Source: Gluconobacter roseus NBRC 3990
GTDB taxonomy: Bacteria > Pseudomonadota > Alphaproteobacteria > Acetobacterales > Acetobacteraceae
Direction of reading: 5' to 3'
Assembly (NCBI RefSeq): GCF_006538885.1
Contig: NZ_BJLY01000004.1
Coordinates: forward strand, 186,001-250,000
DNA: 64,000 nucleotides
Program-made: the position numbers and the translations under genes
The notes under the pieces: model-generated
Databases searched by the model: none
What the model was told of the DNA's origin: nothing
Seen by the model: only the letters and a program-made list of their open reading frames with translations
In this document: piece after piece, positions 1 to 64,000 of the stretch
How positions within the stretch are numbered: position 1 is the first letter of the stretch
Layout of the letters: each line of letters opens with the position of its first letter

Positions 1-441
1 ACCACTTCAGGCTGGGGCAAGTTCTTCACGCATTCGAATCAGATGGAAGCGGTAAGATTTGGCTTGTTTGTGACCTGTTTGGGTATGGTTTTGTTTTTTG
101 TGGTCAGACCACTTCTGCGGCCCCCGGGGGAAAGACAAACTTCCGGCCTACTTGGAATGCCGGCTTCAGAACCGCGGGTTCAGAACGGTAATTTTCCGGC
201 AGCACCATCTGCTTACCTGACAAACGGTCAGAATGAGAGGCCAGCATCCCCAATGCTCGAGGCTTCATATGTCAATGCCGAGCCTCTCGAAGAAGAGACT
301 GTTTCCGTTAATGGGGTTCAGGGACGGATTAGAGCATCTTCAGTACAGAAGGTCGTAGATTTGGTAGAAACGCATCCATCTGAAAGTATTGCTTTGGTTC
401 GAGGATGGTTGATGCCTTCTCAGGAAGGTGTGGCGAGATAA
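1..441 (+). CDS. fliF: Flagellar M-ring protein FliF, C-terminal 146 residues (gene cut by window edge)
   Basis: The reading frame is open from base 1, so the upstream part lies outside the window. FliF forms the MS-ring of the flagellar basal body in the inner membrane, and its cytoplasmic C-terminus binds FliG. Visible here are a second transmembrane segment (VRFGLFVTCLGMVLFFVVRPLLR, about residues 18-40 of the fragment), a low-complexity cytoplasmic linker, and a terminal helix ending in VVDLVETHPSESIALVRGWL. That ending matches the FliG-binding tail of the family. The stop codon overlaps the fliG start (TAATG). An ATG at 43 is internal and should not be taken as a start. Identity rests on the tail motif plus the fliG/fliH/fliN/flhA neighbours. 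Confidence 0.9.
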   Translation, partial: TTSGWGKFFTHSNQMEAVRFGLFVTCLGMVLFFVVRPLLRPPGERQTSGLLGMPASEPRVQNGNFPAAPSAYLTNGQNERPASPMLEASYVNAEPLEEETVSVNGVQGRIRASSVQKVVDLVETHPSESIALVRGWLMPSQEGVAR

Positions 442-1451
442 TGGATATGGAAAAGAATATCTCAGGAGTTCAGAAGGCTGCCATTTTGATGATGGCACTG
501 GGAGAGGAAAACTGTTCCCGCTTATTTGAGCAAATGCATGAAGAAGAGATTAGAGAAATTTCTTCTGCAATGGCTCAGCTTGGGATGGTTTCTTCTAATA
601 TTGTTGAAAAAGTATGCCATGAATTTAGCCAAGGTCTCGGTTCGGCTGAAGGGGTAATCGGTGACTTGGAAAGCACCGAAAAATTACTGAAAAATGCGCT
701 TCCCGCTAATCGGGCTGCTGCAATTATGGAGGAGATTCGTGGTCCTGCCGGACGTACCATGTGGGATAAACTTGGGAACGTCTCGGAAACCGTATTGGCA
801 AATTATTTGAAGAATGAGTACCCACAAACAGTAGCAGTTATCTTGGGAAGAATTAAACCTTCTCATGCCGCAAAAGTTCTTGCGCTTTTTCCGGAAGAAT
901 TTTCTTTGGATATCATGCTTCGAATGTTGAAGACTGAAACCATACAAAAAAACGTTCTTCAAAATATCGAAAAAACGCTCAGATCAGAGTTCGTTTCTAA
1001 TCTGCCACGAGGCATTAATCGTAATAGTCATGAAGTTCTAGCAGATATATTCAATAATTTTGACCGTCGTCTAGAGGGGCGGTTTATGACGGCGTTGGAA
1101 GAGCGTAGTCAAGATGATGCAGAACAGATTAAGAGTCTTATGTTTACCTTTGAAGAACTCGTTAATCTTTCTGCTGAAAGCCTGATAACTCTACTGAACC
1201 AAATTCCTCGTGAAAGCCTTCCTTTGGCACTTAAGGGAGCAAGTGACAAATTGAGACAAGCCTTTTTTGCTTCCATGTCAGAACGTGCTGGGCGCATTCT
1301 TCTGGACGAAATCGAAAGCCTAGGCCCAGTGCGAGTTAAAGATGTTGACGCAGCTCAGAATGAAATTCTTCTGATTGCAAAAGATCTTGTGGATCGTGGA
1401 GAAATTGATCTGATTGATCAGGAACAGCCTGGCAATGAGATGATAATCTAA
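441..1451 (+). CDS. fliG: Flagellar motor switch protein FliG
   Basis: The 336-aa product is of normal FliG length. FliG is part of the rotor C-ring, couples MotA/B torque to rotation and attaches to FliF. The N-terminal domain has VQKAAILMMALGEE, the middle domain has NEYPQTVAVILGRIKPSHAA (EHPQ-type motif with Tyr for His), and the C-terminal torque helix region has MFTFEELVNL followed by the charged SERAGRILLDEIESLGPV. The start at 441 is chosen because the ATG overlaps the fliF stop. A further upstream ATG at 405 lies inside fliF and would add residues unlike FliG. The gene overlaps fliH by one base, which suggests translational coupling. Base composition is AT-rich compared with genes after 5100. 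Confidence 0.95.
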   Translation: MDMEKNISGVQKAAILMMALGEENCSRLFEQMHEEEIREISSAMAQLGMVSSNIVEKVCHEFSQGLGSAEGVIGDLESTEKLLKNALPANRAAAIMEEIRGPAGRTMWDKLGNVSETVLANYLKNEYPQTVAVILGRIKPSHAAKVLALFPEEFSLDIMLRMLKTETIQKNVLQNIEKTLRSEFVSNLPRGINRNSHEVLADIFNNFDRRLEGRFMTALEERSQDDAEQIKSLMFTFEELVNLSAESLITLLNQIPRESLPLALKGASDKLRQAFFASMSERAGRILLDEIESLGPVRVKDVDAAQNEILLIAKDLVDRGEIDLIDQEQPGNEMII

Positions 1452-2110
1452 TGAATAAACACTATAATGATAAAAAATATGTTCCCGAATTTCTTTATGT
1501 CGAGGATTTTGGCGCGGCTTCCCCAAAAAAAACTGAAGAAGTAGAAAATATTCCGATTGTTGCTGATACGCCAATAGATATTCAGCCATCTGAGGAAATA
1601 ATTCAGGAATATTATGGAAAGGGTATTGAAGAAGGTAGGAAATTAGAAAGAGAAATATTCATTAAAGAAAAAATGGAAATAGAGAAAGAATTTAAAAATA
1701 ACTCATTAAATTTAGCAGAAAATATTGAGAAAAAAATAGAAGAATGCAAGAAGGATATTTTTCATAATGTTTCTAAAGTAATTTTAGATTCGTTTGTGAC
1801 CCTTCTTCCTAATCTCTTAATGCAGTATGGTGTGAAAGAAGCAGAAAAGAATATTGAATTAATGGTCCCATGTTTTAAAAATCTGGGCAGCATAAAATTA
1901 ACTTGTTCTAAAGAATTCTTTGAGAAAATACAAAAATACTTTTCAGAAGAAGCTCAGAAAAAACTTGAGTTGGAACTAGATCAGAAAATGAAAAATGGTG
2001 ACTTCTCTATATCTTGGGATACAGGCCAATTGTCGCATGATGCAAGCGCAGCTGTTCAAGAAATAATGTCTGGTCTTCATAAATTACCTTTTATCAGAGA
2101 AGGGGTCTAA
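1451..2110 (+). CDS. fliH: Flagellar assembly protein FliH-like
   Basis: The 219-aa protein sits between fliG and fliN, the usual place for fliH. FliH is the cytoplasmic regulator and stator of the FliI export ATPase. A charged helical stretch (YYGKGIEEGRKLEREIFIKE and the following Lys/Glu-rich run, about residues 50-105) matches the GxxxG/coiled-coil part of FliH. A globular C-terminal half follows. Sequence conservation in this family is low, so the call leans on position, length and coiled coil. It begins on the last base of the fliG stop. This is the most AT-rich gene in the window, rich in AAA, GAA and ATT codons, unlike the GC-rich chromosome around it. Confidence 0.75.
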   Translation: MNKHYNDKKYVPEFLYVEDFGAASPKKTEEVENIPIVADTPIDIQPSEEIIQEYYGKGIEEGRKLEREIFIKEKMEIEKEFKNNSLNLAENIEKKIEECKKDIFHNVSKVILDSFVTLLPNLLMQYGVKEAEKNIELMVPCFKNLGSIKLTCSKEFFEKIQKYFSEEAQKKLELELDQKMKNGDFSISWDTGQLSHDASAAVQEIMSGLHKLPFIREGV

Positions 2111-2111
2111 G

Positions 2112-2435
2112 ATGCTTGATCAAGAAAAAGATGATTTCAATACAAACAATGAAGATTTCAAATCTGATAATTTATCAGATTCGAAATCTTCTGGTGATTT
2201 GGAAGCGATTTACGACATCCCAGTAACAGTGAGTGCTGTGCTTGGAAGAACAGTAATGCCTATAAATCAGCTCTTGCGGTTAGGACGAGGTGCTGTTGTT
2301 GAATTAGATAGAAAAATCGGAGACCCAATAGATATACTTGTAAATAACCGTTTGATTGCGAGGGGTGAAGTTGTAATGGTTGATGAAACGCGACTTGGAG
2401 TAACCATGACAGAGATAATAAAATCAGATAAATAA
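2112..2435 (+). CDS. fliN: Flagellar motor switch protein FliN (SpoA domain)
   Basis: A 107-aa protein with an acidic, Ser/Asp-rich N-terminus (residues 1-35) and a complete SpoA/FliN surface-presentation domain: VTVSAVLGRTVMPINQLLRL, GRGAVVELDRKIGDPIDILV, then NRLIARGEVVMVDETRLGVTMTEI. It is part of the C-ring, where it works with FliM and FliG in switching and in docking the export apparatus. A GAGAAGGGG ribosome site overlaps the end of fliH. No fliM is seen inside this segment, so fliM must lie elsewhere if present. Family identity is clear. Confidence 0.93.
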   Translation: MLDQEKDDFNTNNEDFKSDNLSDSKSSGDLEAIYDIPVTVSAVLGRTVMPINQLLRLGRGAVVELDRKIGDPIDILVNNRLIARGEVVMVDETRLGVTMTEIIKSDK

Positions 2436-2482
2436 AATTATATAATAAATAAGACATTTATTATATTAGAGTATGGAATAAA

Positions 2483-4615
2483 ATGGCAAATTCTGGAAGA
2501 AATTTTTTATCGGGATTTGAGGGACTATTTTCGTCTTTTAATCTTCCTCCGGGTATTAAAGCGCTAAGGGCTTGGATTCCTGGTTCGGATATAGGGCTGG
2601 CGCTGTCAGTTTCAGCGCTTTTATCTATACTGATATTGCCGCTTCCAACTTTTATTCTCGATATAGGTTTATCTCTTTCAGTAACTTCATCTATTCTTGT
2701 GCTTATGGTCGCTTTGTTTCTAAGCAGGCCTCTTGATTTTACCTCGTTTCCAACATTGTTGCTTTTGACAACCCTATTAAGGCTGTCTCTCGAGGTGGCG
2801 ACCACCCGATTGATTTTAAGTCATGGTTATGAAGGAGCGTACGCTGCCGGGCATGTTGTGGCGGCATTTGGTGGCTTCTTGATGGGAGGAGATGTGGTTA
2901 TTGGAGCCATTCTTTTCTCAATTCTTCTGGTCGTAAATTTTATGGTGATCACTAAAGGGTCCGGCCGTATTGCAGAGGTCGCCGCAAGATTTTCTCTGGA
3001 TTCAATGCCGGGGAAGCAGATGGCTATCGACGCTGAATTATCATCAGGCGCTATTAATGACGTTATTGCACGTAAGAAACGCAAAGAATTGGAAGAAGAA
3101 AGCGGATTTTATGGTGCGATGGATGGCGCAGCCAAATTTGTACGTGGTGATGCAATCGCAAGCCTTATAATCACAGCTATAAATATTATTGGCGGTCTTA
3201 CAATAGGTGTTGTAAGGCATGGAATGTCGGTACCAGATGCAGCTACTGCTTTTACTACTCTAACAATAGGCGACGGGCTGGTTTCGCAGATACCAGCTCT
3301 CCTAGTTTCTACTGCATCTGGTATTGTTGTAACTAAGGGCGGAACAGAAGGGGGAGCGGATGTTGCGCTTGTGAGGCAGCTGGGTGGAAACCCAAAGCCC
3401 CTTGCCTTGGCTGCGGGAAGCGCATTTGTCTTGGCATTAATGCCCGGCTTGCCAACATTTCCGTTTCTTTTTTTGGCACTGCTGTCTGCGGGAGCAGCTT
3501 GGGTAAGGTATCAGTCGCCTGTTGAAGACAAAGATAACGACGGAGATTCAGTTGCAGTTCCTGAAAATAACAATCCTGTCGAAGTCCCAATTTCGGAAAG
3601 CCTGAAAGTCGATTTGTTAAGATTGGAGCTGGGTTTTAACCTTCTTGCAATTGCAAGTGGTGAGAGCGCTCGTCTCACAGAAAAGATTAAGGTGTTACGT
3701 AGAACAATTGCAAGCGATATGGGCTTTGTGCTGCCTCCTGTGCGTATTCAAGATAACCTTCTTTTGCCGCCCGACTCTTACTCGGTATGTATTAAAGAAA
3801 TAGAAGTGGGACGCGGAGATGTCAGACTTAACAAGCTTCTAGCCATGGATCCTAAGGGCGGACAACCTAATATTGATGGTGAAAAAACCAAAGAGCCTGC
3901 CTTTGGTTTGCCAGCATTGTGGATTGATCAGAGCTTGCGGGAAAATGCGATCATTCAGGGATATACAGTTGTAGATCCTGCCAGCGTTATTATCACGCAC
4001 CTAACTGAACTCGTTAAAGATAATATGGCAGATCTTCTGTCATATTCTGAGACTCAGAAGCTTCTCGATGAACTTCCTCGTGAGCAACAGAAACTTGTTG
4101 TGGACCTGATTCCTTCACAGATCTCGGTAGGAATGGTTCAAAGAACGCTTCAGTCACTTTTGGACGAACGTGTCTCCATTCGTGACTTGGTCAGTATTTT
4201 GGAAGCTCTTCAAGAGGGATGTAGCCAAGGTTTCAAAACAGTTCCGGGGCTTGTTTCGCACGTTCGTATAAGGCTGGCTCGTCAAATCAGTGCAACAATT
4301 ACAGGGCCAAAGGGATATATTCCTATACTGTCCCTTAGTCCTGACTGGGAAACCTCTATTATTGAAAATCTTTCCAATTCAGGGGAAGAGCGGCATATCA
4401 ATCTTCCTCCTTCTAGGATGAATGAGTTTGTGGCTCGCATGAGGTTTTGTCTGGAAAGCGCAATGAAACAGGGTGAAGTCCCTGTAATACTGGTCTCTCG
4501 CAACCTTCGGCTGCCAATGAGACGAATAGTTGAGCGTATTCAGCCAGCTGTACCAGTTATCGCTCAGGAAGAAATTTTCTCGCGTGCTAAGATTCGAACT
4601 GTCGGATCGATTTGA
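2483..4615 (+). CDS. flhA: Flagellar export apparatus protein FlhA
   Basis: At 710 aa this is of typical FlhA length. FlhA is the membrane export gate of the flagellar type III secretion system and, through its cytoplasmic domain, the docking platform for chaperone-substrate complexes. The N-terminal half (about residues 20-330) has eight predicted hydrophobic segments and the FHIPEP-family conserved loop (VAARFSLDSMPGKQMAIDAE, then a highly charged RKKRKELEEESGFYGAMDGA). The C-terminal half is soluble, with ELVKDNMADLLSYSETQKLL and ERVSIRDLVSILEAL typical of the family. It follows fliN after a 47-nt AT-rich spacer. It closes the flagellar block, and no obvious terminator follows. Confidence 0.96.
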   Translation: MANSGRNFLSGFEGLFSSFNLPPGIKALRAWIPGSDIGLALSVSALLSILILPLPTFILDIGLSLSVTSSILVLMVALFLSRPLDFTSFPTLLLLTTLLRLSLEVATTRLILSHGYEGAYAAGHVVAAFGGFLMGGDVVIGAILFSILLVVNFMVITKGSGRIAEVAARFSLDSMPGKQMAIDAELSSGAINDVIARKKRKELEEESGFYGAMDGAAKFVRGDAIASLIITAINIIGGLTIGVVRHGMSVPDAATAFTTLTIGDGLVSQIPALLVSTASGIVVTKGGTEGGADVALVRQLGGNPKPLALAAGSAFVLALMPGLPTFPFLFLALLSAGAAWVRYQSPVEDKDNDGDSVAVPENNNPVEVPISESLKVDLLRLELGFNLLAIASGESARLTEKIKVLRRTIASDMGFVLPPVRIQDNLLLPPDSYSVCIKEIEVGRGDVRLNKLLAMDPKGGQPNIDGEKTKEPAFGLPALWIDQSLRENAIIQGYTVVDPASVIITHLTELVKDNMADLLSYSETQKLLDELPREQQKLVVDLIPSQISVGMVQRTLQSLLDERVSIRDLVSILEALQEGCSQGFKTVPGLVSHVRIRLARQISATITGPKGYIPILSLSPDWETSIIENLSNSGEERHINLPPSRMNEFVARMRFCLESAMKQGEVPVILVSRNLRLPMRRIVERIQPAVPVIAQEEIFSRAKIRTVGSI

Positions 4616-5100
4616 TTATTTGTTTGGAGAATTGCAGGCGGTTTGTGTTTGAATAATAATGAGTCTTAGAGCCTATTTGGAAAACGGGAGGAGTGTGATT
4701 CAAGGTTTAGATCTGGGCGTCAGAGCAAGGGGCTGGATGGCCAAGGATCATCCGCCAGATATGATCTCGATGTAATTGCGGTAGCTATATCTTCGCTTAT
4801 TGTATTTGATGGATGCTACTTGGGATTTCCTTCCTTGAAATGCAGGGTTTTATCCCTTTTCCCTTCAGGGCATCTCTTAAGCAGTCGGCATCATAATCCT
4901 GGCCTGCCAGAAGATATCTCGGCTTGAGGAGGCTGACCTGTGCAAGCCATTACCTTCCAAGGGCCTCACTCGCTCCTGAGTGTAAAGCAACCAAAATTCT
5001 TGGTGTTTCGCTGGATACGGTTCGTAGCCGAGAAATCTGCTAAGGTTTGGCGTAACGGAGAAAATGATCTCCACTGAATCTGGACTGATGTGATTTCGGT
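4616..5100. other. 485-bp gap containing a decayed insertion sequence
   Basis: No intact gene is present between flhA and nadK. On the minus strand the middle of the gap reads as a broken IS5-type transposase (listed separately), and the boundary near 4669 looks like an IS end. On the plus strand at about 4982-5030 a short frame reads KATKILGVSLDTVRSREIC, which could be a fragment of a helix-turn-helix, but it is too short to assign. No clear terminator after flhA and no canonical promoter for nadK were seen. Confidence 0.6.
4669..4945 (-). pseudogene. Degenerate IS5-family transposase fragment
   Basis: Read on the minus strand from about 4940, one frame gives RYLLAGQDYDADCLRDALKG followed by KGIKPCISRKE. 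This corresponds to the segment after the second catalytic Asp of IS5/IS427-type transposases (typically ...LLADRGYDADWFRDAL...GIKPCIP). The frame hits a stop at 4797. After a frameshift a second piece reads KYNKRRYSYRNYIEII, matching the usual YDKRRYKRRNRIEIMFGRLK that carries the catalytic Glu. The Glu survives but the rest is broken. GAGCCTATTTGGAAA at 4669-4683 resembles the terminal inverted repeat of such elements. The N-terminal half and other end are not recognisable. This is a relic, not an active element. Confidence 0.75.
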
Positions 5101-5859
5101 ATGAAAATTCATTTCGTAGCCTCCTCAGCTGACCCTGCTCAGGCTGCACTGGAACGACTTTCCAAGCAGTATGGAAATGTACGCCTTCATGATGCGGATG
5201 TTGTGGTGTGTCTGGGAGGAGACGGCTTTATGCTTAAAGCCTTGCACAAGGTCCTGGACAAAAGTATCGCTATTTACGGGATGAACTACGGCACGGTCGG
5301 CTTTTTGATGAATGCTGCCAATGAAAGCGATCTTTTGCAGCGTCTTGCAAAGTCGCAGCCTTCGGTTCTGCATCCGCTTCACATGCAGGCTACGACCGTA
5401 TCAGGAGAGGTCAAAAGCGCATTGGCTTTCAATGACGTATTTCTGTTTCGGCAAACGCGTCAGACGTCCCGTATCAAAATTGACATTGATGGACGAACCC
5501 GGCTTGAGGAACTGATCTGCGACGGGATAATTGTTTCCACGCCTGCGGGGTCGACGGCTTACAATCTATCGGCTCACGGGCCTATTGTTCCGCTGAGTGC
5601 CAATATTCTTCCTCTGACGCCAATTTCTGCATTTCGTCCCCGGCGTTGGCGGGGAGCACTGTTGCCCTCGACTGCTGTGGTCAAGCTGACGCTGCTTGAT
5701 ACGGAGAAGAGGGCAACAGCTGCCGTGGCCGATTTTACGGAGATCCGCAATGTGGCCGAGGTCGTTGTTCGGGAAGATCGGGAACACCAGGCCACCATCC
5801 TGTTCGATCCCGATCACGGTCTTTCAGAAAGGATCATCGCCGAACAGTTTGTCGCCTGA
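5101..5859 (+). CDS. nadK: NAD kinase
   Basis: The 252-aa product phosphorylates NAD+ to NADP+ in the cytoplasm, the only known route to NADP(H). The diagnostic GGDG motif is at residues 39-42 (VVVCLGGDGFMLKAL). The second conserved block STPAGSTAYNLSAHGPIVP follows in the middle of the protein, then a C-terminal beta-rich domain. Length is normal for alphaproteobacterial NAD kinases. The ATG at 5101 lies just after the IS relic and has no strong Shine-Dalgarno sequence, so insertion may have replaced the original upstream region. It converges with the hydroxyacid dehydrogenase gene, with 4 bases between the stops. Confidence 0.95.
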   Translation: MKIHFVASSADPAQAALERLSKQYGNVRLHDADVVVCLGGDGFMLKALHKVLDKSIAIYGMNYGTVGFLMNAANESDLLQRLAKSQPSVLHPLHMQATTVSGEVKSALAFNDVFLFRQTRQTSRIKIDIDGRTRLEELICDGIIVSTPAGSTAYNLSAHGPIVPLSANILPLTPISAFRPRRWRGALLPSTAVVKLTLLDTEKRATAAVADFTEIRNVAEVVVREDREHQATILFDPDHGLSERIIAEQFVA

Positions 5860-5863
5860 TGCT

Positions 5864-6796
5864 TCAGATGACCGGCGTCAGGAGGCTTTTGTCAGTAAAA
5901 TAAGCAATCAGGTTATCTGCGACCAGATTGGCCATGGCTGTTCTGGTCTCTACCGTAGCGGACGCCTGATGAGCCTGTAGAACTGTATTGGTCAGAGCAA
6001 AGAAGGCCGGGTTGATGTTCGGCTCGTTCTGGAAAACATCCAGACCAGCGCCAGCAATGCGTTTCTCCTGAAGAGCGGTAATGAGCGCTTCTTCGTCTAT
6101 GACGGTACCGCGGGCAATATTGATCAGAAAGCCGCTTTTACCCAAGGCATCCAGAATGTCCCTGTCGATCATGTTTGCAGAGCGTGGCCCGCCTGATACA
6201 GCAAGGATTAGCACATCACACCAGTCTGCCAGCGTCTTCAGATCAGGCTCAAAATGATAGCTGCTTTCTGGGCGGGCATGGGAATTGAAATAGGCCACTT
6301 CCATTCCGAAAGCTGAGACCCGCTTGGCAATGGCCTGTCCAATATGGCCAAAGCCTGCAATGCCAACACGTTTTTTCGTTAAGGTATGACCCAGTGGAGA
6401 CGGTTCTGACGGCCATTTTCCGGCACGGACGAACTGATCATTCGTTACGATACCCCGCATGGTAGACATCATCAGAACAACAGCCATGTCTGCCACGTCG
6501 TCCGTCAGAGTATTCTGGGTCGTGGCAACGCGGATGTTCCGGCGTTTCGCTTCGTCCAGATTGATGCGGTCAGTACCGACCCCATTGACTGAAATGACCT
6601 CGAGATTGGGCAGGATGTCCATGATTTCAGACGGTACGCCGGATGCGCCTCCCGTCGTGATCCCGCGGATCTCTGGAGCAATGCTCTTGAGATTCTCCAG
6701 CGTCGTATAGGAATGGAGCGTGAATGACTTCTCCATTTTTTCCCTTATGCCGGGAAAAAGGGGGTCAATCATCAGGATGTCGGGGCGGGATGACAT
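5864..6796 (-). CDS. D-2-hydroxyacid dehydrogenase, probable 2-ketogluconate reductase
   Basis: The 310-aa product belongs to the NAD(P)-dependent D-isomer 2-hydroxyacid dehydrogenases. The Rossmann glycine motif is GFGHIGQAIAKRV. The catalytic Arg lies in NIARGTVIDEEAL, the Glu in VFQNEPNINPAF and the His in LQAHQASATVETR. Its whole sequence reads very like the Gluconobacter oxydans 2-keto-D-gluconate reductase as I remember it, an NADPH enzyme that reduces 2-ketogluconate to gluconate in the cytoplasm. Glyoxylate/hydroxypyruvate reductase is the alternative. The start at 6796 is chosen for the GGAGAG ribosome site seven bases upstream. It is the last gene of a likely minus-strand operon with the phosphatase and permease. 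Confidence 0.85.
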   Translation of the reverse strand: MSSRPDILMIDPLFPGIREKMEKSFTLHSYTTLENLKSIAPEIRGITTGGASGVPSEIMDILPNLEVISVNGVGTDRINLDEAKRRNIRVATTQNTLTDDVADMAVVLMMSTMRGIVTNDQFVRAGKWPSEPSPLGHTLTKKRVGIAGFGHIGQAIAKRVSAFGMEVAYFNSHARPESSYHFEPDLKTLADWCDVLILAVSGGPRSANMIDRDILDALGKSGFLINIARGTVIDEEALITALQEKRIAGAGLDVFQNEPNINPAFFALTNTVLQAHQASATVETRTAMANLVADNLIAYFTDKSLLTPVI

Positions 6797-6833
6797 GCAA
6801 CTCTCCTTACGTGTTTCGCTGAAACCGTGAGAC

Positions 6834-7301
6834 TCAGGGACGTGGGCCAAGATTTGTTTGCGCTAGAGCGGCGCATCCGGCTTCAACATCTTCCCATGTA
6901 GTGACGAAGCCCTCGTCAGGCCCGTAATATGGGTCAATGACGTCCTGTCCTGCACGGTTAGGAACATGGTCCAGCATCAGGGACAGGCACGACTTGGACT
7001 GTCGGGGCTGCATTTGCCTGAGGATGGCCAGATGGGACCGGTCCATGGCTATGATGTGATCGAAGCGGAAGAAATCATCCTCGGTGACAAGACGCGCCCT
7101 GAGCGTGGACGCATCCAGCCCCTGTCGGGACGCAATGACACGGGCGCGGGGATCAGGTGCTTCGCCCAGATTCCAGTGCCCGGTGGCTGCGGAATCAATG
7201 TCGAGGATCAGTCCGCGAAGTTCGGCTTCCCGGCGCATGGCCAGTTCTGCCAAGGGAGAGCGGCAGATATTGCCCGTACATACGAAAAGAAAACTGGTCA
7301 T
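6834..7301 (-). CDS. Low-molecular-weight protein tyrosine phosphatase
   Basis: A 155-aa cytoplasmic phosphatase of the arsenate-reductase-like LMW-PTP fold. The P-loop CTGNICRS starts at Cys8, the nucleophile, with Arg14 binding phosphate. The general acid Asp is in VIDPYYGPDEGF near the C-terminus, followed by the usual WEDVEAGCAAL helix. The ATG at 7301 overlaps the stop of the upstream permease (ATGA), which implies translational coupling. An ATG 15 bases further upstream lies inside the permease and is less likely. No tyrosine kinase or exopolysaccharide gene is adjacent, so the substrate is unknown. Confidence 0.92.
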   Translation of the reverse strand: MTSFLFVCTGNICRSPLAELAMRREAELRGLILDIDSAATGHWNLGEAPDPRARVIASRQGLDASTLRARLVTEDDFFRFDHIIAMDRSHLAILRQMQPRQSKSCLSLMLDHVPNRAGQDVIDPYYGPDEGFVTTWEDVEAGCAALAQTNLGPRP

Positions 7302-8278
7302 GCACCTGTCAGCCAAATGAAGAACGCCATGGTGAAGATTGAACTTAACGTTCCGAAGAACAGAACGGATGCAATTTCACGTTCCAGCACATGATATCGC
7401 ATGGCGAGGATGACGTTGATCGAAGCACTGGGAATGGCCATGGTCAGCACGCTTTCCTGCAGCGCAGGCAGGGGAAGGTGCCACAGCCGGGCGAGGGTAT
7501 AGATGATCGCCGGAATGATGACGTTCCGGACGGTGACGATTACGCCAACCAGCGGGCTGAATTTGACCTGACGCGTAAAGAGCACGACGCCTGACGCAAA
7601 AAGCGCTGCTCCGCCCGTCGTGCGGCCAAGTAGCAGAAGCGAACCTTTGAGAAACTGAGGCAGGAAGGCGCCAGCGCTGACCAGAACAAGGGCCATCATC
7701 GGAACCCAGACAACCGGCTCCCGGCAGGAATGCATCAGATGCCCAAAAAGCTCGCGAAGTTCGTTCCGGGCCTCCCCCTCAGTCTCGACGCGGTGGCGCG
7801 TGCCACGATCATGGCCCATCAGGATCAGTGTGATGGGCAGTTGTACCAGATTCATGGCGAGAGAGGCGATCGAGATGGGGACCGAACTGGCCGGTCCAAA
7901 AATCTGGCCCAGCACGGGAATACCGATGAAGGGGACAGACGGTCCGGTGATGGTCATTGCGATCAGCGCCGCTTCGCCGAGGCGGCGGTTGAGAACGCCA
8001 CGCAGGATGGCAAAGATGATGCCGTAGCCCCCGACCATGGCCAGCAGGATCAGTGCCGCAACCGGTCCCGCGGCCAGAACCTCGTTACGGGGCGTGCTGA
8101 GGATGGATGCCAGCAATTCCAGAGGGAGGGCATACAGCATGACCAGACGTGTCAGAACACCAGCCTGCTGCGCATCAAAATCCTTTCGGAATGCTGCGAA
8201 ATATCCAAATCCCAGTGTTACGAGAATCGGGAGAATGGACTGAACGATCGTCAGCAGCAGGGCAGGCGAATTCGTCAT
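7298..8278 (-). CDS. AEC-family transporter (auxin efflux carrier / MdcF-like permease)
   Basis: A 326-aa inner-membrane protein with about ten hydrophobic segments arranged as two five-helix halves, as in the AEC family. That family includes plant PIN-like carriers and bacterial malonate/malate permeases. The N-terminus VQSILPILVTLGFGYFAAF and the C-terminal half with SASINVILAMRYHV fit the family. It is the first gene of an operon that continues into the tyrosine phosphatase (4-base overlap) and the 2-ketogluconate-reductase-like gene, so an organic or sugar acid substrate is a reasonable inference. The substrate cannot be read from the sequence. Confidence 0.85.
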   Translation of the reverse strand: MTNSPALLLTIVQSILPILVTLGFGYFAAFRKDFDAQQAGVLTRLVMLYALPLELLASILSTPRNEVLAAGPVAALILLAMVGGYGIIFAILRGVLNRRLGEAALIAMTITGPSVPFIGIPVLGQIFGPASSVPISIASLAMNLVQLPITLILMGHDRGTRHRVETEGEARNELRELFGHLMHSCREPVVWVPMMALVLVSAGAFLPQFLKGSLLLLGRTTGGAALFASGVVLFTRQVKFSPLVGVIVTVRNVIIPAIIYTLARLWHLPLPALQESVLTMAIPSASINVILAMRYHVLEREIASVLFFGTLSSIFTMAFFIWLTGA

Positions 8279-8361
8279 AGAGGATCCATGAAAGAAAATC
8301 CGGTCAGGAAAGGATCACCTTTCGTAACGGTCGCTCCAACATCCGTCTATCCCCATGGCAG

Positions 8362-8751
8362 ATGACAGTTGACCGGAGGCGCGGAGAATGGCTTTGTGGA
8401 GTGCTCTTGTCCTCTTTCAAAATGGTGCCAGATCACGTGATGCAATCCATACTCGATACGTTGTGGGGTTTGATCCTCGGGCTACTGGGCGTGGTTGTTG
8501 CCGGTGTGGCCATTATCGAGGTCATGGCCCGAACAGTCCTGGCCAGTCTCGGGATACAGGGAAACTCACAGACGGTGCTGCTGTTCCTGCTCCTGGGAGC
8601 GCTGATCGTGGCATCGTTCAGGATTTTCGGACGGCTGTTTGCCGTACTGCTGGTCGCGGCTTTTTCCGTCTATTTCATGCATGTCGTCTTCGGGTTCCTG
8701 AGCGACGCGCTCATTCCGGTTCAGACATCGGGCGGCACGACCGATGTCTGA
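8362..8751 (+). CDS. Small hypothetical membrane protein
   Basis: I do not recognise a named family. The frame encodes up to 129 aa, but the first 20 residues look non-native. ATG codons at 8422 (MVPDHVMQSIL...) and 8440 give more plausible starts, although none has a strong ribosome site. Two or three hydrophobic stretches are visible: LWGLILGLLGVVVAGVAII, TVLLFLLLGALIVASF and LFAVLLVAAFSVYFMHVVFG. This suggests a small inner-membrane protein. It faces acs, with 20 bases between the stops. The coding call is supported by the continuous hydrophobic pattern and lack of a better overlapping frame. Confidence 0.55.
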   Translation: MTVDRRRGEWLCGVLLSSFKMVPDHVMQSILDTLWGLILGLLGVVVAGVAIIEVMARTVLASLGIQGNSQTVLLFLLLGALIVASFRIFGRLFAVLLVAAFSVYFMHVVFGFLSDALIPVQTSGGTTDV

Positions 8752-8771
8752 ACCCTGTCAGGGCTGACAGA

Positions 8772-10679
8772 TCAGCTTTTTGGGGCCTGAATGATGCTGA
8801 TCAGTGTTGCCACGATCTCAGGATCGGCGAGGGTGGAAAGATCACCAAATCCTTCGGTCTCTCCGCAGGCAATTTTGCGAAGCAGGCGCCGGACGCTTTT
8901 TCCGGAACGTGTCTTGGGCAGGTCTGGCACCACATGGATACGCTCGGGCGCAGCGTAGCGGCCAACCTTTGATGTGATGGCCTTGGCGGCTCTCAGGTGA
9001 AGGTCGTCCGGAGCACCGTCGCGAGGAACGACATAAACGACGATACCCTGACCTTTGAGGTCATGAGGGATTCCGATTGCAGCGCTCTCGGCGATGAGCA
9101 GCTCGGTTGCCAGTGCATCCTCAATCTCGGCAGAGCCTATCCGATGGCCGGAAACATTGATGACGTCATCTACACGTCCGGTGATCCAGTAATACCCGTC
9201 CTCGTCACGCCGCGCGCCATCACCCGTGAAATAATAGCCGGAATAGGGCTGAAGATAGGTGCGCTCGAAAAGGGCAGCATCATTCCAGATCGTGAGCGCC
9301 CGGCCGGGCCAGGATCCCCTGAGGCAGAGCACACCTTCCGTCGCGCCTTCCTTCGGAGCGCCACGTTCGTCCAGAAGAACGGGATGAACGCCGGGCAGGG
9401 GAAGCGTTGCGGATGCCGGCTTTTCCCTGACGGCACCGGGCACAGGCGAAATCATGATCCCGCCGCTTTCGGTCTGCCACCATGTGTCGACGAAGGCGCA
9501 ACGGCCCCCACCAACATGGTCATTGAACCAGGACCAGGCTTCCTGACTGATAGGCTCGCCGACCGTTCCCAGAACCCTCAGGGAGGACAGGTCGTAACGC
9601 TGCACGACATCATTACCTTCGCGCATGAGTGCGCGAATGGCGGTGGGGGATGTGTAAAAAGTCGTGACCTTGTGGTCCTGGATCACGTTCCACCAGCGAC
9701 CCGGTCCGGGATGTGATGGCATACCTTCGAACAGCAGGATCGTTCCACCGTTCAGCAGCGGGCCGTAGACGCCGTAGGTGTGACCGGTAATCCAGCCGAT
9801 ATCAGCCGTACACCAGAAAACATCGCCTTCCTGATGATCGAAAACCAGCTCATGCGTATAGGACGCCCAGACCAGATAGCCGCCCGTGCCGTGTACGATA
9901 CCCTTTGGCTTGCCGGTGCTGCCCGATGTGTACAGCAGGAAAAGAGGCGCGGAAGCAGGCATGTCCTGAGGAGCGCATTCGGCCGCAGCTTCTTCCAGCA
10001 GTGGCGAAAGCCACATGTCCCGGTCTGCCTTCATGCTCACGACATCATCGGTCACGCTTACGACCAGAACATGATTGATGGCATGAGCCTCAGGACGCAG
10101 GTCCAGGGCGGCATCGAGGGTTGTCTTGAACGGAATCCGCTTTGCGCCTCTGCGGCCCACATTGGCTGTAATGACCAGTACCGCACCGCTGTCAGCCAGC
10201 CTGTCAGCGATGGCTTCCGGAGAGAAACCGCCAAACAGCACGACATGGATTGCGCCTAGCCGTGCGCAGGCCAGCATGGCGATCAGACCCTCGGGGACGG
10301 AGGGAAGATGAATGGCCACCCGGTCTCCCGCCCGGACGCCTTGGCTCCGTAGAACATTTGCGAGACGGCAGACCTGTTCATGCAGTGTGCGGTATGTGAA
10401 GGTCACAACCCTGTCGGCATCTTCTGCCTGCCAGATCAGAGCCGCCTGATCGGCTCGCGTCGCAAGATGCCGGTCAAGGCAGTTGACGCTTGCATTGAGG
10501 GCGCCATCAACGAACCAGCCCTGTTCCTCACAATAGGCCTGACTGGGCTCGGCGCTCCAGTTCAGCCGTCTGCTCTCACCTTCCCAGTAAAGCTCAGGCT
10601 CGGCAGCCGCCCGGTCTGTCAGGGCTTTATAAGCCACTGGAGACAGGCGGAATGTATGAGGATGAGGGGATGAAGACAT
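8772..10679 (-). CDS. acs: Acetyl-CoA synthetase (AMP-forming)
   Basis: The 635-aa enzyme converts acetate, ATP and CoA to acetyl-CoA, a key step for acetate reuse in acetic acid bacteria. The adenylation motif LLYTSGSTGKPKGIVHGTGG, the acetate/ATP pocket VDTWWQTESGG, the hinge YFTGDGARRDEDGYYWITGR and the C-terminal Lys of KTRSGKSVRRLLRKI (the site of inhibitory acetylation in the family) are all present. The N-terminal ACAS domain (VAYKALTDRAAAEPELYWE) is typical of Acs rather than of general acyl-CoA ligases. It is slightly shorter than the common 650 aa but complete. The gene stands alone. The split tRNA lies upstream in the same orientation. Confidence 0.94.
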   Translation of the reverse strand: MSSSPHPHTFRLSPVAYKALTDRAAAEPELYWEGESRRLNWSAEPSQAYCEEQGWFVDGALNASVNCLDRHLATRADQAALIWQAEDADRVVTFTYRTLHEQVCRLANVLRSQGVRAGDRVAIHLPSVPEGLIAMLACARLGAIHVVLFGGFSPEAIADRLADSGAVLVITANVGRRGAKRIPFKTTLDAALDLRPEAHAINHVLVVSVTDDVVSMKADRDMWLSPLLEEAAAECAPQDMPASAPLFLLYTSGSTGKPKGIVHGTGGYLVWASYTHELVFDHQEGDVFWCTADIGWITGHTYGVYGPLLNGGTILLFEGMPSHPGPGRWWNVIQDHKVTTFYTSPTAIRALMREGNDVVQRYDLSSLRVLGTVGEPISQEAWSWFNDHVGGGRCAFVDTWWQTESGGIMISPVPGAVREKPASATLPLPGVHPVLLDERGAPKEGATEGVLCLRGSWPGRALTIWNDAALFERTYLQPYSGYYFTGDGARRDEDGYYWITGRVDDVINVSGHRIGSAEIEDALATELLIAESAAIGIPHDLKGQGIVVYVVPRDGAPDDLHLRAAKAITSKVGRYAAPERIHVVPDLPKTRSGKSVRRLLRKIACGETEGFGDLSTLADPEIVATLISIIQAPKS

Positions 10680-10803
10680 GAACCTGAAACCTTACGCACG
10701 AAAGACGAACGCCATATAGCGGGTGTGCCGTTATATTTGGCTTACAGGATCGGAAATAGAGAAAATTTTCCCGTCCTTGCACAAAGACTCTTGCAAGGAG
10801 GTA

Positions 10804-11117
10804 TGGTGTCCGCGAGAGGATTCGAACCTCCGGCCCCAGGATTCTTACCACTTCGGTTTTCACCGCCATGCCCTGAAAGCATGTTCGTGGTCTGGACTGT
10901 CTCTTCACCACAGCCATCGACAAGGAAGGCCAAGGTGTCACCCGTACAGTCTCTACACCTTCTTTCCGATATGCCGGAAAGCTTGGCTCGGGATTGGCAC
11001 GATCAAGATGATCAGAGCGTTCCCCGAATTTGAGCGAATCCACCATGCGGTTTCCCATCATGGCGCCCAATTCAAACCTTAGGAATCCTGTGCTCTATCC
11101 TGCTGAGCTACGCGGAC
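10804..11117 (-). tRNA. tRNA-Arg (anticodon CCU) interrupted by a group I intron
   Basis: Joining 11117-11081 to 10843-10804 on the minus strand gives a perfect 77-nt tRNA with an encoded CCA. The acceptor stem is GTCCGCG/CGCGGAC, the D-arm GCTC...GAGC, the anticodon stem CAGGA/TCCTG with loop TTCCTAA (anticodon CCT at positions 34-36), the variable region GGGCC, and the T-arm GGAGG-TTCGAAT-CCTCT. The discriminator is A. The 237-nt insertion lies immediately 3' of the anticodon. Without intron removal the anticodon arm cannot form in the mature RNA. Self-splicing group I introns in this same tRNA gene are known from other Alphaproteobacteria such as Agrobacterium. This tRNA reads the rare AGG codon. 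Confidence 0.95.
10844..11080 (-). ncRNA. Group I intron (tRNA type) inside tRNA-Arg(CCU)
   Basis: The boundaries follow from the tRNA fold. Exon 1 ends in U (position 36 of the anticodon) and the intron ends in G (...GTGGTAAG), the two hallmarks of group I splice sites. A GGG triplet in the first 20 bases of the intron (AATTGGGCGCC) can pair with exon CCU as an internal guide, forming a U-G pair at the splice site. The P7 helix is visible as GACTGT (10946-10951) pairing with ACAGTC (10895-10900), the latter in the conserved context GAAGAGACAGTCC. At 237 nt it has no room for a homing endonuclease. It is probably of the small IC3 tRNA class, though the subclass needs a structural model. Confidence 0.88.
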
Positions 11118-11581
11118 GAACAACTGGATGATATCCCGGTTACAATATTCCTGCAACCATGGTCATTCCCTCTTCAGGTAGAGAAAAGCCTCGACACCAG
11201 CGCTCGGGCGCCTGTTTCGTCTAGCAGGAACATGCGCGTAAATGCTCACGAAACAGCCTCGGTCAGACAGGAAAAAACGGCATAATATGTTTATGCTATC
11301 TAAACCTTTTCTGGCTAAGCTTTCGGGTGAGGCTTCAGCTATGGCCTTGCAAGGCACCTCTTTTCCATCAAAAAGGTGATCTGTTTTCTGGTAGTACCAA
11401 ATCCTGAGTAGGATCGATCGCATTCGCGCCTGTCATCCTACACAACATCTCATCGTGGAGGTGTTGCAGGTTTGACTGGGTTGAGAATTGCCATGATCTG
11501 CATTGCTTATGACGACATACTGAACCAGTTCGGGCTTTTTGCCCTTCCCGGCCGGGGGCGCTGAAAGTGGGGGCGGCAAAG
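11118..11581. other. Non-coding gap between the split tRNA and the regulator gene
   Basis: About 460 bases with no gene that I can support. This is the region upstream of the tRNA on the minus strand and of the regulator on the plus strand, so both promoters should lie here. The stretch around 11270-11310 is AT-rich (AATATGTTTATGCTATCTAA). I could not pick out a convincing -35/-10 pair in either direction, nor repeats or mobile-element ends, although a tRNA flank is a common integration point. Confidence 0.5.
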
Positions 11582-13690
11582 ATGATGGAAAGTGCACCCC
11601 GCCACGTCCGCGAGACCGATCCTACGCTTCTGCGCCTGAGGCTGATCGGGCAGATGGAGGCAAAAACCCTTACAGGCGAGAGCGTCCTTCCTGTTGGGGG
11701 CAAGACACGGGCCCTTCTGGCTATTCTGGCTCTTTCTGATCGAAAGCCGGTCCTGCGATCCCGTCTTGCGGAGCTGCTGTGGAGTCAGCGTCCCGAAGAC
11801 ATGGCCCGCGCATCGCTCCGGCAGGAGATCCACCGCCTTCTGGATGCCCTGAGTCCACTGGGTGTGGATGTGATTGATGTCCAGCGCCATTCACTTGCCC
11901 TGAAGCCGGCGCTGACATCTGTCGACGCCGAGAGGCTGCTGACGGCCAGTGTCCGAACGATCGACAGCGTCACGCCGCCCGACGAGCCATTGCTTGGTGA
12001 ACTGGTTGGTGTAGATCCCGCGCTGGATGACTGGCTTGTCCAGCAGAGGGAACGACTGTCAGCGCATCTTCAGCATGTTTATGAAAATGCTGTCCGAGAA
12101 CTGACCGATCCGGATCAGGTCGAGGACATGGCAGAACGCCTGCTGAAGTTTGATAACCTGAACGAGATTGCCTGGCGCGCAAGAATACAGACCGCGCTCC
12201 ATCGCGGAGATCAGGGGCGGGCAGCAGCACTTGCTGATCAGATGAGCCATCTGTTCGGGGATATTGAAGGACATATTCCGGACCCCGCGACCCAGTCCCT
12301 GATTGCGAATATCTCGACGCAAGCTCATGGCAGCGAAGTCGCAAATGATTTCTCCCAGGCGGTGCTGCCGACTGGAGGACCCGACATTCCTTTCAGCGCG
12401 CCCATGCCACGACTGGACCCAATGCTGGCCCTGCCGCTGCATTATGCTTCGCGCGACCCTTCATCTGTGGAACCTCGCCGGATTTCACTGGTGTTCCTGC
12501 CGCCATCATGTCCCGATGGAAAGCTTGCGAAGCAGGCACAGGATCTGCGGGATCAGCTCGAGCTCATATTCGTGCACATGGGAACGTTTGATATCCTTTC
12601 CGTTCCCGAGCCATCTTTGCCGGATCCCGTCAATGCGGCGGCAGTTTATCGAAGCTGGGGCACGGATTACATTATTTCCGGAAGTCTGCGCGCAGGACTT
12701 GATGGCGCAGATAACCGGCTCATTGTCCGCGTGCTGGATGCACGGCGCGGTGGTGTCATTATCTGGGGGACACATTACGATTTCCCATCCGCTGGTCCAG
12801 ACGCTGCAAAAAACAGTCTGCTTGCACCGGCACAGGCGATGCAGTGGAATATTTTCGTCGTAGAAGCCCGGCGGATCGCTGCGCGTCCGGATGCAGAGCT
12901 GTCCGCCCTGGGCATGGCATTAAGAGCATTCATGCTCCTTCTGCGCCATGACTGTTCTTTTTTCGACCGGATCGGGGTTCTGCTGGAGCGTGCGACCGTT
13001 CTTGAGGAAGAAGATGGAGCGATTGCTCTTATTGACGCGCTCCACTGCTATATCCGGTTCCTGAACGACTGGAGCGCGGATGCCGAAGCCGTGTTTGCGC
13101 GTGGGCTTCAAAGGGTCCGGGCCGCAGTCTCGCTGATGCCGGATCTACATGCCGTCGAGGTCCTGCTTGCAGCCTATCTGATGTATGACCCCACCATGCA
13201 AAGTACGGCGGTTTCGGTTGCCCAGGCTGCAGCGGAAGGCATTTCCCGCAATGACCAGAACCACAGGGATTCTCCTGACTATCTGATGGCTTCCATTGTC
13301 CTTGACCTGCTGCAGGGCAGGACGAATGCAGCCGCCACTACCGTAAAGGTTCTTCTTGAAAATGGTTGTCGCTCCCAGTTGCTGGAACTGCTGCGACCGG
13401 TTTTCATGATGATCCTGCTGCTGGGAGAAGACTATCAGAAAGTAATTTCCATAGGCCGGTTGATGTCCGGTTTGTATCCGGTGTGCCCGAGTTCCCTCGT
13501 TTATTACCTCATTGCCCTGATTGAGACCGGTGATTTCCCGGAAGAGACCCAACAGGTCCATCAACACCTTCTGCGCCTGGTGCCTGATCTGACAATTTCA
13601 AAAATCGTCAGCAGGTTTCCTTTCATTGAGAAAGCGCATCAGAAAAGGCTGATGGATGCATTGGGTCGGGCTGGGCTGGTCAAGGGATAA
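11582..13690 (+). CDS. SARP/BTAD-type transcriptional regulator with TolB-like domain
   Basis: A 702-aa protein. The N-terminus (about residues 15-105) is a winged-helix domain of the OmpR-like SARP type: LRLIGQMEAKTLTGESVLPV, then KTRALLAILALS and LRSRLAELLWSQRPEDMARA. Residues about 140-235 form a BTAD-like helical repeat. A region near residues 300-430 resembles the TolB-like/adenylate-cyclase-associated module (GTDYIISGSLRAG followed by VRVLDARRGGVIIWGTHYDF). The C-terminal 250 residues are helical and TPR-like. It is likely a cytoplasmic activator; target genes are unknown. A GTG at 11567 is an alternative start, but ATG at 11582 follows a GGGGGCGG stretch. No transmembrane segment is evident. 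Confidence 0.75.
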   Translation: MMESAPRHVRETDPTLLRLRLIGQMEAKTLTGESVLPVGGKTRALLAILALSDRKPVLRSRLAELLWSQRPEDMARASLRQEIHRLLDALSPLGVDVIDVQRHSLALKPALTSVDAERLLTASVRTIDSVTPPDEPLLGELVGVDPALDDWLVQQRERLSAHLQHVYENAVRELTDPDQVEDMAERLLKFDNLNEIAWRARIQTALHRGDQGRAAALADQMSHLFGDIEGHIPDPATQSLIANISTQAHGSEVANDFSQAVLPTGGPDIPFSAPMPRLDPMLALPLHYASRDPSSVEPRRISLVFLPPSCPDGKLAKQAQDLRDQLELIFVHMGTFDILSVPEPSLPDPVNAAAVYRSWGTDYIISGSLRAGLDGADNRLIVRVLDARRGGVIIWGTHYDFPSAGPDAAKNSLLAPAQAMQWNIFVVEARRIAARPDAELSALGMALRAFMLLLRHDCSFFDRIGVLLERATVLEEEDGAIALIDALHCYIRFLNDWSADAEAVFARGLQRVRAAVSLMPDLHAVEVLLAAYLMYDPTMQSTAVSVAQAAAEGISRNDQNHRDSPDYLMASIVLDLLQGRTNAAATTVKVLLENGCRSQLLELLRPVFMMILLLGEDYQKVISIGRLMSGLYPVCPSSLVYYLIALIETGDFPEETQQVHQHLLRLVPDLTISKIVSRFPFIEKAHQKRLMDALGRAGLVKG

Positions 13691-13824
13691 GAACATCTCT
13701 TTCAGGTGCTTGGCCTTGTGCCGCCGGCACGATATGAACACACAAACAGAAGTTGCCGGCTGCAGGCCTCGCCAGTCTGCATCCTTGCTTGTGACCGGCC
13801 CTGGCGCGGCCCGCAGGACCACAC

Positions 13825-14343
13825 ATGATGTCTCGCATCCAGTTGACCGTTCTTCGACCTTTTCACCGACCGAAAACCCGCCTTGCTCTGGGATTCCTGG
13901 CACTCGGCGCTCTTGCCGCCTGTGGTGGCGGACGTGATCCCAGCACTCTGACAGCGCCCCGCAATCATCTTCTGGGTGTGGACCGCGGTGCTGAAGGCGG
14001 TGCTGACGAGCTTCGTGGTGGCGTGAATGCCTATCTGTGGCGTGGAGCGATCGACACCCTGTCCTTCATGCCGCTGGCTTCGGCCGATGCCGTCGGCGGC
14101 GTCATCCTGACCGACTGGTATCAGCCCTCCGCCAGCCAGAACGAGCGGTTCAAGATCGCAGCCTATGTGCTGGATCGCCGGCTGCGTTCCGACGCCCTGC
14201 GGGTTTCGGTGTTCCGTCAGGTTCTGCAGGACGGGCAGTGGGAAGACACGCCGGTCTCGGCAACCACCACATCCGATATCACCACCCGCATCCTGACACG
14301 CGCGCGCCAGCTGCGTGCTGAAAATGGCGAGCGGGACAACTGA
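13825..14343 (+). CDS. DUF3576 family lipoprotein
   Basis: A 172-aa protein (or 171 from the adjacent ATG at 13828) with a basic N-terminus and lipobox LGALAACGG, so it is exported and lipidated at the Cys. The mature part contains the DUF3576 pattern: [31 protein letters not shown] and RVSVFRQV. The family is widespread in Alphaproteobacteria and commonly precedes leuS, as here. Its function is not known; the location just upstream of leuS and lptE suggests an envelope role. It ends 7 bases before the leuS ATG. Confidence 0.88.
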
Positions 14344-14350
14344 GTTAGAC

Positions 14351-16948
14351 ATGAGCGATACCACAGCCCCCGCATTCGACTTTCAAAATCGCGAACCGTT
14401 CTGGCAGGAAGAGTGGAAGCAGCGGAACATTTTCGCGGTTCCGGATGTTCCTCCCGCTGACCGGCCGAAATACTACGTGCTGGAGATGTTCCCGTATCCG
14501 TCGGGGCAGCTCCATGTCGGACACGTCCGGAACTACACGCTCGGGGACGTGGTTGCGCGGTACAAGCGGGCCCGTGGTTTCGCCGTCATGCATCCCATGG
14601 GCTGGGACGCCTTCGGTCTGCCGGCCGAAAACGCCGCCCGGGAGCGGAATGTCCATCCTGGCAAATGGACGATGGACAACATCGCCACGATGCGCGGCAC
14701 GCTCCAGCGCCTCGGGTTCTCATTGGACTGGGATCGTGAAATTGCGACCTGCCTGCCGGAGTATTACGGCAAGCAGCAGAAGCTGTTCACCGACATGTTG
14801 GCAGCAGGGCTGGTCGAGCGGCGTGATTCCCTCGTCAACTGGGATCCGGTCGATGAGACGGTTCTGGCAAACGAACAGGTTGTGGACGGCCGTGGCTGGC
14901 GATCCGGAGCGCTGATCGAGAAAAAGAAGCTCTCCCAGTGGTTCCTGAAAATCACGAAATTTGCCCAGCCCCTGCTTGATGACCTCAAGACGCTGGATCG
15001 CTGGCCTGAGCGCGTCCGGACAATGCAGGAGCGCTGGATCGGCCGTTCGGAAGGCGCGCGGGTCCGTTTCGCCCTGCACCAGCCGCCAGCAGGCTATGAC
15101 GAAGATCTGGACAGCGTTGAAGTCTTCACGACACGTCCTGATACGCTTTTCGGGCTGAGCTTTATCGGGATTTCGGCAGAACATCCTCTGGCGCGCAAAG
15201 TTGCGGAGACCAATCCGCAGGCCGCTGCCTTTATCGAAGAATGTCGCCGCCTCGGGACATCGGAAGAAGCCATCGAGGCCGCCGAAAAGCGCGGCTTCGA
15301 TACCGGTCTGCGTGTCGCCAATCCGCTGGATCCGGAAAAGACCGCACCTGTCTGGATCGCCAATTTCGTTCTGATGGATTACGGCACCGGCGCCGTCTTC
15401 GGCTGCCCATGCGGTGATCAGCGCGATCTGGACTTCGCGCGCAAATATGACCTGCCAGTTCCGCAGGTCCTGTTGCCCGCCGGTCAGGATGCCGAAACCT
15501 TTACGCTTGGCAAGAAGGCCGTCTCTGGAGACGCCACCCTCTTCAATTCCGGCTTTCTGGACGGACTGGACCCCGCAACGGCCCGGACGAAGGTTATCGA
15601 GCGCCTTGAAGGTCTGGGCGCCGGCAAGGGCGTCGTGAACTGGCGCCTGCGTGACTGGGGGATTTCCCGCCAACGGTACTGGGGCTGCCCGATCCCCATT
15701 ATTCATTGCGAAACCTGTGGCCCGGTTCCTGTTCCGGATGACCAACTACCGGTCATTCTGCCTGAGGATGTGACATTCGACCGTCCCGGCAATCCACTGG
15801 ATCATCATCCCACATGGAAGCATGTGGCCTGCCCCTGCTGTGGCAAGCCTGCCGTTCGCGAGACGGACACGTTTGACACCTTTGTTGACAGTTCCTGGTA
15901 TTTCGCCCGCTTCACCAGCCCGCATGCCGAGACCCCGACTGTCCCGGCTGCGGCCAATGGCTGGCTCCCGGTCGATCAGTATATCGGTGGCATCGAGCAT
16001 GCGATCCTGCATCTGCTTTATGCGCGTTTCTTCACCCGGGCGATGCACGAAACCGGGCATCTGGATGTCGATGAGCCGTTTGCCGGTCTCTTTACGCAGG
16101 GCATGGTGACGCATGAGAGCTACCGGGATGACAGCGGCTGGCTGTATCCCGAAGAAGTCGAACGTCAGGGTGACAAGGTCGTGCGGCGCGAGGGCGGGAC
16201 CCCAGTTCAGGTCGGCCGTTCCGAAAAGATGTCCAAGTCCAAGCGCAACACGGTGTCTCCAGTGGACATCATCGAGCGATATGGCGCCGACACGGCCCGC
16301 TGGTTCGTGCTGTCCGACAGCCCGCCCGAGAGGGACATGGAGTGGACGGCGTCAGGTGTCGCAGCGGCTGCCCGTTTCGGTCAGCGCCTGCATCGCCTCG
16401 TCTCAGCCGTGGCTGCCCGGGATGCGGCCGATAGCGCACACGGAACTGCCGGGGATGATCTGCGTCGTGTGACACACCGGACCATCGTGGCAGTCGGCGA
16501 AGCGCTTGAAGCCTTCACGCCAAATGTCGCCGTGGCACGTCTGCATGAACTGACATCGGCACTGGCTGAGGCTGAACGCATCGAAGGCGCTGGCATTGCC
16601 GCCGCCCGCCGGGAAGCAGCACGCGTGCTGTGTCTGCTGACCGCGCCGATGATGCCGCATCTTGCGGAAGACATGATGGCGGTTCTGGAGCCGGCCAGTG
16701 CGCTCGTTGTAGAGCGTCCCTGGCCGGAAGCCGAAGAAAAATGGCTGGCCGTGCAGAGTGTGACGATCGGTGTGCAGATCCTCGGCAAGCTGCGCGGGAC
16801 CATCGAAGTCCCGCCCGATGCGCCGAAAGAAGACGTGCTGGCCGCAGCGAAGAGCGAGCCGAATGTGGCTCGCCTGCTGGAAGGAAAGCGACTGGTGAAG
16901 GAAATCCATGTTCCGAACCGGATCGTCAATTTCGTGGTGGCAGGCTGA
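14351..16948 (+). CDS. leuS: Leucyl-tRNA synthetase
   Basis: An 865-aa class Ia synthetase that charges tRNA-Leu in the cytoplasm. The HIGH-type motif is [18 protein letters not shown] and the KMSKS loop is [20 protein letters not shown]. The CP1 editing domain contains the conserved TTRPDTLFG-like segment ([17 protein letters not shown]) and [18 protein letters not shown] CxxC...CxxC zinc-like cluster (HCETCGP...ACPCCGKP) lies before the second half of the active site. The start at 14351 gives [13 protein letters not shown] longer frame from 14315 would run into the DUF3576 gene. The stop overlaps the lptE ATG (TGATG). Confidence 0.97.
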
Positions 16949-17619
16949 TGTCTGACCGGCGCGGCACTTTTCTTCTGACAGCGTGTCTTTTTCTGGGAGG
17001 GTGCGGTTTTACCCCCCTCTACGGAAAGCTGACGCCAAAAACCGACATGTCGGAAGAGCTGGCCCAGATCTACGTGGACAACATTCCGGGTCGTTACGGT
17101 CAGCTGCTGCGTCTGGCTCTTCAGAAAAATCTGGCAGGCGCCGGGCCTGAAGATCCTCATAAATACATGCTGAAAGTCTATTCGGGCATGAATGAGGAAG
17201 CGGTGGACATCCATCAGGACAACACCTCAGGTCGCACAAGAAGCACGGGGTCAGCGCACTGGGTTCTGATCACGGTGGATCAGAACCCGCGTCTGCTGGC
17301 GCAGGGCGATGCGACAACGCTGGATGGCTTCAACACCACGTTCGAGCAGTATTTCGCCCAGACTTTGAATGACGAAACGCTTCAGGCACGTGTCTCGGAT
17401 ACCCTAGCCCAGACGGTGACCCAGCAGATCGCAATCTGGTTCCGCAATCACAACATGCCTGAGAAGGCCGCTCCTGACGAACTGCCGCGTTATCTGAATA
17501 CGGACCGTATGCCTGACGATAACGGAAATGCAGCGACGGATCGGACTGGTGTGGACGGCTTCCCGGCTTCCGCCACAGGCCGTCTGTCCCGGGGTACGTC
17601 CAGCGCGACCCCGCAGTAA
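16948..17619 (+). CDS. lptE: LPS-assembly lipoprotein LptE
   Basis: A 223-aa protein starting with [23 protein letters not shown]: a lipoprotein signal with lipobox LGGC followed by the GFTPLYG motif typical of LptE (RlpB). LptE plugs the LptD barrel in the outer membrane and assists lipopolysaccharide insertion. The central part shows the usual LPT fold pattern with SGRTRSTGSAHWVLI. Position between leuS and holA is the conserved location in many proteobacteria. The ATG overlaps the leuS stop. The C-terminal 50 residues are polar and likely disordered. Confidence 0.9.
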   Translation: MSDRRGTFLLTACLFLGGCGFTPLYGKLTPKTDMSEELAQIYVDNIPGRYGQLLRLALQKNLAGAGPEDPHKYMLKVYSGMNEEAVDIHQDNTSGRTRSTGSAHWVLITVDQNPRLLAQGDATTLDGFNTTFEQYFAQTLNDETLQARVSDTLAQTVTQQIAIWFRNHNMPEKAAPDELPRYLNTDRMPDDNGNAATDRTGVDGFPASATGRLSRGTSSATPQ

Positions 17620-17633
17620 ATGAAGTCTGCCAC

Positions 17634-18635
17634 GTGAAGATTGACGCACGGAGTATCGGGCGCACTCTGGCGGATGCCGGTTCCTGGCGGGCAATCGTGC
17701 TTCATGGCGATGACACGGGTCTTATCCGCGAACGCGCTGTTCAGGCCGTCAAGCTGGTAGCCGGAACGCTTGATGATCCGTTTCAGGTCGCCCAACTGGA
17801 CCGGGAAACGCAGGATCGGCTTGAAGAGGAAGCCACGGCGCTCTCCCTGATCGGCGGGCGGCGCGTCGTCTGGGTGCGGGATGGACAGGACAGTCTGGCG
17901 CCACTGTTCAAGCGGGTGCTGGAGACCGCAACAGACGCGCTGATCGTTATCGAAGCACCGGGAATTACGGCGCGCTCAAAGCTGCGTGCGCTGGCCGAAG
18001 CCCATAAACAGGTCGCATCCATTGCCTGCTATCCCGAAGAAGGGCGGGCATTATCCCAGACCGTCACGGATGCTCTCGGTCAGGCCGGGGTGACAATCGA
18101 TCGTGATGCACTGGTCTGGCTGCTGGGTGCGCTCGGCGCCGATCGCAGTGGTGTGCGGGGCGAGATCGAAAAGCTTGTCCTCTATGCGGGTGAGGGCGGT
18201 CGTCTTGATCTGCAGGCTGTGCAGGACTGCGTAGGGGATGCAGGCGGCAATTCGCTGGAAGATGCCGCTTTTTCCGCCCTGTGCGGCAACCGGCTGATGG
18301 CTGATCAGGCGCTTGAGCGGGCTCTCGCGGATGGTGCCAATCCCGTGGCGGTGGCGCGGACGGTTCTGGGCGTTCTGGTCCGACTTCAGAAGGTCGCTCA
18401 GAGCGTGCAGGAAGGCCATGGTCGGGCTGAGGCTATGAAGGCACTGAAGCCCCCCGTGTTCTTCAAACGGACGGCAGCCTTTGGTCAGGCACTGGACCGC
18501 TGGTCTCTTCCTGCACTGGCCATCGCAGCGCAGGAAACGCAGGCTTTTGAACTGGCCTGCAAGCAGAGCGCATCGCCTGACATGGCGCTGTGCAGACGCC
18601 ATATTGCGTCTCTCTGTACGGTCAGGAAAGTCTGA
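17634..18635 (+). CDS. holA: DNA polymerase III subunit delta
   Basis: A 333-aa protein, the normal size for HolA, the subunit of the clamp loader that opens the beta sliding clamp. Recognisable features are WRAIVLHGDDTGLIRERAV at the N-terminus, FQVAQLDRE, ALSLIGGRRVVWVRD, and the three-domain helical C-terminus with WLLGALGADRSGVRGEIEKL. The only reasonable start is the GTG at 17634, 14 bases after the lptE stop. leuS-lptE-holA is a conserved gene order. A short hairpin with a T run follows the gene at 18649. Confidence 0.93.
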   Translation: MKIDARSIGRTLADAGSWRAIVLHGDDTGLIRERAVQAVKLVAGTLDDPFQVAQLDRETQDRLEEEATALSLIGGRRVVWVRDGQDSLAPLFKRVLETATDALIVIEAPGITARSKLRALAEAHKQVASIACYPEEGRALSQTVTDALGQAGVTIDRDALVWLLGALGADRSGVRGEIEKLVLYAGEGGRLDLQAVQDCVGDAGGNSLEDAAFSALCGNRLMADQALERALADGANPVAVARTVLGVLVRLQKVAQSVQEGHGRAEAMKALKPPVFFKRTAAFGQALDRWSLPALAIAAQETQAFELACKQSASPDMALCRRHIASLCTVRKV

Positions 18636-18648
18636 TCAGATCAGTGCC

Positions 18649-18669
18649 CGGCTTCAAAGCCGAGTTTTT
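18649..18669 (+). terminator. Possible weak intrinsic terminator after holA
   Basis: CGGCT-TCAA-AGCCG (18649-18662) forms a five-pair stem followed by AGTTTTTA. The stem is short, so termination may be partial. It would separate the leuS-lptE-holA transcript from the dehydrogenase gene. Confidence 0.45.
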
Positions 18670-18776
18670 ATGGAAACTTCCTGTTCCGCGAGACTGTTTC
18701 TCTTCCGTCAGAAATCAATGATCCGCAGGGTTGGCCGGGATGGACCAGTTTGCGGAGAACGGAAAAGGACAGGTTC

Positions 18777-19793
18777 ATGACTGAACGGAATTCCGATGAT
18801 TCCCGCCGCAAGGTTCTGAAAGGCGCGGCTCTGGGGCTTGCTGCTGCGGCGGCCGCAGGGAGCAGGGCAAAGGCAGCTGACCCTACCATGTCTGCCGAAA
18901 ACGGCGCGCCCCCGCTTTCCGATCCTGCCAAGCGCTATACGGATGGTCCCTTTCAGGCCCAGCCGCAGCCATGGCCCGGTCTTGCTTCCAGAATGTCCCC
19001 GCGTCCTGATCATGGTGAAACCTCCTACCGGGGATCCGGTCGCATGGCGGGACGAAAGGCACTTGTAACGGGTGGAGATTCCGGTCTGGGACGCGCCGCA
19101 GCCATCGCTATTGCCCGCGAAGGGGCGGATGTGGCGATTTCCTATCTTCCGGCTGAGGAAGAAGATGCAAAAGAAGTCATGGATCTCATCCGGAGCGCCG
19201 GACGCAAGGCGGTGGCTCTTCCTGGCGACATCCGTTCGGAGAAATTCTGTCAGAAGCTGGTGGCCAATGCAGCGCGCGAGCTGGGCGGTCTGGACTGTCT
19301 CATCAACTGCGCCGGACGTCAGCATTATCATGAGAGCATCCTCGATCTGACGACAGAGGATTTCGACTGGACGCTGAAGACCAATCTTTATGCGCTTTTC
19401 TGGATCATCAAGGCGGCCATCCCGCATATGCCGCCGGGCAGTTCGATCGTGAATACGAGCTCGACCAACGCCTATAATCCTTCCGAAATCCTGGTGGATT
19501 ACAGCATCACCAAGGCAGGCATCGCGGATCTGACGAAGAGCCTCGCCAAGCAGCTTGTCCCCAAGGGCATCCGCGTCAATGCGGTCGCACCCGGACCGTT
19601 CTGGACGGCCCTGCAGGTCAGTGGTGGCCAGCCCATGTCCGCGGTCGAGAAGTTCGGCTCGACCGTTCCCCTCAAGCGCCCAGGCCAGCCCGCCGAGATC
19701 GCTCCGCTCTATGTGCAGCTTGCCAGCACGGACGGCAGCTACCTAACCGGACAGATCTTCGGAGCCACTGGTGGAACCGGCATTCCGGGCTAA
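18777..19793 (+). CDS. Short-chain dehydrogenase/reductase with Tat signal peptide
   Basis: A 338-aa SDR. The N-terminus SRRKVLKGAALGLAAAAAAG fits the twin-arginine consensus with a hydrophobic core and AKA-type cleavage. Next comes a proline-rich segment, then the NAD(P)-binding motif VTGGDSGLGRAAAIAIA, the structural CAGRQ in place of NNAG, NTSSTNAYN with the catalytic Ser, and YSITKAG with catalytic Tyr and Lys. It resembles the YghA-type SDRs, which also carry a long N-terminus. Substrate unknown. The start at 18777 has an AAGGAC site eight bases before it; an ATG nine codons upstream is less likely. It ends at a bidirectional terminator. Confidence 0.88.
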   Translation: MTERNSDDSRRKVLKGAALGLAAAAAAGSRAKAADPTMSAENGAPPLSDPAKRYTDGPFQAQPQPWPGLASRMSPRPDHGETSYRGSGRMAGRKALVTGGDSGLGRAAAIAIAREGADVAISYLPAEEEDAKEVMDLIRSAGRKAVALPGDIRSEKFCQKLVANAARELGGLDCLINCAGRQHYHESILDLTTEDFDWTLKTNLYALFWIIKAAIPHMPPGSSIVNTSSTNAYNPSEILVDYSITKAGIADLTKSLAKQLVPKGIRVNAVAPGPFWTALQVSGGQPMSAVEKFGSTVPLKRPGQPAEIAPLYVQLASTDGSYLTGQIFGATGGTGIPG

Positions 19794-19807
19794 CAGTCAT
19801 TGAGAAC

Positions 19808-19844
19808 ACAAAAAAGCGGAGGGCCGAAGCCTTCCGCTTTTTTT
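19808..19844. terminator. Bidirectional intrinsic terminator
   Basis: AAAAAAGCGGAGGGC-CGAA-GCCTTCCGCTTTTTTT: a GC-rich stem with a G-T mismatch, a CGAA loop and A and T tracts on both sides. It lies between the convergent dehydrogenase (plus) and TonB receptor (minus) genes and can stop transcription in both directions. Confidence 0.9.
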
Positions 19845-19852
19845 GTGGCTGA

Positions 19853-22366
19853 TCAGAAACGTGCCGAGACGTCCAGATAGTAATAGCCGCCATTCATGCC
19901 GAGCTGTGATGTGCTCATGTAGTACTTGGGAACGCCAAGATAGCGGTTCCCTTCAGGCACGACTGATGGGAACTTGGCGAAGATGTTGTTGCCACCGATC
20001 GTCGCACTCCATTTCGGCGTGATGTTGTACGTGACAGACGCATTCGTGGTCCATTTTGGCACGTTCTGGAACTGGAGGAAGTGGCTCGTGGAGTAGGTAT
20101 ATGGCCCCGTATAGTAGGTCAGCTGCGATGTGGTTTCGCCATAACGGATTTCGTGAACGGAGACGGCCCACTTGTTATGCGCCGACCGCCAGGTGCCCCC
20201 AAAAATGATCTTGCTGCGCGGATAGGCCGTGGTGATGTAAGCAATATTCTGGGCGTTCAGCAGGGGCGCGCCAGTCGTACTGTTGGTCTGATGGCGCAGA
20301 CGCGTGCGGTTCAGGTTGATGGCAACATCCCAGTCCGCATGACCATAACGGCCGAAATCGGTCGGGTAGTTCGCCGTCAGGTCGAGGCCCTGCGTGCGGG
20401 TATTGGCCACGTTGGCAAACCAGTGGGTGGCAAGCTGGCTGCCTGTCCAGTTTTCCGATCCACTGGGCAGATTGAAGCCATCGGCGGCGAGTGCGCTATA
20501 GGCCTGCGATCCATAGATCGTTCCACCCGGCATGATCCGGTCGCGCAGATCAATCTGATACACGTCCACGGTGACATGCAGCTTCTTGATCGGCTCCACG
20601 ATGATGCCGCCTTCGGCGCTCGTGGAAGATTCCGGCTTCAGGGCCGAAGCACCGTTGGCGAGAGCGCCAGCAGAGCTTGCCGCGATGATGCCGCTTGCCG
20701 CAGTCGGGGAGACGGACAGGGCAGAATAATGTTCCTGCGCCAGAGTCGGCGCATGGAAGCCGTTGCTGAACGTACCGCGGATCGCAAAGCGCGGGCTGAA
20801 ATCATAACGGGTCGAGACCTTGCCGGTCTTGGTATTACCGACATCCGTATAATGCTCGACGCGCCCGGCCAGATCGAGCTGCCAGTGCTTCATCAGGTTC
20901 GTGGAAACATCCAGATAACCTGCCGCAACGTCACGGGACCATTTGCCGGCATTGGCCGGGTTGGTGCCGGGGAAGCCGTCCGAGCTGGAATAAGTGTAAC
21001 TGGCCGGAGAGCCCGTACCGATCGCATAAGCCTCATAGCGATAGGATGCACCGCCCGCGACGTTGATGGCGTAGGGCCAGAAGGACGTGCGGAATTTGCG
21101 GCTGAGGTCGACGCTGTTCGTCCACTGCGTGTCGTTATAGGCCTGTGCGGCAAAGGATGTCGGGGTCTGACCCGTAGCCGCATAAAGGCCCACATTCGTC
21201 GTGCTCTGGGCGTTGACGGCGTCGTAATCCCGGCCAAAGACCGAAGATACATCCCAGTGCCAGCCTGCCAGCGTGCCCCTGAAGCCTGCAGTCAGCTCGT
21301 AATCGTTCTCGTTCAGCTCTTCGATCGGCGCGTAGCCATAAGGATAGATCGCTGAATAGCCGGGATATTTCGCGAGCGAAGAGGGCAGGCGGTAGTTCTG
21401 GTACGATTCCGCGTGACGATGCGCATAGGTCGCGCTGGCATAGGCCTGCACGTTGTCGGTGATGTCATAGCCCGCGTTGATGGCGACGCTCTCACGGGTC
21501 TGCTCTGGCTGGCCCAGAAGCTGGTTAACATAGGTGTTGGTCCGGTTATCGGCACCGGAACGCACCGTATGATCCTGATGCACGAAATCGCCACCGATAT
21601 GCACGAAGCCACGATTGTTCAGGTTCGCACCACCGTCGATGAACACGCCCTGCTGGAAACCGTCACCTTCGCTCGTAATGCCCGTGTTCGAGCGCATGGT
21701 CAGACCATGGTTCTGCTTCTTCAGGATGATGTTGACCACGCCCGCAATGGCGTCCGAACCATACTGGGCGGATGCGCCGTCACGCAGGACTTCGATATGG
21801 TCGATCATGGACATGGGGATCATGTCGATATCGACAGGTGTCGAGCCCTGCGAGGGGCCGGCATCGGCATAGATATTGGCCGTGGTGTGACGGCGCTTGC
21901 CATCCACGAGCACCAGCGTCTCGTTGGGATTGAGGCCACGCAGCGAGATGCTGTCGGTCAGGGCACCGGCATCAAAACCGCCAGTCGGTACGGTCAGGGA
22001 TGGAAGCAGCAGCGCCAGAGAGTCTCGCAGCGTAGGCTGGCCAGTCCCTGTCAGCTGGCGATTTGTGACGATATCGACCGGAGCGATCGAATCCCGGGCC
22101 TTCTTGCCGAACTCGCGCGTTCCCGTCACAACCACAGCCTCGCTACCCCCCGAAACCTCGGGCGTGGGCCTTGCTGCCTGTCTGGGAGCTGGTTTCGCCG
22201 TCTTCTTGGCAACCGGTGTTGTATGGGCCTGTTTGTGCTGAACCGGAACGGACTGCGTCGTCGCAGCCCGGCTTTCGTCCGTCATCAGGACAAACGCAGA
22301 GCCAAGGAGGGATGTCCCCAGAAGGGTCAGGTGACGAAGAGAGAGCTGGTTCAGCACTTTTACCAC
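19853..22366 (-). CDS. TonB-dependent outer-membrane receptor
   Basis: An 837-aa receptor with a signal peptide (about 1-34), a Lys/Pro-rich linker (to about 70), a TonB-box-like segment EAVVVTGTR, and a plug domain with ISLRGLNPNETLVLVDGKRR and HIEVLRDGASAQYGSDAIAG. A beta-barrel follows and ends in YYLDVSARF with the C-terminal Phe needed for barrel insertion. It imports a ligand across the outer membrane using TonB-ExbB-ExbD energy. The plug resembles the broad iron/vitamin/saccharide receptor class, and the ligand cannot be told from sequence. It is divergent from the royal-jelly-like gene, and a palindromic site lies just upstream of its start. Confidence 0.92.
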   Translation of the reverse strand: MVKVLNQLSLRHLTLLGTSLLGSAFVLMTDESRAATTQSVPVQHKQAHTTPVAKKTAKPAPRQAARPTPEVSGGSEAVVVTGTREFGKKARDSIAPVDIVTNRQLTGTGQPTLRDSLALLLPSLTVPTGGFDAGALTDSISLRGLNPNETLVLVDGKRRHTTANIYADAGPSQGSTPVDIDMIPMSMIDHIEVLRDGASAQYGSDAIAGVVNIILKKQNHGLTMRSNTGITSEGDGFQQGVFIDGGANLNNRGFVHIGGDFVHQDHTVRSGADNRTNTYVNQLLGQPEQTRESVAINAGYDITDNVQAYASATYAHRHAESYQNYRLPSSLAKYPGYSAIYPYGYAPIEELNENDYELTAGFRGTLAGWHWDVSSVFGRDYDAVNAQSTTNVGLYAATGQTPTSFAAQAYNDTQWTNSVDLSRKFRTSFWPYAINVAGGASYRYEAYAIGTGSPASYTYSSSDGFPGTNPANAGKWSRDVAAGYLDVSTNLMKHWQLDLAGRVEHYTDVGNTKTGKVSTRYDFSPRFAIRGTFSNGFHAPTLAQEHYSALSVSPTAASGIIAASSAGALANGASALKPESSTSAEGGIIVEPIKKLHVTVDVYQIDLRDRIMPGGTIYGSQAYSALAADGFNLPSGSENWTGSQLATHWFANVANTRTQGLDLTANYPTDFGRYGHADWDVAINLNRTRLRHQTNSTTGAPLLNAQNIAYITTAYPRSKIIFGGTWRSAHNKWAVSVHEIRYGETTSQLTYYTGPYTYSTSHFLQFQNVPKWTTNASVTYNITPKWSATIGGNNIFAKFPSVVPEGNRYLGVPKYYMSTSQLGMNGGYYYLDVSARF

Positions 22367-22384
22367 GCGATAAGTTAGTAATTT

Positions 22385-22410
22385 ATACGAAATACAAAAT
22401 CGTTTCGTAT
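22385..22410. promoter_or_regulatory. Perfect inverted repeat, candidate operator
   Basis: ATACGAAA (22385-22392) and TTTCGTAT (22403-22410) are exact inverted copies separated by ten bases. The site begins 18 bases before the receptor ATG on the minus strand, within the 177-bp region shared with the divergent gene at 22544. This geometry suits a dimeric regulator. It does not match the Fur consensus (GATAATGATAATCATTATC) in an obvious way. The regulator is unknown. Confidence 0.5.
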
Positions 22411-22543
22411 TTGCGGAAGGTCAACACAATTTTCCGCTTCCGAAAAGATTTCGATCACATTTTGTCAGGGCTGTGGCGTTCTTCACACGGATCGGGCGTT
22501 ATGGAAATGGTTTGTCTTGTAAATGGATTACGGGAGTTCGTGC

Positions 22544-23740
22544 ATGAAGCGACGTCATTTCCTGCGGGCCGCTTCGGCAGCCCCAGCGTCTCTTGCAGTC
22601 TCGGTGGCCCTGCCGGGCACTCAGGCCTATGCCGCCGGAAACGAGGATAACGGAACAGGCCCCTTAGGCGAACTCGACATTGTGGCCAGGTTTGACGGAC
22701 CCGGCCCGTCGGGGATCGTGGTTCTGCCAGATGGCCGGACCTTTGTCGGCTTCCCGCGCCATGCCGTGGACCATAAGGGCGCGACGCTGGGGGAACTGGT
22801 GGATGGAAAGGTTGTGCCTTATCCCTCCGCGGCTATGAGCCTGCCCGCAGAGGTTCCGGCAGAGTGCCTTGTCTCCGTTCATGGCATGACGATGGATCGT
22901 CAGGGTCGTCTCTGGGTCATTGATGACGGAAAGCGCGCCGGCCATCCGTTGCAGCCGGGAGCGGCGAAAATCGTCTGTATCGACCCGGTGACGAACCGGG
23001 TTGCGCATAAGATTATTCTCAAGGCGCCTGTGCTCCTGCCGGACAGTCACATGAACGACCTGCGGGTTTCCCTCTCGCATGGCGCGCAGGGAACGGTCTT
23101 CGTGACGGACTCTTCATTCGGGACGAAGCCCGGACTGGTGATCGTCGATGTGGCAACCCAGCAGGCGCGCCGGGTTCTGACAACACATCCCGCGATCCTG
23201 CCGGAGGCCGGCTTTTTGGCGATCGTGGAAGGGGAGCCCCGCCGCTACATCCCCGGTCATCCGCAACTCGTCTCCGGCGGGGTCGATGGCATTGCCCTGA
23301 CAAAGGACGAAAAACGTCTGTATTTCTCACCCCTGACCAGTCGGCGGCTCTACAGCCTGCCGGTCGATCTTCTGGCCGATCCGTCTTCGGATGATGCAGT
23401 TCTGGCGCCCGCGATCCGCGACGAAGGTGAGAAGGGGGTTGCGGACGGTCTGGCTCTGGATGATCAGGACCGGCTTTATACGACGAATTACGAGCATGAC
23501 TGCATCCTGCGGCGCGATCAGGATGGATCTTTCAAAATGATGCTCCGCGATCCCCGCGCCCTGTCCCCGGACGGGATCTTTGCGACCGCGGATCATGTCT
23601 ATTGTACGTTCGGGCAGTGGAACCGCCTTGCGTCATTCAATGAAGGGACCGATCGCAGGGTCACGCCCTATCTTCTGATCCGTTTTCCGATCGAACAACC
23701 GCAGCCTTACAATGCTTTGCCGCAGGGGCAGAAAACCTGA
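22544..23740 (+). CDS. Major royal jelly/yellow-family protein with Tat signal
   Basis: A 398-aa exported protein. MKRRHFLRAASAAP is a twin-arginine-like signal (RRHFL) with AYA-type cleavage near residue 31. The mature protein shows the six-bladed propeller pattern of the MRJP/yellow family: GPSGIVVLPDGRTFVGFPR, GRLWVIDDGK, PDSHMNDLRVS, VFVTDSSFG, SGGVDGIALTKDEKRLYFSPL and GVADGLALDDQDRLYTTNYE. Bacterial members are periplasmic or secreted and are sometimes annotated as gluconolactonase-like or dopachrome-conversion-related. The true reaction is unknown. The start at 22544 has a GGGAG site; seven upstream codons in frame are unlikely. It is divergent from the TonB receptor and is closed by a terminator. 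Confidence 0.85.
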   Translation: MKRRHFLRAASAAPASLAVSVALPGTQAYAAGNEDNGTGPLGELDIVARFDGPGPSGIVVLPDGRTFVGFPRHAVDHKGATLGELVDGKVVPYPSAAMSLPAEVPAECLVSVHGMTMDRQGRLWVIDDGKRAGHPLQPGAAKIVCIDPVTNRVAHKIILKAPVLLPDSHMNDLRVSLSHGAQGTVFVTDSSFGTKPGLVIVDVATQQARRVLTTHPAILPEAGFLAIVEGEPRRYIPGHPQLVSGGVDGIALTKDEKRLYFSPLTSRRLYSLPVDLLADPSSDDAVLAPAIRDEGEKGVADGLALDDQDRLYTTNYEHDCILRRDQDGSFKMMLRDPRALSPDGIFATADHVYCTFGQWNRLASFNEGTDRRVTPYLLIRFPIEQPQPYNALPQGQKT

Positions 23741-23751
23741 CCTTAGATACG

Positions 23752-23788
23752 AAAAAACCCCGGTGGATCGGTCCACCGGGGCTTTTTA
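23752..23788. terminator. Bidirectional intrinsic terminator
   Basis: AAAAAACCCCGGTGGA-TCGG-TCCACCGGGGCTTTTT: a ten-pair perfect stem with a TCGG tetraloop flanked by A and T runs. It lies between the royal-jelly-like gene and the convergent yidB. Confidence 0.93.
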
Positions 23789-23812
23789 CTATTTGTTGGT
23801 CGCCGTCTGGTT

Positions 23813-24172
23813 TCAGGCTGTCGTAGAAGGTGCCTGACCGTCCGGCGTGTGCTTGCCCACTGCGGCGGGGAGAAGCTGTGCCAGTGCCGGCAGGATCGTT
23901 CCGGCGGGTAGACCCGTCTTGCTGACGATCATCTGGATCTGCTGATCCGTCAGGAGGCTGCGCAGTTCATCGGTGGTGATGGGCAGGTTCTCGCCATTGC
24001 CGATCCAGGAATGGATCTTGTCGGTCAGACCAGCATTCTGCGCCTGGCTGAGAAGCATGTTCAGGCCGTCTCCCTTGAGGAAGTCGCCGATGCTGCCACC
24101 GAATTTTTCGCCAAGCTGTCCGCCAATTGCGCCGACGGCCTGATTCATGATGTTTCCAAGAAAGCCACTCAT
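23813..24172 (-). CDS. yidB: YidB family protein (DUF937)
   Basis: A 119-aa protein with the YidB/DUF937 pattern: a glycine-rich start MSGFLGNIMNQAVGAIGGQL, then LLSQAQNAGLTDKIHSWIGNG, the conserved NLPITTDELRSLL and QMIVSKTGLPAGTILPALAQ, and LLPAAVGKHTPDGQ at the end. The function of the family is not established. It lies on the minus strand, downstream of minE by 84 bases and in the same orientation, and so could be co-transcribed with the min genes, although this linkage is not a known rule. Confidence 0.9.
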   Translation of the reverse strand: MSGFLGNIMNQAVGAIGGQLGEKFGGSIGDFLKGDGLNMLLSQAQNAGLTDKIHSWIGNGENLPITTDELRSLLTDQQIQMIVSKTGLPAGTILPALAQLLPAAVGKHTPDGQAPSTTA

Positions 24173-24256
24173 CCGTATTGTTCCGTCTCTTGCAGATGCG
24201 GCATCAGGGCCGCACCCGGTGTGTCTGGGGCAGGATCTATCCGGGAAGAATCCGGA

Positions 24257-24535
24257 TCAGGATCCCCGCTTGCCGCTGAGTTCCTGAGGAACCTCGACGT
24301 CAATTTCGAGCATGGAGCAGCCGCTGCCACGATCGACCTTGATCTGGACCTTGTCCTGATCAACGGCGACATGACGGGCGATCACTTCCATGATCTCCTT
24401 GTGAAGCTGGCGGATCAGATCAGACTCACCGGCCTCACCCGCACCGCGCTCATGCGCGAGCAGGATCTGCAGACGGTCCTTGGCGACGCTGCTGGACTGC
24501 TGCCGCCGGGCGAAGATGTTTGAGAGAAAACTCAT
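24257..24535 (-). CDS. minE: Cell division topological specificity factor MinE
   Basis: A 92-aa protein. [20 protein letters not shown] is the membrane-targeting N-terminus, [10 protein letters not shown] is the MinD-stimulating segment, and [20 protein letters not shown] and MLEIDVEVP form the dimeric beta domain. MinE activates the MinD ATPase and drives the oscillation that keeps the Z ring at mid-cell. The start at 24535 is four bases after the minD stop. An ATG 11 codons further upstream would overlap minD. It is the last gene of the minCDE order. Confidence 0.95.
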
Positions 24536-24539
24536 GAAC

Positions 24540-25352
24540 TCATGCGTCCCTCTTGAAGAGCCAGTCAAAGAAACCGCGTTTCTCGACTGGAACCGAGACC
24601 TCGAGCTTCTCGCCGCTCAGGCGACGGGCTGCTTCGAAATAGGCGCGGGCAGGAAGGCTCGTGGGCGCAGCGAGCGTCACGGGTGCACCGACGTTGGAGG
24701 ACTTCAGCACATCCTCGCTTTCCGGAACGATGCCAAGCAGCGGAATGGAGAGGATCTCGAGAACGTCCTCGACGCTCAGCATTTCCTTGCGGGCGGCACG
24801 GGCAGGGTCATAGCGCGTCAGGAGCAGGTGCTTTTCGACCTTCTCGCCCTGTTCGGCCTTCTGGGTCTTGCTGTCGAGCAGACCGATGATCCGGTCGGAG
24901 TCACGCACCGAGCTGACTTCGGGATTGGTCACGATCACGGCCATGTCGGCGTGATACATGGCGAGCTGCGCGCCACGCTCGATACCAGCCGGGCTGTCGC
25001 AGATTACCCAGTCGAACTTCTCGCGAAGCTCGTCCATGACGCGGGCAACGCCCTCGGACGTCAGCGCGTCCTTGTCACGGGTCTGGGATGCCGGGAGGAT
25101 GGAGAGCGTTTCGCAGCGCTTGTCGCGGATCAGGGCCTGCGACAGGCGGGCATCGCCCTGCACGACATTGATCAGATCGAACACGACCCGGCGCTCAGCG
25201 CCCATGACCAGGTCAAGGTTCCGAAGGCCGACATCGAAATCAACCACCACCACATTCTGCCCGCTCTGAGCGAGAGCGGCGCCGAGCGCGGCGGTCGATG
25301 TCGTCTTGCCGACGCCACCCTTGCCGGAAGTGACAACCAGAACCTTGGCCAT
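24540..25352 (-). CDS. minD: Septum site-determining ATPase MinD
   Basis: A 270-aa ParA/MinD-type ATPase. The deviant Walker A motif is [16 protein letters not shown] (residues 9-18 region), with [18 protein letters not shown], the Walker B-like [17 protein letters not shown], and the C-terminal amphipathic helix [11 protein letters not shown] that anchors it to the membrane. It recruits MinC to the poles and is regulated by MinE. The start at 25352 has a GGAG site six bases upstream. A longer frame to 25409 adds 19 residues unlike MinD and is rejected. It lies between minC (149-bp gap) and minE (4-bp gap). Confidence 0.96.
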
Positions 25353-25501
25353 GAATACTCCAAAATAACGTCTTTGCGGTCTGCGGTTGCCTGTAACGAA
25401 GGACCGCAACCGGTTTTCTCATTGTATGAAAGTTTTATGCCCCGCGGCAACCGGCGAATAGGGGTGCTTTCGTGGCAGTGATGCCCAATTTACGGTTCAG
25501 G

Positions 25502-26230
25502 TTAAGCCGGCAGGGGCAGGACACGGACCCGGTCCTCGTCCAGCGCCGCCTGTGCGGCCTGTCCAAGGATGGCAGGATCGATGTCTTCCGTGACGGCATA
25601 ATACCCGTCAAGGGCCAGCAGTTCAGCCAGCATCCGGCTTGCGAAAATGCGGCTCTGGGACTGTCCGCCCACCCCGGCGATCGCCCGGCCGCGCAATGTT
25701 CCGTACACATGGATGGACCCTGCGGCCACGATTTCCGCGCCAGACGAGACGGATCCAAGAATAATTACATCGCCCTGCATGTGCTGGATGCTCTGACCTG
25801 AACGGACATGCTGGTCGATGATCAGCGTCCCCCCCCCCGAAACCGGGCCTGCTGCACTGACGGCGGGATCTTCCGGGATCTCGACTTCTCCCGCCGGACG
25901 GCCGCCATCCAGTGTTTCCGGCCAGTCCCAGTGCGCAACTGCCGGCCAGTGCCGGCTTCCGCCTTCGATGCCGATGATCCGGACACCACGGCGGCGAATA
26001 TCATCCAGCAGCGTCGCCAGACCCGGCGTGGTTTCGTTGAGGAGGCCGAGGTCGAGGATGACGGGCTTTCCGGTGAAGAGGCCGCCAGAGCGGGCGATCT
26101 GGTAGTCGAGGCCTTCCAGCCAGAGGGGGAGGGGCGCCTCGGGCGACAGGACAAGCGCCAGAAAGGAGCGGCCGCGTGCACGGATGCGCATGGGGGCGTG
26201 TGAAGAGGCAGTGGAAACGGGATCGGGCAT
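25502..26230 (-). CDS. minC: Septum site-determining protein MinC
   Basis: A 242-aa inhibitor of FtsZ assembly. The N-terminal domain (about residues 14-105) has FLALVLSPEAPLPLWLEGLD and VILDLGLLNETTPGLATLLD. A Pro/Glu/Ala linker leads to the MinD-binding beta-helix domain (from about 135) with HVRSGQSIQHMQGDVIILGS, VAAGSIHVYGTLRGRAIAG and SRIFASRMLAELLALDGYY. The start at 26230 (MPDPVST) is chosen because longer frames overlap the GST gene on the other strand; the ribosome site is weak. Codons 131-134 contain a run of ten G at the domain junction. It is transcribed ahead of minD and minE. Confidence 0.93.
   Translation of the reverse strand: MPDPVSTASSHAPMRIRARGRSFLALVLSPEAPLPLWLEGLDYQIARSGGLFTGKPVILDLGLLNETTPGLATLLDDIRRRGVRIIGIEGGSRHWPAVAHWDWPETLDGGRPAGEVEIPEDPAVSAAGPVSGGGTLIIDQHVRSGQSIQHMQGDVIILGSVSSGAEIVAAGSIHVYGTLRGRAIAGVGGQSQSRIFASRMLAELLALDGYYAVTEDIDPAILGQAAQAALDEDRVRVLPLPA
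25829..25838. repeat. Homopolymeric C10 (G10 in minC) tract
   Basis: Ten consecutive C on the plus strand, read as G10 in minC and encoding the Gly run of SGGGT (codons 131-134). A one-base slip brings a TGA into frame at 25822-25824, right after the tract, removing the whole MinD-binding domain. This is the longest G/C homopolymer I noticed in the window. Confidence 0.9.
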
Positions 26231-26307
26231 CGTGAAAATCGTCGGACCTGTGTCGGGCAGTCGGTGAGGCTCTTGTGAGCGGGTATCGGCTGACTTAGAA
26301 AGTGGCA

Positions 26308-26976
26308 ATGCGTATCCTGCATCACCTTCCACTTTCTCCGCAATGCCGTCTTGTGAGGCTCGCCCTCAGCGAGAAGCGACTCCCGTTCGAACCCGTGATT
26401 GAACGGGTCTGGGAGCAGCGTGAGGAATTTCTGCATCTCAATCCCGCAGGCGAGGTGCCTGTGCTGGTTGAGGAAAACGGTCTGGCCGTACCGGGCGGGC
26501 GTGTCATCTGCGAATATCTGGATGACGCCTATCCCGATACACCGCTTCTGGGACGCACTCTGGCCGAGCGCGTCGAGACGCGGCGGCTCGTGGACTGGTT
26601 CGAGACCCGCTTTGCGCAGGAGGTTACCCGCAATCTCCTTGGCGAAAAGGTGGACAAGCGCCAGTTCGGACGCGGGCATCCTGATGGCAATGCGCTGCGA
26701 GCCGGCTATGCGAACATGCGCTTTCACCTTGATTATATCGGCTGGCTGGCAGAGACGCGGTCCTGGCTTGCGGGGCCTGCATTGTCGCTCGCGGATTTCG
26801 CGGCCGCGGCTCATCTGTCGGCGCTGGATTTCATCGGGGACGTGAACTGGTCCAAGGCACCTGCGGCGAAGGACTGGTATGCCCGGGTGAAATCGAGGCC
26901 CTGTTTCCGGGGGCTGCTGTCTGACAAGGTCAGTGGCATCACGCCGCCGGCGCATTACGCCAATCTGGATTTCTGA
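26308..26976 (+). CDS. Glutathione S-transferase family protein
   Basis: A 222-aa protein with an N-terminal thioredoxin-like GST domain (MRILHHLPLSPQCRLVRLAL, FLHLNPAGEVPVLVEENG with the cis-Pro, CEYLDDAYP) and a helical C-terminal domain with LSLADFAAAAHLSALDFIGD. It most likely conjugates or reduces small electrophiles with glutathione in the cytoplasm, substrate unknown. The ATG at 26308 is preferred; an in-frame GTG two codons earlier is possible. It is divergent from minC across 77 bases and is followed after 8 bases by the flavoprotein gene, suggesting an operon. Confidence 0.85.
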   Translation: MRILHHLPLSPQCRLVRLALSEKRLPFEPVIERVWEQREEFLHLNPAGEVPVLVEENGLAVPGGRVICEYLDDAYPDTPLLGRTLAERVETRRLVDWFETRFAQEVTRNLLGEKVDKRQFGRGHPDGNALRAGYANMRFHLDYIGWLAETRSWLAGPALSLADFAAAAHLSALDFIGDVNWSKAPAAKDWYARVKSRPCFRGLLSDKVSGITPPAHYANLDF

Positions 26977-26984
26977 GAGCCGCC

Positions 26985-28163
26985 ATGATGAACCCCGATG
27001 TGATTGTGCTCGGAGCCGGTGCAGCGGGGCTGATGGCTGCGGCGACAGCCGGTCAGAACGGGGCGCGGGTCCTTGTTCTGGACCACGGTCCGGAGCCGGG
27101 CCGCAAGATCCTGATTTCGGGCGGTGGCCGGTGCAATTTTACGCATCTTGAGACCGGCCCCAACTGTTTCATCTCGCAGAACCGCCATTTCGCGCGTTCT
27201 GCACTGGCGCGATACACGCCGCAGGATTTTCTCAAGCTGGTGAACCGCTACGGCATTGCCTGGCATGAGAAGGCGCGGGGTCAACTCTTCTGCGACGGCT
27301 CGGCCGGGCAGATCGTGGACATGCTGGTGTCGGAATGCCGGACCGCCGGGTGTGAGTTGCGGATGCAGACCCGCATTCTGGATGTGCGGCAGGCGGAGCA
27401 CGGCTTCATCGTCGTCACGGATGGGGGCGAGATCCGGACCGGGGCGGTGATTCTCGCGACGGGCGGGCTGTCCATTCCCAAGCTTGGAGCATCGGATCTG
27501 TCGCTCCGGTTGGCGCGGAAATTCGGTCTGAGGATTGTGCCGCCGGCACCTGCGCTCGTGCCGCTGGTTCTGGCGGACGCCGATCCGGAGCTTGCTGGTG
27601 TGTCGCTGCCGATCGTGGCGCGCGTGGGCAAGAAGGGGCCGCGGTTCGAGGACGGAATGGTCTTCACGCATCGTGGCGTATCCGGCCCGGCGATCCTTCA
27701 GATCTCATCCTATCTTGAAAATGGTGAAGCGGCGCAAATTGATCTGCTGCCGGGGCAGAACGCGCTCAATGTGCTGCTGAAGGTCAAAAAAGACAGGCCG
27801 AAAGCCCTGCCGCCGAGTCTGCTGGAAGCACTGCCCCAGCGGCTGGCGCGTGTTCTGGCCGCCGGGCTCGGGGACACGATGCTGGCGAACCAGCCGGATC
27901 GTGCAATCAGGGCGCTGGCCGAGCGTGTGTCGAACTGGCAGCTTCGTCCGGCCGGGACGGAAGGTTACGCCAAGGCGGAAGTCATGCGCGGCGGCATTGA
28001 TACGCGAGACCTGTCGTCCCAGACGCTGGAGGCCCGTGACATTCCGGGGCTGTATGCGATCGGTGAGGCCGTGGATGTGACAGGCTGGCTGGGCGGGCAC
28101 AATTTCCAGTGGGCCTGGGCGAGTGGTGTTGCGGCAGGACAGGCTGCTGCCGGGCACCGCTAG
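26985..28163 (+). CDS. BaiN/HI0933-family FAD-dependent oxidoreductase
   Basis: A 392-aa flavoprotein. The dinucleotide-binding motif VIVLGAGAAGLMAAATAG is at residues 5-22. The family signature PGRKILISGGGRCNFT follows, then TGAVILATGGLSIPKLGASD and GLYAIGEAVDVTGWLGGHNF near the C-terminus. These match the HI0933/YhiN/BaiN family (TIGR00275 type), whose cellular role is poorly defined; one member has been linked to bile-acid reduction. It lies 8 bases downstream of the GST gene in the same direction. Confidence 0.9.
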   Translation: MMNPDVIVLGAGAAGLMAAATAGQNGARVLVLDHGPEPGRKILISGGGRCNFTHLETGPNCFISQNRHFARSALARYTPQDFLKLVNRYGIAWHEKARGQLFCDGSAGQIVDMLVSECRTAGCELRMQTRILDVRQAEHGFIVVTDGGEIRTGAVILATGGLSIPKLGASDLSLRLARKFGLRIVPPAPALVPLVLADADPELAGVSLPIVARVGKKGPRFEDGMVFTHRGVSGPAILQISSYLENGEAAQIDLLPGQNALNVLLKVKKDRPKALPPSLLEALPQRLARVLAAGLGDTMLANQPDRAIRALAERVSNWQLRPAGTEGYAKAEVMRGGIDTRDLSSQTLEARDIPGLYAIGEAVDVTGWLGGHNFQWAWASGVAAGQAAAGHR

Positions 28164-28285
28164 GCGCGCTCTGCCACAGGATTGCCATTCTCGCATCCGA
28201 TCACGCGGCAACCGGTGCGGCGGCGATCCGTTTCCGCTTCTCCAATTCCGGTTTTCTGAAACTGGCTGATCAAGGACACATCGAA

Positions 28286-28531
28286 ATGTCTCGTTCCGTT
28301 TTCCGTCATGTTCTGCGTGCTGCTGCCGGTCTGTCCTTTCTGGGGCTTGGCGCCTGTGTCGGCACGGCGGCGTCCGGTCCGGTTGCGCCGGGCACGCCCA
28401 TCGCGGGGTATGGCTATACCTGCAAAGCCGGGATCTACACCTGCAAGATGCCGACGCAGGTTCCGCTGGGGGCGCCGTGCTCGTGCCCGGGACTGGGTGC
28501 TGCGTCTTACGGCAATATTCATCAGCCGTAA
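28286..28531 (+). CDS. Small cysteine-rich lipoprotein
   Basis: An 81-aa product not assigned to a named family. MSRSVFRHVLRAAAGLSFLG followed by LGACVG is a lipoprotein signal with lipobox Cys near residue 24. The mature 57 residues contain four further Cys in GYTCKAGIYTCKMPTQVPL and APCSCPGLG, plus many Gly and Pro. Paired TCK motifs and the CSC pair suggest disulfides or metal binding in the periplasm. Similar short tails are common in acetic acid bacteria as hypothetical proteins. There is no strong ribosome site except an AAGGA 14 bases upstream of the ATG. It lies between baiN and rmuC. Confidence 0.6.
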   Translation: MSRSVFRHVLRAAAGLSFLGLGACVGTAASGPVAPGTPIAGYGYTCKAGIYTCKMPTQVPLGAPCSCPGLGAASYGNIHQP

Positions 28532-28577
28532 GACGACTGGCATTGGCCGTCACGGACTGACGGGGTAGGACTGCGCC

Positions 28578-29810
28578 ATGCAGGAGGGTTTTTCCGGAAT
28601 GGCGCAGTTTCTTCCCTGGATCGTGGCAGCGGTAGGGCTGCTGGTTGCGCTTGTTGCTGTCCTGCGGGGCGGCAATGGCAGTGGCCGGTTCGAGCGTCTG
28701 CTTGAGCGCGAGGCTCAGGAACGGGCGCAGGACGTCGAATATCACCGGGCGCATCTGTCGGAAGTGGAGCGGGTGTTGTCGGGGCGGCTGAACCAGTTCC
28801 GGCTGGAAACCAGCGAGCGTCTGAGCACGCTGGCGCGTAATCTGGGGCAGGATCAGGCGGAAGGGCGGCTCCTGCTATCTGATGCGCTGCGCGAAATGGC
28901 GCAGAGCCAGAACGAGCAGATCGAACGGATCCGTGCGACCGTGAACGAACAGCTTCATGGCGCTGTCGAAAAGCAGATGCAGACCAGCTTCCAGCGCGTG
29001 GTGGAGCAGTTCAGCGCCATGCAGAAGGCCTTGGGCGAAGTCACGAGTGTGACGGCGCAGATCGGCGATCTGAAGCGGCTGTTTTCGAACGTGAAGACGC
29101 GCGGTGGCTGGGGCGAGGCGCAGTGCCGGGCCATTCTGGACGATATTCTCCCCGAAGGCAGTTATGACACGAATTTCCGTCTTGGGACGGCAGGCGAGAA
29201 CGTTGAGTTCGCCGTGAAGATGCCGGTGCGGGGTACGGAGACGCCGCCACGCCTCGCGATCGACAGCAAGTTCCCGACCGAAGCCTATGAACGTCTGCTG
29301 AATGCTTCGGAAGCGGGAGACGCGCTGGCCGAACGGCAGGCCCGGCGGGAGCTTGAAAATGTCATCCGGTTCGAGGCGAAGAAAATCGCGTCCAAATATA
29401 TCCTGCCGCCGGTGACGGTCGAATTTGCCGTACTCTATCTGCCGACGGACGGGCTTTATGCCGAAATCGCCCGGATGCCGGGCGTGATTGACGAGATCGG
29501 GCGGCTGTATCGGGTGATGGTGATGGGGCCGTCACTGCTGCCCGCGATGCTGCGGACGGTGCATCTGGGATATGTCACGCTGACGCTCGAAGAGCGGACG
29601 GAGGCGATCGCGGGGCTTCTGGGGGCGACGCGGCAGGAAATGCTTCGGATGGATCAGGTTCTGGAAAAGCTGCACCGCAGTGCGGGGACGATGGGCAACA
29701 CGATCGAGGAGGCCCGGCGTCGCACCCGCGTACTTGGGCGAAGGCTGCGGGCTCTGGACGGCACGGCGGATGAAATGGAAGAGGCGCTGGACGAGACGTC
29801 CCTGTCCTGA
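28578..29810 (+). CDS. rmuC: DNA recombination protein RmuC
   Basis: A 410-aa protein with an N-terminal membrane helix (FLPWIVAAVGLLVALVAVL, about residues 10-28), a long coiled coil (to about 165), and the RmuC domain: SNVKTRGGWGEAQCRAILDD, NVEFAVKMPV, LAIDSKFPTEAYERLL and VEFAVLYLPTDGLYAEI. RmuC limits inversion at short inverted repeats and has a nuclease-like fold. Start at 28578, or at the ATG at 28599 which begins just before the membrane helix. Confidence 0.92.
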   Translation: MQEGFSGMAQFLPWIVAAVGLLVALVAVLRGGNGSGRFERLLEREAQERAQDVEYHRAHLSEVERVLSGRLNQFRLETSERLSTLARNLGQDQAEGRLLLSDALREMAQSQNEQIERIRATVNEQLHGAVEKQMQTSFQRVVEQFSAMQKALGEVTSVTAQIGDLKRLFSNVKTRGGWGEAQCRAILDDILPEGSYDTNFRLGTAGENVEFAVKMPVRGTETPPRLAIDSKFPTEAYERLLNASEAGDALAERQARRELENVIRFEAKKIASKYILPPVTVEFAVLYLPTDGLYAEIARMPGVIDEIGRLYRVMVMGPSLLPAMLRTVHLGYVTLTLEERTEAIAGLLGATRQEMLRMDQVLEKLHRSAGTMGNTIEEARRRTRVLGRRLRALDGTADEMEEALDETSLS

Positions 29811-29864
29811 GGCTCGGCGCCTTTAAGAGCGATTTTAATTGGATGACATGGGACGCTGCCCCAT

Positions 29865-30605
29865 GTGAAGATCATGAACATGACGTCCGCACATGAATCC
29901 GGGGCGCCTGAGCGCCTTCCCGAACCCTCTCCCCGGCTTCTGCTGATCGAGGATGACGACAGCATTGCGGCCGAGGTCGCCGAGGAGTTGACGACGCGCG
30001 GCTATGACGTGACGCGCGCTGCAACGGGCGTTGAAGGGCTGGACCATGCCTGTGCCGGGCAGTTCGATCTGATGATCGTGGACCGCATGCTGCCGGAACT
30101 GGACGGGCTGACCGTTATCGAGAGCGTCCGGGCCCAGCGGATCAACATTCCCGTTCTGGTGCTCTCCGCGCTTTCGGCGGTGGATGACCGGGTGAGCGGC
30201 CTCAAGGCGGGCGGAGACGACTATCTGACCAAGCCCTTTGCCATGGAAGAACTTGCGGCCCGTCTGGAAGCACTTCTGCGGCGTCCGACAGACAGCCGCG
30301 TGACGATGCTGCGGGTTGGCCCACTTGAAATGGATCTGATCGAGCGCAGGGTGTTCCGTAACGGGCAGGAAATCGATCTCCTGCCGCGCGAGTTCCGCCT
30401 GCTGGAATACATGATGCGCCGCCCCGACACCGTACTGACGCGCACCATGCTGCTTGAAGATGTGTGGAATTACCGGTTTGTTCCGCAGACGAACCTGGTC
30501 GATGTCCATATCGGGAAACTGCGTCGCAAGATCGACGTGCCCGGTGAGGCGCCGCTCATTCACAGCATACGCGGTGCCGGGTTCAGTCTGCGTGTCCCGG
30601 GCTGA
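29865..30605 (+). CDS. OmpR-family response regulator
   Basis: About 246 aa from GTG 29865; ATG codons at 29874 and 29880 are equally plausible starts. The receiver domain has LLLIEDDDSIAAEVAEEL, phospho-acceptor Asp in FDLMIVDRMLPELDG, and the conserved Lys in DDYLTKPFAMEELAARL. The C-terminal winged helix has EIDLLPREFRLLEYMMRRPD and TNLVDVHIGKLRRKID. It is phosphorylated by the partner kinase whose gene overlaps its 3' end. Because the efflux genes follow on the same strand, they are the likely targets. It starts 55 bases after rmuC. Confidence 0.92.
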   Translation: MKIMNMTSAHESGAPERLPEPSPRLLLIEDDDSIAAEVAEELTTRGYDVTRAATGVEGLDHACAGQFDLMIVDRMLPELDGLTVIESVRAQRINIPVLVLSALSAVDDRVSGLKAGGDDYLTKPFAMEELAARLEALLRRPTDSRVTMLRVGPLEMDLIERRVFRNGQEIDLLPREFRLLEYMMRRPDTVLTRTMLLEDVWNYRFVPQTNLVDVHIGKLRRKIDVPGEAPLIHSIRGAGFSLRVPG

Positions 30606-32022
30606 CCTGCGCCTTTCCGAACTCTTCCGGGCTGATCTTTTCCGGACGGCTACGTTCCGGCTGACACTGGCCTTTGTTGTGGCGATCATCGCGGGAATGG
30701 CGCTGCAGTTCGGGCTCGTTTACGGCCAGATGAGCGGATACGAGCAGCAGCGCTCGACCGATCTGCTCCAGCGTGAGGCGGCGCTGCTGGTTCATGAAAC
30801 GCCGGCCCAGCTTGAATATGAAGTTCGCGAGCGCAGCAAGACCGATCTGCGCGTGATCCTCAACGGGGCAGCCCTGTTCGACATGAGCCGCAACCGGATT
30901 GCGGGTGACATCAAGAAATGGCCGGTCGGGCTTGAGGTCTCGCCCAGGACGCAGCGTCTGTGGGATGCGCCGCCGGGGGATACGCCCTACGAAATGCGGT
31001 ATCTGGCCGTCGAGGTCGAGGGGACGAACGGCAACCGCGACCGTATTCTCGTTCTGGCCCGTTCGCTGCACATGGCGAATGAACTGCGCTACATCACCAA
31101 GCGTGCGGCATTGATGTCTGTCGTCCCGGTCGTGGCGTTTGCTCTGATGGCCGGGATTTTCCTGAGCCATCGTGCGCTGGGGCGGATCAAGGACATGCAT
31201 GAGGCGATTGACCGCATCATGGATGGCGATCTGCACGAGCGCCTGCCGACCGGTCGGGAGCGCGACGATATCGAGCGGCTTGCGGTCTCGGTCAACCGGA
31301 TGCTGGACCGGCTGGAACATCTGCTCGATGAGATCCGGGATGTGGGCAATGACATCGCCCATGATCTGCGGACCCCTCTGGCACGCGTGAAGGCCCGGTT
31401 GGAGCGTGTTTCGGCCATTACAAATGATCCGGCCGCGCTTCAGGGTGCGATCGAGCGGGCGACATTGGATCTGGAGCAGTGTTTTTCCGTCATCACAGCC
31501 CTGCTGCGGATCGGCGAAATTGAGAACGGTCGCCGCCGGGCGGGTTTTGCGATGATGGATCTGCGCGAACTGCTTGTCGGTGTCGTGGATCTGTATGAGC
31601 CTATTGCTGAAACGGAAGGCGTGACGCTTCAGATGGCGGACTCGTCAGAACCTGTGCCGTTGTTCGGGGATAAGGATCTGCTGAACGAGGTTCTGGCCAA
31701 TCTTGTGGATAATGCGATCAAATTTACCCCGGCTCCCGGAACGGTCAAACTCAGTGCCGGACAGGGGGCTGATGGCGCATGCTGGCTGCGGGTCGCGGAT
31801 ACGGGGATCGGGATTGCGGAAGACGAACGCAAGGCTGTCATGGGGCGCTTCTATCGTTCGGACAAAAGCCGCCATGTTCCGGGGAGCGGGCTGGGTCTGA
31901 GCCTGGTATCTGCCATCCTGCGACTGCATGGCGCGACCGTTGATATTGTGGCGGCCCGACCCGGCGACGCGTTGCCCGGAGCGGTTTTTACCATTCATTT
32001 CGCGGCACCCGCATCTGTCTGA
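30592..32022 (+). CDS. Sensor histidine kinase
   Basis: A 476-aa membrane kinase from GTG 30592, which overlaps the regulator gene by 14 bases; longer frames would overlap it further. Two transmembrane helices (ATFRLTLAFVVAIIAGMALQ and ALMSVVPVVAFALMAGIFL) enclose a periplasmic sensor of about 130 residues. HAMP follows, then the H-box with His257 in NDIAHDLRTPLARVK, the N-box NLVDNAIKFTP, the G1 box VADTGIGIAEDE and the G2 box GSGLGLSLVSAI. It phosphorylates the preceding OmpR-type regulator. The signal is unknown; membership in the efflux operon suggests sensing of envelope stress or pump substrates. Confidence 0.93.
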   Translation: MSRADLRLSELFRADLFRTATFRLTLAFVVAIIAGMALQFGLVYGQMSGYEQQRSTDLLQREAALLVHETPAQLEYEVRERSKTDLRVILNGAALFDMSRNRIAGDIKKWPVGLEVSPRTQRLWDAPPGDTPYEMRYLAVEVEGTNGNRDRILVLARSLHMANELRYITKRAALMSVVPVVAFALMAGIFLSHRALGRIKDMHEAIDRIMDGDLHERLPTGRERDDIERLAVSVNRMLDRLEHLLDEIRDVGNDIAHDLRTPLARVKARLERVSAITNDPAALQGAIERATLDLEQCFSVITALLRIGEIENGRRRAGFAMMDLRELLVGVVDLYEPIAETEGVTLQMADSSEPVPLFGDKDLLNEVLANLVDNAIKFTPAPGTVKLSAGQGADGACWLRVADTGIGIAEDERKAVMGRFYRSDKSRHVPGSGLGLSLVSAILRLHGATVDIVAARPGDALPGAVFTIHFAAPASV

Positions 32023-32193
32023 GGTGTGGGTGTAATGTGTCTTACTGTGTCAATGTTTGCCGCGTGTCTTGATATTTAAACAGAATTTTCCTTGTCGTCT
32101 GAGTCCCGATGGATATGACTCGGATCAATTTGCAAGGGGACACCCGTTGAGAATGACCGGACCAGGAAGAGCCCGCAGGGGTAGTCTGACCGC

Positions 32194-35100
32194 ATGAATG
32201 CCATCGTTGTTACCGCACTGAAGCGGCCTTATACCTTCGTCGTCCTGTCGATCATGATCCTGATTTTCGGCGTCAGGGCCATTGTTTCCACGCCGACGGA
32301 CGTGTTCCCGTCCATCAAGATTCCGATCGTGGCGGTCATCTGGTCCTATACGGGTCTGATGCCGGAGGATATGTCGGGCCGTATCGTTTACTATTACGAA
32401 CGGTCACTGACGGCGACGGTTAGCAACATCGAGCATATCGAGAGCTCGTCCTATTACGGGCGTGGCATCGTGAAGGTGTTCTTCCAGCCGGGGACCAATA
32501 CGGCTGTTGCACAGACGCAGATTACGTCGGTGTCCCAGACGGTCATCAAGCAGCTGCCGAACGGTTCAACGCCGCCGCTGATTCTGGCGATGGATGCGTC
32601 TTCCGTTCCGGTTCTGACGCTGCAGGTCAACAATCCGACCATGTCCGGGTCGGAAATCTACAACATGGCGTCCAACCTGATACGGCCGGAGCTGATTTCC
32701 GTGCCCGGGGCGGCCATTCCCAATCCCTATGGTGGTCTTGCGCCGGACATCATGGTGGATATTGATCCGATCAAGCTTCTCGCGCACAGGCTGTCGCCTG
32801 AGGACGTGGCCTCCGCACTGAACCTGCAGAACATCGTTCTTCCGGCGGGTGACCAGCGGATCGGCCAGCTTGACTGGATGGTGAAGACCAACTCCACGCC
32901 CCTTGATCTGGATGTGTTCAACAAGATGCCGATCAAGCAGGTCGGCAATTCCGTGATCTATCTGCGGGATGTCGCCTGGGTGCACCGGGGAGGGCCGCCG
33001 CAGATCAACGCTGTCCTTGTGAAGGGGCAGCAGGCAGTGCTGATCGTCATCCTCAAGAGCGGTGACGCGTCCACTCTGTCTGTCGTGAGCGGGATCAAGA
33101 AGCTCCTGCCGCAGGTCGGGGCGACGCTGCCAGCCGGAACGACGATGAACGTCCTGACCGATGCGTCGAGCTTCGTGAAGGAATCGGTTGTGGACGTGGT
33201 GCGGGAAATGATCACCGCCGCCATCCTGACCAGCCTGACAGTCATGCTGTTCCTGGGCTCGTGGCGCTCGACCGTGATCGTGGCGACGTCCATTCCTCTG
33301 GCCATGCTGTGCTCGATCATCGGGCTGAGCATTGCGGGGCAGTCCATCAACGTGATGACGCTGGGCGGTCTGGCGCTGGCCGTCGGTATTCTCGTGGATG
33401 ATGCGACCGTCATGATCGAGAACATCGATGCACATCTTGAGACCGGCAAAGACCTTGAGGACGCCATCATTGATGCGGCGAACCAGATCGTCATTCCGAC
33501 CTTCGTGTCCACGACCTGTATCTGCATCGTATGGCTGCCGCTGTTCGAACTGACGGGCATTTCCGGCTGGCTGTTCATGCCGATGGCCGAAGCCATCATC
33601 TTTGCGATGATCGCATCCTTCATCCTGTCGCGGACACTGGTGCCGACGATGGCGAACTGGATGCTGGCGGCGCAGGTGCGGATGCATCGCGATCCCGAAT
33701 GGCATAATCGCAAGCTCAGCATTTTCGGACGTTTCCAGCAGGGTTTCGAGGCGCGCTTCACCAGCTTCCGCGAGCATTACAAGACCGTCCTCGAGACATT
33801 GATCTCGATCCGTGGCCGTTTCGTGACGCTGTTCCTGCTGGCGGCCATCTCGTCCATGGCGCTGCTGCTGTTCATCGGGCAGGACTTCTTCCCCGAGATC
33901 AAGTCAGGGACGCTGCAGATGCACATGCGCGCGCCCATCGGAAGCCGGCTGGAAGAAACCGGCAAGATCGCCGGGCTGGCCGAGCGCCGGATCCGCAGTC
34001 TGCTGCCGGGACAGGTGGTCAATGTCGTGCATAACTGTGGCCTGCCGTTCAGTCAGCTGAACCAGGCAATGATCCCGTCTCCGACCGTCGGATCGCAGGA
34101 CTGCGACATCACCATCCAGCTGCGCAATTCCGAAAGCCCGATCCCGGAATATCGCCGCACGCTCCGCAAGGGGCTGACGAACGACTTCCCGGGCACGGTC
34201 TTTACGTTCCAGCCGGGTGACCTGACGGCCAAGATCCTGAACTTCGGTCTGCCGTCACCGATCGACGTGCAGGTCGTCGGTCGTGATCTGAGCGGAAACT
34301 TCAAATTTGCCACGAGGCTCGCCAAGAAGCTCCGTCACATTCCGGGCATTGCCGACGTCTCCATTCAGGAGCCGATGACGCAGCCGACCATCATGGTCAA
34401 TAACCGTCGAAGCTTTGCGCTGGGAACAGGCATCACCGAGCGTGATGTGGCCCTGAACGCGCTTGTCACGCTCTCCGGCAGTGGTCAGGTGGGGCAGACC
34501 TATTACCTGAATGCCCAGGGCACGTCACAGCTGATCGACGTGCAGACACCTGCGAACTATCTGCAGACCATGAACGATCTGGAAATCCTCCCGATCGACA
34601 AGGGAGACGGCAATCCGACCAACCAGACGCCGCAGCTTCTGGGTGGTCTGAGTGAACTGGTCCAGACCGGGACGCCGGCGGAGGTCGCGCATTACAACAT
34701 CATGCCGGTCTTCGACATCTATGCCGCGCCGGAAGACATGGATCTCGGGACCGTCTCACGGGCGGTGAATCGGATTGTCGATCAGGAGCGCAAGCTTCTG
34801 CCGCATGGTTCGAGCCTTGTGGTTCGTGGTCAGGCCGTGACGATGAACGACGCCTATGTGCAGCTGATCGGCGGGCTCGCGCTGTCGATCGTGCTGGTTT
34901 ACCTGATCATCGTCGTGAACTTTCAGTCCTGGCTTGATCCGTTCGTCATCATTACGGCCCTGCCGGGTGCGCTGGGTGGCATCTCGTGGAGCCTGTTCCT
35001 GACGCATACCTCCATGTCGGTGCCAGCGCTGACGGGCGCGATCATGTGCATGGGTACGGCCACGGCCAACGCCATCCTTGTGGTGTCCTTCGCCCGTGAA

Positions 35101-35361
35101 CGGATGGACCATCATGGCGATGCCATCACAGCGGCACTGGAAGCGGGGTACGAACGTATCCGCCCGGTTCTGATGACGGCGCTAGCTATGATGATCGGCA
35201 TGATTCCGATGTCCATCAGCAATTCCGACAATGCCCCGCTGGGCAAGGCGGTGATCGGTGGCCTGCTGGTTGCGACCGTTGCCACACTGCTGTTCGTCCC
35301 CTGCGTATTTGCCCTTATTCATTACAGGCGTCCTGCTGAGCCTGAAGGAGACCACGCGTGA
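32194..35361 (+). CDS. RND efflux pump inner-membrane permease (HAE/MMPL-type)
   Basis: A 1055-aa permease with twelve transmembrane segments and two large periplasmic loops. TM4 carries the proton-relay pair Asp402-Asp403 in GILVDDATVMIEN. In TM10 the position matching AcrB Lys940 is Ala958 (GTATANAILVVSFARERM), a substitution I associate with a divergent RND branch. The pump should extrude drugs, solvents or metabolites through a tripartite complex with the next two gene products; the substrate is not readable. It begins 171 bases after the kinase, so a separate promoter is possible. It overlaps the fusion-protein gene by 4 bases. Confidence 0.93.
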   Translation: MNAIVVTALKRPYTFVVLSIMILIFGVRAIVSTPTDVFPSIKIPIVAVIWSYTGLMPEDMSGRIVYYYERSLTATVSNIEHIESSSYYGRGIVKVFFQPGTNTAVAQTQITSVSQTVIKQLPNGSTPPLILAMDASSVPVLTLQVNNPTMSGSEIYNMASNLIRPELISVPGAAIPNPYGGLAPDIMVDIDPIKLLAHRLSPEDVASALNLQNIVLPAGDQRIGQLDWMVKTNSTPLDLDVFNKMPIKQVGNSVIYLRDVAWVHRGGPPQINAVLVKGQQAVLIVILKSGDASTLSVVSGIKKLLPQVGATLPAGTTMNVLTDASSFVKESVVDVVREMITAAILTSLTVMLFLGSWRSTVIVATSIPLAMLCSIIGLSIAGQSINVMTLGGLALAVGILVDDATVMIENIDAHLETGKDLEDAIIDAANQIVIPTFVSTTCICIVWLPLFELTGISGWLFMPMAEAIIFAMIASFILSRTLVPTMANWMLAAQVRMHRDPEWHNRKLSIFGRFQQGFEARFTSFREHYKTVLETLISIRGRFVTLFLLAAISSMALLLFIGQDFFPEIKSGTLQMHMRAPIGSRLEETGKIAGLAERRIRSLLPGQVVNVVHNCGLPFSQLNQAMIPSPTVGSQDCDITIQLRNSESPIPEYRRTLRKGLTNDFPGTVFTFQPGDLTAKILNFGLPSPIDVQVVGRDLSGNFKFATRLAKKLRHIPGIADVSIQEPMTQPTIMVNNRRSFALGTGITERDVALNALVTLSGSGQVGQTYYLNAQGTSQLIDVQTPANYLQTMNDLEILPIDKGDGNPTNQTPQLLGGLSELVQTGTPAEVAHYNIMPVFDIYAAPEDMDLGTVSRAVNRIVDQERKLLPHGSSLVVRGQAVTMNDAYVQLIGGLALSIVLVYLIIVVNFQSWLDPFVIITALPGALGGISWSLFLTHTSMSVPALTGAIMCMGTATANAILVVSFARERMDHHGDAITAALEAGYERIRPVLMTALAMMIGMIPMSISNSDNAPLGKAVIGGLLVATVATLLFVPCVFALIHYRRPAEPEGDHA

Positions 35362-36650
35362 GCCATTCTACGGATCAGGGGCACGTGCCTCCGACAAACC
35401 ATCCGGCACGCACGGGCTCCGGAGCGCGGGGCAAGATCATCCTGCTGGTGGTGGTCCTGCTGGCGATCGCGCTGGCCGCCTGGGGCATCGTACAGCGGGG
35501 AACGCATTATCATTCCCTGACGGGCGCGACGGAAGATGCGGCCATTCCGCCCGTCACCCTGATCACGCCGCAGCCGGGTCCGAAGACACGGCAGGTGGAT
35601 CTGCCGGCCAACCTGGCCGCCTGGTATGAGGCGCCGATCTACGCGCAGGTCTCGGGCTACGTGAAGATGTGGTACAAGGACTACGGCGCGCATGTGAAGC
35701 GCGGTGACGTTCTGGCGGAAATCAGCACGCCAAGCATCGATGCCCAGTTCGAAGCCGCCAAGGCGCATTACAACGTCATTCTGGCGCGCTACAATCTGGC
35801 CGTGATCACGACCCAGCGCTGGACGGCGCTGAAGGGAACGCAGGCTGTGTCCCGTCAGGAAGTGGACGTGCAGGCCGCCAACGCTGCTGCACAGAAAGCC
35901 GAACTCGAAGCCGCGCGTCATGACGTGGACCGTTTTCAGGCTCTCGAAGACTTCAAGAAGATCGTCGCGCCTTTCGATGGCATCGTGACGTCGCGTCTGG
36001 TGAACGTGGGTGATTACGTGAATGCCGGGGGCGGGAACCTCAATTCACGCGGTACGGCCTCCGAGCTGTTCTCGGTCGCCGATGTGCACCGCATGCGTGT
36101 GTTCGTCTCTGTGCCGCAGGACTTCGCGAGCGTCATCTCACCGAAGATCGAGGCCGAATTGACGGTGCCGCAGTATCCGGGAAGCCGCTTCCGGGCGACA
36201 TTCCTTGCAACAGCCAATGCCTTCAATGCCGCGACCCGTACGGTCACGACCGAGCTGACGCTGGATAACAGCGACAATCTGCTATGGCCGAACTCTTATG
36301 CCACGGCCCATATTTCGGCTCCGGGAAACCCGAACATCCTGATCCTGCCGGAAGGCGCAATCATCTTCCGGGCTGAAGGGACGCAGGTGGCCAAGGTCAT
36401 CAACAACCATGCCCATCTGGTGAACGTGAAAGTCGGCATCAATTTCGGGACGACAGTTCAGGTGCTCAGCGGTATTACAAAAGACGACCGCGTGGTTGCC
36501 AACCCTACGGCTGATCTGCTGGAAGGGGACGAGGTCAAGATCGTCCCGACCACACCGGGATACAACACGCCGAGCAAGGCGCAGCAGGATGCCGATCAGC
36601 AGCCTGTCCGTCAGCATGATGCAAACCCTGAGGAGGCCGGATCTCGCTGA
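35358..36650 (+). CDS. RND efflux membrane-fusion (periplasmic adaptor) protein
   Basis: A 430-aa HlyD/AcrA-type adaptor. One N-terminal membrane helix (KIILLVVVLLAIALAAWGIV) is followed by the lipoyl half-motifs AQVSGYVKMWYKDYGAHVKRG and FKKIVAPFDGIVTSRLVNVGD, an alpha-hairpin between them, then beta-barrel and membrane-proximal domains. The GTG start overlaps the permease stop (GTGA) and has an AAGGAG site. Unlike AcrA it is anchored by an uncleaved helix rather than a lipid, since no lipobox is seen. The tail is Gln/Asp-rich. Confidence 0.92.
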   Translation: MSHSTDQGHVPPTNHPARTGSGARGKIILLVVVLLAIALAAWGIVQRGTHYHSLTGATEDAAIPPVTLITPQPGPKTRQVDLPANLAAWYEAPIYAQVSGYVKMWYKDYGAHVKRGDVLAEISTPSIDAQFEAAKAHYNVILARYNLAVITTQRWTALKGTQAVSRQEVDVQAANAAAQKAELEAARHDVDRFQALEDFKKIVAPFDGIVTSRLVNVGDYVNAGGGNLNSRGTASELFSVADVHRMRVFVSVPQDFASVISPKIEAELTVPQYPGSRFRATFLATANAFNAATRTVTTELTLDNSDNLLWPNSYATAHISAPGNPNILILPEGAIIFRAEGTQVAKVINNHAHLVNVKVGINFGTTVQVLSGITKDDRVVANPTADLLEGDEVKIVPTTPGYNTPSKAQQDADQQPVRQHDANPEEAGSR

Positions 36651-38305
36651 TGAAACCGGAATGTTCCCAGTCATCTCCAGCCACCCCGGCCTCTTCCAGA
36701 CGTAACCGCTCCAGGTGGCGAATCACGACGGCTCTGGCTGGCGTGCTCTCGATCGGGCTGGCTTCATGTGATCTGGCGCCGGAATATCATCCCCAGAAAT
36801 TCCTCTATCCCGACGGCTGGGAAGGGAAGGGGCTGATGGTCAACGCGCAGCCCGCGGATGGTGCTGTTCGCAGCGACTGGTGGACCATGTTCAACGATCC
36901 CATCCTTGATGGGCTTGAAAGGCGCATGCTGGCCGTCAATCCCGACCTGCAGGCACAGGCGGAAGCCTTCACGCAGGCCCGGGATGTGGCCCGCGAGACG
37001 GAAAGCCGTCTGTATCCGCAGGTCACCGGTGCTGCTCACATGAGCGACAACAAGGGTTCCGTAGGCCGGCTGTATAACAACACGGCCACCAGCAGCAGCC
37101 TCGTCTATGAATCCAATCAGGCTTACAGCGGCGCTGCAACCTGGGAACCGGATTTCTGGGATTCAATCCGCAACACCACGCGGATGCAGAAAAACCTCGC
37201 ACAGGCTTCGGCGGGCCAGTATGCGCTCGCACGACTGAGCTTGGAGGCCGAACTGGCGTCGGATTACATCGCGCTGCGCGGACTGGATGCGCAGAATGCG
37301 GTCTATGATGACTCCATCCGCTACTTCCATGCCGCGGTTGAAATCACGGAACTGCGTCAGGCGGGGTCAATCGGTGCGGGTCTCGATGTCTCGCGTGCAG
37401 AAACGCAGCTTTATTCGGCACAGGCCGGAAAGAGCAATCTGATCGCCCGGCGCAATGTCATGGAACATGCGATCGCAGTTCTGCTGAACACGGCTCCAGC
37501 AGGTTTCCATATCGCGCCCGTCAAGGACGTGAAGATGCATTTCGGGGTCGTGAAAATCGACGCCGGACTGCCTGCCTCGCTGCTTGAGCGCCGTCCGGAT
37601 ATCGCAATCGCTGAGCGCCAGATGGCCGCGTCGGCTCGTGCGATCGGCGTGTCACGTGCCGCCTTCTATCCGCACATCACCTTCAGCGCCGAGGGCGGCT
37701 TCGAGGATGGTGGGTTCGATCTCGCCAGCATCTCCCGGGCTTTCTGGAAGATTGCGGTTCAGGCGGTTGAACCGGCCTTTACGGGTGGCCTACGGCGTGC
37801 GGCCCTGCAACGGTCCTGGTCGCAGTACCGGGAGATGGTGGACAACTACCGCTCCGTGGTCCTTTCGGCGTTTCAGGACGTTGAGGATGGTCTGACGCAG
37901 ACAAGGCAGTTCAAGATCGCACAGGACCAGCAGCAGAAAGCGGTGGAAGCCGCGCTGCGGACGCAGAACATGACCATGGCGCTCTATACTGGCGGTCTGT
38001 CGAACTATCTTGATGCCCTCGTGGCGCAGCAGGATGCGCTTCAGGCGCGTCTGGCCGAGGTCGAGGTGCAGACGGCGCAGGTCCAGTCCTCCGTGCGTCT
38101 GGTCCGTGCCTTGGGTGGTGGCTGGAGCACGGCTGACCTGCCGGGTATCAAACAGATCGATCCGTTCGGTCCGCTTCAGTATAACAATCTGCGCACTCCG
38201 AAGCCGGTCAATGGCATCGATAATCACGCCAAGCCGCTGGACAATGATCTGCGCGGTGATCAGGTGTCGGCGAATGTCCAGCAAGGCTTGACGAAACGGC
38301 CCTGA
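36650..38305 (+). CDS. RND efflux outer-membrane factor (NodT/OprM type lipoprotein)
   Basis: A 551-aa outer-membrane channel. The N-terminus has the lipobox LASCDLAPEYHPQ at about residues 36-48. Two outer_membrane_efflux (OEP) repeats follow, with DWWTMFNDPILDGLERRMLA, GAATWEPDFWDSIRN, ASDYIALRGLDAQNAVYDDS and ASLLERRPDIAIAERQMAA. The last 70 residues extend beyond the usual TolC-like end and are polar. The ATG overlaps the fusion-protein stop, making a tightly coupled three-gene pump operon. rplK begins 99 bases downstream with no clear terminator between. Confidence 0.93.
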   Translation: MKPECSQSSPATPASSRRNRSRWRITTALAGVLSIGLASCDLAPEYHPQKFLYPDGWEGKGLMVNAQPADGAVRSDWWTMFNDPILDGLERRMLAVNPDLQAQAEAFTQARDVARETESRLYPQVTGAAHMSDNKGSVGRLYNNTATSSSLVYESNQAYSGAATWEPDFWDSIRNTTRMQKNLAQASAGQYALARLSLEAELASDYIALRGLDAQNAVYDDSIRYFHAAVEITELRQAGSIGAGLDVSRAETQLYSAQAGKSNLIARRNVMEHAIAVLLNTAPAGFHIAPVKDVKMHFGVVKIDAGLPASLLERRPDIAIAERQMAASARAIGVSRAAFYPHITFSAEGGFEDGGFDLASISRAFWKIAVQAVEPAFTGGLRRAALQRSWSQYREMVDNYRSVVLSAFQDVEDGLTQTRQFKIAQDQQQKAVEAALRTQNMTMALYTGGLSNYLDALVAQQDALQARLAEVEVQTAQVQSSVRLVRALGGGWSTADLPGIKQIDPFGPLQYNNLRTPKPVNGIDNHAKPLDNDLRGDQVSANVQQGLTKRP

Positions 38306-38404
38306 CTGGTCTAGGGGTCCGCCTCACTTCGAACGCGGGAGGAGCTGGCACGGCCGACTCCGTTGAACCGCGGTTCGGGAACGACAAACAGGGGAGTCCC
38401 GGAT

Positions 38405-38839
38405 ATGGCCAAAAAAGTTGTTGGCTACATCAAGCTTCAGATCCCGGCTGGTAAAGCCAATCCTTCTCCGCCGGTTGGTCCGGCTCTGGGTCAGCGCGGC
38501 CTGAACATCATGCAGTTCTGCAAGGAGTTCAACGCCAAGACCCAGCAGCTCGAGCCCGGCATGCCGATCCCGGTGGTCATCACCGCCTATGCGGATCGCA
38601 CGTTCTCCTTCATCACGAAGACGCCGCCGAACACGTACTTCCTGCTGAAGGCTGCCAAAATTTCCAAGGGCAGCCAGACGGTTGGCAAGTCTGCTGCGGT
38701 TGGTTCCGTGACGACGGCTCAGCTTCGCGAGATCGCTGAGACGAAGTTCAAGGACATGAACGCCAACGACATTGACGGTGCCGTGCGCATGCTCGCCGGT
38801 TCTGCCAAGTCGATGGGCCTGAACGTGGTGGAGGGCTGA
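38405..38839 (+). CDS. rplK: 50S ribosomal protein L11
   Basis: A 144-aa protein of the GTPase-associated centre of 23S rRNA. The Pro-rich N-domain [20 protein letters not shown] and the C-terminal RNA-binding [20 protein letters not shown] are complete. The ATG at 38405 has a GGGGAG site; the frame is open further upstream but that is leader. A possible promoter (TTGACG at 38288 and CTAGGG at 38311) lies at the end of the efflux gene. secE and nusG, which often precede rplK, are absent. Confidence 0.97.
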
Positions 38840-38843
38840 TATC

Positions 38844-39536
38844 ATGGCCAAGAACAAGCGTCTGAACGCCGCACAGGCAACTGTCGAGCGTAATAAGCCG
38901 TATGGTCTGTCCGAGGCTGTCGCTCTGGTAAAGAGCAACGCCAAGGCAAAGTTCGACGAGACGATCGAAATCTCGCTGAACCTTGGCATTGACCCGCGTC
39001 ATGCTGACCAGATGGTCCGTGGTCTGATCTCCCTGCCGAACGGCACGGGCAAGACCCTTCGCGTCGGCGTTTTCGCCCGTGGCCCGAAGGCTGAAGAAGC
39101 CTTGGCTGCCGGTGCAGAAGTTGTCGGTGCGGAAGATCTGGCTGAAAAGATCCAGGCTGGCGAAATCGATTTCGACCGCTGCATTGCAACGCCGGACATG
39201 ATGGCTCTCGTGGGTCGTCTCGGTAAGATCCTCGGCCCGCGTGGTCTGATGCCGAACCCGCGTCTCGGCACGGTGACCATGGACGTCAAGGGTGCCATCA
39301 CGGCAGCCAAGTCCGGTCAGGTCGAATACCGCGCCGAGAAGGCCGGTATCATCCACGCTGGCGTTGGCAAGGCTTCCTTCGACGAAGCCAAGCTCGTCGA
39401 GAACATCAACGCTCTGGTCGACGCCGTGCAGAAGGCTCGTCCGACGGGTGCCAAGGGTACGTATCTGAAGAAGGCAGCTCTGTCTTCCACGATGGGCCCG
39501 GGTGTTCGCGTTGACGTTGCGAGCTTCGAAGCCTGA
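38844..39536 (+). CDS. rplA: 50S ribosomal protein L1
   Basis: A 230-aa protein of the mobile L1 stalk, which helps release deacylated tRNA and in many bacteria represses translation of its own mRNA. Conserved segments include [20 protein letters not shown], the invariant [19 protein letters not shown] and [20 protein letters not shown]. It starts 4 bases after rplK, so the pair is co-translated. Confidence 0.97.
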
Positions 39537-39842
39537 TTGACAGGAGGTCTTCCTTCTGGGAAAGACCTCCACGAAATGACGTCATGCCTTCGGGTATGAT
39601 GGCTTAGGGGTGGCCTGCTTCGGCGGGCTGCTTCCAAACCTGTCCAAGACCGCACGTGGACCTTCGGGGCTTTAAGGATCTTTCGGGATCGCGGGCGTCA
39701 GACGGGGCGACAGTATTAGTGGCTCTGCTGCGATGTGCTGGGTTCGCTCACTTCTGTGGACAGGCGAGCGGGACCGCTTCGAAAGAGGTGGTTCCATGGG
39801 TAACCTGGTCCGGTGAAAGCTGGACTGACGAGGAGACAGGTT
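39537..39842 (+). promoter_or_regulatory. rplJ leader (probable L10-L12 autoregulatory RNA)
   Basis: A 306-base untranslated stretch before rplJ. It opens with a strong hairpin, GGAGGTCTT-CCTTCTGGG-AAGACCTCC (39544-39571), which may terminate or process the rplKA transcript. Several further stem candidates follow up to the ribosome site AGGAG at 39831-39835. Leaders here bind the L10(L12)4 complex and repress rplJL translation in well-studied bacteria. The match is by position and structure potential only; no consensus was scored. Confidence 0.6.
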
Positions 39843-40367
39843 TTGGACCGTACGGAAAAACGGGCCTTTGTTGAGTTCCTCGCCGATGTGTTTGGCAGCA
39901 CGTCCATGGTTGTCGTCACCCAGAACAAGGGTCTGACGGTTGCCGATGTGACGGAACTGCGTCGACGCATTCGTGCGGCAGGGGCGACATACAAGGTTGC
40001 GAAGAACCGGCTGGCCAGCCGTGCTCTGGATGGGACCCAATTCGACGGCATCGCGCCGCTGCTCAAGGGACCGACCGCGCTTGCGTGGTCCGAAGACCCG
40101 GCAGCAGTGGCAAAGGTGATCGTCGAGTTCGCCAAGACGAACGACAAACTGGTGGTACTTGGTGGTGCCCTCGGTTCCCAGACGCTTGGCGTCGATGGAA
40201 TCAAGGCCCTTGCCGAGCTGCCGTCGCTGGACGAGCTGCGCGCAAAGCTGGTGGGTATGATCAATACCCCGGCCACGCGTATTGCAGGTGTTGTCCAGGC
40301 GCCGGCTGGCCAGCTTGCTCGCGTCTTTGGCGCCTATGCCAAGGCCGGCGAAGCAGAAGCCGCCTGA
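39843..40367 (+). CDS. rplJ: 50S ribosomal protein L10
   Basis: A 174-aa protein that anchors the L7/L12 stalk. The TTG at 39843 is taken as the start: it gives (M)[19 protein letters not shown], aligning with the usual MDRxEK start of alphaproteobacterial L10, and lies seven bases after AGGAG. The frame is open upstream to an ATG at 39813, but that would add ten unrelated residues and skip the ribosome site. [11 protein letters not shown] and the C-terminal L12-binding helix ([16 protein letters not shown]) are present. The rare start codon may be part of feedback control. Confidence 0.95.
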
Positions 40368-40434
40368 GAATGAAGGTCTGCGTTGCGGCGTAGGCTTGAA
40401 CCTGATCAACAGTACATCATATTAGGATAAGACC

Positions 40435-40809
<375 letters not shown>

Positions 40810-40821
40810 TTCACTGACTTC

Positions 40822-40847
40822 AGGCTGCACCGCTCGCGGAGCAGCCT
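40822..40847 (+). other. Hairpin after rplL (attenuator or processing site)
   Basis: AGGCTGC (40822-40828) pairs with GCAGCCT (40841-40847) around a 12-base loop. A second stem GGCGGG...CCCGCC lies at about 40867-40893. No T run follows, so read-through into rpoBC is likely to be only partly reduced. A hairpin at this place fits the partial transcription drop between rplL and rpoB known from other bacteria. Confidence 0.5.
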
Positions 40848-40896
40848 CTGCCTGGCAGACAGATGGGGCGGGGATCGCATGCGGTTCCCGCCCGAT

Positions 40897-40925
40897 TTGC
40901 CGTTGGAGCAAAACGGGCGTATAGT
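40897..40925 (+). promoter_or_regulatory. Candidate sigma-70 promoter for rpoBC
   Basis: TTGCCG at 40897-40902 and TATAGT at 40920-40925 are separated by 17 bases, giving a start site about 120 bases before the rpoB ATG. It lies just after the rplL-rpoB hairpins and would allow rpoBC expression independent of ribosomal protein genes. Confidence 0.55.
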
Positions 40926-41049
40926 GCGCGGCTCGCCACGTACTGAAAATTTCATAATGACCGGTCGTTCCGGTCGTCCGCAATGCTGGGGCCAGATTCC
41001 CAGCGCCGTTTACGGGCGACTCGAAGGTCTGGTGCAGAGGGCAGAAGAG

Positions 41050-44000
41050 ATGAACGCGATCACCAAATCGTTCACGGGACGCAAAAGGATCCGCAAAAGT
41101 TTCGGGCGTATTCCCGAAATTGCGCCGATGCCCAATTTGATCGACGTGCAGCGCGCCTCCTATGAGGCATTCCTGCAGATGAACGTGAGCCCTGACAGCC
41201 GGCAGGATGCCGGGCTTCAGGAAGTCTTCCGTTCGGTTTTTCCGATCAACGATTTTGCGGGTCGCGGTCGTCTGGACTTCATGTCCTACGAATTCGAAGA
41301 TCCGAAATATGACGTCGAAGAATGCATTCAGCGCGGTCTGACCTATGCAGCGCCGCTGAAAGTCATTCTTCGTCTGACGACGTGGGACATCGACGAGGAT
41401 ACGGGCTCACGCTCGATCCACGACATGAAGGAGCAGCCGGTTTACATGGGCGACATGCCGCTCATGACCGATAACGGCACCTTCATCATCAATGGCACCG
41501 AGCGTGTCATCGTCTCGCAGATGCATCGTAGCCCTGGCGTGTTCTTTGATCACGACAAGGGCAAGACGCATTCTTCGGGCAAATACCTCTTTGCTGCCCG
41601 CGTCATTCCGTATCGTGGTTCCTGGCTCGATTTCGAATTCGATGCCAAGGACCTGATCTATGTCCGCATCGACCGCAAGCGCAAGCTGCCGGTCACCACG
41701 CTTCTTTATGCGCTTGAAGGTGCAAACTACCTCGCGCAGCGTGAGCAGAAGATTGCGGACGGTGGCGATGTCGAGGGTCTCGATATCCGCGGCATGGATC
41801 AGGATGAAATCCTGTCCTATTTCTATGAAGCCGTGCCGTTCACCCGTCTGGGTGGCGAATGGGCGCGTCCGTTCGATCCGGATGCCTTCCGTGGCCTGAA
41901 GCTGCTCAGCCCGCTGGTCGATGCCGACACGGGCGAAGTGGTTGCCGAGGCTGATGCCAAGCTGACCGCGCGCATGGTCCGCAAGATCGCGGAAAAGACC
42001 CGCGTCGTGCAGGTCGGTCGCCTCGATATCCTCGGACGCTTCCTGGCCTATGATCTCGTGAACGAGAACACGGGCGAGATTTATGGCGAAGCAGGCGAAG
42101 AGCTGACGGAAGACCGCCTGGCCGCGCTTGAGGAAATGGGGATCACTGAGCTTCCGCTGCTGTCCGTTGACGGTTCGCATGGCCCCTGGATCCGCAACAC
42201 GCTGGCTGCCGACAAGAACAGCTGCCGTGATGAAGCGCTCATCGACATCTACCGCATCATGCGTCCGGGCGAGCCGCCGACCAAGGAAACGGCAGAAGCC
42301 ATGTTCCATGGTCTGTTCTTCGACCAGGGCCGCTATGACCTTTCCGCGGTCGGTCGTGTGAAGATGAACATGCGTCTTGATGTCGACGCGCCGGATACCC
42401 TGCGCGTGCTGCGCAAGGAAGACATTCTGCGCACGATCAAGATCATGTGCGACCTGAAGGATGGTCGCGGTCAGATCGATGATATTGACAACCTTGGTAA
42501 CCGTCGTGTCCGCTCTGTCGGCGAACTGATGGAAAACCAGTATCGCGTTGGCCTGCTCCGCATGGAGCGCGCTATCCGCGAGCGTATGGGTTCCGTCGAT
42601 ATCGATACGGTCATGCCGCATGACCTGATCAACGCGAAGCCGGCTGCCGCTGCCGTGCGTGAGTTCTTCGGCTCCTCGCAGCTCAGCCAGTTCATGGACC
42701 AGACGAACCCGCTCTCCGAAGTGACGCACAAGCGTCGTCTTTCGGCGCTTGGCCCGGGCGGTCTGACCCGTGAGCGTGCAGGCTTCGAAGTCCGTGACGT
42801 TCATCCGACGCATTACGGCCGTATCTGCCCGATCGAGACGCCGGAAGGCCCGAACATCGGTCTGATCAACTCGCTGTCGACCTATGCCAAGGTGAACAAG
42901 TACGGCTTCATCGAGACGCCGTATCGTCTGGTGGAAGAGGGCGTTCTTCAGGATGGCTGGAAATATCTTTCCGCCATGGAAGAAGAGAAGCTCGTCGTCG
43001 CCCAGGCTGATGCCAAGCAGAACGACCAGGGTCGCCTGACGGACGAACTCGTTTCCGTTCGTCGCTCGGGTGACTTCCGCGTCGTTCCGCCGGAGCAGGT
43101 CACGGCCTGTGACGTTTCGCCGAAGCAGCTTGTCTCTGTTGCTGCCGCGCTCATTCCGTTCCTTGAGAACGATGACGCCAACCGCGCATTGATGGGCGCG
43201 AACATGCAGCGTCAGGCCGTGCCGCTGGTGAAGGCTGATGCCTCGCTGGTCGGTACCGGCATGGAAGCTGCTGTGGCGCATGACTCGGGTGCGACCATCG
43301 TGGCCAAGCGCCGCGGCGTGGTTGACCAGATCGATGGTGCCCGTATCGTCGTCCGTGCAACGGATGAAGCTGGTGCCACGCAGGGTGTCGATATCTATCG
43401 TCTGCGCAAGTATATGCGCTCCAACCAGTCCACCTGCATCAACCAGCGTCCGCTGGTAAAGGTCGGTGACACGGTTCATGCCGGCGACATCATCGCCGAT
43501 GGTCCGTCCACCGAGCTGGGTGAACTGGCTCTGGGCCGCAACGTGCTCGTCGCGTTCATGCCCTGGAACGGTTACAACTTCGAAGATTCCATCCTGATCT
43601 CCGAGCGTATTGCCCGTGACGACGTCTTCACTTCGATCCATATCGAAGAGTTCGAAGTCATGGCTCGTGATACGAAGCTGGGTCAGGAAGAAATCACGCG
43701 TGACATTCCGAATGTCGGTGAGGAAGCCCTGCGTAACCTCGACGAAGCCGGTATCGTCTATGTTGGCGCCGAGGTGAACCCGGGCGACATTCTCGTTGGC
43801 AAGGTGACGCCGAAGGGTGAAAGCCCGATGACGCCTGAAGAAAAGCTTCTGCGCGCCATCTTCGGCGAAAAGGCTTCCGATGTCCGTGACACGTCCCTGA
43901 AGCTGCCGCCTGGCACGACGGGTACGATTGTCGACGTTCGCGTCTTCTCCCGCCGTGGCGTGGACAAGGACGAGCGTGCGATGGCCATCGAGCGTGCCGA

Positions 44001-45222
44001 AATCGAGCGTCTCACCAAGGACCGTGACGACGAGCGTGGCATTCAGGAGCGCAGCTTCTACAACCGTCTGCGTGAGCGTCTGGTTGGTCAGACGGCCGGT
44101 GCCGGCTTCAAGGGCATCCGCTCCGGTACGCCGATCACAGAAGAAGTTCTGGACGAGCATCATCGTGCGACCTGGGCTAGCATCACGGTCACATCCGACG
44201 AAGTTATGGCGGAGCTTGAAAAGCTGCGTGGTGAGTTCAAGGAAGCGACCCGCCGGATCGATGCGCGTTTCGACAGCAAGGTCGAGAAGCTGCAGCGTGG
44301 TGACGAGCTGCCGCCTGGCGTGATGAAGATGGTCAAGGTCTTCGTTGCCGTGAAGCGCAAGCTTCAGCCGGGTGACAAGATGGCTGGTCGTCACGGTAAC
44401 AAGGGTGTCGTCTCCCGCGTTGTTCCAGTTGAGGATATGCCTTTCCTTGAGAATGGTCAGGCCGTCGACATCGTACTGAACCCGCTGGGTGTGCCGTCGC
44501 GCATGAACATCGGTCAGATCCTCGAAACCCATCTGGGCTGGGCCTGTGCCAATATCGGCGCAAGCATCGGTGATATGGTGGACGAGTATCAGCGGACCGG
44601 TGAGCGCAAGCAGGAGCTGCTGGATCGTCTGCATGAAGTCTATGGCGATGTCATCTTCAACGAAGATGTGGCGACCCTGCCAAACGAACAGCTGATCGAG
44701 CTTGCGAACAACCTTCGCAAGGGTCTGCCGATCGCAACGCCGGTGTTTGACGGTGCCTCCATCCCGGACATCGAAGAGATGCTCGAGAAGGCTGGCGTCA
44801 ACAAGTCGGGCCAGTCGCAGCTGATCGATGGTCGTACGGGTGAGCCGTTCGAGCGTCAGACGACGGTTGGCTATATCTACATGCTGAAGCTGCATCACCT
44901 TGTCGATGACAAGATCCATGCCCGTTCGATCGGTCCTTACTCGCTCGTCACGCAGCAGCCGCTGGGTGGTAAGGCGCAGTTCGGTGGTCAGCGCTTTGGT
45001 GAAATGGAAGTGTGGGCCCTTGAGGCATACGGTGCAGCCTACACGCTGCAGGAAATGCTGACGGTGAAGTCGGATGACGTGTCCGGCCGTACCAAGGTCT
45101 ACGAGGCAATCGTTCGCGAGCAGGACGATTTCGAAGCAGGCATTCCGGAGAGCTTCAACGTTCTGATCAAGGAACTGAAGTCGCTCGGCCTGAACGTCGA
45201 ACTCGAGCAGAGCGGGCTTTAA
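41050..45222 (+). CDS. rpoB: RNA polymerase beta subunit
   Basis: A 1390-aa protein. With RpoC it forms the catalytic centre of RNA polymerase. The rifampicin region reads [20 protein letters not shown], then [20 protein letters not shown], with wild-type-like residues at the classic sites. [37 protein letters not shown] and [14 protein letters not shown] are all intact. The ATG at 41050 (AGAAGAG site) gives the usual start; the frame is open upstream in the leader, which is not protein. It ends 80 bases before rpoC. Confidence 0.97.
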
Positions 45223-45302
45223 TTGCCCGCTCCCTCCTTCTCGCCACGGTTCATTTTTAAGGTGTCCGCGGGACGCCGCGGTACACATTGGGGTTTCGGC
45301 GC

Positions 45303-48300
45303 ATGAACGAACTCATGAAGATCCTGGGTCAGACCGGCCAGTCGGTGACCTTCGACCAGATCAAGATCCAGCTCGCTTCCAGCGAGCAGGTGCGGTCGTG
45401 GTCTTACGGCGAAATCAAGAAGCCGGAGACCATCAACTACCGGACGTTCAAGCCTGAGCGTGACGGTCTGTTCTGTGCTCGTATCTTTGGCCCGATCAAG
45501 GATTACGAGTGCCTCTGTGGCAAGTACAAGCGGATGAAGTTCCGCGGTATTGTCTGCGAAAAATGCGGTGTGGAAGTCACGCTGGCCAAGGTGCGCCGTG
45601 AGCGCATGGGCCATATCGAACTGGCTTCCCCGGTTGCACATATCTGGTTCCTGAAGTCCCTGCCGAGCCGCATCGCCACGATGCTGGATCTGCCGCTCAA
45701 GGACGTCGAGCCGGTTCTGTATTTCGAGAAGTTCCTGGTGCTCGACAAGGGCGTCTGTGAATCCGATCAGATCGATTCTTATAAGAACGGCAAGAAACGC
45801 GACCAGTACCTGCTAGACGAAATCCGCTGCGAAGACCTGCTGGATGAATATCCGGATGCGGGCATCGACGTCGGAATCGGTGCGGAAGCCATCAAGCGCG
45901 CGCTCTCCAGCTACGACTGGGGTATTCCGAACGACCAGGAACGCGACCTGAGCCTCGCGGCGAAAGAAAAGGGCCTGCCGGATCCGTTCGACTATGACGC
46001 TGACGTCATGGAAGGCGATTCCGAGAAGACCATGATGCGCAAGAAGCTGCGCAAGGCGACCTCGGAAGCCGCGCGCAAGAAGCTCGTCAAGCGTCTGAAG
46101 CTGGTCGAAGCCTTTGTGGAAAGCGGCTCGCGTCCGGACTGGATGATCATGGACATCGTCCCAGTCATTCCGCCGGAACTGCGTCCGCTGGTGCCGCTGG
46201 ATGGCGGCCGTTTCGCGACGTCTGATCTGAACGACCTGTATCGCCGCGTCATCAACCGTAACAACCGTCTGAAGCGGCTGATCGAGCTGCGTGCGCCGGA
46301 CATCATTGTCCGCAACGAAAAGCGCATGCTGCAGGAAGCTGTTGACGCCCTGTTCGACAACGGCCGTCGTGGTCGTGCCATCACGGGGGCCAACAAGCGT
46401 CCGCTGAAGTCGCTGTCCGACATGCTGAAGGGCAAGCAGGGCCGCTTCCGTCAGAACCTGCTCGGAAAGCGCGTCGACTATTCCGGCCGTTCGGTCATCG
46501 TGGTCGGTCCGGAGCTGAAGCTGCATCAGTGCGGTCTTCCGAAGAAGATGGCGCTCGAGCTATTCAAGCCGTTCATCTACTCGAAGCTCGAGAAGTACGG
46601 TCACGCCACCACCATCAAGGCTGCAAAACGCATGGTGGAGAAGGAACGTCCGGAAGTCTGGGATATCCTCGAAGAGGTGATCCGCGAGCATCCGGTCATG
46701 CTGAACCGTGCGCCGACGCTTCATCGTCTGGGTATCCAGGCGTTCGAGCCGACGCTGATCGAAGGCAAGGCCATCCAGCTTCACCCGCTGGTCTGCACCG
46801 CGTTCAACGCCGACTTCGACGGTGACCAGATGGCCGTTCACGTGCCGCTGTCGCTTGAAGCGCAGCTTGAAGCCCGCGTACTGATGATGTCCACGAACAA
46901 CATCCTCAGCCCCGCGAACGGCAAGCCGATCATCGTGCCGTCCCAGGATATCGTTCTGGGTCTGTATTACCTGAGCCTTGAGGTTCCGGAATACCGCGAG
47001 ACGCCGGACGAAGCTGTCATCAAGGATGGCAAGGTCGTCACGGCTGCTCCACCGGCCTATTCGGATGTTGCTGAAATCGAAAGTGCCATGCTTTCGGGCT
47101 CGTTGAAGCTGCATGACAAGATCCGTCTGCGCCTGCCGACGGTTGATGCCGATGGCAAGCCCGTGCGTCAGACGATTCTGACGACACCGGGTCGTGCCCT
47201 GATCGCGCAGATCCTGCCGAAGCATCAGGCCATCCCGTTCAGCCTGATCAACAAGCAGCTGACGAAGAAGAACGTGTCCGACGTGATCGACACGGTCTAT
47301 CGTCACTGTGGTCAGAAAGAAGCGGTGATCTTCTGTGACCGCCTGATGGGACTTGGTTTCCGTCACGCAGCCCGCGCCGGCATTTCCTTCGGCAAGGATG
47401 ACATGATCATCCCGGAAGCCAAGGCAACGCTGGTTGGCAAGACGTCGGAAGAGGTCAAGGAGTTCGAGCAGCAGTATCAGGACGGTCTGATCACGGCTGG
47501 CGAGCGCTACAACAAGGTGGTGGATGCCTGGTCACGCTGCACGGACGAAGTCCAGGCCGCGATGCTCAAGGAAATCTCCAAGCAGGTCATCGGTAAGCCA
47601 ACGAACTCGGTCTGGATGATGAGCCACTCCGGTGCCCGTGGATCGCCGGCCCAGATGAAGCAGCTCGCCGGTATGCGCGGCCTGATGGTGAAGCCTTCGG
47701 GCGAGATCATCGAGCAGCCGATTATCGCGAACTTCAAGGAAGGCCTGTCGGTTCTCGATTACTTCACCTCCAGCCACGGTGCCCGTAAGGGGCTTGCGGA
47801 TACGGCGCTGAAGACCGCGAACTCGGGTTACCTGACGCGTCGTCTCGTCGACGTGGCGCAGGACTGCATCATTGTCGAGCCGGATTGCGGTACGGAACGC
47901 GGTCTGACGGTCCGTGCGGTCATGGATAGCGGCGAAGTCGTCGCGTCCCTGTCCGAACGTATCCTGGGCCGTACGCTGCCCAAGGACATCGTGCATCCGG
48001 TTACGCAGGACGTTATCCTGCCGCGTAACACGCTGATCGAGGAAGCCGAGGCTGAACTGATCGAGAAGGCAGGCGTGGAAAGCGTTGATATCCGCTCGGT
48101 CCTGACCTGTGACAGCCGCGTGGGCATCTGTGCTCACTGCTATGGCCGTGATCTTGCTCGCGGTACGCCGGTCAACATTGGTGAAGCTGTTGGCGTTATT
48201 GCCGCTCAGTCCATCGGTGAGCCGGGTACCCAGCTGACGATGCGTACCTTCCATATTGGTGGTGCAGCAACGCGTGGCGCCGAGCAGTCCACGGTCGAAG

Positions 48301-49622
48301 CATCCCGCGACGGTATTGTGACGATCAAGAACCGGAACGTCGTCGAGAACTCGCAGAAGGTTCTGGTTGTGATGTCGCGTAACTGCGAGATCCTGCTGAC
48401 CGACGAGAACGGCGTGGAACGTGCCCGCTACCGTGTGCCTTATGGTGCGCGTCTGATGGTCTCGGAAGGCGAAGCGGTGACGCGGACCCAGAAGATGGCC
48501 GAGTGGGACCCGTACACCCTGCCAATCATCACCGAGCAGGCTGGTACCGTCGAGTATCTGGACCTGATCGACAGCATCACGCTCGTTGAGCGCATGGATG
48601 AAGTCACGGGCCTGAGCTCGAAGGTCGTCGTTGACTACAAGCAGGCAGCGAAGGGTGTGGATCTGCGTCCGCGTCTGCAGCTCAAGGATGCTTCCGGCAA
48701 CGTCGTCAAGCTCGCCAATGGCAATGACGCCCGCTACTTCCTCTCGCCTGACAGTATTCTGTCGGTGGAGAACGGAGCAGAGGTTAATGCCGGTGACGTG
48801 CTGGCCCGTATTCCCCGCGAAGGGTCCAAGACGCGTGACATTACGGGTGGTCTGCCGCGTGTGGCAGAACTGTTCGAGGCACGTCGTCCGAAGGATCATG
48901 CGATCATCGCCGAAGGTGAAGGCCGCATCGAATTCGGGAAGGACTACAAGTCCAAGCGCTGCGTCATCGTCAAGAACGACGATACGGGCGAAGAGACCCA
49001 GTACCTCATCCCGAAGGGCAAGCACGTTTCCGTTCAGGAAGGCGACTTTGTCCAGAAGGGCGATCCGCTGGTCGACGGTCCGCGCGTGCCGCATGACATT
49101 CTCAAGGTCATGGGCGTCGAGGCTCTGTCCGGCTATCTCGTCAACGAGATCCAGGACGTCTATCGACTGCAGGGCGTGAAGATCAATGACAAGCACATCG
49201 AAGTCATTGTTCGTCAGATGCTGCAGAAGGTTGAGATCCTTGAACCGGGCGATTCGACCTACCTGATTGGCGAGACGGTGGACCGTATTGAGTACGAGGG
49301 TGAAAACCAGCGTCTCATGGAGAACGGGGATACGCCTGCAAGGGCCATGCCGGTTCTGCAGGGCATCACCAAGGCGTCTCTGCAGACGCAGTCCTTCATC
49401 TCGGCGGCCTCCTTCCAGGAGACCACACGTGTCCTCACGGATGCGGCAACGTCGGGCAAGGTGGATACGCTCAACGGTCTGAAGGAGAACGTGATTGTCG
49501 GGCGTCTGATCCCGGCAGGAACGGGCAGCGTGATGAACCGCCTGCGGGGCATCGCTGCAAGCCAGGACCGTCAGCGCGTCGGCGGAACATCTCCCGCAGC
49601 TGTGGAAGATGCCGCAGAATGA
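45303..49622 (+). CDS. rpoC: RNA polymerase beta' subunit
   Basis: A 1439-aa protein. The N-terminal zinc ribbon is [20 protein letters not shown], the catalytic metal site is [18 protein letters not shown], and the second zinc site has [19 protein letters not shown]. The clamp, bridge helix and trigger-loop regions ([20 protein letters not shown]) follow in order. ATG 45303 ([10 protein letters not shown]) matches the family start; a TTG five codons earlier is possible. The gene ends with a small extension rich in Ala and Glu, and a hairpin follows at 49629. Confidence 0.97.
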
Positions 49623-49628
49623 AGAACA

Positions 49629-49698
49629 GGATCCCTGCTTTAAACAGGGCAGGGATCCGTTCAGCCCGATTCCGCAAACTTTCGGGGCAGAATCGGGC
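49629..49698 (+). terminator. Two hairpins after rpoC
   Basis: GGATCCCTGC (49629-49638) pairs with GCAGGGATCC (49649-49658). A second stem pairs GCCCGATTC (49664-49672) with GAATCGGGC (49690-49698). Neither is followed by a long T run, so these may be Rho-assisted or processing structures rather than a strict intrinsic terminator. They separate the rpoBC transcript from the str promoter. Confidence 0.5.
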
Positions 49699-49715
49699 CA
49701 TTTCGGCTGAACCAC

Positions 49716-49744
49716 TTGACTTGGCGTCGAACCCTTCGTAGGTT
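49716..49744 (+). promoter_or_regulatory. Sigma-70 promoter of the str (rpsL) operon
   Basis: TTGACT at 49716-49721, a 17-base spacer, then TAGGTT at 49739-49744, directly followed by CCGCGCCCTCGGC, a GC-rich discriminator of the kind linked to stringent control. It implies a long 5' leader for rpsL. Confidence 0.7.
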
Positions 49745-49999
49745 CCGCGCCCTCGGCTCCTGCCTTCCCGGAAGGCTGAAAAAGCCGACGAAGTTTAAAG
49801 AATCGCATGCGGTGCCGCTATTCTCTTCCGGGGGAAAATGCCAAGGCCGTACGCTAAAGAGAGAAGGGAACAGTTCAGGCTGTTTCCTTTTCACGATGTG
49901 GAAATGGCAGGCGGTCCTACCGCATGTCGGTTGGAACAAATGTCACGACAGAAACAGCAATGTTGCTGTCTGAAATAGGACAAGGATTGGGAAGGGCGC

Positions 50000-50371
50000 A
50001 TGCCGACCATCAACCAGTTGATCGCGAACGGCCGTGAGCCGGCCGCAAAGCGGAACAAGGTCCCCGCACTGCAGGGCTGCCCGCAGAAGCGCGGCGTTTG
50101 CACGCGTGTGTATACCGTAACGCCGAAGAAGCCGAACTCCGCTCTGCGTAAGGTCGCCAAGGTGCGTCTGACCAACGGGTATGAGGTCGTGAGCTACATT
50201 CCGGGTGAAGGCCACAACCTTCAGGAACACAGTGTTGTTCTGATCCGTGGTGGCCGCGTGAAGGATCTTCCTGGCGTCCGTTATCACATCCTGCGTGGTG
50301 TGCTTGATACACAGGGTCTCGCCAAGCGTCGTCAGCGTCGTTCGCTGTATGGCGCGAAGCGTCCGAAGTAA
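50000..50371 (+). CDS. rpsL: 30S ribosomal protein S12
   Basis: A 123-aa decoding-site protein. It starts [20 protein letters not shown]. The invariant [20 protein letters not shown] and [20 protein letters not shown] contain the Lys and Pro residues where streptomycin-resistance changes arise in other bacteria; here they are wild-type-like. The ribosome site is GGGAAGGG. First gene of the str operon. Confidence 0.98.
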
Positions 50372-50383
50372 GAGGTATTTGGA

Positions 50384-50860
50384 ATGAGTCGCCGTCACCG
50401 CGCTGTAAAGCGCGAGATCCTTCCCGATCCGAAGTTCGGAGACGTCGTCATCACGCGCTTCATGAATGCGCTGATGTATGATGGTAAGAAATCCACTGCC
50501 GAAGGCATCGTTTACGGTGCCCTCGAAGTCATGCGCCGCCGCGGCGGCACGACTGCAGATCCGGTGGCCATGTTCCACTCGGCTCTGGACAACGTGAAGC
50601 CTGCGGTTGAAGTCCGCTCGCGTCGCGTCGGTGGCGCAACCTATCAGGTTCCGGTTGAAGTCCGCGCCGAGCGCCGTCAGGCTCTCGCGATCCGCTGGCT
50701 GATCGATGCCTCCCGCAAGCGTGGCGAGAACACGATGCAGGAGCGTCTGTCCAACGAACTGATGGATGCGGTCAACAACCGTGGCTCCGCTGTCAAGAAG
50801 CGCGAAGACACGCACCGCATGGCTGAAGCCAACAAGGCATTCAGCCACTATCGCTGGTAA
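50384..50860 (+). CDS. rpsG: 30S ribosomal protein S7
   Basis: A 158-aa primary 16S rRNA-binding protein of the 30S head. [40 protein letters not shown] and the C-terminal [20 protein letters not shown] are diagnostic. It starts 12 bases after rpsL. The next gene on this strand is tuf, not the expected fusA. Confidence 0.98.
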
Positions 50861-50975
50861 TCAGAACCGGTTAAAGGGCTTCCGGCAGTGTCTCGATCTT
50901 CGGATCCGGCACTGACTGGTTTGAACTTTCAGTCTTACTCCCGTTCCAGGTGGAGCGGGGTTTTGGAGAAAGACG

Positions 50976-52166
50976 ATGGCAAAGGCTAAATTCGAGCGGA
51001 CGAAGCCGCACTGCAACATCGGCACCATCGGTCACGTCGATCACGGCAAGACCTCGCTGACTGCTGCAATCACCAAGACGCTGGCAAAGACCGGCGGCGC
51101 CACCTACAGTGCGTACGACCAGATAGACAAGGCTCCGGAAGAGCGCGCCCGTGGTATCACCATTTCCACGGCTCACGTTGAGTACGAGACGGCTGACCGT
51201 CACTACGCTCACGTCGACTGCCCGGGTCATGCTGACTATGTGAAGAACATGATCACGGGTGCAGCTCAGATGGACGGCGCGATCCTCGTCGTGTCCGCTG
51301 CTGATGGTCCGATGCCGCAGACCCGCGAGCACATCCTGCTTGCCCGTCAGGTTGGCGTGCCGGCACTGGTCGTGTTCCTGAACAAGGTTGACCAGGTTGA
51401 CGATCCGGAGCTGCTCGAGCTCGTGGAAATGGAAGTTCGTGAACTTCTGTCTTCCTACCAGTTCCCGGGCGACGATATCCCCATCATCAAGGGCTCTGCT
51501 CTTGTGACGCTGGAAGATGGCGATCCGGCCATCGGTGAAGACCGCGTTCTCGAGCTGATGACGCAGGTTGACGCCTACATCCCGCAGCCGGAGCGTCCGG
51601 TTGACCGTCCGTTCCTGATGCCGATCGAAGACGTGTTCTCGATCTCGGGTCGTGGTACGGTTGTCACGGGTCGTGTCGAGCGTGGCGTTGTTAACGTCGG
51701 TGACGAAGTCGAAATCGTTGGCCTGAAGGACACCATCAAGACGACCGTTACGGGCGTTGAAATGTTCCGCAAGCTGCTCGATCGCGGTGAAGCCGGTGAC
51801 AACATCGGTGCGCTGGTTCGTGGCACGAAGCGTGAAGACGTCGAGCGTGGCCAGGTTCTGGCAAAGCCCGGCTCCATCACGCCGCACAAGAAGTTCAAGG
51901 CTGAGGCTTACATCCTCACGAAGGAAGAGGGTGGCCGTCACACGCCGTTCTTCACGAACTACCGCCCGCAGTTCTATTTCCGTACGACCGACGTTACGGG
52001 CGTCGTGACGCTGCCGGAAGGCACGGAAATGGTCATGCCGGGTGACAACGTTGCCATGGATGTGGAGCTGATTGCTCCGATCGCCATGGACGAAGGCCTG
52101 CGCTTCGCTATCCGCGAAGGTGGCCGTACCGTGGGTGCCGGTGTGGTTTCTTCCATCACCGCCTAA
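50976..52166 (+). CDS. tuf: Elongation factor Tu
   Basis: A 396-aa GTPase that delivers aminoacyl-tRNA to the ribosome. G1 is [15 protein letters not shown]3 [21 protein letters not shown]4 NKVD and G5 KGSAL. Domain II has [13 protein letters not shown], and the kirromycin/tRNA surface at the C-terminus is intact. A ribosome site GGAG lies before the ATG. It follows rpsG by 115 bases, a longer gap than within the rest of the cluster. A strong terminator lies downstream. Confidence 0.98.
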
Positions 52167-52195
52167 GTCCTGCGTTTAGCCGTTGGCTTTGACAG

Positions 52196-52230
52196 CCCCG
52201 GTCAGATTTTTTCTGACCGGGGTTCCCTTT
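52196..52230 (+). terminator. Intrinsic terminator after tuf
   Basis: CCCCGGTCAGA, a TTTTT loop, then TCTGACCGGGG followed by TTCCCTTT: an eleven-pair perfect stem. The 3' T tract is interrupted, so some read-through to rpsJ may occur, but this marks the boundary between the str and S10 operons. Confidence 0.8.
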
Positions 52231-52285
52231 CAGGGGCAATGGCAGTAGGACGACACCCGAATTTTTGAGTTGGACGAACAAGAAC

Positions 52286-52594
52286 ATGGACAACCAGAAC
52301 ATCCGCATTCGCCTTAAGGCGTACGATCATCGCGTGCTGGACAACAGCACTAAGGAGATCGTAAACACGGCGAAGCGTACGGGTGCGCGGGTTCGGGGTC
52401 CGATCCCGCTGCCGACGCATATCGAACGGTTCACGGTGAACCGCTCGCCACACGTGGATAAGAAAAGCCGCGAACAGTTCGAAATTCGGACTCACCGCCG
52501 GCTGCTCGACATTGTCGAGCCGACCCCGCAGACCGTGGACGCCCTCATGAAGCTCGACCTCGCCGCTGGCGTGGACGTCGAGATCAAACTCTAA
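52286..52594 (+). CDS. rpsJ: 30S ribosomal protein S10
   Basis: A 102-aa protein, also known as transcription antitermination partner Nus[21 protein letters not shown] and [20 protein letters not shown] are typical. ATG 52286 is chosen; a TTG seven codons earlier is in frame but has no support. It opens the S10 operon 56 bases after the tuf terminator. No clear promoter was found in the gap. Confidence 0.96.
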
Positions 52595-52604
52595 GGTCCA
52601 GACG

Positions 52605-53288
52605 ATGCGAACCGGATTGATTGCAAAGAAGCTGGGTATGACCCGGCTGTTTAAGGAAGATGGCACGCATGTGCCTGTGACGGTCCTTCACCTTGACAAT
52701 GTCGAGGTTGTGGATGCCCGCACGAACGAGCGCGATGGCTATACCGCCATTCAGCTCGGACTTGGTAATGCCAAGGTGAAGAATGTCACCAAGGCGAACC
52801 GTGGCCATTTCGCCCGGACCAAGGTCGAGCCAAAGAAGCATCTGGCAGAGTTCCGCGTCTCCGAAGACGCCCTGCTGGAAGCTGGAACCAAGCTGTCCGC
52901 TGCTCACTTCGTTGTGGGGCAGAAAGTTGACGTCACGGGCCAGAGCAAGGGCAAGGGTTTTGCGGGTGTTATGAAGCGTCATAACTTCGCAGGTCTCGAA
53001 GCGTCCCACGGCGTCTCCATCAGCCACCGTTCCCATGGTTCTACGGGCCAGCGCCAGGATCCTGGCAAGGTCTTCAAGGGAAAGAAGATGGCAGGTCACA
53101 TGGGTGACGAGCGTGTTACCACGCTGAACCTTGAGATCGCTGCCGTGGATGAAGAGCGCAACCTGATCATGGTCAGGGGTGCAATTCCTGGTGCGAAGAA
53201 CGGCCTTGTGCTGATTCGCGATGCAATCAAGAAGGCTCGCCATGCTGATGCGCCGTATCCGGCAGCAACAGTGGCGGCCGCCGGTTGA
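52605..53288 (+). CDS. rplC: 50S ribosomal protein L3
   Basis: A 227-aa assembly-initiating 23S-binding protein. [20 protein letters not shown], the [20 protein letters not shown] loop with the Gln that is methylated in other bacteria, and [17 protein letters not shown] are present. It starts 10 bases after rpsJ. The C-terminus has a family-typical Ala-rich tail. Confidence 0.97.
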
Positions 53289-53299
53289 GGACGAGGGGC

Positions 53300-53914
53300 A
53301 TGGAATACGATATCAAGACCCTCGATAACGGTAGCGCAGGCTCTGTCGCGCTTCCGGAAGAGATTTTCGCGGTCACGCCGCGCTCTGACATCATGGCACG
53401 TGTTGTGCACTGGCAGCTCGCAAAGCGCCGTGCCGGTACGCACCGTACGAAGGGCATGGGTGAGATTTCTGGCACGACCAAGAAGCCTTACCGCCAGAAG
53501 GGCACAGGTTCTGCCCGTCAGGGCTCCCTGCGTGCACCGCAGTTCCGTACGGGTGGCGTTGTCCATGGTCCGGTCGTTCGCGACCACGGCTATGATCTTC
53601 CCAAGAAGGTCCGTCGTCTCGGCCTGATCTGCGCCCTGTCGCAGAAGGCAGCCGAGGGCAAGCTGATCGTTCTCGATGCAGCCAACGGTGTCACCAAGAC
53701 CCGTGAAGCCGCAGCGAAGATCAAGGCCCTGGGCTGGACGTCCGCGCTGATCGTTGATGGCGCTGTTGACGAGCAGTTTGCTCGCGCAATCGCCAATCTG
53801 CCGAAGATCGACGTTCTGCCGACCATTGGTGCAAACGTCTATGACATCCTCAACCACGACGTGCTGGTCATCACCCGCGCCGGTCTTGAGGGTCTTAAGG
53901 AGCGTCTGGCATGA
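53300..53914 (+). CDS. rplD: 50S ribosomal protein L4
   Basis: A 204-aa exit-tunnel protein. The tunnel loop reads [20 protein letters not shown] and the C-terminal globular part has [20 protein letters not shown]. The ATG at 53300 has a GAGGGG site 11 bases after the rplC stop. An upstream in-frame start overlapping rplC is less likely. In some bacteria L4 also represses its own operon; no S10 leader structure was verified here. Confidence 0.96.
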
Positions 53915-54252
53915 CCACCAATACCGTCATGAACGCACACAAGACGGCACAGAACATGTCGCAGGAAGCCCTGTACGACGTGGTCCGTGCACCGCTGATC
54001 ACCGAAAAGGCTACGCTTCTTTCCGAGCGTAACCAGGTGGTGTTCAAGGTCGCTCCCGGTGCGACGAAGCCTCAGATCAAGGCTGCGGTTGAGAAGCTCT
54101 TCAACGTGAAGGTTACCGGCGTGAACACGCTGGTCCAGAAGGGCAAGGTCAAGCGCGTCAAGGGTCGTCCCGGCCGTCGCTCGGACATCAAGAAGGCGTA
54201 TGTACAGCTTGCTGAAGGTCAGTCCATTGACCTTACAGCCAAGCTGGGCTGA
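53911..54252 (+). CDS. rplW: 50S ribosomal protein L23
   Basis: A 113-aa protein at the tunnel exit that docks SRP and trigger factor. [20 protein letters not shown] and [20 protein letters not shown] identify it. The first 20 residues are an extension before the conserved core. An internal ATG (MNAHKTAQN) at 53929 could be the real start, but 53911 overlaps rplD by ATGA and has a GGAG-type site. Confidence 0.94.
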
Positions 54253-54268
54253 CGCGGGGTAGGATACC

Positions 54269-55099
54269 ATGGCACTCAAGCACTTTAATCCCACGACGCC
54301 GAGCACACGCGGCACCGTGCTGATTGACCGCAGCGAGCTCTTCAAGGGCAAGCCGGTCAAGCAGCTGACGGAAGGCAAGAACAAGTCGGGCGGCCGTAAC
54401 AATCACGGTCGTACCACGGTTCGCTTCCGTGGCGGCGGGCACAAGCAGTCCTATCGTTATGTGGACTTCAAGCGTCGCAAGTTCGATGTGGCCGCAACGG
54501 TCGAGCGTCTCGAATACGATCCGAACCGCACGGCATTCATTGCGCTGATCAAGTATGAAGATGGCGAGCTCGCCTACATCCTTGCTCCGCAGCGCGTGAA
54601 GGTTGGCGATCGCGTCATCTCCGGCGCCCACACGGACGTCAAGCCTGGCAACGCAATGCCGCTGGGTGCAATGCCGGTCGGAACGATCGTGCATAACATC
54701 GAGCTGAAGCAGGGCGCCGGTGGCAAGCTGGCCCGCTCCGCTGGCACGTATGCCCAGCTGGTTGGTAAGGACGCCGGCTACGCGCAGGTCAAGCTGCAGT
54801 CCGGTGAGCTGCGTCTTGTTCGCGGTGAATGCATGGCAACCGTTGGTGCCGTGTCCAACCCGGACAACATGAACCAGCACATGGGCAAGGCCGGCCGTTC
54901 CCGCTGGCTCGGACGTCGCCCGCACAACCGTGGCGTTGTCATGAACCCGGTTGACCATCCGCATGGTGGTGGTGAAGGCCGGACCTCTGGTGGCCGTCAT
55001 CCGGTTACGCCGTGGGGTGTTCCGACCAAGGGTTACAAGACGCGTGTTAACAAGAAGACGGATAGCCTGATCATCCGTCGCCGTAAGTCCGGCAAGTAA
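54269..55099 (+). CDS. rplB: 50S ribosomal protein L2
   Basis: A 276-aa protein next to the peptidyl-transferase centre. [20 protein letters not shown] and the C-terminal [20 protein letters not shown], including the functionally important His, are intact. It starts 16 bases after rplW with a GGGGTAGGA site. Confidence 0.98.
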
Positions 55100-55115
55100 G
55101 AGGGGGCAAACAGAG

Positions 55116-55394
55116 ATGGCACGTTCCGTCTGGAAGGGCCCGTTCGTTGACGGGTATCTGTTCGGTAAGGCTGAAGCGTCCCGCGCTTCGGGTCGTAATG
55201 AAGTGATCAAGATCTGGTCGCGTCGTTCGACGATCCTTCCGCAGTTCGTCGGGCTTACGTTCGGCGTCTATAATGGTCACAAGTTCCTGCCTGTGCAGGT
55301 CACGGAGAACATGGTCGGTCACAAGTTCGGTGAGTTCTCGCCGACGCGGACCTACACCGGTCATGGCTCTGACAAGAAGTCGAAGCGGGGCTGA
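55116..55394 (+). CDS. rpsS: 30S ribosomal protein S19
   Basis: A 92-aa 30S head protein. [20 protein letters not shown] and [20 protein letters not shown] match the family. It starts 16 bases after rplB and ends 2 bases before rplV. Confidence 0.97.
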
Positions 55395-55396
55395 AA

Positions 55397-55825
55397 ATGA
55401 GCAAGCCGAAGCACATCCGCACGCTCGCTGATACGGAAGCGCAGGCAGTTGCCCGCAACATCCGCGTCAGCCCGCGCAAGCTGAACCTGGTCGCGGCAAT
55501 GATCCGCAACCAGCCGGCTGACAAGGCTATCGCCGCTCTGACCTTCTCGCGTCGTCGTATCGCGCAGCAGGTCAAGAAGACTCTTGAGAGCGCCGTGGCC
55601 AACGCTGAAAACAATCACCAGCTCGATGTCGATCAGCTGGTGGTCAAGACGGCAGAAGTGGGCAAGTCCATCGTCATGAAGCGTTTCCACGCTCGTGGCC
55701 GTGGCCGTTCCGCTCGCGTCGAGAAGTTCTTCAGCCACCTGAAGATTGTTGTTGCCGAGCGTGCAGAAGCACCGGAAGAGACGAAGCCGTCTCGCGGAAC
55801 CAACAAAGAGCAGAAGGCAGCCTGA
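55397..55825 (+). CDS. rplV: 50S ribosomal protein L22
   Basis: A 142-aa protein that lines the exit tunnel. [20 protein letters not shown] and [20 protein letters not shown] (the end of the tunnel hairpin) are conserved. A 25-residue charged extension at the C-terminus is longer than in E. coli but common in Alphaproteobacteria. Confidence 0.97.
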
Positions 55826-55828
55826 TCC

Positions 55829-56506
55829 ATGGGACACAAGGTCAATCCGATCGGGCTTCGGCTCGGCGTCAACCGTACCTGGGGCAGCCGCTGGTACGCC
55901 GGTCAAGACTACGCACGTCTGCTGCATGAAGACCTGAAGCTTCGTGCATTCCTGCGTCGCAAGCTGTCCGGCGCAGGCGTGTCCCGCGTTGTTATCGAGC
56001 GTCCGGCCAAGAAGCCCCGCGTGACGATCTACGCCGCCCGTCCGGGCGTCGTGATCGGCAAGAAGGGCCAGGACATCGACGCGCTCCGCAAGGAACTGAG
56101 CCGTATGGCGAAGACCGACGTGGCGCTGAACATCGTCGAGATCCGCAAGCCGGAAATCGATGCGACCCTCGTTGCCGAGAACATTGCTCAGCAGCTGGAA
56201 CGTCGTGTTGCTTTCCGTCGTGCCATGAAGCGCGCAATTCAGTCCGCAATGCGTCTTGGTGCCCAGGGCATCCGGATCACCTGCGGTGGTCGTCTGGGTG
56301 GTGCTGAAATCGCTCGTGCCGAAAAGTATCGTGAGGGACGTGTTCCCCTGCATACGCTTCGTGCCGACATCGATTACGGTACGGCAACGGCCAAGACAAC
56401 GTATGGCACCTGCGGTGTGAAGGTATGGATCTTCAAGGGTGAGATCCTGGCTCATGACCCGCTGGCACAGGATCGTCGTGCTGCGGAGCAGGCTCCCCAG
56501 CGCTAA
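55829..56506 (+). CDS. rpsC: 30S ribosomal protein S3
   Basis: A 225-aa mRNA-entry protein. [20 protein letters not shown], the KH-domain GxxG loop [20 protein letters not shown] and the C-terminal [20 protein letters not shown] are present. It starts 3 bases after rplV. A GAAA-capped hairpin follows the stop. Confidence 0.97.
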
Positions 56507-56507
56507 G

Positions 56508-56529
56508 ACTGTGAGCGAAAGCTCACAGT
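56508..56529 (+). other. GNRA-capped hairpin between rpsC and rplP
   Basis: ACTGTGAGC-GAAA-GCTCACAGT is a perfect nine-pair stem with a stable GAAA tetraloop, starting two bases after the rpsC stop. There is no T tract, so it is unlikely to be a terminator. It may stabilise or mark a processing end inside the operon mRNA. The 57-base gap here is long for this operon. Confidence 0.8.
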
Positions 56530-56563
56530 TCCATTGCTGGTGCTGATTTGAGGATTTAACAAC

Positions 56564-56980
56564 ATGCTTTCCCCGAAGCGGACAAAGTTTCGTAAGGCCC
56601 ACAAGGGCCGCATTCACGGTCTGGCGAAAAGCGGAACCCAGCTGAACTTCGGTGCCTTCGGCCTGAAGGCGCTGGAGCCGGAGCGGATCACCGCTCGCCA
56701 GATCGAAGCCTCCCGTCGTGCGATCACGCGTGCCATGAAGCGTGCCGGTCGTGTGTGGATTCGTATCTTTCCGGACACTCCGGTCTCGACAAAGCCTGCA
56801 GAAGTGCGTATGGGCTCCGGTAAGGGTAACCCCGAGTACTGGGCAGCACGTGTCAAGCCGGGTCGTATCCTGTTCGAGATCGAAGGCGTTCCGCCTGAGG
56901 TTGCCAAGCTGGCCCTGAGCCTGGGTGCTGCAAAGCTTCCGATCAAGACCAAGTTCGTTCAGCGTATCGGAGACGCGTAA
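56564..56980 (+). CDS. rplP: 50S ribosomal protein L16
   Basis: A 138-aa protein near the A site. [40 protein letters not shown] and [20 protein letters not shown] match the family, including the conserved Arg that is hydroxylated in some bacteria. The stop overlaps the rpmC ATG (TAATG). Confidence 0.97.
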
Positions 56981-57213
56981 TGGCCGACACGTACAAGCCT
57001 GCCGATCTGCGCGCGAAGAGCGAGGACGAGCTGAACGCTCTTCTGCTCGATCTCAAGCGCGAACAGATCAATCACCGTTTTTCGGCTGCCACCGGGCAGT
57101 CGGAGAATACAAGCCGCGTCAAGGTCGTGCGCCGTGCAGTAGCACGTATCAAGACACTGGCTCATCAATCGAAGAACCGTGCGGGCGCCAAAACGTCCGC
57201 CGCTAAGTCCTGA
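56980..57213 (+). CDS. rpmC: 50S ribosomal protein L29
   Basis: A 77-aa two-helix protein at the tunnel exit. [20 protein letters not shown] and the conserved [12 protein letters not shown] identify it. It is slightly longer than the usual 65 residues owing to a Lys/Ala-rich tail. It overlaps rplP by one base. Confidence 0.95.
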
Positions 57214-57226
57214 GAGGAGACGGACG

Positions 57227-57499
57227 ATGCCAAGGCGCGTCCTGACGGGTAGGGTCACGAGCGACAAGATGGACAAGACGGTTACCGTTCTTGTCGATCG
57301 TCGCATCATGCATCCGCTCTACAAGAAGTTTATTCGCCGCTCCAAGAAGTATGCGGCTCATGACGAAGAGAACGTTTGCCAGACGGGCGATCTGGTCCGC
57401 ATTGAAGAATGCGCACCGATCTCCAAGCGCAAGACGTGGTCTGTCGTGTCGCGCAACGGAGAGGACTTGGCTGCTGCCTCCTCTTCCGTCAGCGCTTAA
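57227..57499 (+). CDS. rpsQ: 30S ribosomal protein S17
   Basis: A 90-aa OB-fold protein. [20 protein letters not shown] and [20 protein letters not shown] are typical. The ATG at 57227 follows GAGAGGAG. A frame from 57179 overlaps rpmC and is rejected. Confidence 0.96.
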
Positions 57500-57511
57500 G
57501 GGGGTAGACAC

Positions 57512-57880
57512 ATGATTCATCCCGAGACCAACCTGGACGTCGCCGACAATTCCGGCGCACGTCGGGTGCAGTGCATCAAGGTGCTGGGCGGTTCCAAGCG
57601 GAAGACCGCCTCGGTCGGCGACGTCATTGTCGTGTCCGTTAAGGAAGCAATTCCCCGCGGCAAGGTGAAGAAGGGGGACGTCCATCAGGCCGTTATCGTT
57701 CGCACCTCCTACCCGGTCCGTCGTGCAGATGGCTCCGCCATCCGCTTCGACAAGAATGCTGCCGTTCTGCTGAACAAGCAGCAGGAGCCGATTGGTACGC
57801 GTATCTTTGGCCCGGTGGTTCGTGAACTGCGTGCGCGCAAGTTCATGAAGATCATCTCGCTGGCTCCGGAGGTGCTGTAA
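57512..57880 (+). CDS. rplN: 50S ribosomal protein L14
   Basis: A 122-aa protein at the subunit interface. [20 protein letters not shown] and [20 protein letters not shown] are conserved. First gene of the classical spc operon order; it starts 12 bases after rpsQ and shares its last base with rplX (TAATG). Confidence 0.98.
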
Positions 57881-58200
57881 TGGCTGCTCGTATCAAGAAG
57901 GGTGACCAGGTTCTGGTCCTCTCCGGCAAGTCCCGTGGCGTTCGCGGCGAAGTTCTCGCCGTGATGCCGAAGGCCGAGAAGGCTGTTGTGCGTGGCGTGG
58001 CAGTTGCCAAGCGTCACACGAAGCCCAACCGCATGGGTGGAGAAGGTGGGATCATCGAGCGCGAAATGCCGATCCACCTGTCCAACCTGAAGCTGGTTGA
58101 TCCGAAGAGCGGCAAGCCGACGCGCGTTGGTTTCCGTATTCTGGAAGACGGTCGCAAGGTTCGCGTTGCCAAGGCAACCGGCGAAGTGATCGAAGGCTGA
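57880..58200 (+). CDS. rplX: 50S ribosomal protein L24
   Basis: A 106-aa assembly initiator. The KOW motif [20 protein letters not shown] and the [20 protein letters not shown] loop identify it. It overlaps rplN by one base and ends 11 bases before rplE. Confidence 0.97.
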
Positions 58201-58211
58201 GGAGCGCAACA

Positions 58212-58775
58212 ATGAGCGAATATAAAAACGCTTTGCCGCGTCTGCACCAGCGCTACGAAGACGTTCTGAAGAAGCAGCTGCGCGAGCAGTTCGGTTACGC
58301 CAACGAACTCCAGGTTCCCAAGCTCGAGAAGATCGTGCTGAACATGGGTGTTGGTGAAGCCGCCGGCGACCAGAAGAAGCTTGATGCCGCTGTTGCGGAA
58401 ATGACCGTTATTTCCGGTCAGAAGCCCGTCAAGACCCTTGCTCGCAAGGCTATTGCTGGCTTCAAGATCCGTGAAGGTCTGCCCATCGGCTGCAAGGTCA
58501 CGCTCCGTCGTGCCCGCATGTACGAGTTTCTTGACCGTCTGGTGACGATCGCCATGCCGCGTATCCGCGATTTCCGCGGTCTGCCGGCAAACAAGGGCTT
58601 TGATGGACATGGCAACTTCGCCATGGGTATCAAGGAACAGATCGTGTTTCCTGAGATCGAATATGACAAGATCGATGCCGTTCGCGGCATGGACATCATT
58701 TTCGTGACCAGCGCCAAGTCTGATGCTGAAGCAAAGGCCCTGCTGAAGGCCTTTGATCTGCCGTTCAACGGCTGA
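58212..58775 (+). CDS. rplE: 50S ribosomal protein L5
   Basis: A 187-aa 5S rRNA-binding protein of the central protuberance. [40 protein letters not shown] and [20 protein letters not shown] are present. It is followed by an unusual 132-base gap before rpsN. Confidence 0.98.
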
Positions 58776-58815
58776 TCCATAATTTTTCAGACCGATCACG
58801 GTTAAAATCAGGATT

Positions 58816-58846
58816 CGGCCTTCCATTGGAAGGCCGCTTTCCTTTA
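58816..58846 (+). terminator. Hairpin with terminator-like tail inside the spc operon
   Basis: CGGCCTTCC-ATT-GGAAGGCCG is a nine-pair perfect stem followed by CTTTCCTTTAT. It lies between rplE and rpsN, so a full terminator would cut the spc operon. It may act as an attenuator, or a new promoter may start after it. I saw no convincing -35/-10 pair between 58847 and 58900. Confidence 0.6.
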
Positions 58847-58907
58847 TAGACACGCTGATTGGAAAACCGTCGGGATAGGCCTGACAGGTTCCGGGAGAAA
58901 ATTCGAG

Positions 58908-59213
58908 ATGGCGAAGGTCTCAGCGGTAAACCGTAATAACCATCGCGCTGCCCTGGTGAAGCGCGACAAGGAAAAGCGGACCGCTCTCAAGAACATCATC
59001 AAGGATCGCACTCTGTCGGTTGAAGACCGCTTTGATGCGACCCTCAAGCTGGCCCAGATGCCGCGTAATGGATCCGCCACGCGCGTCCGCCTGCGTTGCA
59101 AGCTTTCTGGTCGCCCCCGTGCCAACTATCGCAAGTTCGAGCTGAGCCGTATCGCTCTGCGTGACCTTGCCTCCGCCGGCCAGATTCCTGGCATGGTCAA
59201 GTCGAGCTGGTAA
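58908..59213 (+). CDS. rpsN: 30S ribosomal protein S14
   Basis: A 101-aa protein of the zinc-independent long form: no CxxC pairs, only a single Cys in [20 protein letters not shown]. The C-terminus [13 protein letters not shown] is conserved. The ribosome site is GGGAGAAA, 132 bases after rplE. Confidence 0.97.
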
Positions 59214-59225
59214 AGGGTAGATCGA

Positions 59226-59624
59226 ATGTCTTTGTCTGATCCACTGGGCGATATGCTGACCCGGATCCGCAATGCGCAGCGTGCCCGTCATGCTGTCTGC
59301 GTTGCGCCTGCATCCAAGCTGCGCGCAAGCGTTTTGGAAGCTCTGAAGCGTGAAGGCTACATCCGTGGCTTTGCTGCTGAAGAACTCCGCAAGGGTGTTG
59401 CACAGCTCCGCATCGAGCTGAAGTATGTAGAAGGCCAGCCGGTCATCAAGGAAATCCATCGCGTTTCCAAGCCCGGCCGTCGCGTCTACTCGAAGATCAA
59501 GGAACTTCCGCGCGTTTATGCCGGCCTTGGTGTGTCGATCCTGTCCACCCCGCGTGGCGTCCTGTCGGACGTCGAGGCTCGCGCTGCCAACGTTGGCGGC
59601 GAGGTCCTCTGCCGCGTCTTCTAA
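59226..59624 (+). CDS. rpsH: 30S ribosomal protein S8
   Basis: A 132-aa 16S-binding protein that in E. coli also represses the spc operon. [20 protein letters not shown] and the C-terminal [20 protein letters not shown] are conserved. It starts 12 bases after rpsN. Confidence 0.98.
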
Positions 59625-59634
59625 GGAGGATCGC

Positions 59635-60171
59635 ATGTCTCGCGTAGGTAAATATCCCGTCGAAGTTCCGACTGGCGTGCAGGTGTCCGTTGCTGATGGC
59701 GTATTCAAGGCCAAGGGCAAGCTGGGTGAACTGAGCGTTCCGGTGTCCCGTCATGTAGAAGTCAAGATCGAAGGCAGCAATGTTTCCGTTGCTCCTGTTG
59801 GTCGTCGCTCCCGGGAAAACTGGACCATGTGGGGAACCACCCGCGCTCTGATCGCCAATACGGTCAAGGGCGTGTCGGACGGCTTCACCAAGGGTCTTGA
59901 AATTCAGGGTACGGGTTTCCGTGCTGCTGTTCAGGGTTCCAACCTGGTGATGAACCTCGGCTTCTCGCATGATGTTGTCTATCCGATTCCGGAAGGCATC
60001 AAGATCACCACTCCGCGTCCGACCGCGATTGTCGTTGAAGGTAACGACAAGCAGCGTGTTGGTCAGGTTGCGCTCGATATTCGCAGCTTCCGCAAGCCTG
60101 AGCCTTACAAGGGCAAGGGTGTTCGGTACGACACCGAGGTTCTGCGTCGTAAGGAAGGTAAGAAGAAGTAA
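59635..60171 (+). CDS. rplF: 50S ribosomal protein L6
   Basis: A 178-aa protein near the sarcin-ricin loop. [40 protein letters not shown] and the C-terminal [15 protein letters not shown] identify it. The ATG at 59635 follows AAGGAGG. The frame is open upstream but lies inside rpsH. It overlaps the rplR start by one base. Confidence 0.97.
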
Positions 60172-60533
60172 TGGCATCGCAGCAAGGATTGCAGGAACGT
60201 CGCCGTCAGCGGCTGCGCTTCCAGCTTCGTCGCAAGAGCGGCGGCCGGCCGCGTTTGTCGGTCTTCCGTTCCAGCAAGCACATTCACGCCCAGATCATCG
60301 ACGACGCACAGGGTCGCACGCTTGCCAGCGCTTCCACGCTGGAAAAGACGCTGCGTGACGCTGGCAAGACCGGCGCCGATGTCTCTGCGGCTACGGTTAT
60401 CGGCAAGCTGATTGCCGAGCGCGGTGTTGCAGCTGGCGTCAAGACCGTCGTGTTTGACCGCGGCTCTTATCTGTATCATGGCCGGGTCAAAGCCCTGGCA
60501 GAGGCTGCCCGTGAGGGCGGACTCTCGTTCTAA
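60171..60533 (+). CDS. rplR: 50S ribosomal protein L18
   Basis: A 120-aa 5S rRNA-binding protein. [40 protein letters not shown] and [20 protein letters not shown] are conserved. It starts on the last base of the rplF stop. Confidence 0.98.
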
Positions 60534-60545
60534 GGAGGATCACAC

Positions 60546-61121
60546 ATGGCACGTGAGCCAAGAGAAGGCGGCCGTGGTGGTCGTGAGCGCGAGCAGGGCG
60601 ATGATCTGGTCGACAAGCTCGTAACCATCAACCGTGTCGCCAAGGTCGTGAAGGGTGGTCGCCGTTTTGCGTTCGCCGCCCTCGTGGTTGTCGGTGACCA
60701 GAAGGGTCGTGTTGGTTACGGTGCGGGCAAGGCCCGTGAAGTTCCCGAGGCGATCCGCAAGGCAACCGAGCGCGCCAAGCGCACGATGATCCGCGTACCG
60801 ATGAAGGAGGGTCGTACCCTTCATCACGATACGTTCGGTCACTACGGTGCCGGCAAGGTTGTTGTCCGTGCGGCTGAAGCCGGTACGGGTATCATCGCCG
60901 GTGGTCCGATGCGTGCGGTGTTCGAAAGCCTCGGCGTCAATGACGTTGTGGCCAAGAGCCTCGGAACGCGTAACCCGCACAACATGATCAAGGCGACATT
61001 CGCTGCGCTCGAAAAGGCCAGCAGTCCGCGTCATGTTGCATCCCGTCGCGGCAAGAAAGCTGCTGAACTGTTTGGCAAGCGCGAGCAGAGCCAGACGGAA
61101 GCGGAGGTGACAAATGGCTGA
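60546..61121 (+). CDS. rpsE: 30S ribosomal protein S5
   Basis: A 191-aa protein at the mRNA entry and decoding fidelity region. A Gly/Arg-rich N-terminus precedes the S5 double-stranded RNA-binding fold ([20 protein letters not shown]) and the C-terminal [20 protein letters not shown]. The ribosome site is AAGGAGG. It overlaps rpmD by 8 bases. Confidence 0.98.
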
Positions 61122-61302
61122 AAACGGCAAGACCGTCCAGGTTACGCAGATCGCTTCGGTCATCGGTCGTAAACCGGGCCAGGCTGAGACCATCACCGGT
61201 CTTGGTCTGCGTGGAATTGGTTCCACGCGTACGCTGGAGGATACTCCGGCTGTGCGTGGAATGATCCGCAAGGTTGCCCACCTCATCAAGGTGGAGGGTT
61301 GA
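61114..61302 (+). CDS. rpmD: 50S ribosomal protein L30
   Basis: A 62-aa protein with the L30 fold: [20 protein letters not shown] and the conserved [20 protein letters not shown]. It overlaps rpsE by 8 bases and rplO starts 1 base after its stop. Confidence 0.97.
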
Positions 61303-61303
61303 A

Positions 61304-61792
61304 ATGAACCTCAACGAACTGCGTGACAACGAGGGTTCTCGTTATCGCAAGAGGCGTCTTGGACGTGGCATCGGGTCCGGCAAGGGCAAGACGTCAGGTC
61401 GCGGCGTCAAGGGTCAGAAGGCTCGTGAGGGCGTGTCTCTCAACGGCTTCGAGGGTGGTCAGCTTCCGCTGTACCGTCGTATGCCGAAGCGTGGCTTCGT
61501 GAACATTTTCCGCAAGGAATATGCTCCGGTGAACCTCGGCGCGATCTCCAAGGCGATCGAAAGCGGCAAGCTGGACAAGGCTGCAACCGTCAATGAAGAG
61601 TCCCTGCGCAAGGCTGGTCTCGTCAACGGTAGCAAGCTGGCCGGTGTCCGTCTTCTTGCCCATGGTGAACTTTCGCATGGCGTGACCATCGAAGTTGCCG
61701 GTGCCTCGGCTGCAGCTCTGGCTGCTGTCGAGAAGGCCGGTGGTACCGTGACGGTACTCGAAGCCAAGAAGGAAGCTCAGGCTGAGGCCTGA
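61304..61792 (+). CDS. rplO: 50S ribosomal protein L15
   Basis: A 162-aa late-assembly protein. The glycine-rich [20 protein letters not shown] and [20 protein letters not shown] are diagnostic. ATG 61304 follows GGAGGG. The frame from 61274 overlaps rpmD and is not used. It is followed by a 96-base leader before secY. Confidence 0.97.
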
Positions 61793-61834
61793 GATTTCTT
61801 TCCTGGGTTTTTCCCGGGATAGGGTTAGATAGTG

Positions 61835-61869
61835 AACAGCGTCCCGTGCTCTTGTGCGGCGACGCTGTT
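61835..61869 (+). other. Leader hairpin upstream of secY
   Basis: AACAGCGTC (61835-61843) pairs with GACGCTGTT (61861-61869) around a 17-base loop, ending 19 bases before the secY ATG, so it borders but does not cover the AAAGGA ribosome site. A shorter CCTGGG...CCCGGG stem precedes it at about 61802-61818. A role in setting secY expression relative to ribosomal proteins is possible but unproven. Confidence 0.5.
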
Positions 61870-61888
61870 TTCATGAAAGGACAGGTGG

Positions 61889-63262
61889 ATGGCTTCCGCA
61901 GCAGAGCAGCTCGCCGCCAATCTCAATATGAGTTCGTTTTCCAAGGCGACCGAACTCAAGAAGCGTATCTGGTTCACCCTGGGTGCGCTGATCGTCTATC
62001 GGCTTGGCACGTATATTCCGGTTCCCGGCGTGGATGCGACCGTGATGGGGCAGCTTCTGGCCCAGCATCAGGGTGGCATCCTGGGAATGTTCGACATGTT
62101 CACGGGTGGTGCGCTTGGGCGTATGACCGTGTTCGCGCTGAACATCATGCCGTATATCAGTGCCTCGATCATCATCCAGCTTCTTTCCACGGCGCTTCCG
62201 TCCATGGAAGCCATGAAGAAGGAAGGTGAGGCGGGTCGTAAGAAGCTCAACCAGTACACTCGCTATCTTACGGTCTTCATTGCTCTTTTTCAGGCCTATG
62301 GCATCGCTGTCGGGCTTGAGAACATGACGGCGCATGGTGCGAGCGCTGTGGTGGCCCCCGGGATGTTCTTCATTGCGTCCTGCGTCGTGACGCTTGTGGG
62401 CGGCACGATGTTCCTGATGTGGCTCGGAGAGCAGATCACGTCCCGTGGTGTGGGAAATGGGATTTCCCTCATCATTTTCGCGGGTATCGTTGCAAACCTG
62501 CCGCATGCCATGGCCAGTCTTTTCGAACTCGGACGGACAGGGGCGCTGTCGCCTATTTTCGTTGTGATCTTCCTGGTTCTGGCGATTGCGGTCATTGGCT
62601 TCATCGTCTTCATGGAGCAGGCGCAGCGCCGTGTGGTGATCCAGTATCCCAAGCGTCAGGTTGGAAACCGCATTTTTGGCGGTGACTCCACCCATATGCC
62701 GCTGAAGGTCAACACGGCTGGTGTCATTCCGCCGATCTTCGCGTCCTCCGTTCTTCTGATCCCGGTGACCATCTCCGGCTTCATGAACGGACATTCGATG
62801 CCGGGATGGCTTTCGGTTCTGGGCCAGCAGTTGGGGCAGGGACAGCCGCTGTACATGCTGTTCTATGCCGCAATGATCCTGTTCTTCTCCTATTTCTATG
62901 CGGCGATCACGTTCAATCCCGAGGAAACGGCCGAGAACCTGCGCAAGCAGGGGGGCTTCATCCCAGGTATCCGTCCGGGTGCGAGTACGGCCACGTATTT
63001 CGACAAGATCCTGTCCCGCCTGACAGCAATCGGTGCACTGTATCTTGTCGTGGTCTGCCTGCTGCCGCAGATCCTGATCAGCAAATATAACGTGCCGTTC
63101 TATTTTGGTGGTACGAGCCTGATCATTATCGTGTCCGTGACGATTGATACCGTGACGCAGATCCAGTCGCATCTGGTCGCTCACCAGTATTCGGGACTGA
63201 TCCGCAAGCAGCGTAGCCGTGGCTCACGTGGCGGCGTACAGGGAGGCATGAAACGTCGATGA
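61889..63262 (+). CDS. secY: Protein translocase subunit SecY
   Basis: A 457-aa membrane protein with ten predicted transmembrane helices, the channel of the Sec translocon. [20 protein letters not shown], the plug region near [20 protein letters not shown] and the C-terminal [20 protein letters not shown] with conserved basic residues fit the family. It overlaps adk by 4 bases (ATGA). Confidence 0.97.
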
Positions 63263-63840
63263 ACATCATTCTTCTTGGGCCTCCTGGGGCCGGTAAGGGA
63301 ACTCAGGCCAAGCGGCTTGAGAGCCTGTATGGCTTCAAGCAGATTTCGACTGGCGACATGCTGCGTGCAGAAGTTGCGGCAGGATCTGATATCGGAAACG
63401 AGGCGAAGGCGATCATGGCGAAGGGGCAGTTTGTCCCCGATCCGATCATTGTCGCCATGATCCAGAGCCGGATTGCACAGCCGGACTGCCAGCGGGGTTT
63501 TATCCTTGATGGTTTTCCGCGGACCGAGAGTCAGGCCGAGGCGCTGGATACCATGCTGTCCGCGCGCGGCTTGACGATCGATGCCGTCATCCTTCTGGAC
63601 GTCAACGAGGATGAACTTGTTGAACGGATCGCCAGCCGTCGCGGCGAAGACGGAACACGTCGTCCGGATGATAACCCCGATGTGGTCCGTGCCCGTCTGG
63701 ATGTCTATCGTAAGCAGACCGCGCCGATCCTTCCCTATTATGAGAAGGCCGGACGTCTGCTGCATGTCGATGGCATGAAAGACGTTGAGAGCGTTGGCAA
63801 AGAGATCGATGCCATCGTTGCGGCAGCGAAGAAACACTGA
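63259..63840 (+). CDS. adk: Adenylate kinase
   Basis: A 193-aa enzyme that equilibrates ATP, AMP and ADP. The P-loop is [14 protein letters not shown] (about residues 7-20), with [17 protein letters not shown] for AMP binding and [17 protein letters not shown]. The LID is short ([20 protein letters not shown]) with no Cys4 zinc insert, so this is the short form. Coupling to secY is common in bacteria. No terminator was recognised after it, only a new promoter. Confidence 0.97.
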
Positions 63841-63878
63841 GTATTCTGATAGAATCACGAAAAAGTGATCTCTATCAT

Positions 63879-63906
63879 TTGACTCAGGTAGGGTGGGCAG
63901 TATATT
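63879..63906 (+). promoter_or_regulatory. Strong sigma-70 promoter downstream of adk
   Basis: TTGACT at 63879-63884, a 16-base spacer, then TATATT at 63901-63906 followed by GCGCGCC. A hairpin CCTGCCG-GAAT-CGGCAGG lies in the transcribed leader at 63946-63963. By gene order the target should be rpsM and the alpha operon, which start beyond the window edge. Confidence 0.75.
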
Positions 63907-64000
63907 GCGCGCCCTCGACACAGGTGCAGTCAGACCGTGTATGCGCCTGCCGGAATCGGCAGGTGACAGGTCCGGCTGCGACATAATCGACCTGGCCACG

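Follow-up and report, generated by a model that had tools for sequence, protein, structure and literature searches.

A group I intron of a known alphaproteobacterial family splits the tRNA-Arg(CCU) gene of Gluconobacter roseus

The window analysed here, i.e. a stretch of 64,000 nucleotides from Gluconobacter roseus NBRC 3990 (contig NZ_BJLY01000004.1, positions 186,001 to 250,000), carries a tRNA-Arg(CCU) gene that is split by an intron. The gene runs on the minus strand from 11117 to 10804, and its parts are listed in Table 1. When introns are allowed, ARAGORN reports a 77-base tRNA-Arg(cct) whose 237-nt intron lies between ttcct and aatcc. The insertion point directly follows base 36 of the anticodon and precedes base 37, and the joined exons give tRNA-Arg(CCU) with an encoded CCA. 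A reading made from the sequence only had already placed the gene at 10804-11117, a span that proved exact, although it did not name the strand. It had also proposed exons of 37 and 40 nt that join to a tRNA with encoded CCA, an insert directly after the anticodon, a U at the end of exon 1 and a G at the end of the intron, and all of this was borne out.

Table 1. Parts of the split tRNA-Arg(CCU) gene and of its intron (window positions).
Feature	Positions	Strand	Basis or remark
tRNA-Arg(CCU) exon 1, 37 nt (5' strands of the acceptor and anticodon stems, D arm, loop as far as U36)	11081..11117	-	ARAGORN with introns; boundary from empty allele
Anticodon CCU, the 3'-most three bases of exon 1	11081..11083	-	pairs with guide GGG
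Group I intron, 237 nt, terminal G	10844..11080	-	RF00028; model R1
Internal guide sequence GGG (P1 3' strand)	11066..11068	-	invariant, 49/49
P2 hairpin, GAAA tetraloop	11041..11065	-	covarying helices 2 and 3
P3 5' strand	11032..11037	-	helix 4, 100% paired, 3 double-change pairs
P4-P5-P6 domain	10957..11027	-	helices 5-8
P7 5' strand, guanosine-binding site by homology	10947..10951	-	invariant; RF00028 alignment
P3 3' strand	10938..10943	-	covariation in alignment A1
P8 hairpin	10907..10936	-	helix 10
P7 3' strand	10895..10899	-	invariant in A1
P9, P9.1, P9.2 (GAAA loop), adjoining the 3' splice site	10847..10891	-	helices 11-13
tRNA-Arg(CCU) exon 2, 40 nt, A37 A38 start, CCA end	10804..10843	-	ARAGORN; empty allele

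Two observations identify the insert and fix its borders. The Rfam group I intron model RF00028 matches the window with 45.3 bits (E 2.3e-10 for the 551 bases searched) over 10872-11085, the window intron covering the full length of the model (model positions 1-253); in the whole 2.88-Mb genome this is the sole match (E 2.8e-10). The covariance-model check proposed with the sequence-only reading was thus positive by E-value, though the score stays below the curated gathering score of 50. Moreover, the contiguous joined-exon 25-mer GAGCACAGGATTCCTAATCCTGGGG (at most 3 mismatches) is present in 111 of 397 genomes of the family Acetobacteraceae and in none of the 14 genomes of the own genus. The uninterrupted gene joins exactly at the predicted splice sites, and this empty allele reads CCU. 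Since both the covariance match and the joined exons were found, the split gene is confirmed as real and chance is excluded. Other joins were considered and rejected: in the window gene, splicing after position 32 also allows a cloverleaf, and most Arg(CCU) loci also admit cloverleaves by joins that give the anticodons AUG, AAG or ACG. The window join after position 32 would result in the anticodon AAG, and it was rejected because the P1 pairing fits CCU, the empty allele is CCU and AAG is an unusual anticodon.

Standard annotation passes over this gene. Without the intron option, ARAGORN finds no tRNA in the window, and Rfam at gathering scores gives no match there; a default cmscan misses the intron because 45.3 bits are below the cut-off of 50. 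The split gene is overlapped by four open reading frames (63 to 147 amino acids), of which the two tested have no Pfam match. The warning that automated annotation may miss the gene or call proteins over it was therefore justified: in this genome, default tools omit a tRNA gene, and spurious open frames lie over it. The intron itself, a small group I ribozyme, has neither a reading frame nor a homing endonuclease gene of its own. The problem extends to the relatives, as RF00028 matches 117 of the 397 Acetobacteraceae genomes under strict filters, whereas R1, a model built from these introns themselves (42 of the 49 introns of alignment A1, aligned as A2), matches 187 under equally strict filters, so introns of this kind are under-reported in Rfam and tRNA annotation. 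R1 gives 178.2 bits with the window intron, which is among its source sequences. The authors of tRNAscan-SE state that their program was not designed for group I introns in tRNAs, and they describe the cases of fMet and Ile2 (PMC8450103).

The fold of the intron was examined by comparison with its homologues. Alignment A1 contains 49 of 51 selected diverse Arg(CCU) introns of Acetobacteraceae (L076 and L104 were excluded for their long inserts), and 64 pairs were named for P1-P9 including the P3/P7 pseudoknot, which makes 3130 cells over the 49 homologues. Standard pairs fill 93.9% of these cells, as compared to 82.8% in column shuffles and 28-42% when the partners are slid by 1-3 columns; as the structure was drawn on the window sequence with the homologues in view, it has some advantage over the slid versions. 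Changes on both sides occur in 37 of the 64 pairs, and double changes fill 401 cells, where the shuffles give 126.9 (sd 8.5) and none of 500 reaches as high. The weakest of the five covariation measures is the number of further pair types, for which 7 of 500 shuffles reach the observed value. Double changes are present in P2, P3, P5, P6a, P8, P9, P9.1 and P9.2; P4, P6 and P7 are invariant and thus give no covariation information. The P7 helix that the sequence-only reading had noted is there: its 5 bp, GACUG/CAGUC, are the same in 49/49 aligned homologues. Hence, the intron has the P3/P7 pseudoknotted core with P4-P6 and P8 that characterizes group I introns. The 5' splice site carries a U.G pair (U of the exon, G of the guide) in 49/49 homologues, the terminal base of the intron is G, and the P1 pairing C-G, C-G, U.G (CCU/GGG) is found in 49/49. 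A P1 formed by UUCCU/GGGAA, as first drawn by eye, was rejected: the homologues place this stretch in the end of P2 that is capped by GAAA, and P1 is CCU/GGG. Some parts fit less well: the first intron pair of P1 is nonstandard in 7/49 homologues, one pair of helix 3 (P2) is unformed in 23/49, and in P8 (72.8% of cells paired) the outer part is well supported and the inner part poorly. The weight of the evidence lies on covariation, since the single-sequence free-energy fold is only modestly unusual (z -2.35, with 2/100 shuffles equally good). The GAAA loops of P2 and P9.2 presumably fit subgroup IC3.

The split gene is common among the relatives of G. roseus. RF00028 gave 120 matches in Acetobacteraceae, and the 119 loci examined (the weakest, in G227, was left out) comprise 91 of the Arg(CCU) type and 28 others. 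The split tRNA-Arg(CCU) with the insertion at 36/37 is present in at least 151 of the 397 genomes, a lower bound made up of these 91 and of 60/60 further loci among the 150 R1 matches listed. All 14 sampled genomes of the genus, the own one included, have it. Neither the split nor the intact form was found by these criteria in 136 of the 397 genomes, part of which may be explained by 151 being a lower bound. One genome (G368) has both forms, a split gene (L243 on contig C23) and an uninterrupted tRNA-Arg(CCU) at C35:6217-6241, which is either a second copy or contamination. A pattern scan of public genomes gave at least 119 stretches. Of the 119 listed, 111 have a 3' exon that fits, and these include stretches from Bartonella, Mesorhizobium, Azospirillum, Pseudorhodobacter, Aureimonas and Magnetospirillum. 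Of the eight stretches without a fitting exon, two (L252 and L312) are on contigs with a confirmed split gene, and a third, from a Peribacillus record, probably matched by chance. Upstream of the split gene lies a gene for a 707-aa protein (11567-13690, plus strand) without Pfam match, and in Gluconobacter, Asaia and Swaminathania the split tRNA likewise has a homologue of this gene next to it. The gene was found within the fetched stretch (up to 8 kb) in 11 of 20 named loci, and misses mean little as the stretches are limited; among the Gluconobacter/Neokomagataea loci tried, it was found in nine of 11. This shared neighbour fits inheritance within the genus, and with 14/14 genomes and 9/11 loci the intron looks like a stable resident of the genus. 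A consensus scan found neither a sigma-70 promoter nor an intrinsic terminator for the split gene; a TTGCAG-N17-TATCAT stretch seen by eye ahead of it is too weak for a promoter claim.

The window intron belongs to an already known family, in which it is an ordinary case with widespread relatives; Paquin, Heinfling and Shub reportedly described tRNA-Arg(CCU) introns of alpha-purple bacteria in 1999. Group I introns in this tRNA are known from Agrobacterium and other Alphaproteobacteria (PMC7717549, which cites the 1999 study). The sequence-only reading had correctly named this alphaproteobacterial family. The best studied counterpart is BbgpI from Bartonella bacilliformis, which was unannotated until it was found by hand; it is reported to splice in vivo and to self-splice in vitro (PMC7717549). 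BbgpI and the window intron have the tRNA, the anticodon and the family in common, but BbgpI comes from another genus and its splicing has been shown experimentally, whereas we know the window intron from its sequence alone. Closer to G. roseus, five acetic acid bacteria bear a mark in Table 1 of PMC4596401 whose footnote says that a group I-like sequence interrupts one of their tRNA-Arg genes. The five are Asaia, Acetobacter pasteurianus, Gluconobacter oxydans, Gluconacetobacter and, as deduced from the reference given, Komagataeibacter; Granulibacter has no such mark in this table. These bacteria are of the same family as G. roseus and include its genus. The footnote itself (PMC4596401) gives no anticodon, structure or splice sites, and these have here been worked out for a relative.

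From the Bartonella homologue and from the biochemistry of group I introns, we infer that the window copy would splice in the cell by two transesterification steps. The transcript would fold into P1-P9, and a guanosine bound at P7 would attack after the anticodon, at the U.G pair that P1 forms between CCU and the guide GGG. The freed exon 1 would then attack after the terminal G of the intron, and the joining of the exons would yield tRNA-Arg(CCU), for which no other gene was found in the genome. Expression of the split gene is assumed in this scheme. The element is very probably a self-excising ribozyme of the known alphaproteobacterial tRNA-Arg(CCU) family, inserted between bases 36 and 37, and the match to RF00028 together with the covarying fold supports the proposal of the sequence-only reading that a group I intron interrupts this gene. 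The intron might instead be a relic that has lost splicing, which would leave the tRNA gene dead and AGG to be read by tRNA-Arg(UCU) alone. The presence of tRNA-Arg(UCU) in the genome and the result of the promoter scan would be compatible with such a relic, as would the fact that splicing is here deduced from sequence. However, the catalytic helices are intact, the exons make a complete tRNA, and the split gene has been kept in all sampled genomes of the genus; the fold varies across the family by compensatory changes, whereas decay would break helices and exons. We therefore regard a relic as highly improbable. There is next to no chance that the insert is an intron of the archaeal type spliced by proteins, or an unrelated insertion: archaeal and eukaryotic tRNA introns are also positioned close to the anticodon, and the site resembles theirs in this respect, but the covariance match and the covarying fold are those of a group I intron, and the two overlapping frames tested encode no Pfam domain. 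The window intron thus very probably excises itself.

A further idea is compatible with self-excision: slow or conditional splicing might tune the supply of tRNA-Arg(CCU) and thereby the expression of AGG-rich genes. The search for other tRNAs able to read AGG that the sequence-only reading had called for returned 42 tRNA matches in the genome (a draft assembly of 12 contigs), among them an intact tRNA-Arg(UCU) (L012) and no uninterrupted CCU tRNA. The assembly may lack a few tRNA genes, since neither Ile(GAU) nor Ala(UGC) is among these matches. AGG is infrequent, accounting for 83 of 1279 arginine codons in the 36 long open frames of the window. Wobble may allow tRNA-Arg(UCU) to read AGG as well, so that the codon, for which no dedicated reader other than the split gene was found, probably does not depend on this gene alone. 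The low use of AGG, the presence of the intron in 14/14 genus genomes and its position in the only CCU tRNA found would suit a regulatory role. On the other hand, the dependence of splicing on conditions is a conjecture, the UCU tRNA can probably cover AGG, and in other genera of the family an uninterrupted gene suffices, so that we consider such tuning very unlikely. The earlier suggestion that splicing could limit the decoding of AGG is likewise weakened by the intact tRNA-Arg(UCU) and the rarity of the codon: a limitation is at best conceivable.

Introns of the same kind are found in other tRNAs. The 28 Acetobacteraceae loci that are not Arg(CCU) comprise Leu(UAA) (11), Leu(CAA) (4), Thr(GGU) (3), Arg(UCU) (3), Asn(GUU) (2), Thr(UGU) (1) and Lys(UUU) (1) as well as three without a host call. 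For 19 of them a join passed by script and seven were read by eye (L109, L134, L143, L148, L153, L159 and L147, the last without a host call), and L036 and L058 gave no split gene. Six of the 19 (L097, L098, L100, L114, L119, L141) had two or three passing joins, and the choice was made by the known tRNA and the guide; Leu(CAA) is a doubtful call for L053 and L173, where the splice would follow base 33, and so is Lys for L188. In a class-wide sample, RF00028 matches 31 of 385 genomes, four of them of the own family; the 27 loci examined (three gave no split gene and three were read by eye) add Lys(CUU) and more introns in Leu(UAA), Leu(CAA), Lys and Thr(GGU). Model R1 recognizes 25 of 26 Leu(UAA) introns with E 1.6e-37 to 5.3e-29 and one with 5.8e-10, and all loci given to R1 score E <1e-22 except for two Asn introns and one Leu(UAA) intron. 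The Leu(UAA) introns share the ribozyme core with the window intron and also sit in the anticodon loop, but they are inserted between bases 34 and 35, and in 21 of 26 their guide is GAG, which pairs with CUU. For cyanobacterial Arg, Gly and Lys tRNAs, PMC5733544 describes inserts of 22 to 49 nt under the name of group I introns. A group I core does not fit into such a length, so these inserts are a different matter.

The guide triplet pairs with its own exon in nearly all cases: Arg(CCU) 34/34, Leu(UAA) 25/26, Thr(GGU) 4/5, with the fifth seemingly displaced by one base, and others 15/16. Where the tRNA has C-U-U at 32-34, GAG is the commonest guide (Arg(UCU) 2/3 and Thr(UGU) 1/1 in addition to Leu(UAA)); introns in Leu(CAA), Lys and Arg(CCU) carry GGG as a rule, and GCC is found in 4/5 Thr(GGU) introns. 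Only GCC and, in part, GAG discriminate, since GGG can pair, wobbles included, with every exon end of the set but that of Thr(GGU). Fifteen members of this intron family from other Alphaproteobacteria sit in tRNA-Lys, Thr(UGU), Thr(GGU) or Arg(UCU) (L097, L098, L100, L114, L119, L120, L152, L155, L166, L172, L174, L183, L184, L186 and L188), and in 14 of them the guide fits the host exon; the exception is L186, whose guide seems displaced by one base. Three tRNA-Leu(CAA) introns read by eye (L109, L148, L153) have their apparent splice site after C34, with C-G replacing U.G. In the best-ranked matches of the open-licence literature, alphaproteobacterial tRNAs for Asn, Thr and Arg(UCU) are not described as hosts of group I introns, which does not prove that no such report exists. 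While a split Arg(CCU) gene is of a known kind, the spread of one ribozyme over several tRNAs is the less expected part and worth following: with one core in eight different tRNAs, according to our own assignments, and guides that nearly all fit, spread at the RNA level becomes testable.

A tree was built from 81 intron cores, i.e. the 83 chosen loci of alignment A3 without the partial matches L032 and L033; its bootstrap was unsettled, and three rows are on long branches. With this reservation on the bootstrap, one branch separates the 34 Arg(CCU) rows, which include three Bartonella introns inserted at this site, from all others (92/77, not starred), and the same holds for Thr(GGU) (99/80) and Arg(UCU) (100/99). 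On the tree, Leu(UAA) needs five changes of host, Leu(CAA) four and Lys two, and all host labels together need 10 where the minimum possible is seven. Beside Arg(CCU) stands a branch rich in Leu(CAA) together with one Lys intron (84/81 and 82/80, not starred). We tentatively propose that the Arg(CCU) intron is a branch of one ribozyme family that hops among the anticodon loops of alphaproteobacterial tRNAs by reverse splicing of RNA, steered by the three-base guide; this seems to us possible rather than probable, the tree having neither root nor direction and the RNA-level mechanism being a proposal. Given the neighbours of Arg(CCU) in the tree, a change of the guide from GAG to GGG could have allowed these introns to pass from leucine to arginine tRNAs. 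Two Acetobacteraceae introns (L034 and L044) group with the three Bartonella introns (98/95); we do not claim a transfer, as the identities do not clearly favour Bartonella and one Bartonella row has an unusual base composition. The two tRNA-Asn(GUU) introns, L032 and L033, have the top RF00028 scores in the family (78.5 and 77.6 bits) and match the Arg(CCU) model only partially; they are perhaps a separate lineage.
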